Of a stretch of DNA of 64,000 nucleotides, positions 1 through 64,000 are shown piece by piece. The notes beneath the pieces are model-generated. The model had not been told where the DNA came from and searched no databases. It saw only the letters and a program-made list of their open reading frames with translations. The position numbers and the translations under genes are program-made. The first letter of the stretch is position 1. Every line of letters begins with the position of its first letter. The DNA is from Phenylobacterium sp. GTDB taxonomy: Bacteria > Pseudomonadota > Alphaproteobacteria > Caulobacterales > Caulobacteraceae. Location of the stretch: assembly GCF_013911965.1 (NCBI RefSeq), contig NZ_JACESE010000001.1, positions 62,001-126,000 of the forward strand, in the 5' to 3' direction.

Positions 1-1
1 G

Positions 2-1513
2 ACCTTCACCGGCGCGGCCGGTCTGCTGACCGGCTCGGGCCGCGTGCGGGCCTACAGCTTCCAGTCGGCCATGGGCGTCGGCCCTGGAGACTTCGGCGAA
101 CTCGGCACGCTGACCCTGCAGACCGACGCCCTGCTGGCGGCCGAGAACGTCCTGCAGATCGACGTGGCGCGCAGCGGCGCAGACCGTTTGGCGGTGATCG
201 CCGATCCTGAAGCGGCCCAGCCCTCCACCGGCGGTCTGATCCTGGGCGGCCTCCTGGTGCTGAACCCGCTGGCGGCCGACCGCCCCCGCGCCGGCGACCG
301 CTTCACCATCGTCAGCGCCGAGGGCGGCTTCCTGAACGACTTCGATGGCGTCGCCGACCTTCCCGGCGTTCTGCGCGGGGAGCTGGTCTATGGCGCGAAC
401 GCCATCGATGTGCTGATCGAGGCCGGTCTCTACGCCGACATCGCCGACATGTCCGACGCCAGCCAGGCCCCCTACGCCCGGCTGCTGGACGCCGCCCGCG
501 GCCCCGCCGACGGGCCCCTGGCCGGCCTCTACGACGGCCTCGACTTCCTGGAGGGCGAAGAGCTGAGCGCCGGCCTGCGCAGTCTGGCCCCGCTCGGCCT
601 GCAGAACGCCGAGGTGCTCGGCCGCCTGCAGACGGAGTCCGTCGCCCGCGCCGTCGCCGACCGCGCCCCGCTGGGGGTGAAGAACGCCGGCGCCTTCATC
701 GCCTATGGCCAGGGCCGCGGCGATGGACTTTCGCAAGCCTTCAACGCCAAGACGCAGATCGAGTCCGAATGGCTGGTCGGCGGCGGCGAGGCCCGGCTCG
801 GTTCGGCCACCGTCGGCGGGGCGCTCGCCTACGCTCGCGGCGATCTCGACCTGCCCACGCCCCAGGCGGAGGGCGAGAGCAAGCTCTGGCAGGCGATCGC
901 CTTCGGCCGGCTGGAAGGCGCCGCACGGCCCTGGACGCTGGAAGCCTCGGTCGGCCTCGGCCGTCAGGACCTGGAGTTCCGCCGCGCCTTCACGGCCGGC
1001 GGCCTCGCCTACGCCGCGGCCGGCGACACCGAGGCCGACCTCTATACGGCCACGATCGCGGGGACCTGGGACCTGCCCCTCGATTCCGGCCTGAAGCTCG
1101 TGCCGCAGGCCTCCCTGCGCGCCGCCCGGTTCGAGGTCGACGGCTTCACCGAGACCGGCGGCCCGGCCGCCCTGCGCGTCGACGGCTTCGAGGCCGACAG
1201 CGTCCAGGGCCGGATCGGCGTGGGCTTGGAGGGGCGTCTGCCGGTCGCCTCGGGCAAGCTCAGCGTGCGGGGCCGCCTGGCCCTGGCCCACGAGTTCGCC
1301 GAGGCGCCGGACGCCGCGATCGCCTTCGCCGCCAACGGCGCCGCGCGCGTATCGGCCGGCTTCCCCGACCGGGACGAGGACTGGCGCGAGGCCGGCCTGG
1401 CCGTGGCCTATGAGGACGGCCCGCTCGCCCTCACCCTGGCGGCCGAGGCCGATCTGGGACGGGACGAGGCGGATCTGGTCGATGTGAGCCTGCGCGCCGC
1501 CTGGCGCTTCTAG
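2..1513 (+). CDS. Autotransporter, C-terminal part (5' end outside window)
   Basis: The frame is open from base 2, so the start lies to the left of the window and about 500 residues of the C-terminal part are visible. The first ~200 visible residues look like the end of a passenger with short repeated beta-strand segments (for example [13 protein letters not shown]). The last ~270 residues have the alternating hydrophobic/polar pattern of an autotransporter beta-barrel and end in an aromatic residue (SLRAAWRF), typical of outer-membrane barrels recognised by the BAM complex. By family knowledge this is type V secretion: the barrel inserts in the outer membrane and the passenger is exposed or released. 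The passenger's role cannot be judged from the part seen. The next gene starts about 80 bases later and is functionally unrelated. Confidence 0.8.
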
Positions 1514-1526
1514 ACCCGTGAACGGC

Positions 1527-1556
1527 GGGCTGCTGGCGCCACGGTGTCAGCAGCCC
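1527..1556. terminator. Hairpin after autotransporter gene
   Basis: GGGCTGCTG (1527-1535) and CAGCAGCCC (1548-1556) form a perfect 9-bp stem with a 12-base loop, starting 13 bases after the autotransporter stop. There is no T-run, so it could be a factor-dependent terminator stem or a protein site rather than a classic intrinsic terminator. Confidence 0.35.
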
Positions 1557-1595
1557 CGCTGGCGCCGGAGCCTGCGCGCGCCTACCTTGGCGTTC

Positions 1596-3845
<2,250 letters not shown>

Positions 3846-3903
3846 GACTAGATCTCGGTCAGGATCGGATCTTAGCTTCTTCAACCGCCGAGGGAGAAAA
3901 GCC

Positions 3904-4125
3904 GTGCCAAAGTACCGCGTCCTTTGCCGTGTCGATGCTTACGTCGACTACATCGCCGAAGTCGAAGCCGACGACCCCATGACGGCCGCTCAACTCGCCT
4001 ATGACCATCCGGGCGACTACCAATGGGAAGCTGGCGGCGCACAAGAGTTCGATGCGCGAAAGTATCTGACGCTCGATGAGAATGGCGAAGAGATCGAAGA
4101 TACTCGTGCGGGAGACTGGATTTAG
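3904..4125 (+). CDS. Small acidic conserved hypothetical protein, first gene of the DpnI-like insert
   Basis: 73 residues from GTG, preceded by a clear ribosome site (GGGAGAAAA, about 8 bases before the start). It is strongly acidic, with many Asp/Glu and few Lys/Arg. It has an N-terminal beta-rich part (YRVLCRVDAYVDYIAEVEAD), a short helix (MTAAQLAYDH) and a tail with the pattern EFDARKYLTLDENGEEIE. The EFDAR...LD.nGeeIe pattern resembles small accessory-genome proteins I have seen in other alphaproteobacteria, but I cannot name a family or function. It lies 33 bases before the DpnI-like gene on the same strand and shares its lower GC content, so the two probably arrived and are transcribed together. 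A regulatory or accessory role to the nuclease is possible but not shown by the sequence. Confidence 0.75.
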   Translation: MPKYRVLCRVDAYVDYIAEVEADDPMTAAQLAYDHPGDYQWEAGGAQEFDARKYLTLDENGEEIEDTRAGDWI

Positions 4126-4158
4126 GCGCAGGTAACCAAGCTGCTGTTGGCTAAATCG

Positions 4159-5001
4159 ATGACAACCAATCCCGATCCGCCGGACGACGGTCTCTTCAAA
4201 TCGGGCGACACAGCCGACTATCTGCGCTTTGAGGAAGCGCCGCAGGTGTACCTTAGCCCTACGCAGCGCGCTCGCGTTTGGACGGAAGGTTGGGCGGCGA
4301 AATCCCTCTACTGCGCAAACTGCGGCAGCGACGAGTTGCAGCGCTTCTCGGCTAACAAGCCGGTCGCCGATCTGTTCTGCGCCGATTGCGGCGAGACGTT
4401 CGAACTAAAGAGTAAGAGGGGTCCCTTCGGGAAGCGCATTGTTGACGGTGCGTACGAGACGATGATCCAGCGGCTGAGGTCCGGAGACAACCCCAACCTC
4501 ATCCTGTTGAACTATGACTTGGCTAGCTTTGGCGTGACCGATGCCGTGCTGGTCCCGAAGCACTTTTTCGTGGAAGAGATCGTGGAGAGACGGCCGCCTC
4601 TCGCATCGACTGCAAGGCGGGCCGGATGGGTAGGATGCAACATCCGGCTCGACTTGATACCGGCCGCCGGCCGCATTTCCTTCGTCGCCAATCGAACGCC
4701 CCGGCCAAAGTTAGAGGTGCAGACGCGCTGGCGGGAGACGTTCTTTCTGCGAGAAGCAGGCGGCGTCGCCCGCGGTTGGTTGGTTGAGGTGCTTCGTATC
4801 GTGGAAGACCTGCGAAAGGACAGATTCTCTCTAAGCGACGTCTATGAGCGTGAGGCCAGCCTTCAAGCCGTTTATCCCGGCAACCAAAACATCAGGCCGA
4901 AAATCCGGCAGCAGCTGCAAGTTCTACGCGACCACGGCCTGGTCCGTTTCCTCGGGAACGGTCAGTACGAATTGGTCCGAAGTCGTACAGGCAATCTGTA
5001 A
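4159..5001 (+). CDS. DpnI-type (type IIM) methyl-directed restriction endonuclease
   Basis: Residue numbers here count from a TTG at 4147; the ATG at 4159 is residue 5 and is the start used. The protein matches R.DpnI along its length as I recall that sequence: two CxxC pairs (YCANCG, C56/C59; FCADCG, C78/C81) for zinc, and a PD-(D/E)xK site D75...E86-x-K88 with the same spacing as DpnI D53/E64/K66. It also keeps the RPVAD-like and FELKSKxG contexts, the block ARRAGWVGCNI, and a C-terminal winged helix (about 210-280; KIRQQLQVLRDHGLVRF). DpnI cuts GATC only when the adenine is methylated, and its winged helix reads the methylated base. Caulobacterales methylate GANTC (CcrM), not GATC, so such an enzyme should spare the host and attack Dam-modified DNA. 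GC content is visibly lower than in the neighbours, which suggests transfer. Confidence 0.92.
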   Translation: MTTNPDPPDDGLFKSGDTADYLRFEEAPQVYLSPTQRARVWTEGWAAKSLYCANCGSDELQRFSANKPVADLFCADCGETFELKSKRGPFGKRIVDGAYETMIQRLRSGDNPNLILLNYDLASFGVTDAVLVPKHFFVEEIVERRPPLASTARRAGWVGCNIRLDLIPAAGRISFVANRTPRPKLEVQTRWRETFFLREAGGVARGWLVEVLRIVEDLRKDRFSLSDVYEREASLQAVYPGNQNIRPKIRQQLQVLRDHGLVRFLGNGQYELVRSRTGNL

Positions 5002-5088
5002 GCGGTCCGAGAAACCTTCCGCCGGCCAGCCCTCCCGACCGTGCCCCAAAATCCCCACCTCTGTGTTGGATGAGCCCCGGAACGGATG

Positions 5089-5109
5089 GGGGACGGAACC
5101 TCCGTCCCC
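5089..5109. terminator. Hairpin downstream of the DpnI-like gene
   Basis: GGGGACGGA (5089-5097) pairs perfectly with TCCGTCCCC (5101-5109) across a 3-base loop, 88 bases after the nuclease stop. There is no T-run. A second stem lies at 5152-5170 (CCGGCTC/GAGCCGG). The stretch 5002-5205 holds no gene; these hairpins are its only visible structure. Confidence 0.4.
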
Positions 5110-5205
5110 GTCGTTCGTAATTCCGGGGTGACTGGGGCTGAGGTTGTTCAGCCGGCTCGCGGTGAGCCGGACCTGGGCCCTGCGACAGAACAGAAGAGGT
5201 GATCC

Positions 5206-5502
5206 ATGTCACCGTCTCTCAGCGTGGTGTCCGCCGACGGCAAGGTGGCGGCCCTGGAACGGACGAACAGCAACGACGCCGTGGTCGAGCGGGTGCGCCG
5301 GCTGCAGGCCGAGGCGCGCGGTCTTGTGCTTGAGCATGTGCGCGACCTGGAAGCGGCCCTTCACACCGTGGAGCGGCTGAGCAGGGAGATCGCCGGCGGC
5401 GGCGAACTCTATCCTCCGGGCGTGCGCGAGATCGCCCGCCGGCTGACCGAGGACGCCGAAACCAAGGCCCAGACCCTCGAAGCCATCATGGCCAAGGCCT
5501 GA
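5206..5502 (+). CDS. Conserved hypothetical helical protein
   Basis: 98 residues, ATG start with a good ribosome site (AGAAGAGGTG) 4-5 bases upstream. After ~25 polar residues the protein is predicted to be almost entirely alpha-helical, with heptad-like Leu/Val spacing (residues ~28-60, VVERVRRLQAEARGLVLEHV), a PPG break, and a second amphipathic helix to the end. There is no signal peptide, membrane segment or catalytic motif. GC and codon use return to the host average here, which marks the right edge of the lower-GC insert. The function is unknown. It could be a small cytoplasmic coiled-coil protein. Confidence 0.7.
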   Translation: MSPSLSVVSADGKVAALERTNSNDAVVERVRRLQAEARGLVLEHVRDLEAALHTVERLSREIAGGGELYPPGVREIARRLTEDAETKAQTLEAIMAKA

Positions 5503-5516
5503 ACCCCGACGCCTGC

Positions 5517-5537
5517 CCCCTCCCCCCGCGGGAGGGG
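5517..5537. terminator. Bidirectional hairpin between convergent genes
   Basis: CCCCTCCC (5517-5524) and GGGAGGGG (5530-5537) form an 8-bp stem with a 5-base loop, placed between the convergent ends at 5502 and 5540. It resembles the stems in the repeat at 7010-7141. Confidence 0.5.
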
Positions 5538-5539
5538 CT

Positions 5540-5698
5540 TCAGTCTTCTTCCGTCTTTCGGATGGGCGAGATGGCCGCCCCGCCCTGCGGCCCGACGGGG
5601 CTGAAGGCGGGGTCGGTTTCGATCTCGCGCTGGCGGCGGTTCTCGTCCTTGCCCGGTTCGCGGGGCGGATCGGCGGGCTGGCGCTCTGTCTCGCTCAC
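5540..5698 (-). CDS. Small polar protein coupled to the GNAT gene
   Basis: 52 residues from GTG at 5698. The start overlaps the stop of the upstream GNAT gene by four bases (GTGA), the arrangement used for translational coupling. The product is highly charged and proline-rich (MSETERQPADPPREPGKDEN at the N-terminus) and ends in a motif that is hydrophobic only around GGAAISPI. No domain is recognisable and it is probably disordered. The coupling, an uninterrupted frame that stops just before a convergent hairpin, and coding-like composition support it as a real gene. Its role is unknown. Confidence 0.5.
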   Translation of the reverse strand: MSETERQPADPPREPGKDENRRQREIETDPAFSPVGPQGGAAISPIRKTEED

Positions 5699-5967
5699 GA
5701 CACGAGCTCCCGGTACTCGGGGCTGCGGCGCAGCCAGGCGGCGGCATAGCCGCAGATGGGGGTGATCTTCAGGTCGCGGTCCTTGGCGTCCTGGGCGAGG
5801 GCCTTCATCAGGCGTCCGGCCGCGCCCGTGCCGCGCAGGGCCGGCGGGCTTTCCACATGGTCGATATAGAGGCGGCCGTCCTTCTCCCGGTAATCGGCCC
5901 AGGAGGTCTGGCCCTGTTCGTCCATCTCATAGCGGCCGGCGGCGGTGTTGTTGCGAAGCTCGCTCAT
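5695..5967 (-). CDS. GNAT-family N-acetyltransferase, YjdJ/COG2388 type
   Basis: 90 residues from the ATG at 5967, chosen because it has a strong AAGGAG ribosome site 8-9 bases upstream; the frame stays open further up but without such a site. The protein shows the short one-domain acetyltransferase fold of the COG2388 group: substrate-side strands (RYEMDEQGQTSWADYREKDG), then the acetyl-CoA pyrophosphate loop RGTGAAGRLMKAL (about residues 46-58), and a final strand with PICGYAAAWLRR. By family knowledge these are small acyl-CoA binding acetyltransferases of unknown substrate. It is followed by a 52-residue gene overlapping by GTGA and is divergent from the lipoprotein gene at 6078. Confidence 0.85.
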   Translation of the reverse strand: MSELRNNTAAGRYEMDEQGQTSWADYREKDGRLYIDHVESPPALRGTGAAGRLMKALAQDAKDRDLKITPICGYAAAWLRRSPEYRELVS

Positions 5968-6077
5968 CGTGGGATCTCCTTGCGCATCGGCAACGGGCTT
6001 AACGGCGGTTTCGATCCCGGCTAAGCCTGACCTTCGTTTCCGACATCGAGATGGGCGCCGGCCCGGAGAAGGAAAAG

Positions 6078-6656
6078 ATGCGCAAGGCATTCGTGACGGC
6101 CGCCGCCGGGGTGGCCCTGCTGACCCTCGCGGCCTGCAACCGCAACGAGGAGGCCGCGGAGGCGCCGGCCGAAGCCCCCGCGGCGACGGCTCCGGCGCCG
6201 GCCGCCGGCGAGGCCGCCGCGGCGCCGCAACGGCGGCCGGGGCTGTGGGAACAGCGCGTCTCCACCGAAGGCATGGTCCAGGTGAGCCGCATCTGCATCG
6301 ACGAGGCCCTGGAGAAGCGGATCGGCTGGTGGGGCCAGCAGGCCACCGCCGACGCCTGCGAAAAGAACCAGGTCACCCGCCGCGCCGACGGCGGCTGGCA
6401 GTTCTCCAGCGTCTGCGACATGGGCACGGGCGGCAAGACCACCACGTCCGGCGTCGCCACCGGCGATTTCAACAGCCGCTATCTGGTGGAGGCCGAGAGC
6501 TCCACCGTCGGCGCCGAGGCCCCGCAGATGAACGGCGTGCGCAAGATGATCATCGAGAGCGCCTGGCAAGGCCCCTGCCCCGAAGGCTTCGAGCCCGGCG
6601 ACATGGAGCTGCCGGGCGGCATGCGGATCAACCTGCTGGACATGGGCGGGGAGTAA
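6078..6656 (+). CDS. DUF3617-like lipoprotein
   Basis: 192 residues from the ATG at 6078, which has GGAGAAGGAAAAG just upstream. The N-terminus is a lipoprotein signal (MRKAFVTAAAGVALLTLAAC) with the lipobox cysteine at residue 20. An Ala/Pro/Glu linker (about 22-52) follows, and then a globular domain beginning RRPGLWEQRV. The GLWE start and paired cysteines (RICIDEAL, DACEKN, SVCDMG, GPCPEGF) are typical of DUF3617 periplasmic proteins, whose function is unknown. The protein is probably anchored to the inner leaflet of the outer membrane facing the periplasm. It lies 10 bases before the DUF559 gene and may be co-transcribed with it. Confidence 0.8.
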   Translation: MRKAFVTAAAGVALLTLAACNRNEEAAEAPAEAPAATAPAPAAGEAAAAPQRRPGLWEQRVSTEGMVQVSRICIDEALEKRIGWWGQQATADACEKNQVTRRADGGWQFSSVCDMGTGGKTTTSGVATGDFNSRYLVEAESSTVGAEAPQMNGVRKMIIESAWQGPCPEGFEPGDMELPGGMRINLLDMGGE

Positions 6657-6666
6657 GACGGGCGAC

Positions 6667-7011
6667 ATGCGGCGCCGACGGGACGAGGCGAAGGCGCTCC
6701 GCCGCCGAATGTCCCTTCCAGAGGTCTTGTTGTGGATGCAGCTGCGGGCACGGCTGCTGAACAGGCAGTTCCGGAGGCAGCATCCTGTCGGCCCTTATGT
6801 CCTCGACTTCTATTGCGCGCGCGCCCGGCTTGCGGTTGAGGTCGACGGCTACGCGCACTCGACAGCGGATCGGCCGCAGCGCGATGAGCGGCGCGACGCC
6901 TGGCTGGCCGAGAGGGGTATCGCGACCCTCCGCCTGCCAGCGGAGCTGGTGCTGAGCGACATAGACGCCGCGGTCCGGACGATCGCCGCCGAGCTCGATC
7001 GCCGACTGTAG
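6667..7011 (+). CDS. DUF559 (Vsr-like PD-(D/E)xK) endonuclease-fold protein
   Basis: 114 residues. The layout is that of DUF559/COG2852: a basic N-terminal helix with SLPEVLLWMQLRARLL, then RRQHPVGPYVLDFYCARARL and AVEVDGYAH. D47 and E58 sit at the positions of the PD-(D/E)xK nuclease core related to the Vsr mismatch nuclease and restriction enzymes. A final strand LRLPAELVLSDIDAAV closes the fold. The family is common in alphaproteobacteria; activity has been little studied. The stop codon is directly joined to an inverted-repeat element (7010-7141), a pairing that may not be chance. It may be co-transcribed with the lipoprotein gene just upstream. Confidence 0.85.
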   Translation: MRRRRDEAKALRRRMSLPEVLLWMQLRARLLNRQFRRQHPVGPYVLDFYCARARLAVEVDGYAHSTADRPQRDERRDAWLAERGIATLRLPAELVLSDIDAAVRTIAAELDRRL

Positions 7012-7141
7012 ACCCCCTCAGCCGCCTTTGGCGGCAGCTCCCCCTGAGAGGGGGAGCATCTTTCGCACTGAGACTGCCCAGCCGCCGAGCAGATCCTCCC
7101 CCTCCTTGAGGGGGAGGTGGCCCGGAGGCCGGAGGGGGTCT
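7010..7141. repeat. 132-bp palindromic element next to DUF559
   Basis: The element is bounded by AGACCCCCTC (7010-7019) and its exact reverse complement GAGGGGGTCT (7132-7141). Inside are further stems: GCCGCC/GGCGGC near the left end, CTCCCC...GGGGAG around 7039-7056, and CCTCCCCCTC/GAGGGGGAGG around 7096-7117. It fills nearly the whole gap between the DUF559 stop and the thiolase stop (7147). The structure is that of a REP/REPIN-like or miniature element and could also end transcription from both sides. Confidence 0.7.
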
Positions 7142-7146
7142 GCGGA

Positions 7147-8337
7147 TCAGACCAGCTCCACCGCCATCGCGGTCGCCTCGCCGCCGCCGATGCAGAGGCT
7201 GGCCAGGCCGCGGGTTCCGCCGCGGGCCTTCAGGGCGGCGATCAGGGTGGCGAGGATGCGGGCGCCGGAGGCGCCGATGGGGTGGCCGAGGGCGCAGGCG
7301 CCGCCGTTGACGTTCAGCCGGTCGGCGTCGATCCCCAGCTCCCGCTCGGCGATCATGGCGACCACGGCGAAGGCCTCGTTGACCTCGAAGAGATCGACGT
7401 CGCCGGCGCTCCAGCCCGCCTTCTCCAGGGCCTTGCGCATGGCCGGAACCGGCGCGGTGGTGAACTGGCCGGGCTCGTGGGCGTGGGCGGCGTGGGTGAC
7501 GATGCGGGCGGCCACGTTCAGCCCCAGCCGGTCGGCGACCGAGGCGCGGGTGAGCACGAGGGCCGCGGCGCCGTCGCTGATGGAGCTGGCGTTGGCGGCC
7601 GTGATGGCGCCGTCCTTGGCGAAGGCGGGCTTCAGCGTCGGGATCTTGGCGGGATCGGCCTTCAGCGGCTGCTCGTCATGGGTCACCGTCTCCACGCCCC
7701 TGCGGGTGGCGACCTCCACCGGCGCGATCTCGCCGGAGAAGGCGCCGGACTCGGTGGCGCTCCGGGCGCGGCTCAGGCTGCGGATGGCGAAGTCGTCCAT
7801 GGCTTCGCGGGTGAACTGGTAGGCGCGCGCCGTCTCCTCGGCGAAGGAGCCCATCAGGCGGCCGGGCTCGTAAGCGTCCTCCAGCCCGTCCAGATACATG
7901 TGGTCATAGACGGTGTCGTGGCCGATCCGGGCGCCGGAGCGATGCTTGGCGAGCAGGTAGGGCGCGCCCGACATGCTCTCCATGCCGCCGGCGACGATCA
8001 CCTCGGCCGAACCGGCGGCGAGCGCGTCATGGGCCATGATGGCGGCCTGCATGCCGGAGCCGCACATCTTGTTGACGGTGGTCGCCTGGACCGACCGCGG
8101 CAGGTCGGCGCCCAGCGCCGCCTGACGGGCCGGCGCCTGGCCGAGGCCGGCGGGCAGCACGCAGCCCATGAAGATCTGGTCGACCTTTTCAGGCGGCAGG
8201 CCGGCTCGCTCGACGGCCGCCCGGACGGCGGCGGCGCCCAGTTCTGTGGCCTTGACGGCGGAGAGCGCGCCCTGGAAGCCGCCCATGGGCGTGCGGGCGA
8301 AACTCGCGATGACGACGGGGTCGGAAGCTTGGGTCAT
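7147..8337 (-). CDS. Acetyl-CoA acetyltransferase (thiolase)
   Basis: 396 residues from the ATG at 8337. Thiolases condense two acetyl-CoA to acetoacetyl-CoA or run the reverse cleavage. All catalytic elements are present: the acyl-accepting C92 in NKMCGSGMQA, H352 in GGACALGHPIGASG, and the second cysteine C382 in LCIGGGEATA. Length and motifs match the biosynthetic/degradative acetyl-CoA acetyltransferases (AtoB/PhaA group). No phaB or CoA-transferase lies next to it, so a PHB or ketone-body role cannot be assigned. It follows mnmA on the same strand with a 37-base gap and ends at the palindromic element that separates it from the convergent DUF559 gene. Confidence 0.93.
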   Translation of the reverse strand: MTQASDPVVIASFARTPMGGFQGALSAVKATELGAAAVRAAVERAGLPPEKVDQIFMGCVLPAGLGQAPARQAALGADLPRSVQATTVNKMCGSGMQAAIMAHDALAAGSAEVIVAGGMESMSGAPYLLAKHRSGARIGHDTVYDHMYLDGLEDAYEPGRLMGSFAEETARAYQFTREAMDDFAIRSLSRARSATESGAFSGEIAPVEVATRRGVETVTHDEQPLKADPAKIPTLKPAFAKDGAITAANASSISDGAAALVLTRASVADRLGLNVAARIVTHAAHAHEPGQFTTAPVPAMRKALEKAGWSAGDVDLFEVNEAFAVVAMIAERELGIDADRLNVNGGACALGHPIGASGARILATLIAALKARGGTRGLASLCIGGGEATAMAVELV

Positions 8338-8374
8338 GACCTCGATATAGACCCGCAGCCAGCCCGCCTCCAGA

Positions 8375-9562
8375 TCAGCCGTAGGCGGCGACCGTGCGCA
8401 CGATGAAGCCGCCGCCCAGCACGCGCTCCGGGTCCTCCGGCGCATAGAGGACGCAGGCCTGGCCCGGCGCCACGCCCTCCTCCGGCGCCTCGAACACCAC
8501 GGCGGGCTGGCCTTCGGCGAAGCCCAGGCGGCCGGCGACGGGCTCGCGTGTCGAGCGGACGCGCGCCAGCACGGGCCGCGCCTCCTCGCAGGCGGCCTCG
8601 AAACTCGCGCTCTCGCCCAGCCAGTTGGTCTCCTTCAGCGTCAGGGCGGCGGTCAGCAGCGCCTCGCGCGGGCCGACGATCACCTGGCGCGCGTCGGCGT
8701 CGATGCGCACGACGAAGAGCGGCTCGCCCACCGCCACGTTGAGCCCGCGGCGCTGGCCGATGGTGTAGCGGGTGACGCCCTCGTGGCGGCCCAGCACACG
8801 GCCGTCCATGTGGACGATGTCGCCCGGCTCCGCGCCGTGCGGGCGCAGCCGGTCGATGACCGTGGTGTAGCGGCCCTCGGGCACGAAGCAGATGTCCTGG
8901 CTGTCGGGCTTGTCGGCGATGGCCAGGCCCAGCTCGGCCGCCACCCGCCGCACCTCGCTCTTGGGCAGGCCGCCCAGGGGGAAGCGCAGGAAGTCGAGCT
9001 GCTCGCCCGTGGTGGCGAACAGGAAGTAGCTCTGATCCCGCGTCGGATCGGCCGCCCGCATCAGGCGCGGCCGGTTGCCGCCGGCGTCGCGGCGGACATA
9101 GTGCCCCGTCGCCAGGGCCTCGGCGCCCAGGTCGCGGGCCACGTCCAGCAGGTCGCGGAACTTGACGGTCTGGTTGCAGCGCACGCAGGGGATCGGCGTC
9201 TCGCCGCGCAGATAGGCGTCGGCGAAGTCCTCGATCACCGCCTGGCGGAAGCGGCTCTCGTAGTCGAGGACATAGTGCGGGATGCCGATCGCCTCGGCGG
9301 CCGTCCGGGCGTCGTGGATGTCCTGGCCGGCGCAGCAGGCGCCCTTCTTCTCGATCGCCTCGCCATGGTCGTAGAGCTGCAGCGTGACGCCGACGACGTC
9401 ATAGCCGGCGCGCGCCAGCAGCGCGGCGGTGACGGTGGAATCCACGCCCCCCGACATGGCCGCCACCACACGCGCGCCCGCCGGCAGGCCGACGGCGGCG
9501 CGCGCGGCCTCCACGGCGGCGTCGGCCGCGGCCTTGGGATTGTCGAGCGTCGTCAGGGTCAT
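8375..9562 (-). CDS. mnmA: tRNA-specific 2-thiouridylase
   Basis: 395 residues. MnmA makes the 2-thio group of U34 in tRNA-Lys, -Glu and -Gln, using ATP and a persulfide sulfur. The PP-loop SGGVDS (residues 37-42) binds ATP. The two catalytic cysteines are C126 in IPCVRCN and C225 in QDICFVPEG, with the family contexts GHYVRRD and [10 protein letters not shown] between and after them. The N-terminus carries about 25 extra residues before the PP-loop compared with E. coli MnmA, as is usual in alphaproteobacteria. The gene is divergent from the small gene at 9768 and precedes the thiolase gene. No sulfur-relay genes are nearby. Confidence 0.97.
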
Positions 9563-9767
9563 GGCCGCTATTTAGCGAGTGCGCCGCGAGTTTGCGAGGG
9601 TGCGGCCTGCGCGGAAGATGTCGGGTAGTCGACATCCGTAACCAGAGAGTTGATTAGAAAGCCCGAAGGTTAAGGTTTAGAGTCAGAACATCGCCGGTAA
9701 ACGTTGATCGGCCGCCGGCGACTGAGAGACTGAGCGTGCTCCCGCCCGACAAGTGCGAGTGAGCGAT

Positions 9768-9965
9768 ATGAAGCCATATAGACTCTATGTCGTGACGCCG
9801 CAGGAGAACATTTTCCACGCGGTGGAACACGAATACCAGGACGACCAGGAGGCCCTGGCCCAGGCGGCGCGCCTGCACGAGGCGCCGCACGCGGTCGAGG
9901 TGTGGTCCGGGGAACGGTTGGTGGGCCGCATCGGCGGGCCTTTCGACTTCGGACGCGCCTTCTAG
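9768..9965 (+). CDS. Small conserved hypothetical protein
   Basis: 65 residues from the ATG at 9768 (a GTG at 9753 would add five). It opens MKPYRLYVVTPQENIFHAVE, has a short helix (EALAQAARLHEA), then HAVEVWSGERLVGRIG and ends FDFGRAF. This strand-helix-strand layout with VEVW.g.RLv recurs in small alphaproteobacterial proteins without assigned function. It has no signal peptide or membrane segment. The ~200 bases before it (9563-9767) are less GC-rich and hold its promoter region; I see no gene there. It converges on flgL but is probably independent of the flagellar operon. Confidence 0.65.
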   Translation: MKPYRLYVVTPQENIFHAVEHEYQDDQEALAQAARLHEAPHAVEVWSGERLVGRIGGPFDFGRAF

Positions 9966-9976
9966 CGGGGACCTGC

Positions 9977-10909
9977 CTAGCGCAGCACGTTGAGGAGCGA
10001 GCTCTCCTTCAGCGCCACGAAGACCTGCGCCGCCGCCTGCACAGAGATCTGCGCCTGCTCCAGGTTGCTGATCGCCTCGGTCATGTCGGCGTCGACGATC
10101 TCGCCGATCATGCCCTTCATGCTGTTGGTGCGCACCACCAGGTCTTCCTTCACGGCCTCCACCCGGCTCTGCACCATGCCGTTCCGGCCGGCGGTGTTGA
10201 TCAGGTCGTTGTAGACCCCGTCCCAGACCTGCAGCTGACTTTCCAGGAAGGTGCGCTGGTTGTCGGTGAGGCTGCCGGTGAAGGGGCCGTCGACGCCTTC
10301 GTGGAAGGCCTGCATGTCCTTGAAGGCCTGCATCATGTTCGTGCCGAAGGAGTCGGCGAGGAAGCCCGTGCTGACCAGCGTCGAGTCGTCCACGCGCGCC
10401 TGGGTGACGTAGGTGTCGTTGTGGAAGAAGTCGGCCACCGTGGTCGCCGGCGTCGTCAGTTCGGCCAGGGTGGTCGCCGAGAACGGCGGGGTGTCCACCT
10501 GTCCGCCGGCGAACAGATACTTGCCGCCGTAGCGGGCGTTCAGACCTTCCACGCTGTTGCGGAAGGCGCCCTGCATGTCCTGCATCAGCGTGTCGACGCG
10601 GCCGCTGGCCAGGGCCTCGGCGATGGCGGTGCGGGCCGTCTGGGCGGCGTCGGCGGCCTGGTTCAGGGCGAAGTCCTGGGTGGTCAGGCGGTCGGCCACC
10701 AGCTTGTTCTGATCGGTGTAGGCTTCCAGCCGGGACTCGATGGCCCGCATGGCCGTGAGCATTTCGGCCTTGCGCGCATAGTCCTTGAGATCCGAGCCGT
10801 TCTTCTGGCTCGAGACCTTTTCCCCCGCATCCGTCTGCCGCTGCTGCGCGGCGATCAGATTGGCGAGGACGGCGCTGTAGTTTCCGCCGGTCGAGATGCG
10901 GCTCACCAT
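9977..10909 (-). CDS. flgL: Flagellar hook-associated protein 3 (hook-filament junction)
   Basis: 310 residues. FlgL (HAP3) forms the second junction layer between hook and filament. The flagellin-like coiled-coil N-terminus (MVSRISTGGNY, then NLIAAQQRQTDAGEKVSSQK) and the C-terminal helix (EAISNLEQAQISVQAAAQVF...SSLLNVL) are the conserved D0/D1 halves that pair in the filament; the middle (GKYLFAGGQVDTPPF) is the characteristic HAP3/flagellin hairpin motif. The start has a GAGGAACG ribosome site. It is the second gene of a flgK-flgL operon, 11 bases after flgK, driven by the sigma-54 promoter at 13164-13180. Confidence 0.95.
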   Translation of the reverse strand: MVSRISTGGNYSAVLANLIAAQQRQTDAGEKVSSQKNGSDLKDYARKAEMLTAMRAIESRLEAYTDQNKLVADRLTTQDFALNQAADAAQTARTAIAEALASGRVDTLMQDMQGAFRNSVEGLNARYGGKYLFAGGQVDTPPFSATTLAELTTPATTVADFFHNDTYVTQARVDDSTLVSTGFLADSFGTNMMQAFKDMQAFHEGVDGPFTGSLTDNQRTFLESQLQVWDGVYNDLINTAGRNGMVQSRVEAVKEDLVVRTNSMKGMIGEIVDADMTEAISNLEQAQISVQAAAQVFVALKESSLLNVLR

Positions 10910-10920
10910 GCTGGCGTTCC

Positions 10921-13017
10921 TCAGACGATGTTGGTCAGGACGTCGAACAGCTCTTTGGCCGCCTGGATCATGCGGGCCGAAGCGTTGAAGGCCTGTTGAT
11001 AGGTGGTGAGGCGGACGAGCTCCTCATCGAGGTTCACGCCCTCGACCGCCTGCCGGCGGTTGACCGCCTCGGTCTGCACCGCCTGGGCGCTGGACCTGCG
11101 GGTGTCGGCGGCCGAGGCTTCCCGGCCGATCGAGCCGCCGAATTCCGAAGCGTAGCGCGAGACGGTCATGTTGGCGGCGCCGAGCGTGCCGGCGGCGCCG
11201 AAGCGCATGACCACGTCGCCGGCGGTGGCGAGGCCGAGGGCGCCCCGGCCGTCGCCCGGCGTCAGCACCGGCTGACCGGCGGCGACGCTGAGATCGAGCT
11301 TGGCCAGGCCGAGCTTCATCGGGTCGGCGGAGAAGGCGCCGTCGACCTGCAGGTCGTTGGCCCGGCTCGCCCGCTCCAGGGCGCCGATGCCGAAGAGTTC
11401 GCTCATCGACGGCCCGCCGACGCCGCGCGCCGTATTGTCCTGCACCACCGAAGACGTCGCATAGAGCGGCGCGGCGCCGGTGAAGGTCAGGGCGCCGTTG
11501 GAGTCCAGGCTGTAGGCGCCGTAGAGGCCCACGCCGGTGGTGTTGTTGTTCAGGGCGTTGACCAGGTCGGCCATGGTCGCGCCGGCGGGGACCGTGACCG
11601 TCACGTCGCGGATCGGCTTTCCGTCCTGCTGCGCCAGGCGAAGCGTCAGCTGCTGGCCCGGCGTGAAGCCGTGCGGGTCGGTCGGGCGCAGTCCGGTGTC
11701 GTAGTTGGTGAAGCCGCCGGACCGGACGATGTCGTTCAGCCCGAAGAAGTGCGAGAAGGCGCGGCCCGCCTTCTGGGAGGTGCCCTCGTCGATGGCCACT
11801 CCGCCGGTGGCGGCCGAGATGCTCAGAACGCCGTTGGTGAAGGTGGCCGAGCCGTTGGCCCCGAGGGCGGTGTTGAGGTCGGTCAGGAAGCTGGCCGGGG
11901 TGAAGGCCGTCGCCGGGCCGGCGTTGACGCTCATCGTGCCGGCGTCGAAGTCGATGTCCACCCGGTGGCTCAGCACGCCGGCGGCGTCGACGATGGCCAC
12001 GGTGGTCGATCCCGTGAAGCCGCTGATCGCGGTGGGCAGGTCGAGACCGGTGTTGCGCCCCGTCAGACTGGCCTGGGCCGGAACGGTGGACGCGGCGTTG
12101 TGGGCCGCGTTGATGGCTTCCGAGGCGCGAGCCATGAACTCGCCGAGCTGGTCGGACAGGCCGGGCAGCTTGTCGTCGCGCAGGTCCATCAGGCCGCGCA
12201 GGGCTCCGCCGGTGATGGAGATCGGCTTGCCCACGCCAGAGCCTGCGGCCGTGGTCGCGGTGATGTAGCCCTTGGTGCTGTCGGTGCGCGAGTAGGTCAG
12301 GCGGGCCGCGCCGTCGCCCGCCAGCATGACGCCCTCGGTGGAACGGACGATCAGGCCGCCGTCGCTTCGCGCCGAGATCTGGATGTTCATCAGGCTCGAC
12401 AGCTCATCGACCAGCTGGCTCTGGATGTTCTCCGAGCCCGAGGCGTCGGCGTCCACCAGCTTGGCGCGGCTGATGTCGGCGTTCAGCTTGTTGATCTGGT
12501 CGAGCAGATCGTTGATCCGGTCCACATTGGCGGTGATCTCGGTGTCCACCGTCCGGCCCAGCTCGGCGATCGAGCTGTTGATCCGCGCCCCTTCGTTCAG
12601 GAAGTCCTCGACGCTGGAGAGCGCCTGGCTGCGCAGCAGGCTCGACGAAGGGTCGTTGGCCGTGGCGGCGAAGGAGCTCCAGATCTCGTCGAGGCGGGCG
12701 AAGAAGAAGCTCTCGCCCGAGGGGTCGCCGAACAGGCTCTGGGCGTTGTCCATGTATTGGGCGACCACGTCCCAGCGGCTGGCCTCCGAGGCGGCGCTGA
12801 GCGTCGCCAGCTGCAGGTACTGGTCGGTCACGCGCTTGACGCCCGAGACCTCGACCCCCATGCCCCGGCCGCCGACCACCAGCTGCTGCTGGTCCACGGT
12901 CTTTCGGACGTAGCCGGTCGTGTTGACGTTGGCGATGTTGTCGGAGACCGCGCGCAGCCCGACCTGCGACGCCACCAGGCCCGAGTTCGCCGTCTTGAGG
13001 ACCGCTGTCAGCGACAT
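10921..13017 (-). CDS. flgK: Flagellar hook-associated protein 1
   Basis: 698 residues. FlgK (HAP1) is the first junction protein on the hook tip. It begins with the rod/hook-type motif LKTANSGLVASQVGLRAVSDNIANVNTTGY and ends with the matching helix VNLDEELVRLTTYQQAFNAS...VLTNIV, both of which form the D0/D1 core. The long middle holds FlgK domains exposed on the surface (about residues 280-560). The start at 13017 has GGAAGGTGAAG 4 bases upstream. A ~135-base leader separates it from a sigma-54 promoter. The gene pair flgK-flgL is divergent from fliK-flgD-flgE, so hook junction and hook genes share one control region. Confidence 0.96.
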   Translation of the reverse strand: MSLTAVLKTANSGLVASQVGLRAVSDNIANVNTTGYVRKTVDQQQLVVGGRGMGVEVSGVKRVTDQYLQLATLSAASEASRWDVVAQYMDNAQSLFGDPSGESFFFARLDEIWSSFAATANDPSSSLLRSQALSSVEDFLNEGARINSSIAELGRTVDTEITANVDRINDLLDQINKLNADISRAKLVDADASGSENIQSQLVDELSSLMNIQISARSDGGLIVRSTEGVMLAGDGAARLTYSRTDSTKGYITATTAAGSGVGKPISITGGALRGLMDLRDDKLPGLSDQLGEFMARASEAINAAHNAASTVPAQASLTGRNTGLDLPTAISGFTGSTTVAIVDAAGVLSHRVDIDFDAGTMSVNAGPATAFTPASFLTDLNTALGANGSATFTNGVLSISAATGGVAIDEGTSQKAGRAFSHFFGLNDIVRSGGFTNYDTGLRPTDPHGFTPGQQLTLRLAQQDGKPIRDVTVTVPAGATMADLVNALNNNTTGVGLYGAYSLDSNGALTFTGAAPLYATSSVVQDNTARGVGGPSMSELFGIGALERASRANDLQVDGAFSADPMKLGLAKLDLSVAAGQPVLTPGDGRGALGLATAGDVVMRFGAAGTLGAANMTVSRYASEFGGSIGREASAADTRRSSAQAVQTEAVNRRQAVEGVNLDEELVRLTTYQQAFNASARMIQAAKELFDVLTNIV

Positions 13018-13163
13018 GGGTCTTCACCTTCCACCCGGCAATCCCGGCTGCGCGGCCCGGCGGTTTCTGCCGGGCGCTTAGTGAACGCGCACGCGAGGGG
13101 CCGAAAAAAGCCAACCTTTTCAAAGCAGACCCATTCAGGGTCCAGACGGTTCGCCCTGTACGC

Positions 13164-13180
13164 CGCAAGAGTGGCGCCAG
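13164..13180 (-). promoter_or_regulatory. Sigma-54 promoter of flgKL
   Basis: On the minus strand the sequence reads CTGGCGCCACTCTTGCG, with GG and GC separated by exactly 10 bases, matching the TTGGCACG-N4-TTGC consensus. It points toward flgK; the expected transcript start is near 13153. Confidence 0.75.
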
Positions 13181-13327
13181 TCCGGGGGCGGCTCGCCGGT
13201 AACCATTTCGAAAGGCGGCAGACTCGACCCGCCGCCCGGCAAGTTCGACCCCGGCGACCGTCGGGCTCGACGCGGGCCCAGCCGGCCTTTCTCCTTGTTT
13301 TTCAGCGGCTTACTATCGCGCGGACAA

Positions 13328-13344
13328 TTGGCGCGAAGGTTGCT
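13328..13344 (+). promoter_or_regulatory. Sigma-54 promoter of fliK-flgD-flgE
   Basis: TTGGCGCGAAGGTTGCT has GG (13330-13331) and GC (13342-13343) spaced by 10 bases and matches the sigma-54 consensus in nearly every position. It lies about 70 bases before the fliK start, with the transcript start expected near 13355. Confidence 0.85.
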
Positions 13345-13414
13345 GGTTGGGAGCCGAACAGGTTCGGGCGCAGCAGGCGCCGATTTCCTCCACCTCTCTC
13401 GGCCCGCTCCGATC

Positions 13415-14962
13415 ATGTCGCTTTCGCTCTTCCCCATCGCCCCTCAGGCGCCCGGTCTGGGGCTTGGCGCCGCCGCCTCGCCGGAAGGCGCCGCGGCCGC
13501 CGGCTTCGACGCCCTGCTGGCCGCCCTGTTCGGCGAGACGGGGCAGGCTCAGTCCACGCCCGCCCCGGCGAAGGGCGCCGCCAAGGCTGCGGCCGCGCAG
13601 CCCGTGGTCCCGGGCGCCGGCGCACCGGCGAAGGAAGGCGAAGACGCCGAAGACGCCTCGGAGCTCGCCTCGGCCGAGGCGGGCCTGCTCGCCGCCGTCG
13701 CGGCTCCGGCGCAGGCGCCCGTCGCCCAGGCGTCCGCGCCCGCCGCGGCCGAAGAGACCGCCATCGCCCCGCAGGCGGCCGCTGGCCAGCCGAACGCCCT
13801 GGCGGCCGCTGCGGCGGACGCCGCCGCCGTCGACGCGCCGGAGCCCGGCTCGCCCGGCGCGCCGCAGCCGGCCGAGACCGGCGCCGAGGCCCAGGCCTCC
13901 GATCCTGCCGCCGCCGCCGAGGAAGCGCCCGCCCCGGCCCTCCTGGATGCGGACCAGCCGAGCGAGACCGCCCAGCCGAAGCCGCCGGTCTCGCCCTCGC
14001 ACGCCGCGCCGCGGGCCGCGGTCGAAACGCGTCAGCCGCCCGTCCCGGCGGCGCCTCAGGCTGCGGCCGCCGCGACGGAGGCTGCGTCCGCCGCACAGGC
14101 TCAGGTCCCGGCGACCGAGACGGCGGCCGCCGCGCCGCAGGCGGGCGCCGCTTCGGCCACGGCGACCGCCGCCACGCAGGCCGGCGCGACGATGTCCGAC
14201 CCGGCGCTGCGCAGCCTGCGCGGCGAGGTGAAGGCCGAGAAGACCGAAGCCGCGAAGCCGGCGGCGGCCGGCAAGTCGAACCACAAGGCGGCTCCGGACG
14301 CCGCCCCCAGCGCCTTCGCCCTTGTCCAGGGGACTCCGCCCGCCGCCCAGGCGGCCGATCCGAAGGCGGCGGCGCCTGCGCCACCGGAGATCGCGGTCGA
14401 CACCGCGCCCGAGGCGCACCATTCCGAAACCAGCCTTGAGACGCCGGACCTGGCGACCCACGCCCCCACGGCCGAGACCTCTGACGCCCCCGCCACGGCG
14501 CGCGAGAGCGCCCGAGTCTCGGCGACGCCGGAGACCGTCGCCAATCTCGCGACCCAGATGTCGCGAAAGCTGCAGGGGCGCACGACCCATTTCGACATCC
14601 AGTTGCAGCCCGAGGGCCTGGGGCGCGTCGACGTGCGCGTGGACATCGACGCGCAGGGCCGCCTGACCGCGGCCATGACCTTCGACAATCCGCAGGCGGC
14701 GGCCGAACTGCGCGGCCGCTCGGCGGAGCTGCAGCGCAGCCTGGAGCAGGCGGGCTTCGACCTTTCGGGCGGCCTTTCCTTCCAGAGCCCTGACGGCGGC
14801 GGCGGGGGCCGCTTCGCCGAACAGCAGCCGCAACGGGACTTCGGCGGCGGCCGCGCCTTCCAGTCGGCCCTCGGCCTCGCCAGCGAGGCCGACGCCCCGC
14901 CCGCGGCCGCCGGCGCCTATCAGCAACGACGCGCCGAGACCGGCGTCGACATCCGGATCTAG
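13415..14962 (+). CDS. fliK: Flagellar hook-length control protein
   Basis: 515 residues from the ATG at 13415, the start that puts the gene just downstream of its sigma-54 promoter (an earlier in-frame start at 13295 would lie upstream of that promoter). FliK is the secreted molecular ruler that stops hook growth and switches the export gate to filament substrates. About the first 370 residues are an Ala/Pro/Glu-rich, probably extended ruler. The C-terminal ~110 residues carry the conserved Flg_hook domain: THFDIQLQPEGLGRVDVRVD, then GRLTAAMTFDN and RSLEQAGFDLSGGLSF. The tail (RFAEQQPQRD) is glutamine-rich, as usual. It is followed 9 bases later by flgD. Confidence 0.9.
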   Translation: MSLSLFPIAPQAPGLGLGAAASPEGAAAAGFDALLAALFGETGQAQSTPAPAKGAAKAAAAQPVVPGAGAPAKEGEDAEDASELASAEAGLLAAVAAPAQAPVAQASAPAAAEETAIAPQAAAGQPNALAAAAADAAAVDAPEPGSPGAPQPAETGAEAQASDPAAAAEEAPAPALLDADQPSETAQPKPPVSPSHAAPRAAVETRQPPVPAAPQAAAAATEAASAAQAQVPATETAAAAPQAGAASATATAATQAGATMSDPALRSLRGEVKAEKTEAAKPAAAGKSNHKAAPDAAPSAFALVQGTPPAAQAADPKAAAPAPPEIAVDTAPEAHHSETSLETPDLATHAPTAETSDAPATARESARVSATPETVANLATQMSRKLQGRTTHFDIQLQPEGLGRVDVRVDIDAQGRLTAAMTFDNPQAAAELRGRSAELQRSLEQAGFDLSGGLSFQSPDGGGGGRFAEQQPQRDFGGGRAFQSALGLASEADAPPAAAGAYQQRRAETGVDIRI

Positions 14963-14971
14963 GAGACCACC

Positions 14972-15706
14972 ATGGCTGTCGGCGGCGTCGACACGACTTC
15001 ATCCCAGGCGGCGGTCAACGGCGGCACGCAGCGGCTGGCCGAGAGCTTCGACACGTTCCTCAACCTGCTGACCACGCAGATGAAGAACCAGGATCCGCTC
15101 TCCCCGATGGATTCCAACCAGTTCACCCAGCAGATCGTGCAGATGACCGGGGTGGAGCAGCAGCTGCTCACCAACCAGTTGCTTCAGCAGCTGGTCACCT
15201 CCTCCGGCGACGGCGTGGCCGATGCGGTCAGCCTGATCGGCAAGAAGGTGCGCGCGGTCACCGACGAGGCGGCCCTGGTGAACGGCGAGGCCAACTGGAT
15301 CTACCGCCTGGACCGCGAGGCCCAGGACGTGAAGGTCGAGGTGCTCGACGAGAATGGCGGCATCGTCCACGTCCAGGCGTTGAAGGACGTCGAAGGCGGC
15401 GAACACGCCTTCAGCTGGGACGGCAAGAACATCCTCGGCACGCAGCTCGCCGACGGCGGCAAGTACACCCTGCGGGTGACGGCCACCGACTCCGAGGGCG
15501 AAGAGGTCGATCATGTGACCTTCATCGAAGGGGTGGTCACCGCGATCGAGCAGGTGGACGGGGAGACCTACGCCACCATCGGGGGCACGCGCGCCCTCTG
15601 GCAGACCATCAGCAGCATCGGACTGGCGCCGACCACGGACGACGCCGCCGACACCACCGCAACCAATGACGACGGCGACGACGAAACGACGCCGAAGGCG
15701 GCCTGA
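14972..15706 (+). CDS. flgD: Flagellar hook capping/scaffold protein
   Basis: 244 residues. FlgD caps the growing hook and is needed for FlgE assembly. The diagnostic N-terminal block is present at about residues 29-66 (FLNLLTTQMKNQDPLSPMDS, then FTQQIVQMTGVEQQL). The FlgD Ig-like and tudor-like domains follow (DEAALVNGEANWIYRL; AFSWDGKNILGTQLADGGKY). The C-terminus ends in an acidic Thr/Asp-rich tail (from about residue 220) that E. coli FlgD lacks. An AGGAGACC ribosome site precedes the ATG. It is the second gene of the fliK-flgD-flgE operon. Confidence 0.96.
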   Translation: MAVGGVDTTSSQAAVNGGTQRLAESFDTFLNLLTTQMKNQDPLSPMDSNQFTQQIVQMTGVEQQLLTNQLLQQLVTSSGDGVADAVSLIGKKVRAVTDEAALVNGEANWIYRLDREAQDVKVEVLDENGGIVHVQALKDVEGGEHAFSWDGKNILGTQLADGGKYTLRVTATDSEGEEVDHVTFIEGVVTAIEQVDGETYATIGGTRALWQTISSIGLAPTTDDAADTTATNDDGDDETTPKAA

Positions 15707-15768
15707 CCGGCGCGCCAGCACGGCTGCGCCACCGCCCTCATGTGCAAAGAAAGAAGGCAACCAACCCA

Positions 15769-17157
15769 ATGAGCATCAATTCCGCCATGCTCGCCGGCGT
15801 CTCGGGGCTGACGGCCAATTCGTCGGCCCTGGCCGCCATCTCCGACAACATCGCCAACATCAACACGGTCGCCTACAAGCGAAACCAGGTGAACTTCGCC
15901 AACATCGTGACCGCCCAGGCGGTGACGGGGCGCTACAGCGCTGGCGGCGTCCAGGGGCTGACCCGGCAGTACATCAGCCAGCAAGGCCTGATCCAGAGCG
16001 CCAACTCCTCCACCGACCTGGCGATCTCCGGCGACGGCTTCTTCATCGTCACCGAGAAGGGCGCCGGACTGACCGACGCCGACAAGCGGGTCTTCACCCG
16101 CGCCGGCTCCTTCAGCGTCGACTCCGACGGCTACCTGCGCAACGACGCGGGCTTCTATCTGCAGGGCTGGCCGATCGCCGCCGACGGGACCATCCAGTAC
16201 AATCCCTCGGACCTGACCGAGCTCAACTCGATCAACGTCAAGAACCTGGGCTCGGCCGTGCAGGCGACGGCCAACGTCGTCATCAACGCCAACCTGGACA
16301 AGCGCCAGACCGTCTCGGCGGCCGAGGCGACCTATGACCCGGCGACGCGGTCGATGGCCGACTGGGAGGAGAACGCCGACCCCGCGACCGGCACCCAGCC
16401 CGACTTCACCATCGAGATGAACGTCGTGGACACGGTGGGCGGCACCCACAAGGTCGCCATGTCCTTCCTGCGCAGCGACGCCAACCCGAACGAGTGGCAC
16501 GCGGAAATCTACGCCATTCCCGCCACGGACATCGCCGGCGGCGGCCCCAGCGGGCAGATCACCTCCGGCCTGGTCATGTTCAATCAGGACGGCACCATCG
16601 ACCTGACGAACACCACCCTGTTCGGCGCGGCCGGCGCGGCCCCGACGATCAGCCTGGGCGCCTCCGGCACGGCGGCGACGCCGCGCTGGGACGACGCCCT
16701 GGGCGTCGGCGCCCAGGACATCACCTTCGACCTGGACAAGCTCAACCAGTACGCCAGCGCCTCGACCGTGAAGGTCGTGAACCCCGACGGCGCCACGGTC
16801 GGCACGGTGGTGGGCGTGGAGGTCGACGAGCAGGGCGTGGTCTCGGCCATCTTCGACAACAGCCAGGTCCGCCAGATCGCCCAGATTGGGGTGGCCACCT
16901 TCGCCAACCCCGACGGTCTGCGCGCCGTCAGCGGCAACTCCTACCGGGCGACCATCGAAAGCGGCGAGTTCGTGATCAAGCAGGCCGGCCTCGGCGGGGC
17001 CGGAACGATTTCGCCCTCGACGCTCGAAAACTCCACCGTGGACCTGTCGGCTGAGTTCACCGGCCTGATCACCACGCAGAAAGCCTACTCGGCCTCGTCA
17101 AGGATCATCACAACCGCCGACCAGATGTTGGATGAACTTATCAATATGCGCCGATAA
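15769..17157 (+). CDS. flgE: Flagellar hook protein
   Basis: 462 residues from the ATG at 15769, chosen because AAAGAAAGAAGG precedes it and the N-terminus then matches hook proteins (MSINSAMLAGVSGLTANSSA, then AISDNIANINTVAYKRNQVNF). The C-terminal half of the D0 domain is also present (LENSTVDLSAEFTGLITTQK and IITTADQMLDELINMRR). The middle holds the surface D1/D2 domains, with FFIVTEKG and the FlaE-like region. FlgE is the main subunit of the universal joint, exported by the flagellar type III apparatus and capped by FlgD. It is last in the operon; an imperfect stem (CAGAGG/CCTCTG, 17181-17198) follows the stop. Confidence 0.96.
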   Translation: MSINSAMLAGVSGLTANSSALAAISDNIANINTVAYKRNQVNFANIVTAQAVTGRYSAGGVQGLTRQYISQQGLIQSANSSTDLAISGDGFFIVTEKGAGLTDADKRVFTRAGSFSVDSDGYLRNDAGFYLQGWPIAADGTIQYNPSDLTELNSINVKNLGSAVQATANVVINANLDKRQTVSAAEATYDPATRSMADWEENADPATGTQPDFTIEMNVVDTVGGTHKVAMSFLRSDANPNEWHAEIYAIPATDIAGGGPSGQITSGLVMFNQDGTIDLTNTTLFGAAGAAPTISLGASGTAATPRWDDALGVGAQDITFDLDKLNQYASASTVKVVNPDGATVGTVVGVEVDEQGVVSAIFDNSQVRQIAQIGVATFANPDGLRAVSGNSYRATIESGEFVIKQAGLGGAGTISPSTLENSTVDLSAEFTGLITTQKAYSASSRIITTADQMLDELINMRR

Positions 17158-17334
17158 CTTGGAGAGTAACTGAGAATTAGCAGAGGTTAATCGCCTCTGA
17201 CTTCTTGCACTGTATCATTTCAGTACACGGGGGAGCGAATGGTTATTCCGATTTTCACTATCGGGATTCACCAGCTGTTATGTCAGCAGGCCTATGGTCT
17301 GTCCCAACGATGATGGTGGGAAAGGCGTAAAGCC
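17158..17334 (+). promoter_or_regulatory. sciP upstream region
   Basis: This 177-base AT-richer gap lies between flgE and sciP. It holds a CtrA-like half site (TTAA at 17187-17190 with TGAC after 7 bases) inside the stem CAGAGG/CCTCTG, and a GANTC site (GATTC, 17265-17269) that CcrM would methylate. Both are what one expects before a cell-cycle gene, but neither is a full consensus promoter, and the CtrA match is weak. Confidence 0.35.
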
Positions 17335-17622
17335 ATGTTGCAACAACAGCAGACCCGGACGAACAGTCGAGGGGAGCCCTACGTGATCGGCCCGACCGGT
17401 GCGCCCCTGACGCTGGCCGATCTGCCGCCGCCGGACACCGGCCGCTGGGTGATCCGTCGCAAGGCGGAAGTGGTCGCGGCTGTGCGTGGGGGCCTCCTGA
17501 GCCTGGAGGACGCCCTGCGCCGCTACGATCTGACGTCCGAGGAATTCCTGGCGTGGCAGAAGTCCATCGACCGGCACGGCATGGCCGGCCTGCGGACCAC
17601 GCGCCTGCAACAGTATCGCTGA
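17335..17622 (+). CDS. sciP: SciP, small CtrA inhibitory protein (DUF1153)
   Basis: 95 residues. SciP is an essential cell-cycle regulator of Caulobacter: it accumulates in swarmer cells, binds CtrA-controlled promoters and blocks CtrA from recruiting RNA polymerase. The sequence has the DUF1153 hallmarks: a short polar N-terminus (MLQQQQTRTNSRGEPYVIGP), then PLTLADLPPPDTGRWVIRRK and the helix-turn-helix-like block AEVVAAVRGGLLSLEDALRR, YDLTSEEFLAWQ. It ends in a basic tail with RTTRLQQYR. Placement directly after flgE fits the Caulobacter gene order I remember. The product would tie flagellar and cell-cycle transcription together. A strong intrinsic terminator follows (17654-17686). Confidence 0.92.
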   Translation: MLQQQQTRTNSRGEPYVIGPTGAPLTLADLPPPDTGRWVIRRKAEVVAAVRGGLLSLEDALRRYDLTSEEFLAWQKSIDRHGMAGLRTTRLQQYR

Positions 17623-17653
17623 ACCTCACTCCCCCAGGTTGGTTCGCGACATG

Positions 17654-17686
17654 CGGCCGCGCTCCCCCACGAGCGCGGCCGTTTTT
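17654..17686 (+). terminator. Intrinsic terminator of sciP
   Basis: CGGCCGCGCTC (17654-17664) and GAGCGCGGCCG (17671-17681) form a perfect 11-bp stem with a 6-base loop, followed by TTTTT. Confidence 0.9.
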
Positions 17687-17780
17687 CTATGCATTTCGCC
17701 AATCTTGCGCCGGCCTGCGGCGCCCGATGGCACGAACGTCGCAATTGTCAGCCCAAATTGGGCGCGTACGGGGGTGCGAC

Positions 17781-18167
17781 GTGTCAAAAGAAGACGGTTT
17801 CTATCTCGCCCTTTCGGGGGCTCTCGTCTGGGGGGCGGCGACGCTCTTCTATGCGGCCTTCGCCGGCGGCCTGATCGAGCAGGCCTTCTGGTTCTATGCC
17901 CTGAACGCGGCGCTGGCGACGGCGGCGCTCACCTTCTTCTTCCACGTCACCGCGCGTCTGCGCCATCTTTCGCAACGGCGGCGGCCTCTGGCGGCCATCA
18001 CCTTCGCCGCGCCCGGCGTGTTCGGCGCCGCCCTGGTGATCCTCAACTTCCAGGCCCTGATGCCCCACCTTCCGCCGGAAAGCCTGGGCCGCTACGGCGC
18101 CTTCGTGGTCGTCGCCTACAGCGCCCTTCTGGCTCTATGTCTGGAGCGGCCGGCGAAGACGGCTTGA
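17781..18167 (+). CDS. Small integral membrane protein, DUF5367-like
   Basis: 128 residues from the GTG at 17781 (GGGGG about 6 bases upstream). It opens MSKEDGFYLALSGALVWGAA and shows four hydrophobic helices (about residues 8-30, 33-55, 70-92 and 98-120) with a short basic cytoplasmic loop after the second (LRHLSQRRRPLAAI). There is no signal peptidase site or catalytic motif. The layout resembles DUF5367 inner-membrane proteins, whose function is unknown; the family assignment is from memory of the N-terminal pattern and is tentative. It converges on the RusA-like gene and overlaps its 3' end by 33 bases. Confidence 0.65.
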   Translation: MSKEDGFYLALSGALVWGAATLFYAAFAGGLIEQAFWFYALNAALATAALTFFFHVTARLRHLSQRRRPLAAITFAAPGVFGAALVILNFQALMPHLPPESLGRYGAFVVVAYSALLALCLERPAKTA

Positions 18168-18554
18168 GGCGCCGGCCGACGCCGCGTCGAAGCCCGCCTC
18201 CGACATCTTCCGGACCAGGATCACGATCCGCTCGCGCTCGCCGGCCCGGCGCTCCACCAGCAGGCGCGCCACCTGAGCGTCGTCGTGGAAGACGTAGCCC
18301 TTGATGGCGTCGAGGATCGCCTTGGCGAGATTGTCGAGATCGAGCCACGGCGGGTCGCCCACATACTCCATGCCGATCTCCACGGCGTACTCGCCCCAGG
18401 CCGGGCGGGAGCCTCGCCAGGCCTTGCGGAAGAACTCGTAGATCAGGGGCTTGTAGTACTTGGCCTGGGTGGTCAGGCCGTCGACCACCACCTCCAGCCC
18501 CGCCTCGCTCTCTCGCGCGCGCACCTTGCCGTGGTGGGTCCAGCCGTCGTTCAT
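18135..18554 (-). CDS. RusA-family Holliday junction resolvase-like protein
   Basis: 139 residues, ATG with AGGAAGGG just upstream. The block [20 protein letters not shown], followed by HDDAQV, is the RusA signature. D72, D74 and D92 line up with the three metal-binding aspartates of RusA (D70, D72, D91 in E. coli as I recall). RusA proteins are small homodimers that cut Holliday junctions and are mostly carried by prophages. Here no other phage gene is seen and GC matches the host, so it may be a domesticated chromosomal copy. The C-terminus beyond residue 115 is longer than in the phage enzyme. The first ~25 residues are divergent, so junction binding at that side is not certain. Confidence 0.75.
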
Positions 18555-18637
18555 GGCCCTTCCTATCGCGGGAGCGCTTTGCAGTCTCGCCCGGCCTCGC
18601 TAAACCCGGCGCGACAATTCCCGGCTGGAGACATGCG

Positions 18638-20029
18638 ATGAGCGCGACCCGCACCGAAACCGACACCTTCGGCCCGATCGAGGTTCCGTCCGACCGATAC
18701 TGGGGCGCTCAGTCCCAGCGCAGCATCGGCAACTTCAAGATCGGCTGGGAGAAGCAGCCCCAGCCGGTGATCCGCGCCCTGGGCGTCGTCAAGCGCGCCG
18801 CCGCCGAGGCCAATATGGAGCTCGGCAGGCTCGATCCGAAGATCGGCGCGGCCATCGTCCAGGCCGCCCAGGAGGTGATCGACGGCAAGCTCGACGACCA
18901 CTTCCCGCTGGTGGTGTGGCAGACCGGCTCGGGCACCCAGTCGAACATGAACGCCAACGAGGTGATCTCGAACCGCGCCATCGAGATCCTGGGCGGGGTG
19001 ATGGGCTCCAAGTCGCCGGTCCACCCGAACGACCACGTGAACATGAGCCAGTCGTCCAACGACACCTATCCGACGGCCATGCACATCGCCTGCGCCGAGC
19101 AGGTGGCCCGCGAGCTGATGCCGGCCCTGGAGCACCTGCATGTGGCGCTGAAGGCCAAGACCGAGGCCTTCAACCACATCATCAAGATCGGCCGCACCCA
19201 CACCCAGGACGCCACCCCCCTGACGCTCGGCCAGGAATTCTCCGGCTACGCCCACCAGGTCTCCAGCGGCGTGCGCCGGCTGAAGGAGAGCCTCTATGGC
19301 CTCTACGAGCTGGCCCAGGGCGGCACGGCCGTCGGCACCGGCCTGAACGCCCCGGTCGGCTTCGCCGAGAAGGTGGCCGAGAAGATCGCCGCCATCACCG
19401 GCCTGCCCTTCGTCACCGCGCCCAACAAGTTCGAGGCCCTCGCCGCCCACGACGCCATGGTCTACAGCCACGGGGCGATCAACACGGTGGCCGGCTCCCT
19501 GTTCAAGATCGCCAACGACATCCGCTTCCTGGGCTCGGGGCCGCGCTCGGGCCTGGGCGAACTGTCCCTGCCGGAGAACGAGCCGGGCTCCTCGATCATG
19601 CCCGGCAAGGTGAACCCGACCCAGTGCGAGGCCCTGACCATGGTCTGCGCCCAGGTGTTCGGCAACCAGGCGACCATGACCTTCGCCGGCGCTTCGGGCC
19701 ACTTCGAGCTGAACGTCTTCAATCCGGTGATGGCCTACAACTTCCTGCAGTCGTGCCGCCTGCTGGCCGACGCCGCCGTATCTTTCACCGACAACTGCGT
19801 GGTCGGGATCGAGGCGCGCGAGGACAACATCAAGGCCGCGCTCGAACGGTCGCTGATGCTGGTCACCGCGCTCGCGCCGAAGATCGGCTACGACAACGCC
19901 GCCAAGATCGCCAAGACGGCGCACAAGAACGGCACCACGCTGCGCGAAGAGGCCGTCGGCGGCGGCTATGTCACCAATGAGGAATTCGACGAGGTGGTGC
20001 GCCCGGAGAAGATGATCTCGCCGGGCTGA
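18638..20029 (+). CDS. fumC: Fumarate hydratase class II
   Basis: 463 residues, the usual length. FumC is the iron-free, oxygen-stable homotetrameric fumarase of the TCA cycle, interconverting fumarate and L-malate. The protein begins with the family motif [20 protein letters not shown], contains [15 protein letters not shown] and the histidine block [20 protein letters not shown], and has the fumarase/aspartase signature [11 protein letters not shown] at about residue 318. An active-site loop with [14 protein letters not shown] follows. GGAG lies 8-9 bases before the ATG. The gene is single, with a hairpin shared with the convergent prenyl synthase gene at its end. Confidence 0.97.
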
Positions 20030-20045
20030 GGCGCTTCCGTCCCGA

Positions 20046-20065
20046 GGCCGGCGGCGACGCCGGCC
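20046..20065. terminator. Bidirectional hairpin between fumC and prenyl synthase
   Basis: GGCCGGCG (20046-20053) and CGCCGGCC (20058-20065) form an 8-bp stem closed by a GCGA tetraloop, in the 44-base gap between the two convergent stops. No T-run. Confidence 0.55.
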
Positions 20066-20073
20066 GAGGGCGG

Positions 20074-21144
20074 TCAGGTGCGCCGGGCCACCGCAAAGTC
20101 CGCCAGGTCGCCCAGGGCGGTTCGCCATTCGCCGTCCGGGAAGACGGAGAGCGCCGCCTTGGCGCTGCGCGCATAGCCCAGCGCCGCCTCCAGGGTCGCA
20201 TCGAGAGCGCCGCAGTCCTGGACCAGGCGGCGCGCCCGTTCGAAGTCGGCCTCGGTCTGCTCGCGCGCGTCCACCGTCCGCACCCAGAAGGCCCGTTCGG
20301 CCGCTCCGGTCCGCTGGATCGCCAGGATGAGCGGCAGGGTCGCCTTGCCTTCGCGGAAGTCGTCGCCGGGGTTCTTGCCCAGGGTCTCGCTGGCCCCCGA
20401 ATAGTCCAGCGCATCGTCCACCAGCTGGAAGGCCAGGCCCAGGTCCTGTCCGTACTGCCGCAGGGCGCGGCGCTGCTCGGCGCTGGCCGCCGCCCCCACC
20501 GCGCCGGCCTCGGCGGCGGCGGCGAACAGCTCGGCGGTCTTGGCCTTGATGATCTCGAGATAGACGTCCTGGTCGAGATCCAGATCGTGGGCGCGGGTGA
20601 GCTGCAGCACCTCGCCCTCGGCGATCACGCGGCTGGCGCGGGCCAGGATCTCCAGCGCCGCCATCGAGTTCGTCTCCACCATCAGCTCGAAGGCCCGGGC
20701 GAAGAGGAAGTCGCCGACCAGCACGCTGGAGGGTGCGCCCCAGATCAGGTGGGCGGCCACCTTGCCGCGGCGAAGCTCGGAGGAGTCGACCACGTCGTCG
20801 TGCAGCAGGGTGGCCGTATGGATGAACTCCACCGCCGCGGCGAGCTTGCGGCAGGAATCGTCGGTCGCGCCCGCGAGACGCGCCGCGGCCACCGTCAGCA
20901 GGGGGCGAAGCCGCTTGGCCGAGCCGCCGATCAGGTGTTCGGCGAGCGCCGGGATCACGGCCACGGGGCTCTGCATCCGGTCGCGGATCAGGGCGTCCAC
21001 GCCAGCCATGTCGGGCCCGGCGAGGTTCAGGAGATGATCGAGACTGACCGGCTTGGCCTGGGTGGCGGCGGGGGCGGCGTCCAAGACGAGGGAACTCCAG
21101 TTTGGGCGGGCCCCTCCGGGCGGCCCGCCGTTGCGTCCGGACAA
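20074..21144 (-). CDS. Polyprenyl diphosphate synthase (octaprenyl/decaprenyl type)
   Basis: Up to 356 residues. It belongs to the trans-isoprenyl diphosphate synthases that build the side chain of ubiquinone from IPP and FPP. Both aspartate-rich motifs are present: FARM at D116-D120 (LLHDDVVD) and SARM at D243-D247 (LVDDALDY). The residue before FARM and the overall length fit long-chain (C40-C50) enzymes such as IspB/DdsA; chain length cannot be fixed from sequence. A KRLRP motif binds the diphosphate. The start is uncertain: TTG at 21144 has no ribosome site, while TTG at 21084 (20 residues later) has GGAG about 10 bases upstream. It is divergent from the methyltransferase gene at 21198. 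Confidence 0.9.
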   Translation of the reverse strand: MSGRNGGPPGGARPNWSSLVLDAAPAATQAKPVSLDHLLNLAGPDMAGVDALIRDRMQSPVAVIPALAEHLIGGSAKRLRPLLTVAAARLAGATDDSCRKLAAAVEFIHTATLLHDDVVDSSELRRGKVAAHLIWGAPSSVLVGDFLFARAFELMVETNSMAALEILARASRVIAEGEVLQLTRAHDLDLDQDVYLEIIKAKTAELFAAAAEAGAVGAAASAEQRRALRQYGQDLGLAFQLVDDALDYSGASETLGKNPGDDFREGKATLPLILAIQRTGAAERAFWVRTVDAREQTEADFERARRLVQDCGALDATLEAALGYARSAKAALSVFPDGEWRTALGDLADFAVARRT

Positions 21145-21197
21145 TGGTCACGCGATAGGGGGCGGTCAAGGCGCGCGCGCGCCCATGGAGCCGGTCG

Positions 21198-21971
21198 ATG
21201 ACCCACCCCGTCCCGCCCCTGCCCGAAGGCCTGAGCGAGAACCGGTTCCTCGGCGGCCAGGTGACCCTGCGTCAGCCTCGGCGGGGCTATCGGGCGGGCA
21301 TGGACGCCGCACTGCTCGCAGCCGCCTGCGATGCGGCGCCCGGGGAGCGGGTCCTCGAAGCCGGTTGCGGCGTCGGCGGCGCCCTGCTGGCTGCGGCGGT
21401 CCGACGTCCAGAGGCGGTCTTCGTCGGCGTCGAGCGCGACGCCCAGGCCCTGGAACTCGCCCGGCAGAACATCGAGATCAACGGCCTCGGCGACCGGGTC
21501 TCCGTCCGGGCGGGCGAAGTCGCAGAGCCGTTCGTGCGCCTGGGCCTGCCGCCCTTCGACCTCGCCATGGCCAATCCGCCCTTCTTCGACGATCCGGAGG
21601 CCCTGCGTGCGCCGGCGCCGGAGAAGGCCGGGGCCTGGATGGCCGACGACGGCTTTTCGGCCTGGGCCGCCTTCCTCCTGAAGGCCGTGCGGCCGGGCGG
21701 CCGAATCCTGGTCATCCACCGGGCCGACCGCCTCGCCGACCTGCTCGAAGCCCTGGCCGCGGGGGCCGGATCGATCCAGATCCGGCCGGTCCACCCCTTC
21801 GCCGACGCTCCGGCCAAGCGGGTGCTGGTGCGGGCCGTCAAGACCGGCCGGGCGCCGCTGCGCCTCCTGCCGCCGGTGGTCCTCCACCCGCGCTCCGGCG
21901 AGGACAAGCACACGGCCGAGGCCGAGGCGATCCTGCGCGGCGCGGCCGCCATCGACTGGGCCGCGCCCTAA
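21198..21971 (+). CDS. TrmN6/YfiC-type tRNA1(Val) adenine-N6 methyltransferase-like protein
   Basis: 257 residues. It is a class I SAM-dependent methyltransferase of COG4123: a SAM loop LEAGCGVGGALL (G56-G58 region), an acidic residue ending strand 2 (VGVERDAQ), and the NPPF motif (residues 126-129) that marks N6-adenine or glutamine methylases. The N-terminal SENRFLGGQVTLRQPRRGYR is the usual COG4123 opening (gG.l...QP..GyR...D). By family, it may methylate A37 of tRNA1(Val), but COG4123 members in alphaproteobacteria have not been well tested, so the substrate is inferred. GGAG precedes the ATG. No operon partner is obvious. Confidence 0.82.
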   Translation: MTHPVPPLPEGLSENRFLGGQVTLRQPRRGYRAGMDAALLAAACDAAPGERVLEAGCGVGGALLAAAVRRPEAVFVGVERDAQALELARQNIEINGLGDRVSVRAGEVAEPFVRLGLPPFDLAMANPPFFDDPEALRAPAPEKAGAWMADDGFSAWAAFLLKAVRPGGRILVIHRADRLADLLEALAAGAGSIQIRPVHPFADAPAKRVLVRAVKTGRAPLRLLPPVVLHPRSGEDKHTAEAEAILRGAAAIDWAAP

Positions 21972-22164
21972 GCTTGACCATAAGCGCCTGATTTTTCGAG
22001 ACAATGCGCCGCATAGCCGCCCAAATCGGCAGCTACTAGGTTCAGGCAGGACGGATCAGGCCCCGCCAGAGGGCCGGTCTGCGGCCCTTTGCGCCGTACC
22101 TGTAACCCAGAACGAGACGCCGGGTTCCAAGTCGCCCGGCCTGCATCGACGAGAACAGGCAGAT

Positions 22165-22881
22165 ATGACGCACGACCTGCTGGTCGCCCGCGCACAGGGG
22201 CGATTCCTGGCCACCCGGATGCTCGCCTCCGTAGGCGCGGCTCTCGCCATCAGTCTGGCCATGGGAGCCGTCGCCAACGCCAGCAGCGGTCTTGTCGGGC
22301 GCCTGGCCCAGGTTCCGGCCGCCGCCCCTCTGGCGCGCGCCCTGGGGGTCGCCCAGCCCACCATAACCCCCGCCGTCGTCACCCGCGAGCTGCGCTGGGT
22401 CGGCCGCGACATCGACGGCGACGGGGCGGCGGACTTCGCCAACCCCACCGGAAAGGCGCCGCGCACCTTCGACGCCTATGGCTCGGGCGCCTTCGGGGCC
22501 TCGCGGGACGGGGGCGTTCGCCACCACGAGGGCGTCGACTACGCCGCGGAGGCGGGCCAGCCGGTCACCGCCCCGATGTCGGGCTATGTCACCAAGATCG
22601 GCTACGCCTATGCCGGCGACCCCGACCTGCAGTTCGTCGAGATCACCAACCCGGCCCTCGGCTACGAGGCGCGGGTCTTCTACATCGACGCCAGCGTGGA
22701 GGTCGGAGACGCCGTGGCCCTGGGCGCGCCGATCGGCAAGGCCCACACCCTGCAGCACAAGTACCCGGGCGGCATGACCGACCACGTCCACCTGGAAGTC
22801 GCCGAGACCGGCAAGCGGCTGGACGCCACCGAGCTGATCGTCGCCCGCCTCGTCGAAGTCCCCGAGACCACCGCCGACTGA
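22165..22881 (+). CDS. M23-family (LytM/peptidoglycan-type) metallopeptidase
   Basis: 238 residues. An N-terminal hydrophobic segment (about residues 19-40, ending GAVANAS) is a signal peptide or anchor, so the enzyme faces the periplasm. The zinc site of M23 peptidases is complete: H121 and D125 in HHEGVDYAAEAGQPV, and H207/H209 in TDHVHLEV, with the usual G.V....YAG-like core (GYVTKIGYAYAG). Before the domain is a short Asp/Gly motif RDIDGDGAADF (81-91) that looks like a calcium-binding loop. By family it would cut peptide cross-links in peptidoglycan or act on a related substrate. A bidirectional terminator separates it from ilvC. Confidence 0.88.
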   Translation: MTHDLLVARAQGRFLATRMLASVGAALAISLAMGAVANASSGLVGRLAQVPAAAPLARALGVAQPTITPAVVTRELRWVGRDIDGDGAADFANPTGKAPRTFDAYGSGAFGASRDGGVRHHEGVDYAAEAGQPVTAPMSGYVTKIGYAYAGDPDLQFVEITNPALGYEARVFYIDASVEVGDAVALGAPIGKAHTLQHKYPGGMTDHVHLEVAETGKRLDATELIVARLVEVPETTAD

Positions 22882-22890
22882 ACCGGCCAA

Positions 22891-22923
22891 GAAAAAAGGC
22901 CCTCCCGCGAAGGAGGGCCTTTG
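22891..22923. terminator. Bidirectional intrinsic terminator between M23 gene and ilvC
   Basis: GGCCCTCC (22898-22905) and GGAGGGCC (22912-22919) form an 8-bp stem with a CGCGAA loop. A-run on the left (22892-22897) gives a T6 tail on the minus strand for ilvC, and TTTG on the right serves the plus strand. Confidence 0.88.
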
Positions 22924-22945
22924 TCGTTTCCGACTCTGGCGGAGA

Positions 22946-24055
<1,110 letters not shown>

Positions 24056-24170
24056 TCAAGCGGCGCAGGCGTCGGGCGCACACGCTCACGCCCGATTTCT
24101 CCCACGGCGCGGCTTGCAGGTCCGCACGCCGCCCCCGACATTGCGCCCAGCCGCGAGGGGGAGACCGATC

Positions 24171-24725
24171 ATGGACGTGACGCCGGACGAGGTGGTGAGG
24201 TTCTGGCGCGAGGCCGGTCCGCCGAAGTGGTTCGCCAAGGACGAGTCCTTCGACCGGGCGCTGGCCCAGCGTTTCGAAGCCGCCCATCACGCCGCCGCGC
24301 GCGGCGAGGCCGACGACTGGGCGTCGTCGGCGGAGGGCGCGCTCGCCCTGCTGATCCTGCTCGATCAGGTTCCGCGCAACATCTTCCGAGAGTCCGGTCA
24401 CGCGTTCGCCACCGACGGCAAGGCCCGCGCCATCGCCCGCGCCGCCGTCTCCGCAGGCCATGACCAGGCGGTGGAGGGCCAGTTGCGGCCCTTCTTCTAC
24501 CTGCCCTTCGAGCATTCGGAGGACATGGCCGACCAGGACGAGGCCGTGCGGCTGTGCAAGGCCCACCACGAGGCGGTCGGCGACGCCGAGACCCTGAAAT
24601 GGGCCGAGCTGCACCGCGACATCATCGTGCGCTTCGGCCGCTTCCCCCACCGCAACGCCGCGCTGGGCCGCCGCACCACGCCGGCGGAGAAGACCTTCCT
24701 CGACGAGGGCGGCTTCGCCGGCTGA
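24171..24725 (+). CDS. DUF924 family protein
   Basis: 184 residues from the ATG at 24171, which has GAGGGGGAGA just upstream. The sequence has the DUF924/COG3803 marks: an opening [20 protein letters not shown], then [37 protein letters not shown] and [20 protein letters not shown] near the end. The family is all-helical and TPR-like. Its biochemical role is unknown. It is divergent from ilvC and lies about 100 bases before thyA on the same strand; whether it belongs to the thyA-folA transcript cannot be told. Confidence 0.88.
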
Positions 24726-24828
24726 CGGAGCTGTGGATGGTTCGACCGCGACCTTGCGTCCGCCCGTCCCGCTCGAGAATCGTGCATTCTGCACGTCGCT
24801 TCAAAGACGGCTCGAGGATCGCCCCGCC

Positions 24829-25665
24829 GTGAACGCCCACATCGCCCAGCCCAAGGCGGCCGCCGACCACCCGGAGCGCCAGTATCTCGCCCTCCTGGCC
24901 GACATCCTGGAGACCGGCGTGCAGCGCGGCGACCGGACGGGCACGGGCACGCTCGGCGTCTTCGGCCGGCAGATGCGGTTCGACCTGGCGCAGGGCTTTC
25001 CCCTGCTCACGACCAAGAAGCTGCACCGCAAGTCGATCATCCTGGAGCTGCTCTGGTTCCTGCGCGGCGACACCAATGTCCGCTGGCTGCAGGAGCGGGG
25101 CGTCAGCATCTGGGACGAGTGGGCCGACGAAACCGGCGAGCTTGGCCCCGTCTATGGCAAGCAGTGGCGCTCCTGGACGGCGCCGGACGGTCGGGTGATC
25201 GACCAGATCGCCAACGTGGTCGAGAGTCTGAAGACCACGCCGCATTCGCGCCGGCACATCGTCTCGGCCTGGAATCCGGCCGACGTGGACGACATGGCCC
25301 TGCCGCCGTGCCACTGCCTGTTCCAGTTCTTCGTCGCCGACGGGAAGCTGTCCTGCCAGCTTTACCAGCGCTCGGCCGACGTCTTCCTGGGCGTGCCGTT
25401 CAACATCGCCAGCTACGCCCTGCTGACCATGATGATGGCCAAGGTGACCGGCCTCGAACCCGGCGAGTTCGTCCACACCTTCGGCGACGCCCACCTCTAT
25501 CTGAACCACCTCGACCAGGCTCGCGAGCAGCTGGCGCGCGAGCCCTATCCCTTCCCGACCCTGACGATCGCCGACAAGCGCGACCTCTTCGCCTTCGAGT
25601 ACGAGGACTTCAAGGTCACCGGCTACAAGGCTCACGAGAAGATCACGGCGCCGATCGCGGTGTGA
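24829..25665 (+). CDS. thyA: Thymidylate synthase
   Basis: 278 residues from the GTG at 24829 (CGAGGATC about 9 bases upstream). ThyA methylates dUMP to dTMP with methylene-tetrahydrofolate and leaves dihydrofolate, which FolA two genes downstream reduces. Present are the dUMP phosphate loop [13 protein letters not shown], the catalytic C161 in [11 protein letters not shown], the block [20 protein letters not shown] and the C-terminal PIAV. The frame extends about 30 residues further up, but those residues do not match thymidylate synthases, so the GTG is preferred. The presence of thyA means this organism need not use ThyX. Confidence 0.96.
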
Positions 25666-25747
25666 GAAATCACCCGGCGGATGTCGGGCGACCCGCCTTG
25701 CGCGCGTCCTTGGGGCAGACTGAACGCCTGACCAAGGGAAAGCCCCC

Positions 25748-26155
25748 ATGCGAATGATCTTCGTCAACCTGCCCGTGAAGGACGTGGAGGCCTCCAAGGC
25801 CTTCTTCGCCGCCCTGGGCTTCGGCCACAATCCGCAGTTCAGCGACGAGACCGCCGCCTGCATCGTCATCGACGAGAACATCTTCGCCATGGTCATGAGC
25901 CACGAGAAGTTCTCCGACTTCATCACCGGCGAGATCAGCGACGCCCACAAGGCGACCGAGGTTCTCACCTGCCTGTCGGCCAACAGCCGCGATGAGGTCG
26001 ACGACCTGCTGGCCAAGGCGCTCGCCGCCGGCGCGAAGCCTTGGAAGCCGATCATGGACATGGGTCCGATGTACGGCGCGAGCTTTCAGGATCCGGACGG
26101 CCACGTCTGGGAGCTGATGTACATGGACATGGCGGCCATGGAAGAGGCGGGCTGA
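25748..26155 (+). CDS. VOC (glyoxalase-like) family protein
   Basis: 135 residues, one vicinal-oxygen-chelate domain made of two beta-alpha-beta-beta-beta halves: MRMIFVNLPVKDVEASKAFF, LGFGHNPQFSDETAACIVID, and the second half GASFQDPDGHVWELMYMD. The E in WELMYMD is at the usual metal-ligand position; the first-half histidine ligand is not clear. The sequence most resembles the PhnB/YaeR-like glyoxalase-related proteins of proteobacteria without proven substrate. AAGGG lies upstream of the ATG. It sits between thyA and folA (83 and 38 bases gap), and probably shares their transcript, although no direct link to folate is visible. Confidence 0.85.
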   Translation: MRMIFVNLPVKDVEASKAFFAALGFGHNPQFSDETAACIVIDENIFAMVMSHEKFSDFITGEISDAHKATEVLTCLSANSRDEVDDLLAKALAAGAKPWKPIMDMGPMYGASFQDPDGHVWELMYMDMAAMEEAG

Positions 26156-26193
26156 GGCTTCCCTGCGGGCCGTGGGTCGGCTAGGTCCGGTCC

Positions 26194-26712
<519 letters not shown>

Positions 26713-26777
26713 CGGGCTGGCCCTTCCGCGGCGTCGCCCTGCATACTCCTCGTAATCAGAAGACGAGGAGACGCGCC

Positions 26778-27689
26778 ATGGACATCGAACTGGTCTGCGA
26801 AGGCCTGGAATTCCCCGAAGGCCCCATCGCCATGGCCGACGGTTCGGTCATCGTCACCGAGATCAAGGCCCGGCGCCTGTCCCGCATCACGCCGGACGGG
26901 CGGCGCGAGACCCTGGTCGAGACCGGCGGCGGCCCGAACGGCGCGGCGATCGGCCCGGACGGCGCCATCTTCATCACCAACAACGGCGGCTCCTTCACCT
27001 GGCCGGAGCAGAACGGCCTGACCATTCCCGGCCCCACTCCGCCGGAGCACAAGGGCGGCATGATCCAGCGCTACGATCTGAAGACCGGCGCCCTGACGAC
27101 GGTCTACGAGTCCTGCGACGGCCGGCCCTTCGTCGGGCCCAACGACCTGGTTTTCGACAAGACCGGCGGCTTCTGGTTCAGCGACCACGGATGTTCGACG
27201 CCGGAGGGTCGCAAGTTCGGCGCGCTCTATTACGCCAGGCCCGACGGCTCGCACGTCGCCCGCCTGCGCGACCACTTCGTCTCGCCCAACGGCGTCGGCC
27301 TCTCGCCGGAAGAGGACGTGGTCTACATGGCCGACACCACGCTCGGCCGGCTCTGGGCCTTCGACATCGCCGAGCCGGGCAAGCTGAAACCCCAGGAGGG
27401 CTTCGGGCCGGGTCGGGTGGTCGCCAACCTGCCCGGCTATCAGCTGCTCGACAGCCTGGCGGTGGAGGCCGGCGGCAAGGTCTGCGTGGCGACCATCATC
27501 AATGGCGGGATCACCGCCTTCGATCCCGCGGGCGGGACCGAGCACTTCCCCTTCCCCGACATGATCGTCACCAACATCTGCTTCGGCGGGGAGGACATGA
27601 AGGACGCCTGGGTGACCTGCTCGTCGACGGGCAGGCTCTACAAGGCCCGCTGGCCCCGCCCGGGGCTGAAGCTGAACTTCAACGCCTGA
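26778..27689 (+). CDS. SMP-30/gluconolactonase-like protein
   Basis: 303 residues from the ATG at 26778 with GAGGAGA 5-6 bases upstream. It is a six-bladed beta-propeller lactonase-like protein: MDIELVCEGLEFPEGPIAMA supplies the metal-binding Glu (E of FPEGP), the block GGGPNGAAIGPDGAIFITNNGG is a typical blade, GPNDLVFDKTGGFWFSD holds the conserved Asn/Asp, and SPNGVGLSPEEDVVYMADT carries the next Asn. In SMP-30 proteins these residues bind a divalent metal and hydrolyse sugar lactones. The substrate here is not known; no sugar dehydrogenase is adjacent. It is convergent with the flavin oxidoreductase gene downstream. Confidence 0.88.
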   Translation: MDIELVCEGLEFPEGPIAMADGSVIVTEIKARRLSRITPDGRRETLVETGGGPNGAAIGPDGAIFITNNGGSFTWPEQNGLTIPGPTPPEHKGGMIQRYDLKTGALTTVYESCDGRPFVGPNDLVFDKTGGFWFSDHGCSTPEGRKFGALYYARPDGSHVARLRDHFVSPNGVGLSPEEDVVYMADTTLGRLWAFDIAEPGKLKPQEGFGPGRVVANLPGYQLLDSLAVEAGGKVCVATIINGGITAFDPAGGTEHFPFPDMIVTNICFGGEDMKDAWVTCSSTGRLYKARWPRPGLKLNFNA

Positions 27690-27704
27690 CGGGGCCGAAC
27701 CGGC

Positions 27705-28805
<1,101 letters not shown>

Positions 28806-28972
28806 GCAGGACTCCCGTTCAAACGACTGTTTGGCGGACACTAGGCCGTCCCGTCCGGTGGCGTCATTCAGAAATTCTGCCGGCGGCGTCAGCCGCGCCG
28901 TCCGGCCGGGTTGCCAGAGGCCCCCAGCGTCCCGCATGGTTCTGAACAGCGATAAGATAGGAGGCGACGCCC

Positions 28973-30235
28973 ATGAGCGACGGATCCATCGACCTGGCGA
29001 AGGAGGCGCGCGCGACGGCCTACGCCATGCCCCTCGACCAGATCAACGTGGCGGACGGCGAGCTTTTCCGCACCGACACCATGTGGCCCTACTTCGAACG
29101 CCTGCGGAAGGAGGCGCCGGTCCACTACCAGGCCGAGCACGAGTTCGGCCCCTACTGGTCGGTGACCAAGTACAAGGACATCATGGCCGTCGACACCGAC
29201 CACGAGACCTTCTCGTCGGAGCCGGCCATCACCATCGCCGAACCGACAGAGGAGCTGCCTCTGCCGATGTTCATCGCCATGGACCCGCCCAAGCACGACG
29301 TGCAGCGCAAGACGGTCAGCCCCATCGTCTCGCCCATGAACCTCCAGAACATGGAGCCGATCATCCGCGAGCGGGCGGCCAAGATTCTCGACGATCTGCC
29401 GGTCGGCGAGGAGATCGACTGGGTGGACAAGGTCTCCATCGAGCTGACCACCATGACCCTGGCGACCCTGTTCGACTTCCCGTGGGAGGATCGGCGCAAG
29501 CTGACCCGCTGGTCTGACGTGGCCACGGCGGGCAAGGACTCCCACCTCTTCACCAGCGACGATCCGGAGGCCGAGCGCCGCAACGAGCTCTTCGAGTGCG
29601 TCGACTATTTCACCACGCTGTGGAACGAGCGGATCAACGCTCCGCCCAAGCCGGACCTGATCTCCATGCTCGCCCACGGCGAGGCGACGCGGAACATGGA
29701 CCGCATGGAGTATCTGGGGAACCTGATCCTGCTGATCGTCGGCGGCAACGACACCACCCGCAACACGATCACCGGCTCCGTCCTGGCGCTGAACCAGAAC
29801 CCCGATCAGTACGACAAGCTGACGGCCAATCCGGACCTGATCCCGTCCATGGTGTCGGAGACCATCCGCTGGCAGACGCCGCTGGCCCACATGCGGCGGC
29901 TGGCCACGCGCGACGTGGAGCTGGGCGGCAAGACCATCAGAAAGGGCGAGAAGGTGATCATGTGGTACGTCTCGGGCAACCGCGACGACGAGGTGATCGA
30001 GAACCCGAACGCCTACATCATCGACCGGCCGCGGGTGCGCCAGCACCTGTCCTTCGGCTTCGGCATCCACCGCTGCGTGGGCAACCGCCTGGCCGAACTT
30101 CAGCTGAAGATCATCTGGGAAGAGATCATGAAGCGCTTCCCGCGCCTTGACGTGGTGGGCGAGCCGGTGCGGGTGAACTCGTCCTTCGTGAAGGGCTACG
30201 AACACCTGCCGGTGGTCATCCCGAAGCGTCACTGA
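28973..30235 (+). CDS. Cytochrome P450, CYP153-like
   Basis: 420 residues, ATG with a strong TAGGAGG site. The heme-binding loop is FGFGIHRCVGNRLAE, with C368 as the iron ligand. The I-helix oxygen-activation motif is VGGNDTTRN (about residue 257 onward), and the K-helix has SETIRWQTPLAHMRRLA. The blocks TLFDFPWEDRRKLTRWSDV and GEKVIMWYVSGNRDDEVIEN are what I recall as typical of the CYP153 family, soluble bacterial P450s that hydroxylate the terminal carbon of alkanes, fatty acids or cyclic substrates. CYP153 enzymes need a ferredoxin and a reductase; none is adjacent here. Another sphingomonad/caulobacter P450 subfamily with similar motifs cannot be excluded. Confidence 0.85.
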   Translation: MSDGSIDLAKEARATAYAMPLDQINVADGELFRTDTMWPYFERLRKEAPVHYQAEHEFGPYWSVTKYKDIMAVDTDHETFSSEPAITIAEPTEELPLPMFIAMDPPKHDVQRKTVSPIVSPMNLQNMEPIIRERAAKILDDLPVGEEIDWVDKVSIELTTMTLATLFDFPWEDRRKLTRWSDVATAGKDSHLFTSDDPEAERRNELFECVDYFTTLWNERINAPPKPDLISMLAHGEATRNMDRMEYLGNLILLIVGGNDTTRNTITGSVLALNQNPDQYDKLTANPDLIPSMVSETIRWQTPLAHMRRLATRDVELGGKTIRKGEKVIMWYVSGNRDDEVIENPNAYIIDRPRVRQHLSFGFGIHRCVGNRLAELQLKIIWEEIMKRFPRLDVVGEPVRVNSSFVKGYEHLPVVIPKRH

Positions 30236-30243
30236 GCCGGAAA

Positions 30244-30269
30244 GGCGGCTCGCCGTCGCGCGAGCCGCC
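30244..30269. terminator. Bidirectional hairpin between P450 and ABM genes
   Basis: GGCGGCTCGC (30244-30253) and GCGAGCCGCC (30260-30269) form a 10-bp stem with a 6-base loop between the convergent stops at 30235 and 30279. No T-run. Confidence 0.6.
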
Positions 30270-30278
30270 GAACGGGCC

Positions 30279-30569
30279 TCAGTTCACCGCGTCGAGGTAT
30301 TCGATCTCGGGACGGCCGGCGAGGCAGGGCGCCATCTTCGGGCCGGCGGCCTTGAAGTATTCGGACTGGCCGTGGGCCTTCAGCGCGTCCTCGTTGGCGT
30401 AGAGTTCGAGCACCTTGTAGGTGTTGGGCTCGGTGCGGCTCTTGGTGAGCTGGTAGGCCAGGCAACCGGGCTCGTTGGCCTTCACCTGGGCCATCAGGTC
30501 GCGGAACACGCCCTCGAACTCTTCGCCCTTGCCGTCCTGGACCTTCAGGGTCGCGACCACACCGATCAT
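30279..30569 (-). CDS. ABM-domain protein (quinol monooxygenase YgiN-like)
   Basis: 96 residues from the ATG at 30569 (GGGAGAATG upstream). The sequence is one dimeric ferredoxin-like ABM domain: MIGVVATLKVQDGKGEEFEG, VFRDLMAQVKANEPGCLAYQ, RTEPNTYKVLELYANEDALK and the histidine-containing end HGQSEYFKAAGPKMAPCLAG. Such proteins are cofactor-free monooxygenases or small binding proteins acting on quinols and polyketides. The substrate here is unknown. It shares no operon with the P450, which is convergent, so a link between them is only a neighbourhood guess. Confidence 0.85.
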   Translation of the reverse strand: MIGVVATLKVQDGKGEEFEGVFRDLMAQVKANEPGCLAYQLTKSRTEPNTYKVLELYANEDALKAHGQSEYFKAAGPKMAPCLAGRPEIEYLDAVN

Positions 30570-30668
30570 AGGCTCATTCTCCCAACGATTGTTTGAATCG
30601 ACGGTAGAGGCGCAGGCGGCGACCGGCAAGGCCGCGCGAAGGCGCGAAGGCTCAGCCGCGCCGGAAGA

Positions 30669-30974
30669 TCAGGGGCGCTCGTTCCAGCCGTAGGCCACCC
30701 AGTGGTGGCCGCCGAGGTGCCGCGCCTCGATCACGCCGTCCTCGCCCACGGGGCCGCTGCGGCGGCGGGCCAGACGGCCGGCGCGGTGCGCCAGGGCGGC
30801 CAGCGCCAGGAGCGTGCTCAGCATCACGCCGATGACCACCACCGTGGCGGCGAAGACCACGGCCAGCACCACGCCCACCAGGACGGCGGCCACGGCGGCG
30901 ACCGCGCCGGCGATGGCGGTGAGGCTGCGAAGGGCCGGGCGATGGCCCTGACCCGAGGCTTGGCGCGTCTCCAT
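30669..30974 (-). CDS. Small membrane protein of unknown function
   Basis: 101 residues from the ATG at 30974 (AGAAAGAGACC upstream). A basic N-terminus (METRQASGQGHRPALRSL) leads into about 45 hydrophobic residues (TAIAGAVAAVAAVLVGVVLA, VVFAATVVVIGVMLSTLLAL), long enough for two transmembrane helices. A basic/acidic cytoplasmic tail follows, ending HLGGHHWVAYGWNERP. No family is recognised. The gene is on the minus strand downstream of the DjlA-like gene, but the 119-base gap leaves co-transcription open. The frame extends further upstream without better start signals. Confidence 0.6.
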   Translation of the reverse strand: METRQASGQGHRPALRSLTAIAGAVAAVAAVLVGVVLAVVFAATVVVIGVMLSTLLALAALAHRAGRLARRRSGPVGEDGVIEARHLGGHHWVAYGWNERP

Positions 30975-31093
30975 GGTCTCTTTCTGATCGCCTCCTGTTC
31001 GGGGCCTAACGATTATGTTCGCCTTCGGCTCCCGGACGTCAACCTTGCGGGAACATCTGGGCGCCGATTGGGCGGTTACGCCGCGCCGCGCCT

Positions 31094-31789
31094 CTAGACC
31101 GCGCCGACCAGCGCCATTTCCCGGCGCTCGCGCATGGCGGCCTCGAAGGCGGCGTTGATCGCCTTGGCCTTGGCCTCGGCGACCTCGATGAACTCCTGCG
31201 GCAGCCCCCGCGAGCGCGCACGATCGGGATGGTTCTCGATCAGGGCGATCTTCCATGCCGCCCGCAGCTGGTCATCGGTCGCATCGTGCGGCGCGCCCAG
31301 GACGGCGTAGGGATCGTCGGCGCCGGCGCCCAGGTGCGTCGCCTTCAGCCGCCGGAAGACCAGCTCGGAGAAGCCGAAGAGCTCGGCCACGCGCTCCAGA
31401 TAGGCGAGCTCCTCGTCGGTGACCGCACCGTCCGAGCAGGCGATGTGGAAGAGGCCGTCGAGCACGTCCTCCAGGATCTGCGGGCAGTTGCGGTAGCGGC
31501 GGGCGAGACGCCGGGCGTAGCTCTCGAACCCGCGGGTCGTCTGGCGGGCCAGATTGTAGAGCCGCCTGATGTTCGGGCGGGAGGCCTCGTCGGACTGGAA
31601 GACGTCGGAAAAGGCGTCGAACTCCGCATTGCCGGCGTGGCCGTCGGCGCGGGCGAGCTTGGCCCCGAGGGCGGTGACGGCCGTGGAAAACGCAGGGTCT
31701 TCGCCCGGCAGGCCGGGCGGACAGTCGGGGCAGTCGGCCGCGTCGGGGAGGCGAACGGCCAAGCCTGCGATTTTGCGCCAGAAGCTCAT
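31094..31789 (-). CDS. DjlA-like co-chaperone (TerB plus J domain)
   Basis: 231 residues. An N-terminal segment with CPDCPPG is followed by an acidic all-helical TerB-like domain (about residues 35-150; LARADGHAGNAEFDAFSDVF and IACSDGAVTDEELAYLERVA) and a C-terminal J domain (about 158-220) with the HPD motif at 187-189 (ALIENHPDRA). This order is that of DjlA, a DnaK co-chaperone; the E. coli protein has an N-terminal membrane anchor, which is reduced here to the weakly hydrophobic FWRKIAGLAVRL. It would stimulate DnaK ATPase. The gene is divergent from the hydantoinase-like gene (74 bases between starts). Confidence 0.85.
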   Translation of the reverse strand: MSFWRKIAGLAVRLPDAADCPDCPPGLPGEDPAFSTAVTALGAKLARADGHAGNAEFDAFSDVFQSDEASRPNIRRLYNLARQTTRGFESYARRLARRYRNCPQILEDVLDGLFHIACSDGAVTDEELAYLERVAELFGFSELVFRRLKATHLGAGADDPYAVLGAPHDATDDQLRAAWKIALIENHPDRARSRGLPQEFIEVAEAKAKAINAAFEAAMRERREMALVGAV

Positions 31790-31863
31790 TGTCTTATGCC
31801 AAGTAGCCTTAGGAACAAGGCGCCCTCATGACAACGCAAATCGGGCTACGCGCAGGTTAAGTT

Positions 31864-35454
<3,591 letters not shown>

Positions 35455-35459
35455 CTCCC

Positions 35460-36071
35460 TTGTTTTCCCCGTTCCTCTTCGCCCTCGCCCTGCTGGCGCA
35501 AGACGCCGAAGCCGCACCCGCCGCCGCCGCGCCCGCCGCGCCCGCAGCCGAAGCCGCCGAGGCGCCCTACCCGCCCGGCGCGCCGCGCGACGCCTATGGC
35601 CTGGTGGCCTGGTGCTATGGCGCGCTTTCCGGCCATCGGGACCTGCGCGACCGCGCCATGCCCGAGGTCGTCCGCATCGAATCCACCTTCCGCCGGCCGG
35701 GCACGTCGCTGGAGGAGGATCTCGCCGTCTATGACGAGCTCGACGCGCTGTCGGAGCGGAACCTCGGCCTGTTCCGCCGGGCCATGGAAGCCGCCGAGCG
35801 GGCGAGCCCTCAGCCGCTCAACGTCCAGGGGGCCGACGCCGTGCGCCGCGGCCGCGCCACCTGGAGTCAGGCCGGCGAGCTGAGCGACGCGCGCCTGGCC
35901 CAGGAGTGGATGAGCTGGACGCTGCCCGCGCGTTGCGAAGCGACCGCCGTGGCCCTGGAACGGCGCGCGCGCCTGGCGCAGCCCGCGTTCGACTTCGACC
36001 GGACGGCTCCGGCGCAGGACACCCCCGCAGAAGTCCCGCCGGAGTCGACCGAAACTCCGGGCGAACCCTGA
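35460..36071 (+). CDS. Exported hypothetical protein
   Basis: 203 residues from the TTG at 35460 (GAGGTG 9 bases upstream, inside the end of the previous gene). The N-terminus MFSPFLFALALLAQDAEAAP is a short signal peptide; an Ala/Pro linker follows. The mature part (about 36-180) has DAYGLVAWCYGALSGHRDLR, a helical core (EEDLAVYDELDALSERNLGL, FRRAMEAAERASPQ) and a conserved-looking WMSWTLPARCEATAVALERR with a cysteine that may pair with the first. The tail is acidic and proline-rich. It looks like a periplasmic helical protein of caulobacteria without known function; it is probably co-transcribed with the oxoprolinase-like gene. Confidence 0.65.
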   Translation: MFSPFLFALALLAQDAEAAPAAAAPAAPAAEAAEAPYPPGAPRDAYGLVAWCYGALSGHRDLRDRAMPEVVRIESTFRRPGTSLEEDLAVYDELDALSERNLGLFRRAMEAAERASPQPLNVQGADAVRRGRATWSQAGELSDARLAQEWMSWTLPARCEATAVALERRARLAQPAFDFDRTAPAQDTPAEVPPESTETPGEP

Positions 36072-36139
36072 AGGCCGCAGGCGGGCGCCCAAACGGCGGG
36101 CGCTCGCAGAGCCGAGATCTCGGAAGTGGGCGGATTGTG

Positions 36140-36177
36140 CGCCTTCCGGCCCCAATGCGGCGGTCGGAAGGCGTTTT
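36140..36177 (+). terminator. Intrinsic terminator after the exported protein gene
   Basis: CGCCTTCCG (36140-36148) and CGGAAGGCG (36165-36173) form a perfect 9-bp stem with a 16-base loop, followed by TTTT. Confidence 0.75.
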
Positions 36178-36250
36178 CGTGTTCACTGTTGCCGCAACGT
36201 GACAGGGCCGCGACAGCCGCCGTTTTCAGCGCACACGCCAAACTCCGAGC

Positions 36251-36271
36251 ATTGATTTTACAGGGGTTTTT
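36251..36271 (+). promoter_or_regulatory. Motif shared upstream of both TonB receptors, copy 1
   Basis: This 21-base site begins ATTGATTTTAC and ends GTTTTT; it agrees with copy 2 at 39806-39826 in 17 of 21 positions. It lies 215 bases before the start codon, almost the same distance as copy 2 (221). The surrounding leaders are otherwise dissimilar, so the element is probably a promoter or regulator site. Confidence 0.5.
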
Positions 36272-36485
36272 GCCACGCACCCTCGAAGCCGAGGTATACT
36301 TTTCTGCGAGATCGTCGGTTTTCTATTACCAACGGCTTTACATTTGACAGAACGGAAATCTATTCCTTGCCGTTTTGAGTAAGCATGACAACTCGCATGC
36401 TTGATTTATTCACGCGACGCACGTCTCTACCCGGCATCGGATCACAAATTGATCCATGACGCTTCTAATTATGAAGGGGAAACGT

Positions 36486-39400
36486 GTGAGGAGTTCAAAA
36501 TACTTGTCGACGGTCTCTACGGCCGCCGTCGCCCTCGCCCTCAGCCTCGCGGCGGGCCAGGCCTCGGCCCAGACCGAAGTCGAGGAAATCGTCGTCACCG
36601 GCTCGTTCATCGCCGGCACGCCGGAAGACGCGGCCCTGCCCGTCGACGTGATCAGCTCGGCCGAGCTTGAGAAGCAGGGCTCGCCCTCCACCACCGAACT
36701 GATCAAGTCGCTGACCGTCAGCGGCCCGGTTCTGGGGGACACCAACCAGTTCTCGACCTCGGCCCAGGGCGCCATCGGCGCGGGCTCGATCAACCTGCGC
36801 GGCCTGGGCCCGCAGCGGACGCTCGTGCTGTTCAACGGCCGTCGCTTCATGTCGACCGACCCGCTGACCGGCGTCGACACCAACCTGATCCCGACCGCCG
36901 CCATCGGCCGCGTCGAGATCCTGAAGGACGGCGCGGCCGCCACCTATGGCTCCGACGCCATCGGCGGCGTGATCAACTTCATCACCAAGAAGACCTTCTC
37001 GGGCTTCGAGGTGGGCGGCGAGTACCGCTACGTCGACGGCAATGACGGCGAGTACAACCTGAACGCCGCCTGGGGCTGGCAGGGCGAGCGCGGCAACGTC
37101 TTCGTGGCCGCCGGCTATCAGCACCGCTCCGAGCTCGACACCCTGGACCGCGACTGGTCCTACCAGGACTACACGACCAACCCGTCGGGCTGGTCCTTCC
37201 TGTCGAACCCCGGCTTCTACGTCGCCCGTCTGGGCGTCGACCTGCCGACCATCCCGGGCACGCCCGACCCGAACTACGGCGACGCCGTCGGTTCGATCCG
37301 CGAGTCCACCTGCGGCGCCGTCGGCGGCTTTGAAGGCGTCTACCAGTCGGGCGCCAGCCAGCTGCCGGCCTGCTATTACAGCTACGTTCCCTTCGCCAAC
37401 CTGATCGAAGAGACCGACCGCTACCAGCTGTACGGCGAACTGAACTTCGACCTGACGGACACGACCGAGTTCTTCATCGAGGGCATGTACTCGAAGACGG
37501 ACGTGCCCAACATCGGCTACTCGCCGTCCTATCCGCCGACCCAGGGGCCGTTCGGCCCGGGCAGCACCCAGTACTTCGCGCCCAAGTCGAACCCCTACGT
37601 CCAGGCCTTCATCGCCGCCAATCCGCAGATCTTCGGCTCCGCCGGCGCGGCGGGCGCCTATGCGGCCATCCCGACCTCGGGCCTGCAGCTGACCCTGTGG
37701 CGTCCGTTCGCCAGCGGCGGCAACCCGGCGTTCGGCTATGACGGCCAGAAGGGCGAGCGCTCCTACGAGCTGTTCCGCATCGCGACCGGCCTGAAGGGCG
37801 AGCTCGACTTCGGCAGCGGCATCGGCTGGGACCTGTCCTTCACCTATTCGAAGAACCAGGCCTACGGCGTCACCCGCGACATCCTGATCAACCGCCTCGA
37901 CCGTGCGCTGCGCGGCCTCGGCGGTCCGGACTGCACCGGCAACACGCCGGGCGCCAACGGCTGTCAGTGGCTGAACCCCTTCTCGACCGCCTATCCGGGC
38001 AACCCCCTGCTGGGCACGACCAACCCGAACTACAACCCGGCTCAAGCCAATTCCCAGGAACTGGCCCGCTGGCTCTATGACGATCAGATCGGCGAGACGA
38101 CCAACGAGCTCTACGTCCTCGACCTGGTCTTCAACGGCATGACCGGCTTCGACCTGCCGGGCGGCGAAGTGGGTTGGGCGGCCGGCGCGCAGTGGCGTTC
38201 GTCCGAACAGACCCGCCGTCTGGGCAGCAACTTCTACGATCGCAACATCACGCCCTGCCCCGTGCCGGGCGACACGAGCTGCGCGATCGAGACCGGCCCG
38301 TACATGTTCCTCGGCCAGTCGCAACCCTACTTCGTGGACGAGTCCATCTACGCCCTGTTCGGCGAGCTGAACCTGCCCGTCCTCGACAACCTGAACGCTC
38401 AGCTGGCGGTCCGCTTCGAGGACTACGGCGGCGAGACGGGTTCGACCACGAACCCGAAGCTGTCGATGAAGTGGGACGCCACCGACTGGCTGTCGCTGCG
38501 CGGTTCGGTGGGCTCCACCTTCCGCGGTCCGACGCCGACCGACCGGGCTCCGGGCGGGGCGACGGGTCTGTCGGGCATCCAGGCCGCCGGCAACGCCTTC
38601 AAGTCTGTCGACGCCTTCGGCAACCCCGACATCGGCCCGGAGAAGGCTCTCACCTACTCCGTCGGCGCGGTGATGGACTTCGGCGACTTCCGCGCCCTGG
38701 TAGACTACTGGAACATCAAGCTCGAGGACCAGATCGTCCGCGTTCCGGCCAACGTGGTCGGCAACCTGGTCGGCAACGGCCCGGGCAACGGCGCCCAGTT
38801 CGTCAACTGCTCGCACCCGCTGCGGGACCTGGTGACCTTCTCCAACAACAACGCCTGCGTCCAGGGCGTGACCATGGGTTCGGACATCTCCCGGATCCGG
38901 TCGGACCTGGTCAACGGTCCGGAGCTGCGCACCTCGGGCATCGACGCCACCCTCACCTATGACTATCCGGGTGACGTGTTCGGCGGCGACATGACCCTGA
39001 ACGCCACGGTGAGCTACGTCCTGCAATACGAACAGGACGCCTTCACCTACAACGGCGTGCAGGTGACCCCGTCCTACGAGGCCGTCGGCTACGCGAACTA
39101 CGACCGCCTGCCGGGCACCGTTCCGGAATGGCGCGGCGCCTTCTATGCCGAGTACGATCGCGGCGAGCACAATGTGCGCGCTACGGTGAACTACATCGAC
39201 GGCGTCACCGACAACCGTGGCCCGACCGTGGTGAACACCGGCTTCTCGGCCGCCCCGTGCACCGTGGCCAACGCCACGACCACGACGGGCTGCCAGCTGG
39301 TCACCTTCGGCCAGGAAGTCGACCCGTTCGTCACGCTGGACGTCACCTACCGCGTGTTCCTGCCCTGGGACCTGACGCTCACCGCCTCGGTGCTGAACGT

Positions 39401-39506
39401 CACCGACGAAGACCCGTCGGCCTCGCGGCTGGAGTACTCGTACGATCCGGCGATCGGCAATGTTTACGGCCGCAACTTCAAGATCGGTCTTCGCAAGAAG
39501 TTCTGA
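36486..39506 (+). CDS. TonB-dependent outer-membrane receptor 1
   Basis: 1006 residues from the GTG at 36486, chosen because AAGGGGAAAC sits just upstream and the second receptor shows the same layout (GGGGAAACGC then ATG-AGA-AGC); ATG at 36471 is the alternative. A signal peptide ends in AGQASA. Then comes the TonB box region (EVEEIVVTGSFIAG), the plug domain (LPVDVISSAELEKQGSPSTT, INLRGLGPQRTLVLFNGRR, KDGAAATYGSDAIGGVINFI) and a 22-strand-type barrel with C-terminal GRNFKIGLRKKF. It belongs to the large caulobacterial group of receptors with unknown ligand, energised by TonB-ExbBD. No transporter or sugar-degradation gene is nearby, so the substrate cannot be guessed. It is a paralogue of the next receptor. 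Confidence 0.95.
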   Translation: MRSSKYLSTVSTAAVALALSLAAGQASAQTEVEEIVVTGSFIAGTPEDAALPVDVISSAELEKQGSPSTTELIKSLTVSGPVLGDTNQFSTSAQGAIGAGSINLRGLGPQRTLVLFNGRRFMSTDPLTGVDTNLIPTAAIGRVEILKDGAAATYGSDAIGGVINFITKKTFSGFEVGGEYRYVDGNDGEYNLNAAWGWQGERGNVFVAAGYQHRSELDTLDRDWSYQDYTTNPSGWSFLSNPGFYVARLGVDLPTIPGTPDPNYGDAVGSIRESTCGAVGGFEGVYQSGASQLPACYYSYVPFANLIEETDRYQLYGELNFDLTDTTEFFIEGMYSKTDVPNIGYSPSYPPTQGPFGPGSTQYFAPKSNPYVQAFIAANPQIFGSAGAAGAYAAIPTSGLQLTLWRPFASGGNPAFGYDGQKGERSYELFRIATGLKGELDFGSGIGWDLSFTYSKNQAYGVTRDILINRLDRALRGLGGPDCTGNTPGANGCQWLNPFSTAYPGNPLLGTTNPNYNPAQANSQELARWLYDDQIGETTNELYVLDLVFNGMTGFDLPGGEVGWAAGAQWRSSEQTRRLGSNFYDRNITPCPVPGDTSCAIETGPYMFLGQSQPYFVDESIYALFGELNLPVLDNLNAQLAVRFEDYGGETGSTTNPKLSMKWDATDWLSLRGSVGSTFRGPTPTDRAPGGATGLSGIQAAGNAFKSVDAFGNPDIGPEKALTYSVGAVMDFGDFRALVDYWNIKLEDQIVRVPANVVGNLVGNGPGNGAQFVNCSHPLRDLVTFSNNNACVQGVTMGSDISRIRSDLVNGPELRTSGIDATLTYDYPGDVFGGDMTLNATVSYVLQYEQDAFTYNGVQVTPSYEAVGYANYDRLPGTVPEWRGAFYAEYDRGEHNVRATVNYIDGVTDNRGPTVVNTGFSAAPCTVANATTTTGCQLVTFGQEVDPFVTLDVTYRVFLPWDLTLTASVLNVTDEDPSASRLEYSYDPAIGNVYGRNFKIGLRKKF

Positions 39507-39531
39507 TCCTGGATACGGCAATCGCCTCTGC

Positions 39532-39564
39532 GGGGCGGCTCTTCGGAGCCGCCCCTTTTTCTTT
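39532..39564 (+). terminator. Intrinsic terminator of TonB receptor 1
   Basis: GGGGCGGCTC (39532-39541) pairs with GAGCCGCCCC (39546-39555) across a TTCG tetraloop, followed by TTTTTCTTT. Confidence 0.93.
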
Positions 39565-39805
39565 GCCCCAGGCGCTGTCCCGCGCGCCCCGGCCACGCCG
39601 CCTTCTGTCCGCGCCCCCGCTGCGACTCATGACCCGGTAAGCGACTCCGGCCAGATTCATCGGCCTGGTATGGCCGCCGAGGCGGGGCCGAAGGGCGTGG
39701 AGACCGTAGCCGGGACCGAGCCCGAGCGATTTCCGCCAACACTGTGGCTGTCTTGCGACAGTTTGGCGTTTCGCTGATTTTTGACGCTTGCGAAGATTGT
39801 CGACC

Positions 39806-39826
39806 ATTGATTGTACGGTCGTTTTT
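39806..39826 (+). promoter_or_regulatory. Motif shared upstream of both TonB receptors, copy 2
   Basis: The site begins ATTGATTGTAC and ends GTTTTT, 17 of 21 identical with copy 1 (36251-36271), and lies 221 bases before the receptor 2 start. Confidence 0.5.
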
Positions 39827-40046
39827 CGGAGAGCGGCGTAAGCCCATCCGCCCTATTCTGACGTACCTGCGTTATATGTGTAACGCTGTGACACGTTTTT
39901 GCGCTCGACCGGCGTTTTTATACAGCGGCGCTTCTGCGTACCCTGCATAAGAAACTTGATTTTCGAACGAACCCCTCTGTTTTTAGCCCGCGACGGGTCG
40001 GTCTCCGGCCTGCTGGACTGAAGAAAACTCATAGATGGGGAAACGC

Positions 40047-42920
40047 ATGAGAAGCTCGCATTATCTGATGACAGCTTCGGCCCTCGCCGTCGCCGCGGCG
40101 CTCGGCGCCGGTCAGGCGTCCGCGCAGACCGCCGACGCGACCACCGTGGTCGAAGAGGTCGTGGTCACCGGCTCGTTCATCGCCGGCACGCCGGAAGACG
40201 CCGCTCTGCCGGTCAACGTCATCGGCAATGACGAACTGGAGAAGCAGGGTTCGCCCTCGACGGTCGACCTGATCAAGTCGATCCCCGCCATGCAGGGCGC
40301 GGTCGGTGAATCGAACCAGTTCGGCGCCGGCCAGACCACGGGCGCCGGCAGCGCCAACCTGCGCGGCCTGGGCGCCGAGCGGACCCTGGTGCTGTTCAAC
40401 GGCCGCCGCATGGCGACGTCGCCCGGCTCCATCTACGTGGACACCAACCTGATCCCGACCGCCGCCATCGGCCGCGTCGAGGTTCTGAAGGACGGCGCGG
40501 CCGCCACCTACGGCTCCGACGCCATCGGCGGCGTCGTCAACTTCATCACCCGCCGCAATTTCGACGGGCTGGAGCTGCAGGCCGGCTATTCGCTCATCGA
40601 CGGCTCGGACGGCGACTACAACACCAGCATCGCCTACGGCCACACCACCGACCGGTCCAGCATGCTGCTGACCGCCGGCTACCGTCACCGTTCGGAACTG
40701 CCGACCACCGAGCGCGACTTCGCCGTGCGTCCCTATGAGGAAAACCCGCAGGGCGGCTGGTCCTCGTTCGGCAATCCGGGCCTCTACCTGGCCAGCACGA
40801 ACGGCGGCGTCACCTACACCTCGCCGGTCGTCGACCCGGCCTGTAACGTGATCTCCGGCCCGCAGACGGGCACGCTCTGCCAGTTCCAGTACATCGGGTT
40901 CAACAACCTGGTGGAGGACGAGGACCACTGGCAGCTGTACGGCGAGTTCAACTTCGACATCACCGACACGACGACCTTCCATGTGGAAGCGCTCTATGCC
41001 GGTCACGACGTGTCGATGGAGCACTCCTCGCCGTCCTATCCGCCGAACAACTATCCGTCCTCGGCGCTGTCGGGCAAAATCCAGGGCAACGGCTACTTCA
41101 TCCCGGCCGCCAACCCCGGCCTCCAGGCCCTGCTGGCCAGCTATCCCGGTCAGGTTCCGGCCTCGGCCGGCACGGCGGGCCTGTTCACCTCCATCGCCTG
41201 GCGTCCGATCGGCGTGGACGGCAACGACCTGTTCGAAGGCGCGGCCAAGCATGACAAGCGTCGCTTCGACGCCTACCGCATCTCGGCGGGCCTGAAGGGC
41301 GAGTTCGAGTTCGGCGGCGGCATCGGCTGGGATGCGTCCATGACCTACATGGACAACACCAGCGACATCGCCACCCCCGACATCCTGGTGGGCCGCCTGC
41401 AGCGCGCCCTGCAAGGCTTCGGCGGCGACAGCTGCACCGGCACGACCCCCGGCGCCAACGGCTGCCTGTGGTTCAACCCGTTCTCGTCCGGCACCCCGGC
41501 CAACGCCGTGGATGGCCGCACCAACCCGAACTATGTGGCGGGCACGGCCAACAGCCGCGAAGTGCTCGACTACATCTTCGACGAGTACGCCTACGAGATC
41601 CGCTCGCAGCTCTACACGGCCGACCTGGTCTTCAATGGTGAGCTGCCCGTGGACTTCGGCGGCGGCCCGATCGGCTGGGCCCTCGGCACCCAGTACCGCT
41701 GGAGCGCGCTGGAGCGTCAGAACAGCGACTTCACCAACGTCGCCGTCAGCCCCTGCCCCGACTCCTCGGTGAACCCCGCCGCGACCTGCCCCGGCCGCGA
41801 GAACGGCCCCTTCACCTTCTTCGGCGCGCTTGAGGATTACGACCTCGACCAGTCGGTCGTGTCCCTCTTCGGCGAAATGGCTGTGCCGGTCACCGACTCC
41901 CTCAACCTGACCCTGGCGGTCCGGTACGAGGACTACGGCGGCAATGTCGGCTCGACCACCAACCCGAAGGTCGCCGTCCGTTGGCAGGCCACCGACTGGC
42001 TGGCCTTCCGCGCCTCGGCGGGCTCGACCTTCCGCGCCCCGCCGATCACCCAGATCACGCCGTCCTCGACGACGTCCCTGGCCTACACCTCGGTCGCCGG
42101 CGGCTATCGCGCCTACGACACCTTCGGCAATCCGAACCTGGAGCCGGAAGAAGCCCAGACGCTGAACCTTGGCGCCCTGGTCGACTTCGGCGACTTCCGC
42201 GCCTCGGTGGACTACTGGAGCTTCGACTTCGAAGGTCCGATCGACAACGAATCCGGTTCGGACATCGTCAACGCCATCTTCGGCCCCAACGGCGCGGGCT
42301 GCTCCTCGCCCCTGGTCAGCCGGATCACCTTCGGCGGCACGGGGGCCTGCACCGCGGCGAACATCAACCGCGTGCGGATCAACTACGTGAACGGTCCGGA
42401 CGTGAAGACGAACGGCATCGACGTCGCCGCCTCCTACCGCGCGCGTGACGTGCTCGGCGGGGACATGAACTTCGGTCTCGATCTGACCTATGTCCTGGAA
42501 TACTCGGTCGACGCCAACGTCATCGACGGCGTCCAGGTGGCCGAGGCCACCGACTATGCCGGCACGATGGACTACCTGGGCTACGGCTCCCAGCCGCAAT
42601 GGCGGGGTTCGGTGTTCGCGGAATACAACCGCGACATCCACAACGTCCGGGCCACCCTGCGCTACATCGACGACATGGTCGACACGCGCGCGGGCACCTC
42701 GACCTTCTCCAACGGCCCCGACGGCCAGAAGATCGACGCCTTCGTGACCACCGACATCGCCTACCGCGTCTTCCTGCCCTGGGACACGACGGTCAGCGCC
42801 ACGGTGATCAACGTGTTCGACCAGGACCCGCCGTTCGCCCGGCTGGACCTGTCGTACGACCCCTTCACGGCCAATCCGTACGGCCGCTACTTCAAGCTGA
42901 ACGTGACCAAGCGCTTCTGA
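40047..42920 (+). CDS. TonB-dependent outer-membrane receptor 2
   Basis: 957 residues from the ATG at 40047 (GGGGAAACGC upstream; ATG at 40035 would add four residues). Signal peptide ends AGQASA; the TonB box region is VVEEVVVTGSFIAGTPEDAA, almost identical to receptor 1. Plug motifs LPVNVIGNDELEKQGSPSTV, NLRGLGAERTLVLFNGRR and GSDAIGGVVNFITRR follow, and the barrel ends GRYFKLNVTKRF. Plug and C-terminal barrel align well with receptor 1, while the extracellular loops (about residues 230-450) differ, so the pair is an old tandem duplication with changed loops and possibly a changed ligand. Each copy has its own leader and terminator and can be controlled separately. Confidence 0.95.
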   Translation: MRSSHYLMTASALAVAAALGAGQASAQTADATTVVEEVVVTGSFIAGTPEDAALPVNVIGNDELEKQGSPSTVDLIKSIPAMQGAVGESNQFGAGQTTGAGSANLRGLGAERTLVLFNGRRMATSPGSIYVDTNLIPTAAIGRVEVLKDGAAATYGSDAIGGVVNFITRRNFDGLELQAGYSLIDGSDGDYNTSIAYGHTTDRSSMLLTAGYRHRSELPTTERDFAVRPYEENPQGGWSSFGNPGLYLASTNGGVTYTSPVVDPACNVISGPQTGTLCQFQYIGFNNLVEDEDHWQLYGEFNFDITDTTTFHVEALYAGHDVSMEHSSPSYPPNNYPSSALSGKIQGNGYFIPAANPGLQALLASYPGQVPASAGTAGLFTSIAWRPIGVDGNDLFEGAAKHDKRRFDAYRISAGLKGEFEFGGGIGWDASMTYMDNTSDIATPDILVGRLQRALQGFGGDSCTGTTPGANGCLWFNPFSSGTPANAVDGRTNPNYVAGTANSREVLDYIFDEYAYEIRSQLYTADLVFNGELPVDFGGGPIGWALGTQYRWSALERQNSDFTNVAVSPCPDSSVNPAATCPGRENGPFTFFGALEDYDLDQSVVSLFGEMAVPVTDSLNLTLAVRYEDYGGNVGSTTNPKVAVRWQATDWLAFRASAGSTFRAPPITQITPSSTTSLAYTSVAGGYRAYDTFGNPNLEPEEAQTLNLGALVDFGDFRASVDYWSFDFEGPIDNESGSDIVNAIFGPNGAGCSSPLVSRITFGGTGACTAANINRVRINYVNGPDVKTNGIDVAASYRARDVLGGDMNFGLDLTYVLEYSVDANVIDGVQVAEATDYAGTMDYLGYGSQPQWRGSVFAEYNRDIHNVRATLRYIDDMVDTRAGTSTFSNGPDGQKIDAFVTTDIAYRVFLPWDTTVSATVINVFDQDPPFARLDLSYDPFTANPYGRYFKLNVTKRF

Positions 42921-42946
42921 TCTGAAGCGAGAGGTTCGAAACTCCA

Positions 42947-42980
42947 GGGGCGGCGCCGCAAGGCGCCGCCCCTTTCCTTT
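42947..42980 (+). terminator. Intrinsic terminator of TonB receptor 2
   Basis: GGGGCGGCGCC (42947-42957) pairs with GGCGCCGCCCC (42962-42972) across a GCAA tetraloop, followed by TTTCCTTT. Confidence 0.9.
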
Positions 42981-42983
42981 GGG

Positions 42984-43436
42984 CTATTGGCCGAAGTCCA
43001 GCGGCCGGCAGGTGGTCAGGTTGACGGGCGGCGCATCGGACCGCGTCCAGGTCTCCCCCACCTTGAGGAAGTTGGCGGCCGCCGACGTCGTGCGGAACTC
43101 GGCGCTCTCAGGGTTCCAGGCCTCCCAGCGCATGGCCGTCAGCACCTTGGCCCCGCCCTGCTCGGCCTCGGCCTCCGTCAGCTCGCCCTCGACCTTGCAG
43201 GCGACGGCGAAATTGCGGCAGCCGTCGGCGCCGCCCTGGCCCTCGGTCAGGGCCTCGGCCGGCGGGGCCGGACAGGCGTCAGACGCCACGAGGTCGACGC
43301 GCCATTGCTGGATGGCTTCGTTCAGTCCCGCATAGGGATCGCGATCGTCGGCGCTTTCACCGGAACAGGCGGCGAGCGCCAGGGCGGCGAGCGCCGGCGC
43401 GGCGAGCCTGCGGCTGGTCGTGATCAGGTGTCGCAA
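42984..43436 (-). CDS. Lipoprotein of unknown function
   Basis: 150 residues from the TTG at 43436 (GGAG 7 bases upstream). The signal peptide MRHLITTSRRLAAPALAALA leads to the lipobox LAAC, with the lipidated cysteine at residue 24. The mature part has about 125 residues with four further cysteines (DACPAPP, DGCRNFAVACKVEG, TTCRPLDFG), which may form two disulfides in the periplasm, and a short tryptophan-rich strand (AMRWEAWNPES). No known family is recognised. It converges on TonB receptor 2, whose terminator overlaps its downstream side; it is not part of that operon. Confidence 0.72.
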   Translation of the reverse strand: MRHLITTSRRLAAPALAALALAACSGESADDRDPYAGLNEAIQQWRVDLVASDACPAPPAEALTEGQGGADGCRNFAVACKVEGELTEAEAEQGGAKVLTAMRWEAWNPESAEFRTTSAAANFLKVGETWTRSDAPPVNLTTCRPLDFGQ

Positions 43437-43522
43437 GTCGTGTCTCCACAGTTGCGCCCGGGCCGTGGCGGCGCGCAGGGCCTTCCGCGGAACAACGCCT
43501 TACGGCCAGGCTGGTTTGCGCT

Positions 43523-44267
<745 letters not shown>

Positions 44268-44282
44268 CCTGCCGCCCGGCCC

Positions 44283-46928
<2,646 letters not shown>

Positions 46929-47005
46929 GGTGCTCCGATAAGTCAGAGGAGCCGCCGAACTGGCCAGCGGCTCCTTCTCCCGCAAGTCGTCAGAAGATCA
47001 AAGGC

Positions 47006-48082
47006 TCAAGCGAGCTCGAAGGGCTCAAGGCCCGCCAGTCGAAGCGCCGCGGGCCGCTCCGGAACCTGGCGGGGCGTCATCCCGCGGACCTCGTCGGCCA
47101 CGTGGCGGATGTGGTCGGGCGTCGTGCCGCAGCAGCCGCCCAGGATGTTGACCAGGCCGCTTTCGGCCCACTCGTGCAGCTGGTGCCCCGTCTGGTCGGG
47201 CGTCTCGTCATACTCTCCCATGGCGTTGGGGAGGCCGGCGTTGGGATAGGCCGAGACCAGGGTGTCGGCGATGCGGGCCAATTCGGCGATATGCGGCCGC
47301 ATCAGGTCGGCGCCGAGCGCGCAGTTCAGGCCGATGGCGAAGGGCTTGGCGTGACGGACGGAGTTCCAGAAGGCCTCCACCGTCTGACCCGACAGGGTCC
47401 GGCCTGACCGGTCGGTGATGGTGCCGGAGATCCAGATCGGCAGCGGCTCGTAACCCTCGTCCTCGAGGTCCAGGATCGCCTTCACCGCCGCCTTGCAGTT
47501 CAGGGTGTCGGTGATGGTCTCGATCAGGAACAGGTCCACGCCGCCCTCGTGCAGGGCGATCATCTGCTGGCGATAGGCCTGGTAGACCTGCTCGAAGGTG
47601 ACCGTCCGCGCGCCGGGATCGTTCACGTCCGAGGACATGGAGAGCATGCGGTTCAGCGGCCCCACCGAACCGGCCACGAAACGCGGCTTGTCCGGCTCCT
47701 TCGCCGTCCAGCGGTCGGCCACTTCGCGGGCGATCTTCGCGCCCTGGAAGTTGATGTCGTAGACCGCCTCGCCGGCCTCGTACTCGGCCTGGGCGATGGT
47801 GGTGGCCGAGAAGGTGTTGGTCTCGGAAATGTCGGCGCCGGCGGCGAAGTAGGCGTCGTGCAGCTCGGCGATGATGTCCGGCCGCGTCAGGCAGAGGATG
47901 TCGTTGTTGCCCTTCAGCTCGACCGGATGGTCCTTAAACCGCTCGCCCCGATAATCGGCCTCGGCCAGCTTGCGCTTCTGGATCATGACGCCCCAGGCGC
48001 CGTCGAGGATCAGGATCCGCTCCTTGGCGATCGCCTTCAGGCGGGCGATGCGTTCGGCGCGGCCGGGTTGGACCTTGCTCAT
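47006..48082 (-). CDS. Methionine synthase, homocysteine-binding part (split MetH)
   Basis: 358 residues from the ATG at 48082, which overlaps the stop of the beta-lactamase gene (ATGA). It is the homocysteine S-methyltransferase barrel only: [39 protein letters not shown], and the three zinc-binding cysteines C254 (GLNCALGA), C317 and C318 (GGCCGTTP). It would bring zinc-activated homocysteine to the methylcobalamin of the partner encoded 77 bases downstream. The split into Hcy and remaining modules is seen in several alphaproteobacteria. It does not contain a folate or B12 domain. Confidence 0.93.
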
Positions 48083-48942
48083 CGCGCGGTCTCCTTCTGG
48101 GTCTTCAGCGCCGTCTCGAAGGCCGCCTTGCTGGCGGCCACGACGGCGGGGAGTTCGGTGGGATCGACAAAGGCCTCGGCGTCTCCGGCCGCGAGCCTCT
48201 CCCGCTTCTTCGTCAGGCCGAACTGCTCGGCGTGGGGCGCGAGGAAGACGTCCGCCTTCATCTGGCCCAGCTTCTCGAAGCTCGCCTGATAGTCCTCGAC
48301 GATGCCGGGATACTGCGGCCCCTCGTCCTTCGAGACGAGCCGGTTGGCCGCCACCGAGGTCGAGCAGTAGAGGAGGGCCTGCCGCGTCCTGCCGGCGATC
48401 TGGACGGGAAAGGTCCAGGTGGTGCAGCCCGGCGAGTGGCCCGGCGTCAGATGGGCGGTCAGGGCGACCCCGCCCAGTTCCACCGTCTCGCCGTCGCCGA
48501 TCACCCGGTCGACCTTCACCGGCGGAAAGTCGAAGGCCGCGACCTCCTCGGAGCCGACGTACTCGCCGCTCTCCAGGGCCGGCCTGTCGGCCGCGCTGGC
48601 GATGAGCGTTGCGCCGGTGTCGGCCTTCAGCTGCGCCAGCCCGCCCGAATGGTCGAAGTGGGCGTGGGTGTTCAGCAGGATCTTCACGTCTTTCGGGTCG
48701 AAGCCGACCTTGCGGATCGAGGCCTCGATCAGCGGCGCGCTGGTGGGCATGGCGCCGTCGATCAGGATGTGGCCCTCGGGCGTCGTGATCAGGAAGGCGG
48801 CGATGCCTTCGGTGCCCACATAGTAGAGGTTGCCGCCGATCTGCAGCGGCTCGCCCGGCGCGCTCCAGCTGGCGGGTTGAGCCTGGGCGGCGCCCGCGAG
48901 CAGCGCTGCGCCGGCGGCGAGAACAGGCGCGAGCCTCTTCAT
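48079..48942 (-). CDS. Subclass B3 metallo-beta-lactamase, exported
   Basis: 287 residues. A signal peptide (MKRLAPVLAAGAALLAGAAQ, cut after AQA) sends it to the periplasm. All six zinc ligands of subclass B3 are present: H93, H95, D97 and H98 in NTHAHFDHSGG, H169 in LTPGHSPGCTTWTF, and H237 in LAPHAEQFGL. B3 enzymes hydrolyse penicillins, cephalosporins and carbapenems; the closest type I can name from memory is CAU-1 of Caulobacter. The gene is locked between metF and metH1: its ATG overlaps the metF stop (ATGA at 48939-48942) and its stop overlaps the metH1 start. It is therefore expressed with the methionine operon, which is odd for an antibiotic-resistance gene. Confidence 0.92.
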   Translation of the reverse strand: MKRLAPVLAAGAALLAGAAQAQPASWSAPGEPLQIGGNLYYVGTEGIAAFLITTPEGHILIDGAMPTSAPLIEASIRKVGFDPKDVKILLNTHAHFDHSGGLAQLKADTGATLIASAADRPALESGEYVGSEEVAAFDFPPVKVDRVIGDGETVELGGVALTAHLTPGHSPGCTTWTFPVQIAGRTRQALLYCSTSVAANRLVSKDEGPQYPGIVEDYQASFEKLGQMKADVFLAPHAEQFGLTKKRERLAAGDAEAFVDPTELPAVVAASKAAFETALKTQKETAR

Positions 48943-49877
48943 GCCGCGGCCTCCGCGGCCGGCGCCGGTCCGTCCTCCCGCACGCCCAGCACACGGCAGA
49001 TGGCGTAGACGAGGTCGGCGCGATTGAGCGTGTAGAAGTGGAAGTCGGAGAAGCCTTCTTCGGCCAGACGCGCGCACATCTCCGTCGCCACCGAGGCGGC
49101 GATCAGCTTGCGGGTCTCCGGATCCTTGTCGAGGCCGTCGAACAGGTTGGCGAGCCAGCCCGGCAGCGGGATGCCGCAGGGGGCGGCCATCTTCATCAGC
49201 CCCTTGTAGTTGGACACGGGCATGATGCCCGGCGAGATCGGGATGGTGACGCCGGCGGCCCGCACCTTCTCCATGAAGCGGAGGAAGGCGTCGATGTCGA
49301 AGAAGAACTGGGTGATGGCCCGGGTCGCGCCGGCGTCCACCTTGGCCTTCAGCACGTCGATGTCGTGGTCGATCGACGGGCTTTCCGGATGCTGCTGCGG
49401 ATAGAGGCTGACGCTGACCTCGAAGGGAGCGATCTGGCGGATGCCCGCGGTCAGCTCCGTGGCGTTGCGGTAGCCGTCTTCCCGCGGGACATAGACGCCG
49501 CCGAGCGAACCCGGCGGATCGCCGCGCAGGGCGACGATGTGGCGGATGCCGGCGGCCCAGTAGTCGCGCACCACCTCGTCCACCTCTTCGCGGGAAGCCT
49601 CCACGCAGGTCAGGTGGGCGGCGGGCCTGAGCCGCGTCTCCTTCAGCATCCGCACCACGGTGCGGTGGGTGCGCTCGCGCGTCGACCCCCCGGCGCCGTA
49701 GGTCACCGAGACGAACTCCGGATTGAGCGGCTCCAGCCTGCGGATCGCCTCCCACAGATTGGCCTCCGCTTCGGGCGTCTTGGGCGGCGAGAACTCGAAC
49801 GACACCTTGGGCCGCTGGGCGACGCCGGCGCCGGCCCGCGCCACGGGCCCCAGCGCGTTGGGGGGAATGAAGGTCAT
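48939..49877 (-). CDS. metF: 5,10-methylenetetrahydrofolate reductase
   Basis: 312 residues from the ATG at 49877, whose ATGA overlaps the stop of the arsR-methyltransferase gene. MetF reduces methylene-THF to methyl-THF, the methyl donor for MetH, with FAD and NADH. Family marks are KVSFEFSPPKTPEAEANLWE with the catalytic Glu, the FVSVTYGAGGSTRERTHRTV block, HLTCVEASREEVDEVV, the FAD-contact RGDPPG and QFFFDIDAFLRFMEKVRAAG. It directly precedes the beta-lactamase (ATGA overlap) and the two metH parts, so the whole folate-to-methionine methyl step is in one operon. Confidence 0.96.
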   Translation of the reverse strand: MTFIPPNALGPVARAGAGVAQRPKVSFEFSPPKTPEAEANLWEAIRRLEPLNPEFVSVTYGAGGSTRERTHRTVVRMLKETRLRPAAHLTCVEASREEVDEVVRDYWAAGIRHIVALRGDPPGSLGGVYVPREDGYRNATELTAGIRQIAPFEVSVSLYPQQHPESPSIDHDIDVLKAKVDAGATRAITQFFFDIDAFLRFMEKVRAAGVTIPISPGIMPVSNYKGLMKMAAPCGIPLPGWLANLFDGLDKDPETRKLIAASVATEMCARLAEEGFSDFHFYTLNRADLVYAICRVLGVREDGPAPAAEAAA

Positions 49878-50845
49878 GCGGCGTTCCTCTCCTGGAGCGG
49901 CGCGCGCTGGGCGCTCCAAATCTTGACGGTCAGTCCGGCCTCGCGGGCCGGCGGCAGGGTGCGGACCTGGACGCCCGACAGGCCGGCGTCCTCCAGCCAG
50001 CGGGACATCTCGGTCTCGGAAAAGCCCAGGCGGCGGTGCTGGTGCTGCTCGCGCAGGAACTCCAGCGCATGCGGGGCGAAGTCCACGATCAGCAGGCGTC
50101 CGCCCGGCGCCACCAGGCGCGCGGCCTCGCGCACCGCCACGGCCGGCTCGTTGAGATAGTGCAGCACCTGGTGGACGACCACGAGGTCGGCGGCGCCGTC
50201 CGGCAGGCGCGTGCCGAAGATGTCGCCGTGGCGCAGTTCGCAGTGCTCCAGTCCGGCCCGGGCCACATGGCTTCGGGCGATGTTGAGCATCTGCTGCGAG
50301 AGGTCGAGGCCCAGCGCCTCGTCGGCCGAGGGGCCGAGCAGGGTCAGCATGCGGCCAGTGCCCGAGCCCAGGTCGATCAGCCGGCGAAAGCGGCCGCCGC
50401 CGACCGCGTCGCGGATGGCCGCCTCCACCGCCTCGTCGGCCACATAGAGCGAACGGATTTCGTCCCAGCGCGCAGCGTTGCGGGCGAAGTACTCGCCGGC
50501 CTCGGTCTCCCGCTCGGCCTGGACGGCCCGGAGGCGTTCGGCGTCGCGCGCCAGCACGGCGTCCGCAGGATCGATGAGGTCGAGCACCTGGTCGACCAGC
50601 CGCCGGGGGTCGCCGCCCGTCGCCAGGCGATAGAAGACCCAGGCGCCGTCGGGAAAGCGTTCGGCCAGCCCCGCCTCGGCGAGCAGCTTCAGGTGGCGCG
50701 AAACGCGCGGCTGGCTCTGGTCCAGGACGCGGCAGATCTCCAGCACCGACAGCTCCTCATGGGAGAGGAGCGCGAGAATTCGCAGGCGCGTCGGCTCCCC
50801 CGCCGCACGCAGCACTTCGACGATCTGGCCCGTAGACACCGGCAT
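49874..50845 (-). CDS. ArsR-family regulator fused to a SAM-dependent methyltransferase
   Basis: 323 residues. The first ~95 are an ArsR winged helix (VLRAAGEPTRLRILALLSHE, then SVLEICRVLDQSQPRVSRHL with the recognition helix). From about residue 115 on it is a class I methyltransferase with the SAM loop LIDLGSGTGRML (G160-G164), LGLDLSQQML, and VVVHQVLHYLNEP. The N-terminal domain lacks the cysteine metal site of arsenic sensors. Fusion of ArsR with a methyltransferase fold at the head of metF/metH operons suggests that the second domain acts as a sensor for SAM or S-adenosylhomocysteine; this is inferred from context and the known SahR-type regulators. It is the first gene of the operon; a palindrome covers its upstream edge. 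Confidence 0.9.
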   Translation of the reverse strand: MPVSTGQIVEVLRAAGEPTRLRILALLSHEELSVLEICRVLDQSQPRVSRHLKLLAEAGLAERFPDGAWVFYRLATGGDPRRLVDQVLDLIDPADAVLARDAERLRAVQAERETEAGEYFARNAARWDEIRSLYVADEAVEAAIRDAVGGGRFRRLIDLGSGTGRMLTLLGPSADEALGLDLSQQMLNIARSHVARAGLEHCELRHGDIFGTRLPDGAADLVVVHQVLHYLNEPAVAVREAARLVAPGGRLLIVDFAPHALEFLREQHQHRRLGFSETEMSRWLEDAGLSGVQVRTLPPAREAGLTVKIWSAQRAPLQERNAA

Positions 50846-50849
50846 GGGC

Positions 50850-50871
50850 CATATAAAGATATCTTTATGTG
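50850..50871. promoter_or_regulatory. Palindromic operator before the methionine operon
   Basis: ATAAAGATATCTTTAT (50853-50868) is a perfect 16-bp palindrome, extended to 22 bp with one mismatched pair. It is A/T-rich in GC-rich surroundings, starts about 5 bases upstream of the regulator's ATG (50845) and fills the short gap to the FMO gene stop. It is the natural site for autorepression by the ArsR-type protein. The closeness to the ATG means that the transcript has a very short or no leader. Confidence 0.8.
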
Positions 50872-50877
50872 ATTATG

Positions 50878-52359
50878 TCAAGCCGCCCGGGCCGGGCGCT
50901 CGGCGGGTCGAGGCGGGTTGGAGAATTCCATCACCCCATCCTCCAGCCGGGAATAGCGCAGATTCAACAGGTCCAGCGCATAGTTCTGATGAAGCTTCCA
51001 CGGCGCCTGGCTCCCCTGCTTCGGGAAGCGGTCGATCGACCTCTGGACGTAGCCGGAGGAGAAGTCCAGCCAGGGCTCCTCGGCCATCTCTTCCGAACCC
51101 AGCCGCGGGGTCGCCTGGCGCAGGCCTGTGGCCTTCATGTGGTTCAGCAGCCGGCAGACATAGTCGCAGGTCAGGTCGCACTTCAGCGTCCAGGAGGCGT
51201 TGGTGTAGCCGAAGGCCGAGGCGAGGTTCGGCACGCCCGAGTACATCATCCCCTTGTAGGAATACGTCTTGGCCGGCTCCACCGCCTGCCCGTCCACCTG
51301 CAGGGCGACGCCGTTCATGACCTCCAGATTGAGGCCCGTGGCCGTGACGATGATGTCGGCGGCCAGTTCACGGCCGGACTTCAGGCGAATGCCGGTCTCG
51401 GTGAAGGTCTCGACATGGTCGGTCACCACCTCGGCCGAGCCGGACCTGATGGCGTCGAACAGGTCGGCGTCCGGCACCAGACACAGGCGCTGGACCCAGG
51501 GATTGTAGCGGGGTGTGAAGTGGGTCTCGACGTCGTAATCCGACCCGAGCTGTTCGCGCACCATGCCGATGATCCGGCTCTTCACCTGCTCGGGCTTGTT
51601 GCGCGCCAGGCGGAAGAACCACATGCCGAAGAGGACGTTGCGCCAGCGGATCAGCCCGTAGGCGAGCCGGGCCGGCAGCTTCTCCCGCAGCCAGTTGGCG
51701 AAGCGGTCCTCCGCCGGACGCGAGACCACATAGGTGGGCGAACGCTGCAGCATGGTCACGTGCGCCGCGCTCTTGGCCATTTCGGGGACGAGGGTGACGG
51801 CGGTCGCGCCCGACCCGATCACGACGACGCGCTTTCCGGCGTAGTCCAGGTCCTCCGGCCAGGCCTGGGGGTGGACGATGGGTCCGGCGAACCGGTCGGC
51901 GCTCGGGAAGTCCGGGGCGTAGCCGCCCTCGTACGAATAGTAGCCCCCGCACAGGAAGAGGAAGCTGCAGCGGATTTCCGCCACCGAGCCGTCGGCGCGC
52001 TCGGCCTCCACCGTCCAGGCCGCCGCCTCGCTCGACCAGCTCGCCCGGCGGACCTTGTGCCCGAAGCGGATATGCTCCTCGACGCCGTAGTCCTTCGCCG
52101 TTTCGCGGATGTAACGGAGGATGGACGGCCCGTCGGCGATGGCCTTGGCTTCCGTCCACGGCTTGAAGGCGTAGCCCAGCGTGTACATGTCGCTGTCCGA
52201 CCGGATGCCGGGATAGCGGAAGATGTCCCAGGTGCCGCCGATCGCCTCGCGGCCTTCCAGGATGACATAACTGCGGTCGGGGCAGTCCGTCCGCAGGTGC
52301 ACGGCCGCGCCGACGCCCGACAGGCCGGCGCCGACGATCAGGACGTCGAAGGTTTCCAT
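50878..52359 (-). CDS. FAD-dependent Baeyer-Villiger-type monooxygenase (EthA-like)
   Basis: 493 residues from the ATG at 52359. Two Rossmann motifs are seen: FAD-binding VLIVGAGLSGVGAAV (about 7-21) and NADPH-binding VVVIGSGATAVTLVPEM. The Baeyer-Villiger fingerprint FxGxxxHxxxWP is exact (F157, G159, H163, W167, P168), and RYPGIRSDSDMYTLGYAFKP matches the EthA/EtaA group. Such enzymes insert oxygen next to ketones or oxidise sulfur. The natural substrate is unknown. The gene ends about 30 bases before the arsR-met operon on the same strand, but the operator in between suggests that the operons are separately controlled. Confidence 0.92.
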   Translation of the reverse strand: METFDVLIVGAGLSGVGAAVHLRTDCPDRSYVILEGREAIGGTWDIFRYPGIRSDSDMYTLGYAFKPWTEAKAIADGPSILRYIRETAKDYGVEEHIRFGHKVRRASWSSEAAAWTVEAERADGSVAEIRCSFLFLCGGYYSYEGGYAPDFPSADRFAGPIVHPQAWPEDLDYAGKRVVVIGSGATAVTLVPEMAKSAAHVTMLQRSPTYVVSRPAEDRFANWLREKLPARLAYGLIRWRNVLFGMWFFRLARNKPEQVKSRIIGMVREQLGSDYDVETHFTPRYNPWVQRLCLVPDADLFDAIRSGSAEVVTDHVETFTETGIRLKSGRELAADIIVTATGLNLEVMNGVALQVDGQAVEPAKTYSYKGMMYSGVPNLASAFGYTNASWTLKCDLTCDYVCRLLNHMKATGLRQATPRLGSEEMAEEPWLDFSSGYVQRSIDRFPKQGSQAPWKLHQNYALDLLNLRYSRLEDGVMEFSNPPRPAERPARAA

Positions 52360-52441
52360 GCCGCTCTCCTCCCCCGCCCGCTGACGGGGCCTTTGACCAC
52401 TCTGACGCGGTGTGGGGCGCCGGCTCAAGGAGAATGCGGCG

Positions 52442-53374
52442 TCAGGGCGCCGGGCTCAGCAGGGGCTCGCCGGCGAAGTGGCGGCGCAGGTTCTCGTGCG
52501 CCTGACCGATCATGCGCGGGATCGACTCCAGCGTACCCCCGGCGGCGTGCGGCGAGAGGACGGTGTTGGGTACGTCGGCCCAGCGCGCCGGCGGCGTCGG
52601 CTCCTGCTGGAAGACGTCGAGCGCCGCACGGCCCAGCCGCTTGTCCTTGAGCGCCGCGATCAGGGCGTCCTCGTCCACGACCGAGCCGCGCGAGACGTTG
52701 ACCAGCAGACCGCGCGGGCCCAGCGCATCGATCACTTCGCGGGAGATCAGCCCGCGGTTGGAGGCGTCGGCGCGGCAAGCGACGATCAGAATGTCGCTGT
52801 CCTCGGCCAGCTTCAGCAGGCTCTCGGCGCGAGGCCAGGCGAGCTCCGGCTTCGGGTTCGGCCCCCACCAGGCCACCGTCATGCCGAAGGCCTCGACCCG
52901 CGTGGCGCAGGCCTGGCCGATGTGGCCCATGCCGACGACGCCGACCTTGCGCCCACGGAGGGCCGGCCGCGCGCCCAGCCGGTCGTCGGGCGCCCAGCGC
53001 CCTTCGCGCACATGGGCGTCGCCGGTGACGATGTTGCGCCAGGAGGCGATCAGCAGGCCCACCGCATGGTCGGCCACATCCTCGGCGTTGAGGCCCTGGG
53101 CATGGGTCACCTCTATGCCCCGGGCGCGGCACCAGGCGACGTCCACCCCGTCATAGCCGACGCTGATGCAGGCGATGAGGCCGAGCTTGGGCAGGCTCTG
53201 CAGGAACTCCGGCTCGAGCACCACCTCGCCGGCGTGCGCGATGGCCTGCACCTGCGCGCGATCCGCGTCCTCCAGGTCCCACCGGCGGACGACGCGATAG
53301 CCCTTCTCCTCCAGCGCCGCCTGCATCGGCTTCAGCATCACGTGGGAGAGGAGGACGACGGGGGCTTCGGACAT
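52442..53374 (-). CDS. D-isomer-specific 2-hydroxyacid dehydrogenase
   Basis: 310 residues. The nucleotide-binding loop is VGVVGMGHIGQACATRVEAF, with W as in GWWGPNP-like contexts (AWWGPNPKPE). The catalytic triad motifs of the family are present: the Arg in ILIVACRAD, the Glu in DVFQQEPTP and the His in SPHAAGGT, plus NVSRGSVVDEDALIAAL. By family it interconverts a 2-ketoacid such as glyoxylate or hydroxypyruvate and the D-hydroxyacid with NAD(P)H; the exact substrate is not known. Ribosome site GGAG upstream of the ATG. It stands 82 bases before the FMO gene on the same strand, and could be in its operon. Confidence 0.9.
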   Translation of the reverse strand: MSEAPVVLLSHVMLKPMQAALEEKGYRVVRRWDLEDADRAQVQAIAHAGEVVLEPEFLQSLPKLGLIACISVGYDGVDVAWCRARGIEVTHAQGLNAEDVADHAVGLLIASWRNIVTGDAHVREGRWAPDDRLGARPALRGRKVGVVGMGHIGQACATRVEAFGMTVAWWGPNPKPELAWPRAESLLKLAEDSDILIVACRADASNRGLISREVIDALGPRGLLVNVSRGSVVDEDALIAALKDKRLGRAALDVFQQEPTPPARWADVPNTVLSPHAAGGTLESIPRMIGQAHENLRRHFAGEPLLSPAP

Positions 53375-53477
53375 GAAAAAGCGCTCCAGGTTGCCTCTCG
53401 CCTATAGCGGGCGGAAGCCCGCCCTGGCCAGGGCGCCTGGAGCGCTGGATTTCAGCCGGAGGATCTGGCCGGGCCGA

Positions 53478-54041
53478 TCAGGCCGCCTGGGCGTGACGGC
53501 CCTCGGCGATCTCCTCGATCACCTTCTTGCAGAAGGCGGGCAGATCGCCGGGCTTGCGGGAGGTGACGAGGCCCTGGTCGACCACCACCTCCTTGTCGAC
53601 CCACTTGGCCCCGGCGTTCTTCAGGTCGGTCTCGAGCGAGGGCCAGGAGGTAATGGTTTTGCCCTCCACGCCGCCGGCGTTGATGAGCGTCCAGGGGCCG
53701 TGGCAGATGGCGCCGATCGGCTTCCCGCTCGCCACGAAGTCGGCGATGAAGGCGATGGCCTTCTTGTCCAGGCGCAGGGCGTCCGGATTGATCACCCCGC
53801 CCGGCAGGACGAGCGCATCGTACTCCGCCGGCTTGGCCTTGGAGAGTTCGACATCGACCGCCACGGTGCGGCCCTTGTCGTGATGCTCGAAGCCCTGGAT
53901 CTCCCCGCCCTTGGGGGCGATCACATGGACGGTGGCCCCGGCCGCGGTCAGGGCGGCGACGGGTTGTTCGAGTTCGGACTGTTCGAAGCCGTCCGTGGCC
54001 AGCACGGCCACCTTGCGGCCGTCGAGGCGAGGCGTCGCCAT
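53478..54041 (-). CDS. DJ-1/PfpI family protein (YhbO-like)
   Basis: 187 residues. One flavodoxin-like domain of the DJ-1/PfpI superfamily: VAVLATDGFEQSELEQPVAA with E20, the nucleophile elbow IGAICHGPWTLI with C113 and H114, and VDKEVVVDQGLVTSRKPGDL near the end. Family members are described as glyoxalase III-type or deglycase-like stress proteins or as proteases; which activity applies here is open. An AAAGGAG-type site precedes the ATG (GGAGAACGCC). It is a single gene flanked by a 121-base gap and the dehydrogenase gene. Confidence 0.9.
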   Translation of the reverse strand: MATPRLDGRKVAVLATDGFEQSELEQPVAALTAAGATVHVIAPKGGEIQGFEHHDKGRTVAVDVELSKAKPAEYDALVLPGGVINPDALRLDKKAIAFIADFVASGKPIGAICHGPWTLINAGGVEGKTITSWPSLETDLKNAGAKWVDKEVVVDQGLVTSRKPGDLPAFCKKVIEEIAEGRHAQAA

Positions 54042-54162
54042 GGCGTTCTCCTTTCGGGGTTGTTCGTCCCGCGGAGAACAGGCGGCGTGAACGGAGGTTC
54101 CGCGGCCCCGCTCGGCGCTCCGGAAGAAATTTGCTGCGATGCGGCGGAACCTATCGCGGCCG

Positions 54163-55149
54163 TCAGGCCGCGAAGATCCAGTCCCCCGTCAGGCTGGCCG
54201 TGCTGACGCCGACCAGCACCATCTGGGCGCCGCCCTGCATGCTGATGACCACGTCGCCGCCGACCTGGGAGAAGGTGTAGACCGTGCCCGGATCGACCTG
54301 GACGCGGTCGCCTTCGGCGCGGTTGAAGTCCAGCACACGGTCGATGCCCGCGTCGCCGAAGGTGTGGAACACGTCGGCCCCGGAACCTCCGCTGATCGTG
54401 TCGCTGTGCCGGTCGCCCGACAGCCAGTCGTCGCCCGCGCCGCCGTAGATCACATCGTCGTTCTGGCCGCCCCGGACGAGGTCGTTCCCGTCGTCGCCGT
54501 AGCAGACATCGGAGCCGAGGTTGCCGTAGACGACGTCCGCGCCGGCGTCGCCGTGCAGCTCATCCTGATCCTTGCCGCCCACGACCCAGTCGCTTCCGGC
54601 GCCGCCGCGCAGGGTGTCGTCGCCCATGTTGCCGTGCAGGTCGTCGAAGTCGGAGCCGCCGGTGAGGCTGTCGTCGCCGTCCTCGCCGCGCAGGAAGCTG
54701 CGGCCCTCGCCGCCCCAGATGGAGTCGTTCCCCAGGCCGGCGAAGACGGTGTCCGCGCCCATGCCGCCATAGACCTGGTCGGCGCCGCCCTGGCTGCGGA
54801 TTAGGTCGTTGAACGCCGACCCGGTCATCAGGTCGGCGCCGTTGAAGATCTGAAGCTCGCCGAGCGTGACGTCGTTCAAGATGCCGAAGGCCAGATCGAC
54901 GATCGGAACCGAGACATTGTAGATGTGCAGCGACAGGACGCCCTGGACGATCTGCATGTACTGGGTGAGGGTCCCCCCCACCAGGGCCCCGTCGCCGTTG
55001 AAGATGAAGTCGCCATAGTAGCGATCGATCACCCCGCCGCCCTCGGCCTGGGCGAAGCCCGAAGTGTAGTTGGTGATCACACGCTCGCCGAGCGCGCCCA
55101 GATAGATCTCGTCGAAGTTCAGCTCGGCTGCGGCGGCGACGATGGTCAT
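54163..55149 (-). CDS. RTX-type calcium-binding protein
   Basis: 328 residues without an N-terminal signal. Residues ~1-120 are a non-repeat part (IYLGALGERVITNYTSGFAQ, IFNGADLMTGSAFNDLIRS). About 120-275 are glycine- and aspartate-rich nonapeptide repeats (GGMGADTVFAGLGNDSI, GGAGSDWVVGGKDQDEL, GDDGNDLVRGGQNDDVI, GGAGDDWLSGDRHSDTI) that fold as a calcium-bound parallel beta-roll. The end (TASLTGDWIFAA) has the hydrophobic C-terminal type used as signal by type I secretion. No toxin, protease or lipase domain is seen. No HlyB/HlyD-type transporter gene lies in the window, so the exporter must be elsewhere. The role outside the cell is unknown. Confidence 0.88.
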   Translation of the reverse strand: MTIVAAAAELNFDEIYLGALGERVITNYTSGFAQAEGGGVIDRYYGDFIFNGDGALVGGTLTQYMQIVQGVLSLHIYNVSVPIVDLAFGILNDVTLGELQIFNGADLMTGSAFNDLIRSQGGADQVYGGMGADTVFAGLGNDSIWGGEGRSFLRGEDGDDSLTGGSDFDDLHGNMGDDTLRGGAGSDWVVGGKDQDELHGDAGADVVYGNLGSDVCYGDDGNDLVRGGQNDDVIYGGAGDDWLSGDRHSDTISGGSGADVFHTFGDAGIDRVLDFNRAEGDRVQVDPGTVYTFSQVGGDVVISMQGGAQMVLVGVSTASLTGDWIFAA

Positions 55150-55237
55150 GACGGCAATTCCCCCAGCCGCCCCACGCGGCCGGGGAGAGCTACAACGTCA
55201 AGAACAGCGTTACAACCTTAAGTCGGCCGCTGGCGCC

Positions 55238-56899
<1,662 letters not shown>

Positions 56900-57031
56900 G
56901 GATGGTGCCGCGTCCGCCCTGAAGATTGCGATGGGGAAAGTCGGCTCAGCAGATAGCCGCCCCCCGCCTGTGGTGCAATGCGAGGCGGCCGAAATCCCCG
57001 GGCCGCAAGGCGTTCTCCAAGCTTGGCCATC

Positions 57032-57056
57032 GGAACGGATCGCCGCGCCAACGCTT
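57032..57056 (+). promoter_or_regulatory. EcfG-like general-stress promoter before csbD
   Basis: GGAAC (57032-57036) is followed after 15 bases by CGCTT (57052-57056), close to the alphaproteobacterial EcfG/SigT form GGAAC-N16/17-CGTT. The site is about 55 bases before the csbD start; csbD-type genes are usually stress-induced. One base of the -10 element deviates. Confidence 0.45.
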
Positions 57057-57111
57057 ATCTCCCTGAAGACGCCCCGCACCGGGGTCGCCGCTGAAACAGC
57101 AGGAGATTCAG

Positions 57112-57294
57112 ATGCATAAGGATCAAGCCGAAGGCGCCGCAAAGGATATGGGCGGCAAGGTCAAGGAAGCCGCCGGCAAGGCGACGGACAATGAACGCCT
57201 GGAAGCCGAAGGCCAGATGGATCAGGCCGAGGGCAAGGTCCAGAAGGGCGTCGGCGACCTGAAGGAAGGCGCCCGCGACGCGCTGAAGAACTAG
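57112..57294 (+). CDS. CsbD family stress protein
   Basis: 60 residues, ATG with GCAGGAGATTC upstream. The CsbD pattern is complete: [20 protein letters not shown], then [20 protein letters not shown] and [18 protein letters not shown]. CsbD-like proteins are small, hydrophilic, mostly helical or disordered and accumulate under general stress; their exact action is unknown. In alphaproteobacteria such genes often belong to the EcfG general stress regulon, and a GGAAC-N15-CGCTT site lies upstream. A perfect intrinsic terminator follows, so the gene is transcribed alone. Confidence 0.9.
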
Positions 57295-57319
57295 CCTCGC
57301 CGCATGGCGATGCAGAAGA

Positions 57320-57346
57320 CGGCCGCCTCCGGGGCGGCCGTTTTTC
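57320..57346 (+). terminator. Intrinsic terminator of csbD
   Basis: CGGCCGCC (57320-57327) pairs with GGCGGCCG (57333-57340) across 5 bases and is followed by TTTTT. Confidence 0.9.
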
Positions 57347-57431
57347 TGTGGCCATCAAGGCGTCGCAAATGCAACCTATGGCTCTGTGAGATTGCCGACG
57401 CCCGTTGGGCGGGCCATCCAGGGGCGTTGCG

Positions 57432-59141
57432 GTGGCGTTGTACAGTCTGGTTTCGGCCGTGCGGTCGCCGGCGTCCGTCCGCCGCGTCGCGGATCTGACA
57501 CTCGGCCTGGCCGGAGCGGCGGTCCTGCTCTTCTACGTCAACCGGATCTTCCCGGAGCTTCCGCTCTACGCCAGCGACGAGGGCGCCTATCTGATCCGCG
57601 CCCTCCACGGCGAGGCCCTGGCGGCCCGGCCGGAGTTGCACCCCACGGTCCATCCCGTCGGCAACACGCTCTATCTGCTGGTGGCGCGGCTCGTCGACGC
57701 CCTCACGCTGAACGTCCTGCCCTGGCTGCGGCTGATCGGGCTCGCAGCCTATTTCGGCGGCCTGCTCCTCCTCCACCGGGTGCTCGGCGGCGCCGGGCGC
57801 GGCGCGGGGCTGGGCGCGCTCGCCGTCGCCCTCGCCTACCCCTTCTACCGCTTCGTGGTCACGGCCATGCCGGAGGGGCTCTATGTGCTGGGGCTGGCGG
57901 CCCTCGCCAGCCTGACGGCGTGGCTGATGCCGCGTCGGCCGTGGCTGCACGCCCTCCTGGCCGGCATGGGCGCAGCCGCACTTGTCCTTCTGAAACCGCA
58001 CGGCGTGGCGGTCCTGCCGGCCATGGCGGGCCTGCTCGTCGGCGCCGTGGTCTTCCGGATGGCCCGCCCCCTCGCCGCCCTCGGTCAGGGCGCCCTGTTC
58101 GCCGCGGCCTTCCTGCTGACTGGCGCGGCCATCCAGACCCTCGCCGGCGCCCCGGGCGAGCCGTTCGCCTTCTTCCTCGGCGGCGCCTATGCCGACGCCT
58201 TCGGCCGCCATCCGGAAGCGCCACTGAGGACAGGTCTGGCCACGGCGCTGGCCCTGGGGTCCTCGGCCCTTCTCCTGACGAGCCTTCCGGCCTGGGCGAT
58301 CGGGCGCGCCCTGTGGCGCCGGCGGAGATCCGGCGGGCCGGCGGCCCCGGACGAACTCGCCGGCCTGTTCCTGCTGACGGCTTTCGCGGCGGCGCTGGGC
58401 ATGATCCTCCTGTTCGCGGTGAAGGTCTCCGCCATTCCCGGCGAGGAGAACCGCCTCTGGGGCCGCTATTTCGAGTTCTATGCGCCGCTGCTGTGGATCG
58501 CCGCGGCGCGGCCTCTGGCCAGCCTCTGGGCCGCCGCGGGGCGGGTCGAGCGGATCATGATGGCCCTCCTGCCCCTCGTCGGCGCCCTCGGCCTGCTCGT
58601 CGCCTGCAGAACGGGTCTCACCCTCTTTCCCTGGGACAGCGCCGCGCTGTCGGCCTTCTTCGCGCCGCGTCCGGAGCGATGGCTCTTCGTGCCGCCCCTG
58701 CCCCTGCGTCCCCTGGCGCTGGTCGTGGTTGTGGCCGCCGCCCTCGCCCTCGTCCTTCGCGCCAGCCCCTGGCGCACCTGGGCGGCGGCCTTCGTGGCGT
58801 TCGGCCTGCTGTCGACGGTCTATGACGACGCCTGGGTGGGCCGCGACATCGCAGCGCCCCGGAGCGAACTGGAGGACGAGCTTCATGTCGCCCGGGCCCT
58901 GACCGACGCCGCGCCGGGGCCGGCGGCGGTCATCGCCCACGACAACAACGCCGGCCACATCGCCTTCCTGCGCTACGACGGTCAGGTCCACGTCCGCGTT
59001 CGCCCGCCCGGGCCCCTGCCCGCCGAGGCGCTCGCCGGATTCGACGATCTGGTGGTCATCGGGCCGGAGGCGCCCCCCGCGCCGTGGCGGGCGACCTTCG
59101 AAGGCGACAGCCTGGCCGTCTTCCGACGAGGCCCGCCATGA
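57432..59141 (+). CDS. Polytopic membrane protein, GT-C glycosyltransferase-like
   Basis: 569 residues from the GTG at 57432 (AGGGG about 8 bases upstream); an in-frame TTG at 57405 would add 9. There are about 10-11 hydrophobic helices between residues ~20 and 460. The first periplasmic loop has LPLYASDEGAYLIRALHG, with an Asp-Glu pair at the site where GT-C enzymes (GT39/ArnT type) carry catalytic acids. The last ~110 residues are soluble and probably periplasmic (VYDDAWVGRDIAAPRSELED, AVIAHDNNAGHIAFLRYD). By analogy it would move a sugar from a polyprenyl carrier onto a lipid or protein, but no donor or target is indicated. It overlaps the following lipoprotein gene by ATGA. Confidence 0.7.
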   Translation: MALYSLVSAVRSPASVRRVADLTLGLAGAAVLLFYVNRIFPELPLYASDEGAYLIRALHGEALAARPELHPTVHPVGNTLYLLVARLVDALTLNVLPWLRLIGLAAYFGGLLLLHRVLGGAGRGAGLGALAVALAYPFYRFVVTAMPEGLYVLGLAALASLTAWLMPRRPWLHALLAGMGAAALVLLKPHGVAVLPAMAGLLVGAVVFRMARPLAALGQGALFAAAFLLTGAAIQTLAGAPGEPFAFFLGGAYADAFGRHPEAPLRTGLATALALGSSALLLTSLPAWAIGRALWRRRRSGGPAAPDELAGLFLLTAFAAALGMILLFAVKVSAIPGEENRLWGRYFEFYAPLLWIAAARPLASLWAAAGRVERIMMALLPLVGALGLLVACRTGLTLFPWDSAALSAFFAPRPERWLFVPPLPLRPLALVVVVAAALALVLRASPWRTWAAAFVAFGLLSTVYDDAWVGRDIAAPRSELEDELHVARALTDAAPGPAAVIAHDNNAGHIAFLRYDGQVHVRVRPPGPLPAEALAGFDDLVVIGPEAPPAPWRATFEGDSLAVFRRGPP

Positions 59142-59755
59142 GCCTGACCCGCCGCGGCGCGATCTGCGGCCTGGCCGCCGCGCCCCTCTGCGCCTGCGAC
59201 AAGCCGGACGGGCCAGTCCAGCCGTGGCGCCCGCGCCTGGAATGGCGCGCGCCCTCGCGTCAGATCCTGCTGGACGGGGCGCCCCTGGAGGCGGTGAAGC
59301 TGTGGGACTTCGCCGGCGGCCCCGCGGGCTTCACAGCCGAGGGCGGCGCCTTGAGCCGCCGCCCCGGCGATGGCGTGATTCTGCGCGCCGACACCGGCGA
59401 TGCGAAGCTCCGCTCGCCGGGGGACCTCGCCGTGCCTGGGATCCAGGCGAGCCTCGTGGCGGTCAGCCTGGTGCGTCTTCGGACGGCGGGCGCCTGGGAC
59501 GGCGCCCTCTACTACGTCACCGACCGGCACGGCGAATCGGCCCGCTTCATGAACCTGCCGACGGAGGCCCCGCCGCCGGAGGGCGCCGATGCGGTCCTGG
59601 CCTATGACATGGCCGCGCCGCAGATGGGCGGCCGCGACTGGATGGGCGCCGTGATCCGCCAGATCCGCTGGGACGCCGAGGCCGCCGCCGGCGGCGAGGT
59701 GCTGGTCCGACAGATCGTCATGGCCCGGCGTCCCGTGGAGGCGCCCGGCCCCTGA
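59138..59755 (+). CDS. Lipoprotein coupled to the membrane protein
   Basis: 205 residues. The ATG at 59138 overlaps the stop of the previous gene (ATGA), so the two are translated together. The N-terminus MSLTRRGAICGLAAAPLCAC has a twin-arginine-like start and a lipobox ending at C20 (C18 is possible). The mature domain is beta-rich, with EWRAPSRQILLDGAPLEAV and WDFAGGPAGFTAEGGALSRR, VILRADTGDAKLRSPGDLA and a second half with ARFMNLPTEAPPPEGADAVL. This carbohydrate-binding-like, jelly-roll-like appearance is only an impression. It is likely a periplasmic partner of the GT-C-like protein. The 175 bases after it hold no gene. Confidence 0.68.
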   Translation: MSLTRRGAICGLAAAPLCACDKPDGPVQPWRPRLEWRAPSRQILLDGAPLEAVKLWDFAGGPAGFTAEGGALSRRPGDGVILRADTGDAKLRSPGDLAVPGIQASLVAVSLVRLRTAGAWDGALYYVTDRHGESARFMNLPTEAPPPEGADAVLAYDMAAPQMGGRDWMGAVIRQIRWDAEAAAGGEVLVRQIVMARRPVEAPGP

Positions 59756-59930
59756 GGCGCCCCGGCGAGGGCGGCGAGCCGGAGGGACCGGACGACGCCT
59801 CACTGCGCCCTGGCCAAGCTGGCTGGAGCGACGTTCAATGGCGGCGGAAAGGGAGTCCCACCCGTGAAGACCGGCGTCCGTCACGCCCCACGACCGTCGC
59901 ACGCCGCGCCCGCTCGCGGAGCGGTCTGAC

Positions 59931-61444
59931 ATGGGCGCCGCCGTCCTGGGGGTCGAAAGGGCCAGCTTCTACTATGGCGCGACGCGGGTGTTCGAAGGCG
60001 TCAGCTTCGCGCTGGATGCGGCCCGGACGGCCCTGGTGGGCGAGAACGGCGCCGGAAAGTCGACCCTGCTGAAATGCCTGACCGGCGAGCTGGAGCTCAA
60101 CGAGGGAAAGGTCGTGCGCTCGCGGGGCCTCAAGCTCGGCTACGTCCCGCAGGAGGCGCCCGAAGCGCTTCTGCCGCTCACGGCGCGGGAGGTGCTGGCC
60201 CGCGCCCTGCCCGAGGACGGGTCCGAGGACTGGCGGATCGATGTCCTGCTGGACGAGTTCGAGATCCCCTTCGAGCTGGCGGAGCGACGCTTCGAGGCGC
60301 TCAGCGGCGGCTGGCGCCGGCTCTTCATGATCGCTTCCGCAGTGCGGCTGGCCGAGCCGGACCTGCTGATCCTGGACGAGCCGACCAATCACCTCGACCT
60401 GTCCAACATCAATCGGCTGGAACGGTGGCTGGCGGCCGAGCGCCGCCTGCCGATGCTGATCGTCAGCCATGATCGCGCCTTCCTGGAGCGGACCACGACC
60501 CGGACCATCTTCCTGCGCAGCGACGGCGCGCACGCCTTCGCGGTCCCCTTCGTCCAGGCCCGCGCCGAACTGATGGCCCGCGACGCCGCCGAGGCCGCCC
60601 GCCGCAAGCTGGAAGCCCGGGAGATCGCGCGCCTGGAGCAGGTGGCCCAGCGCTATCGACAGTGGGGCGTGCTGAACGACAAGTTCCACAAGCGCGCCAA
60701 GGCGACGGAGAAGCGGATCGCCCGCATCGAGGCCGAGCGCACCGAAGCCTATGCCGGCCGGGAGCGCCGGCTTGAACTGGCCGAGGGCGAGATGGACGCC
60801 AAGGTCGCCCTGCGGCTGGCCGGCCTGGACGTCTGCGCTCCCGACGGCCGGCCGCTCTACCGCATCGACCGGCTGAACGTGGCCGTGGGCGATCGCATCG
60901 CGCTCCTGGGGCCCAACGGCGCGGGCAAGTCCATGCTGCTGTCGGCCTTGGCCGCAGCCTACGACCCCGACCAGAGCCACTATGACGGTACGGCCGCCGT
61001 GCGCTTCAATCCGTCCATCCGTCTGGCGGTCTTCGACCAGGGCATGCGCGACCTGCCCCTGAAGACCAGCCTCTTCGACTATGTGGCCGGGCGGAGGGCG
61101 CGACGACGGTCCAGGCCAACAGCCTCCTGGCCAAGGCCGGCTTCTCTCACGCTCGGGTGAAGGGCCCCATCGGCGACCTGAGCCACGGGGAACGGGCGCG
61201 GCTGATCTTCCTGCGGCTGAAGCTCGCCAGGCCCAACCTCTATCTCCTCGACGAACCGACCAACCACCTGGACATCGAGGGCCAGGAGGCGCTGGAGGCC
61301 GAGCTGGACGAGGGCGAGACCACCTGCCTCTTCGTCTCGCACGACCGCCACTTCACGCGGGCGGCCGCCAACCGGTTCCTGGAGATCCGCAAGGGACGGC
61401 TGATCGAGATCGAGGATCCGGACGCCTTCTTCGACGCTCAGTAG
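59931..61444 (+). pseudogene. ABC-F ATPase gene interrupted by a frameshift
   Basis: The gene encodes a two-domain ABC-F ATPase without membrane part. The first frame (59931-61160) contains ABC domain 1 ([44 protein letters not shown]), the linker, and Walker A of domain 2 ([16 protein letters not shown]). After YVAG near 61090 the frame turns into Arg-rich nonsense. The homologous sequence continues from about 61094 in another frame (EGATTVQANSLLAKAGFSHA, then [42 protein letters not shown]). One base is missing in the G-rich stretch 61086-61096. This is either a true inactivating mutation or a sequencing error. A GTG at 61157 could start a separate 95-residue piece, but that would lack the sequence up to the signature motif. 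Confidence 0.85.
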
Positions 61445-61447
61445 GGA

Positions 61448-62884
61448 CTATCGGCTGAAGAGACCCCGCCGCGTCGGCTGGGGCGGTGCGAGCGGTTGCG
61501 GGGCGCCGTGCAGCTGGTAGCCGCGCTCATAGCCGTCATAGGACCAGCCGTAGCCGCCCTGCCCGCCATAGGCCGAATAGCCGTAGGGGTCGGCCCCGCC
61601 GTCGAACAGGCGCGGAGGCGCGGCGCTCATGGGCTGGCAGTACAGGCCCTGACCAAAGGACCAGGTGGAGCAGCCTTCCTGGGCGTAGAGGTAGTTCGGC
61701 TGGACCTGGGCCTGCACCTGGCGGTCCAGCAGCAGGCCGCCGCGCGGACCGCCGAACCGGTTGTGTTCGATGACGGGCGAGCCGCCGGCGAAATAGGCGC
61801 CGTACTCGTCGCCCCACACGGCCGATTCGCGCACGACCACCTCGCCCCAGTCGGAGATGACGCCGCGCCGCGCATGGACCCGGCTGCGGATCAGGTCGAG
61901 CTTGGCGCCGCGGTCCACATAGAGGCCGGTGATCCAGCCGCCCACATAGCTGTTCTTGACCACCAGCTTGCCGCCGCCGCTGCGCAGGCCGCGCACCGTG
62001 ACGCCCGTGGAGCCCGGCAGGGTTCCGCCTTCGGCGACGACGCCGACCTGGGTCAGATGGCTCTCGCCGGCGGCCGGCGTGATGTCGAGGCCGCGCACGT
62101 CGGCAGCGATGCGCACCTGGCGGAAGTCCACGGCGGCGGTGTCGACCAGGACGGCCGCGTCGTTGGTCCGCGCCTCAATGGTCGACTGGCGGCCGACCAG
62201 CCGGCCGCCGGAGACGAACACTGCGGCGGCCTCGCCGCTGTAGCGCACATAGCTGTTCACCAGGGCCAGTTCGGCGTCGACCGCCTCGATGCAGGCGCTG
62301 CGGCCGGCCTGGTCGGCCTCGATGATCAGGTCGCGAATCTCCACGCCGCGGGTGCCGGGCGCGATGCGGATGCAGGGCGCGCCGGCCGGCGGCGCGATGC
62401 GCGCGGGCGAGGGGTTGGGCCCCGGCGCGAAGGTCGGCGTCCCCTCGCCGATGAGGGTCACCGGACGGTCGATATAGAGGGTCTCGCGGCAGACCCCGCC
62501 CCGGGCGCGCAGGAAGAGCACGCCGCCGTCGCGCAGGGCCCAGAGGGCGTCGGAGATCGGATAGGGGCCGAGGGCCGGGTCGGCGCAGTCGACCACCACG
62601 CTGTCGAGGAATCCGCCCTGCGGCGGGTACGGATAGGTCGGCCAGCCGGGCCGCGGATAGGGCTTCTTCGGCTTGTGATCCGGCTTCCTCCAATGGTCGG
62701 GGCGATAGTTGGACCGCAGGGGCGGCGTGATCAGCCCGCCGAAATTGGGCCGGATCTGCGCGTCGACCTTGGCGTCGGGATAGGCCTGAACGGCCCCGCC
62801 GAAACCGATGGCGAGCAGAAGGGCCGCGAGGCCCGTCGCCAGGGGCCGCCGCCGCATCTTGGAGGAAGGGAACGGGGTCGCCAT
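61448..62884 (-). CDS. Exported right-handed beta-helix protein
   Basis: 478 residues. Signal peptide with cleavage after AVQA (about residue 34). A proline/lysine-rich linker (WRKPDHKPKKPYPRPGWPTY) follows. Residues ~95-400 show repeating short strands of a pectin-lyase-like beta-helix (SVVVDCADPALGPYPISDAL, VEIRDLIIEADQAGRSACIE, LVVKNSYVGGWITGLYVDRG, SPVIEHNRFGGPRGGLLLDR). The end is rich in Gly/Tyr and Pro (GYSAYGGQGGYGWSYDGYE). It has no clear pectate lyase site. Such folds bind or cut polysaccharides or act as surface proteins. It lies a few bases after the ABC-F gene in the opposite direction and 12 bases downstream of the Sel1-type gene, possibly co-transcribed with it. Confidence 0.75.
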   Translation of the reverse strand: MATPFPSSKMRRRPLATGLAALLLAIGFGGAVQAYPDAKVDAQIRPNFGGLITPPLRSNYRPDHWRKPDHKPKKPYPRPGWPTYPYPPQGGFLDSVVVDCADPALGPYPISDALWALRDGGVLFLRARGGVCRETLYIDRPVTLIGEGTPTFAPGPNPSPARIAPPAGAPCIRIAPGTRGVEIRDLIIEADQAGRSACIEAVDAELALVNSYVRYSGEAAAVFVSGGRLVGRQSTIEARTNDAAVLVDTAAVDFRQVRIAADVRGLDITPAAGESHLTQVGVVAEGGTLPGSTGVTVRGLRSGGGKLVVKNSYVGGWITGLYVDRGAKLDLIRSRVHARRGVISDWGEVVVRESAVWGDEYGAYFAGGSPVIEHNRFGGPRGGLLLDRQVQAQVQPNYLYAQEGCSTWSFGQGLYCQPMSAAPPRLFDGGADPYGYSAYGGQGGYGWSYDGYERGYQLHGAPQPLAPPQPTRRGLFSR

Positions 62885-62896
62885 GGAGCGCCTCTA

Positions 62897-64000
62897 TCAG
62901 GTTCGCGGCGCGCGAGAGACCTGGGCCAGGAGCTCGCGCAGTCGTTGGGCGGAAGGTTTGAAGCCGGCGAGCGCGCCGTCGATCTGGTAGACGACGGCCG
63001 AGGCCTTGTCCTGGTCGGCCACGCCCTCCACGCCGAGGGAGAAGAAGGTCGACATGGCGTACTTGGCCTCGGCGCTGCCCTGGCGGTCGGCCTGGGAGAA
63101 CCAGTAGAAGGCCTTCGCATAGTCGCGCGGCACGCCGACGCCCTCGGCGTACATCACCGCCAGGGCGAGCTGCGAACGCGCCTGGCCGTTCACCGCGGCG
63201 TACTGGATGGCGCGCACCTCCTCCAGCGACGTCAGCTTGCCGGTCATCGGCCGGCCGAGCATGGCCTGGAAGGTCTGGATCTCGGTGACCGAGAGGTCCG
63301 ACAGTTCGTCCGCCGGCTTGGGGATGACCTGCAGATAGGCCAGCGCATGGCCGACATGGACGAAGGGCAGTTCGTCCAGCCGCGCCAGGGCGAGCGTCTC
63401 GGTCTCGCTGGCCCGCACGCTTTCGTCCGAGTGGGGAACGCCCGACTCCGGCGCCTCCGGCGGATAGAATTCGAAGGGCGGGACCCAGCGGTTGGCCTTG
63501 GCCTCGGCGTCGGCGCCGAGCGCGGCGCGGTTGGCCGAGGAGCGCTCGAAGTCCTTCAGCATGACATAGCCGGCCACGTCGCCGGCCTGCGCCGCCAGAT
63601 AGTTGAAGAGATAGACGTCCACGTCGTTGCGCGTGAACAGGGTGGCCGCCGCCGGCGGGCGGCGGTCGCGCAGGTCCCGCTCGTCGATCGGCGAGGCGTC
63701 ATAGGGGTCGCCGAAGGGGCCGAAGCCGACATCATGCAGCCGGGCCAGGGTGCGGAAGCCCGACGCCCCCTGGGTGGACAGGACATAGATCACACGGTCG
63801 CGCACCTGCTGGCGCTCTTCCGAACTCATCCGGCTCAGCAGGTGCTCGAGCGCGAAATAGGCCGAACGCCGCTCGGCCTCGCGACAGTCCTCGAACTGGG
63901 CCCCCCGCTCGTGGCGGCGGCGCGGTCCGGTGACGGTCGGCGAGAAACCGTCCGGATTGGACAGGGCCAGTTCCAGCCAGACCGCCGCTTCGACCGGATC
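62897..64000 (-). CDS. Sel1-repeat protein, 5' end outside window
   Basis: The frame is open to the right edge (first visible residues DPVEAAVWLELALSNPDGF), so the start lies beyond 64000; about 367 residues are visible. The opening residues and the segment ARSQLALAVMYAEGVGVPRD followed by AKAFYWFSQADRQGSAEAKY are Sel1-like alpha/alpha repeats, which act as protein-protein interaction scaffolds. The middle (VDVYLFNYLAAQAGDVAGYV, EFYPPEAPESGVPHSDESVR) does not match a family I recognise. ATG at 63829 is an internal methionine. It may be periplasmic or membrane-associated, but the signal part is not in view. It is followed after 12 bases by the beta-helix protein gene. Confidence 0.75.
   Translation of the reverse strand, partial: DPVEAAVWLELALSNPDGFSPTVTGPRRRHERGAQFEDCREAERRSAYFALEHLLSRMSSEERQQVRDRVIYVLSTQGASGFRTLARLHDVGFGPFGDPYDASPIDERDLRDRRPPAAATLFTRNDVDVYLFNYLAAQAGDVAGYVMLKDFERSSANRAALGADAEAKANRWVPPFEFYPPEAPESGVPHSDESVRASETETLALARLDELPFVHVGHALAYLQVIPKPADELSDLSVTEIQTFQAMLGRPMTGKLTSLEEVRAIQYAAVNGQARSQLALAVMYAEGVGVPRDYAKAFYWFSQADRQGSAEAKYAMSTFFSLGVEGVADQDKASAVVYQIDGALAGFKPSAQRLRELLAQVSRAPRT

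Follow-up and report, generated by a model that had tools for sequence, protein, structure and literature searches.

Downstream of uvrB in a Phenylobacterium genome, analyzed in a contiguous stretch of 64,000 nucleotides (the window), lies a putative restriction module of two genes, a DpnI-family endonuclease and a small acidic companion, which by its sequence is a new, dedicated family without a named match. We consider it likely that the module as a whole is a chromosomal barrier that cuts GmATC, and that the nuclease is most likely kept in check by its acidic accessory. The features of the module and of related loci are collected in Table 1.

Table 1. Features of the window and of related loci; L numbers denote other loci.
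Feature	Position	Strand	Remarks
uvrB (longest ORF)	1518..3845	+	true start probably 1596 or later
Present/absent segment	3846..5021	+	blastn vs L136, L137, L139
Companion, 73-aa acidic ORF	3904..4125	+	GTG start after AGGGAGA stretch
DpnI-family GmATC-dependent endonuclease (predicted), 284 aa	4147..5001	+	TTG start; in-frame ATG at 4159
DpnI-gene domain, zinc-bearing PD-(D/E)XK	residues ~33-203		
DpnI-gene domain, C-terminal winged helix	residues 208-275		
98-aa MSPSLSVV gene	5206..5502	+	homologue after uvrB in module-less L137, also L139, L143
MT-A70 ends beside DpnI	L002:2254-2451, L045:4642-5118		Pfam
MT-A70 ends beside DpnI	L047:4824-5018, L113:1713-2063		BLAST only
N6_N4 starts beside DpnI	L059:4774-5064, L066:4741-4968, L057:2330-2614		Pfam; BLAST; weak, E 0.003 (in this order)
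D12 start beside DpnI	L082:4800-4952		Pfam
Loci with uvrB upstream of DpnI	window 1518-5001; L009, L026, L031, L038, L071, L088, others		

The longer gene had originally been predicted to encode a DpnI-type enzyme, and all comparisons agreed on this identity. Its product matched the catalytic domain PF06044 (E 1.1e-62) and the winged-helix domain PF17726 (E 4.4e-26), both above cut-off, PADLOC assigned it to mREase_II (type II methyl-directed enzyme, 4e-86), and R.DpnI (4esj, E 3e-66), with which it aligns over 246 residues, was the sole PDB match up to E 0.1. The motifs named in the original prediction were likewise all found, namely both CxxC zinc pairs (C56/C59 and C78/C81), the active site D75-x10-E86-x-K88, the RAGWVGCNI block (residues 158-166) and the winged helix. 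According to passages of PMC4117772, the active site of R.DpnI consists of Asp53, Glu64 and Lys66, and its methyl-binding cleft of Leu129, Arg135, Trp138 and Gly140. In the alignment, where PDB chain positions equal these numbers plus 3, the two sets of residues map to D75/E86/K88 and to L152/R158/W161/G163 of the window enzyme. The catalytic, methyl-pocket and four cysteine residues are invariant in the six aligned sequences, the window's included. Judged by these matches, the gene encodes a full, genuine DpnI relative that is ordinary as an enzyme, and it would be expected to cleave GmATC in its present host.

The two genes would form a restriction module that is present or absent as one block after uvrB. 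In blastn comparisons with near relatives of the genus that lack DpnI, identity ended at the uvrB stop codon and returned at ~5022 (a 37-bp match, L136 only) or at ~5200 (L136 and L137), and in L137 the next gene on the same strand after uvrB is the homologue of the window's 98-aa gene. This break and resumption of identity mark the companion and DpnI pair as a present/absent block of ~1.2 kb. Its GC content is lower than that of both flanks, as had been predicted (58.6% in 3846-5020 versus 69.4% for the rest of the window), and none of 1257 equally long segments, taken in 50-bp steps, matched this low value. The companion ORF begins 58 bp after the end of uvrB. DpnI follows on the same strand, 21 bp further on if the TTG is used; the distance of 33 bases given in the original prediction is true to the in-frame ATG.

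The small ORF had been suspected to encode a partner of the nuclease, and the neighbourhoods of other DpnI homologues support and extend this idea, as companion relatives are found in 24 distinct DpnI loci and are thus not absent everywhere else. In these loci the companion lies on the DpnI strand at a distance of no more than 101 bp. It precedes DpnI in 19 loci and follows it in 5, so that the gene order flips in 5/24 loci with adjacency and strand kept. The count was made on the same strand (strand-free lists give no opposite-strand case), omits four duplicates and the remote short relatives L002 and L052, and includes L021, where the companion itself is split.

Occurrence of the two genes is linked as well. 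Among 100 relatives, own genome included, DpnI was found in 7 and the companion in 5, all 5 with DpnI. Two relatives have DpnI without a companion at the level of the window's family (companion A): in G075 a remote 60-aa companion relative precedes DpnI by 1 bp, and in G093 (L006) none of the grouped companions was seen beside DpnI. Within the genus, both genes are present in 5/60 genomes and neither in 55/60, some of the genomes being incomplete. The chance of such co-occurrence is 1/C(60,5)=1.8e-7, uncorrected for kinship and incomplete genomes. In the order sample, the companion was detected in 19/398 genomes, and DpnI in our own genome and in 13 of the 18 other companion genomes, adjacent to the companion in 13/13. 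The companion is rare in the class sample (3/385 genomes, two of the three without DpnI) and occurs in 2/190 genomes of the phylum sample. In the main A clade of a DpnI tree, 20/22 rows have the companion, counting G660 (L119 in the tree, with the companion in L107). The DpnI gene of G660 is split by an ORF that we read as a transposase, and its 63-aa end piece sits 61 bp from the companion; the DpnI of G483 is in two pieces. In G660, G483 and also G027 the companion is intact beside a broken DpnI.

Selection also acts on the companion. In 10 informative pairs dN/dS was 0.08-0.40, with several pairs near synonymous saturation, and an eleventh pair was identical; by these ratios the companion is under purifying selection. 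Conservation and linkage together indicate that the 73-residue ORF is a real gene, beyond chance. The window protein has a net charge of -12 (-4 to -16 across 27 family members) and matched nothing in Pfam, NCBIfam, PADLOC or the PDB at a meaningful score. With a 27-member profile we obtained one PDB chain at E 3.4 and scattered weak Pfam matches; the phage families that it matched, weakly and with E 0.00097 at best, are of unknown function. An AlphaFold2 model predicts a ββαβββ fold (mean pLDDT 81.6, pTM 0.67). Searches of open-licence papers turned up no mention of the companion, which, having no name, offers no search term of its own.

The companion is not confined to DpnI loci. Five genomes of the order (G376, G774, G645, G566 and G623) carry it without DpnI. 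In G376 and G774 it stands directly upstream of an HNH nuclease of 228 and 223 aa, with gaps of 106 and 161 bp, respectively. In G645 it is divergent from a BglII-family nuclease 111 bp away, with an MT-A70 methylase behind, and in G566 a weak, distant member adjoins the anti-restriction protein ArdC. In G623, no nuclease was recognised in the 3.2-kb stretch that carries the companion. Outside the order, G261 contains a weak companion match inside a longer protein. Because it occurs beside an HNH nuclease (two genomes) and a BglII-type restriction-modification system (one genome) without DpnI, the companion looks like a general restriction accessory, and with neighbours that are unrelated nucleases we prefer a mechanism independent of the nuclease fold. 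The two HNH nucleases are near in length to the wH-HNH enzymes (224-283 aa) that appear in passages of PMC11037411. The idea of the HNH nuclease of G376/G774 as a DpnI-type winged-helix reader was set aside; compared as a whole protein with the DpnI proteins of the alignment, it showed no kinship. Separately, the companion of G485 is immediately preceded by another defence-type neighbour, an AAA/OLD-like TOPRIM protein (L114:1716-3149).

The companion would most likely temper the nuclease, for example as a DNA mimic on its DNA-binding surface, and mimicry would also explain companion relatives beside unrelated restriction nucleases. Taken on its own, this restraining role is a tentative proposal. 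The acidity of the companion is weak support for nuclease or DNA binding. Ocr and ArdA are strongly acidic DNA-mimic anti-restriction proteins encoded by phages or plasmids; the companion, likened to them by description only, is also strongly acidic but encoded in the restriction locus. If restraint is indeed its role, the companion would serve methylase-less restriction systems as a safety device and could be used as an inhibitor.

The companion genes that are intact beside broken DpnI genes fit a separate role too. The companion might act independently of DpnI, as a small effector or an anti-restriction protein that merely shares defence loci with nucleases, as might also be suggested by its occurrence with the HNH nuclease and the BglII-type system, by the weak distant member beside ArdC, and by the weak matches to phage families. 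We regard this as unlikely, given that all 5 companion genomes among the 100 relatives have DpnI, and that 14/19 companion genomes of the order have it in the adjacent position.

The original prediction was wrong in one respect, in that it held a small partner to be no part of the known DpnI system: passages of PMC8515895 present DpnD as the second protein of the pneumococcal system. The genes dpnC and, by way of a primer, dpnD are also named in PMC3573125. In a passage of PMC12211801, dpnD is listed as a gene for a methyltransferase, a label at odds with the short DpnD-PcfM proteins found here. R.DpnI (DpnC) of Streptococcus pneumoniae shares its enzyme family, active-site residues and methyl-pocket residues with the window enzyme. 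The window companion, in contrast, is not recognisably DpnD and is encoded upstream of the enzyme gene, in a locus that adjoins uvrB. We know of no role for DpnD.

Could the companion nevertheless be a divergent DpnD? The window protein had no Pfam match to PF14207 (DpnD/PcfM) above cut-off, this family was touched by 1/27 companion members (E 0.098), and hhalign of companion versus DpnD profiles gave a probability of 40% with just 18 columns aligned. A three-sequence DpnD profile gave at least 5 bits for 7/27 companions versus 8/1080 shuffles, and in a search over 3911 small ORFs its eight best non-self matches (six distinct) were all companions; against this, the shared V-E-V-x-A-x-S-x-x-E-A stretch may be widespread in small proteins. 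In one Sulfurovum genome (L077:5739-5912), DpnI is indeed followed, after a gap of 6 bp, by a Pfam DpnD-PcfM protein (9e-13). On balance, the similarity of companion and DpnD appears suggestive at best, and common descent with DpnD is doubtful.

DpnI genes of other lineages have other small neighbours. We inspected 80 DpnI loci, the best among 562 that matched a query derived from members of this order, so that Alphaproteobacteria are over-represented. Companion letters A, B and C are our own labels; a curated name exists for DpnD only. In a tree of 91 DpnI proteins, companion A is associated with 23 rows (one of them, L002, with the remote short form), B with 32, C with 8, and none of these with 28, among which L119 is a miscount, its companion (G660) being in L107. 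Altogether 68/91 rows are without companion A, and two of them, L053 and L065, belong to the main A clade. Companion B is an acidic zinc-ribbon protein of ~93 aa (MAWFLN...DEWSC) from Rhizobiales (L024:5787-6068 and ~30 other loci), mostly encoded directly downstream of DpnI and upstream in L048 and L070. It was found in 1/385 class genomes (E at most 1e-6, a partial match) and is therefore, at this level of sensitivity, no widespread housekeeping protein. Companion C (63-75 aa) is encoded downstream, and 4 of its 8 hosts are named candidate-phyla bacteria and one Dehalococcoidia. The 28 rows without A, B or C include DpnD in L077, a fourth family in L029, L055 and L075, and a convergent fifth family in L009, L014, L034 and L073. 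The L077 locus is an instance of DpnD association outside Streptococcus.

It is conceivable, if speculative, that methylase-less DpnI enzymes are generally two-protein systems with a small, mostly acidic companion per lineage (A here, the zinc-ribbon protein in Rhizobiales, others in candidate phyla, DpnD in Streptococcus and Sulfurovum), and that companion A governs nucleases as a portable unit common to DpnI, HNH and BglII-type systems, probably in the form of a defender-encoded DNA mimic. DpnI is a laboratory staple, and with a conserved, linked companion here and further companions in other lineages its need for a small partner becomes testable.

A swap of companions, with DpnI changing partners, had been suggested by two companion-A rows (L112 and L115) that fall within the companion-B clade of the 91-protein quick tree (95%). 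In a 46-row test, a single A clade had a p-AU of 0.83, that tree being even the better one, versus 0.58 for L112 and L115 placed with two B rows. As neither tree is rejected, the swap was dropped.

In place of restraint, the companion may be a positive cofactor that stabilises or loads the endonuclease, or aids it in the host. Such a role would agree with the persistence of adjacency and strand despite order flips, and with the joint presence or absence of both genes in 60/60 genus genomes. It is nonetheless rather unlikely, since purified R.DpnI cuts on its own in vitro, according to passages of PMC4117772, and a partner is thus not needed for cutting. A specific stabilising contact is also harder to invoke where different companion families accompany DpnI elsewhere and one family accompanies unrelated nucleases. 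The PD-(D/E)XK-wH type IV enzymes that depend on N6mA have the same domain architecture as the window's DpnI relative; unlike for the window module, no small companion is mentioned for them, or for the N6mA-dependent wH-HNH enzymes, in the passages of PMC11037411 that describe them.

The restriction reading itself depends on methylation. A DpnI-type enzyme would cut GATC solely when the adenine is methylated, so that the cell would need no protective methylase, and it would destroy Dam-methylated phage or plasmid DNA, against which the module would act as a barrier. A search of the own genome with two methylase families gave one match to MethyltransfD12 and two to N6_N4_Mtase, none of them within the window, in line with the predicted lack of a cognate methylase there. 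Of the two N6_N4 matches, we take one to be CcrM-like and the other to be a type III-like methylase. The original prediction had supposed that GATC is free in this host. The one D12 protein scores 63 bits for Dam, versus a cut-off of 114.85, and has a phage methyltransferase family as its best fit. With the D12 match below the Dam cut-off in this two-family search, GATC in the host genome is probably unmodified. That the enzyme drifted to another methylated target, or that the module is silent in a host that itself modifies GATC, is very unlikely in spite of this D12-class methylase encoded elsewhere in the genome, as the methyl-pocket residues are fully kept and the methylase, the sole D12 match of the two-family search, stays far under the cut-off.

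The position next to uvrB is not peculiar to the window. In 33/97 loci, from Caulobacterales and Rhizobiales, uvrB is located upstream of DpnI on the same strand within at most 5 kb, in a sample that is biased to Alphaproteobacteria, contains G660 twice and has many flanks too short to tell. In 8 loci uvrB lies within 100 bp of DpnI or overlaps the longest ORF. All 5 modules of the genus sit near uvrB, which makes ancestral presence with losses as possible as insertion. Vertical descent of DpnI together with uvrB was considered as well but is not put forward. The distances of UvrB and DpnI correlated in 29 linked loci with a rho of 0.69, a value that 0/999 permutations attained, but the correlation was only 0.28 when a single Bradyrhizobium-type locus was retained (16 loci).

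A perfect GTTC-N7-GTTC box, the alphaproteobacterial LexA consensus, covers a likely uvrB start (window 1592-1606). The box recurs in 2/19 other uvrB loci (G004 and G016) and is absent from the nearest two (G005 and G001), and SOS control of the module is not claimed. Scanning 3700-5300 revealed nothing that resembles a promoter, and the interval from uvrB to the module showed no terminator-like site on the same strand.

The module was hardly seen on mobile elements. With the window sequences as queries, the companion had no match in plasmid or phage records, and DpnI was found in 2/72,556 plasmid records, both of them 2.17-Mb gonococcal records, and as one partial match in phage records. Alignment queries found neither gene in viral contigs. 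The dam-replacing protein drg of Neisseria shares its Pfam family name with the window enzyme and, according to PMC4269198, is likewise chromosomal with a GC content below that of its genome. It replaces dam in the leuS/dam locus, whereas the window gene is located downstream of uvrB with no D12 match in the window.

In eight loci (Table 1), DpnI modules directly adjoin short fragments of genes for adenine methylases, which recalls the replacement of dam by drg. Frameshifted neighbours are also noted in a passage of PMC11037411. In the window as a whole, GATC occurs 481 times versus ~181 expected from base composition alone. A 114-aa ORF further downstream (6667-7011) resembles, as we read it, small DUF559/Vsr-like nucleases.
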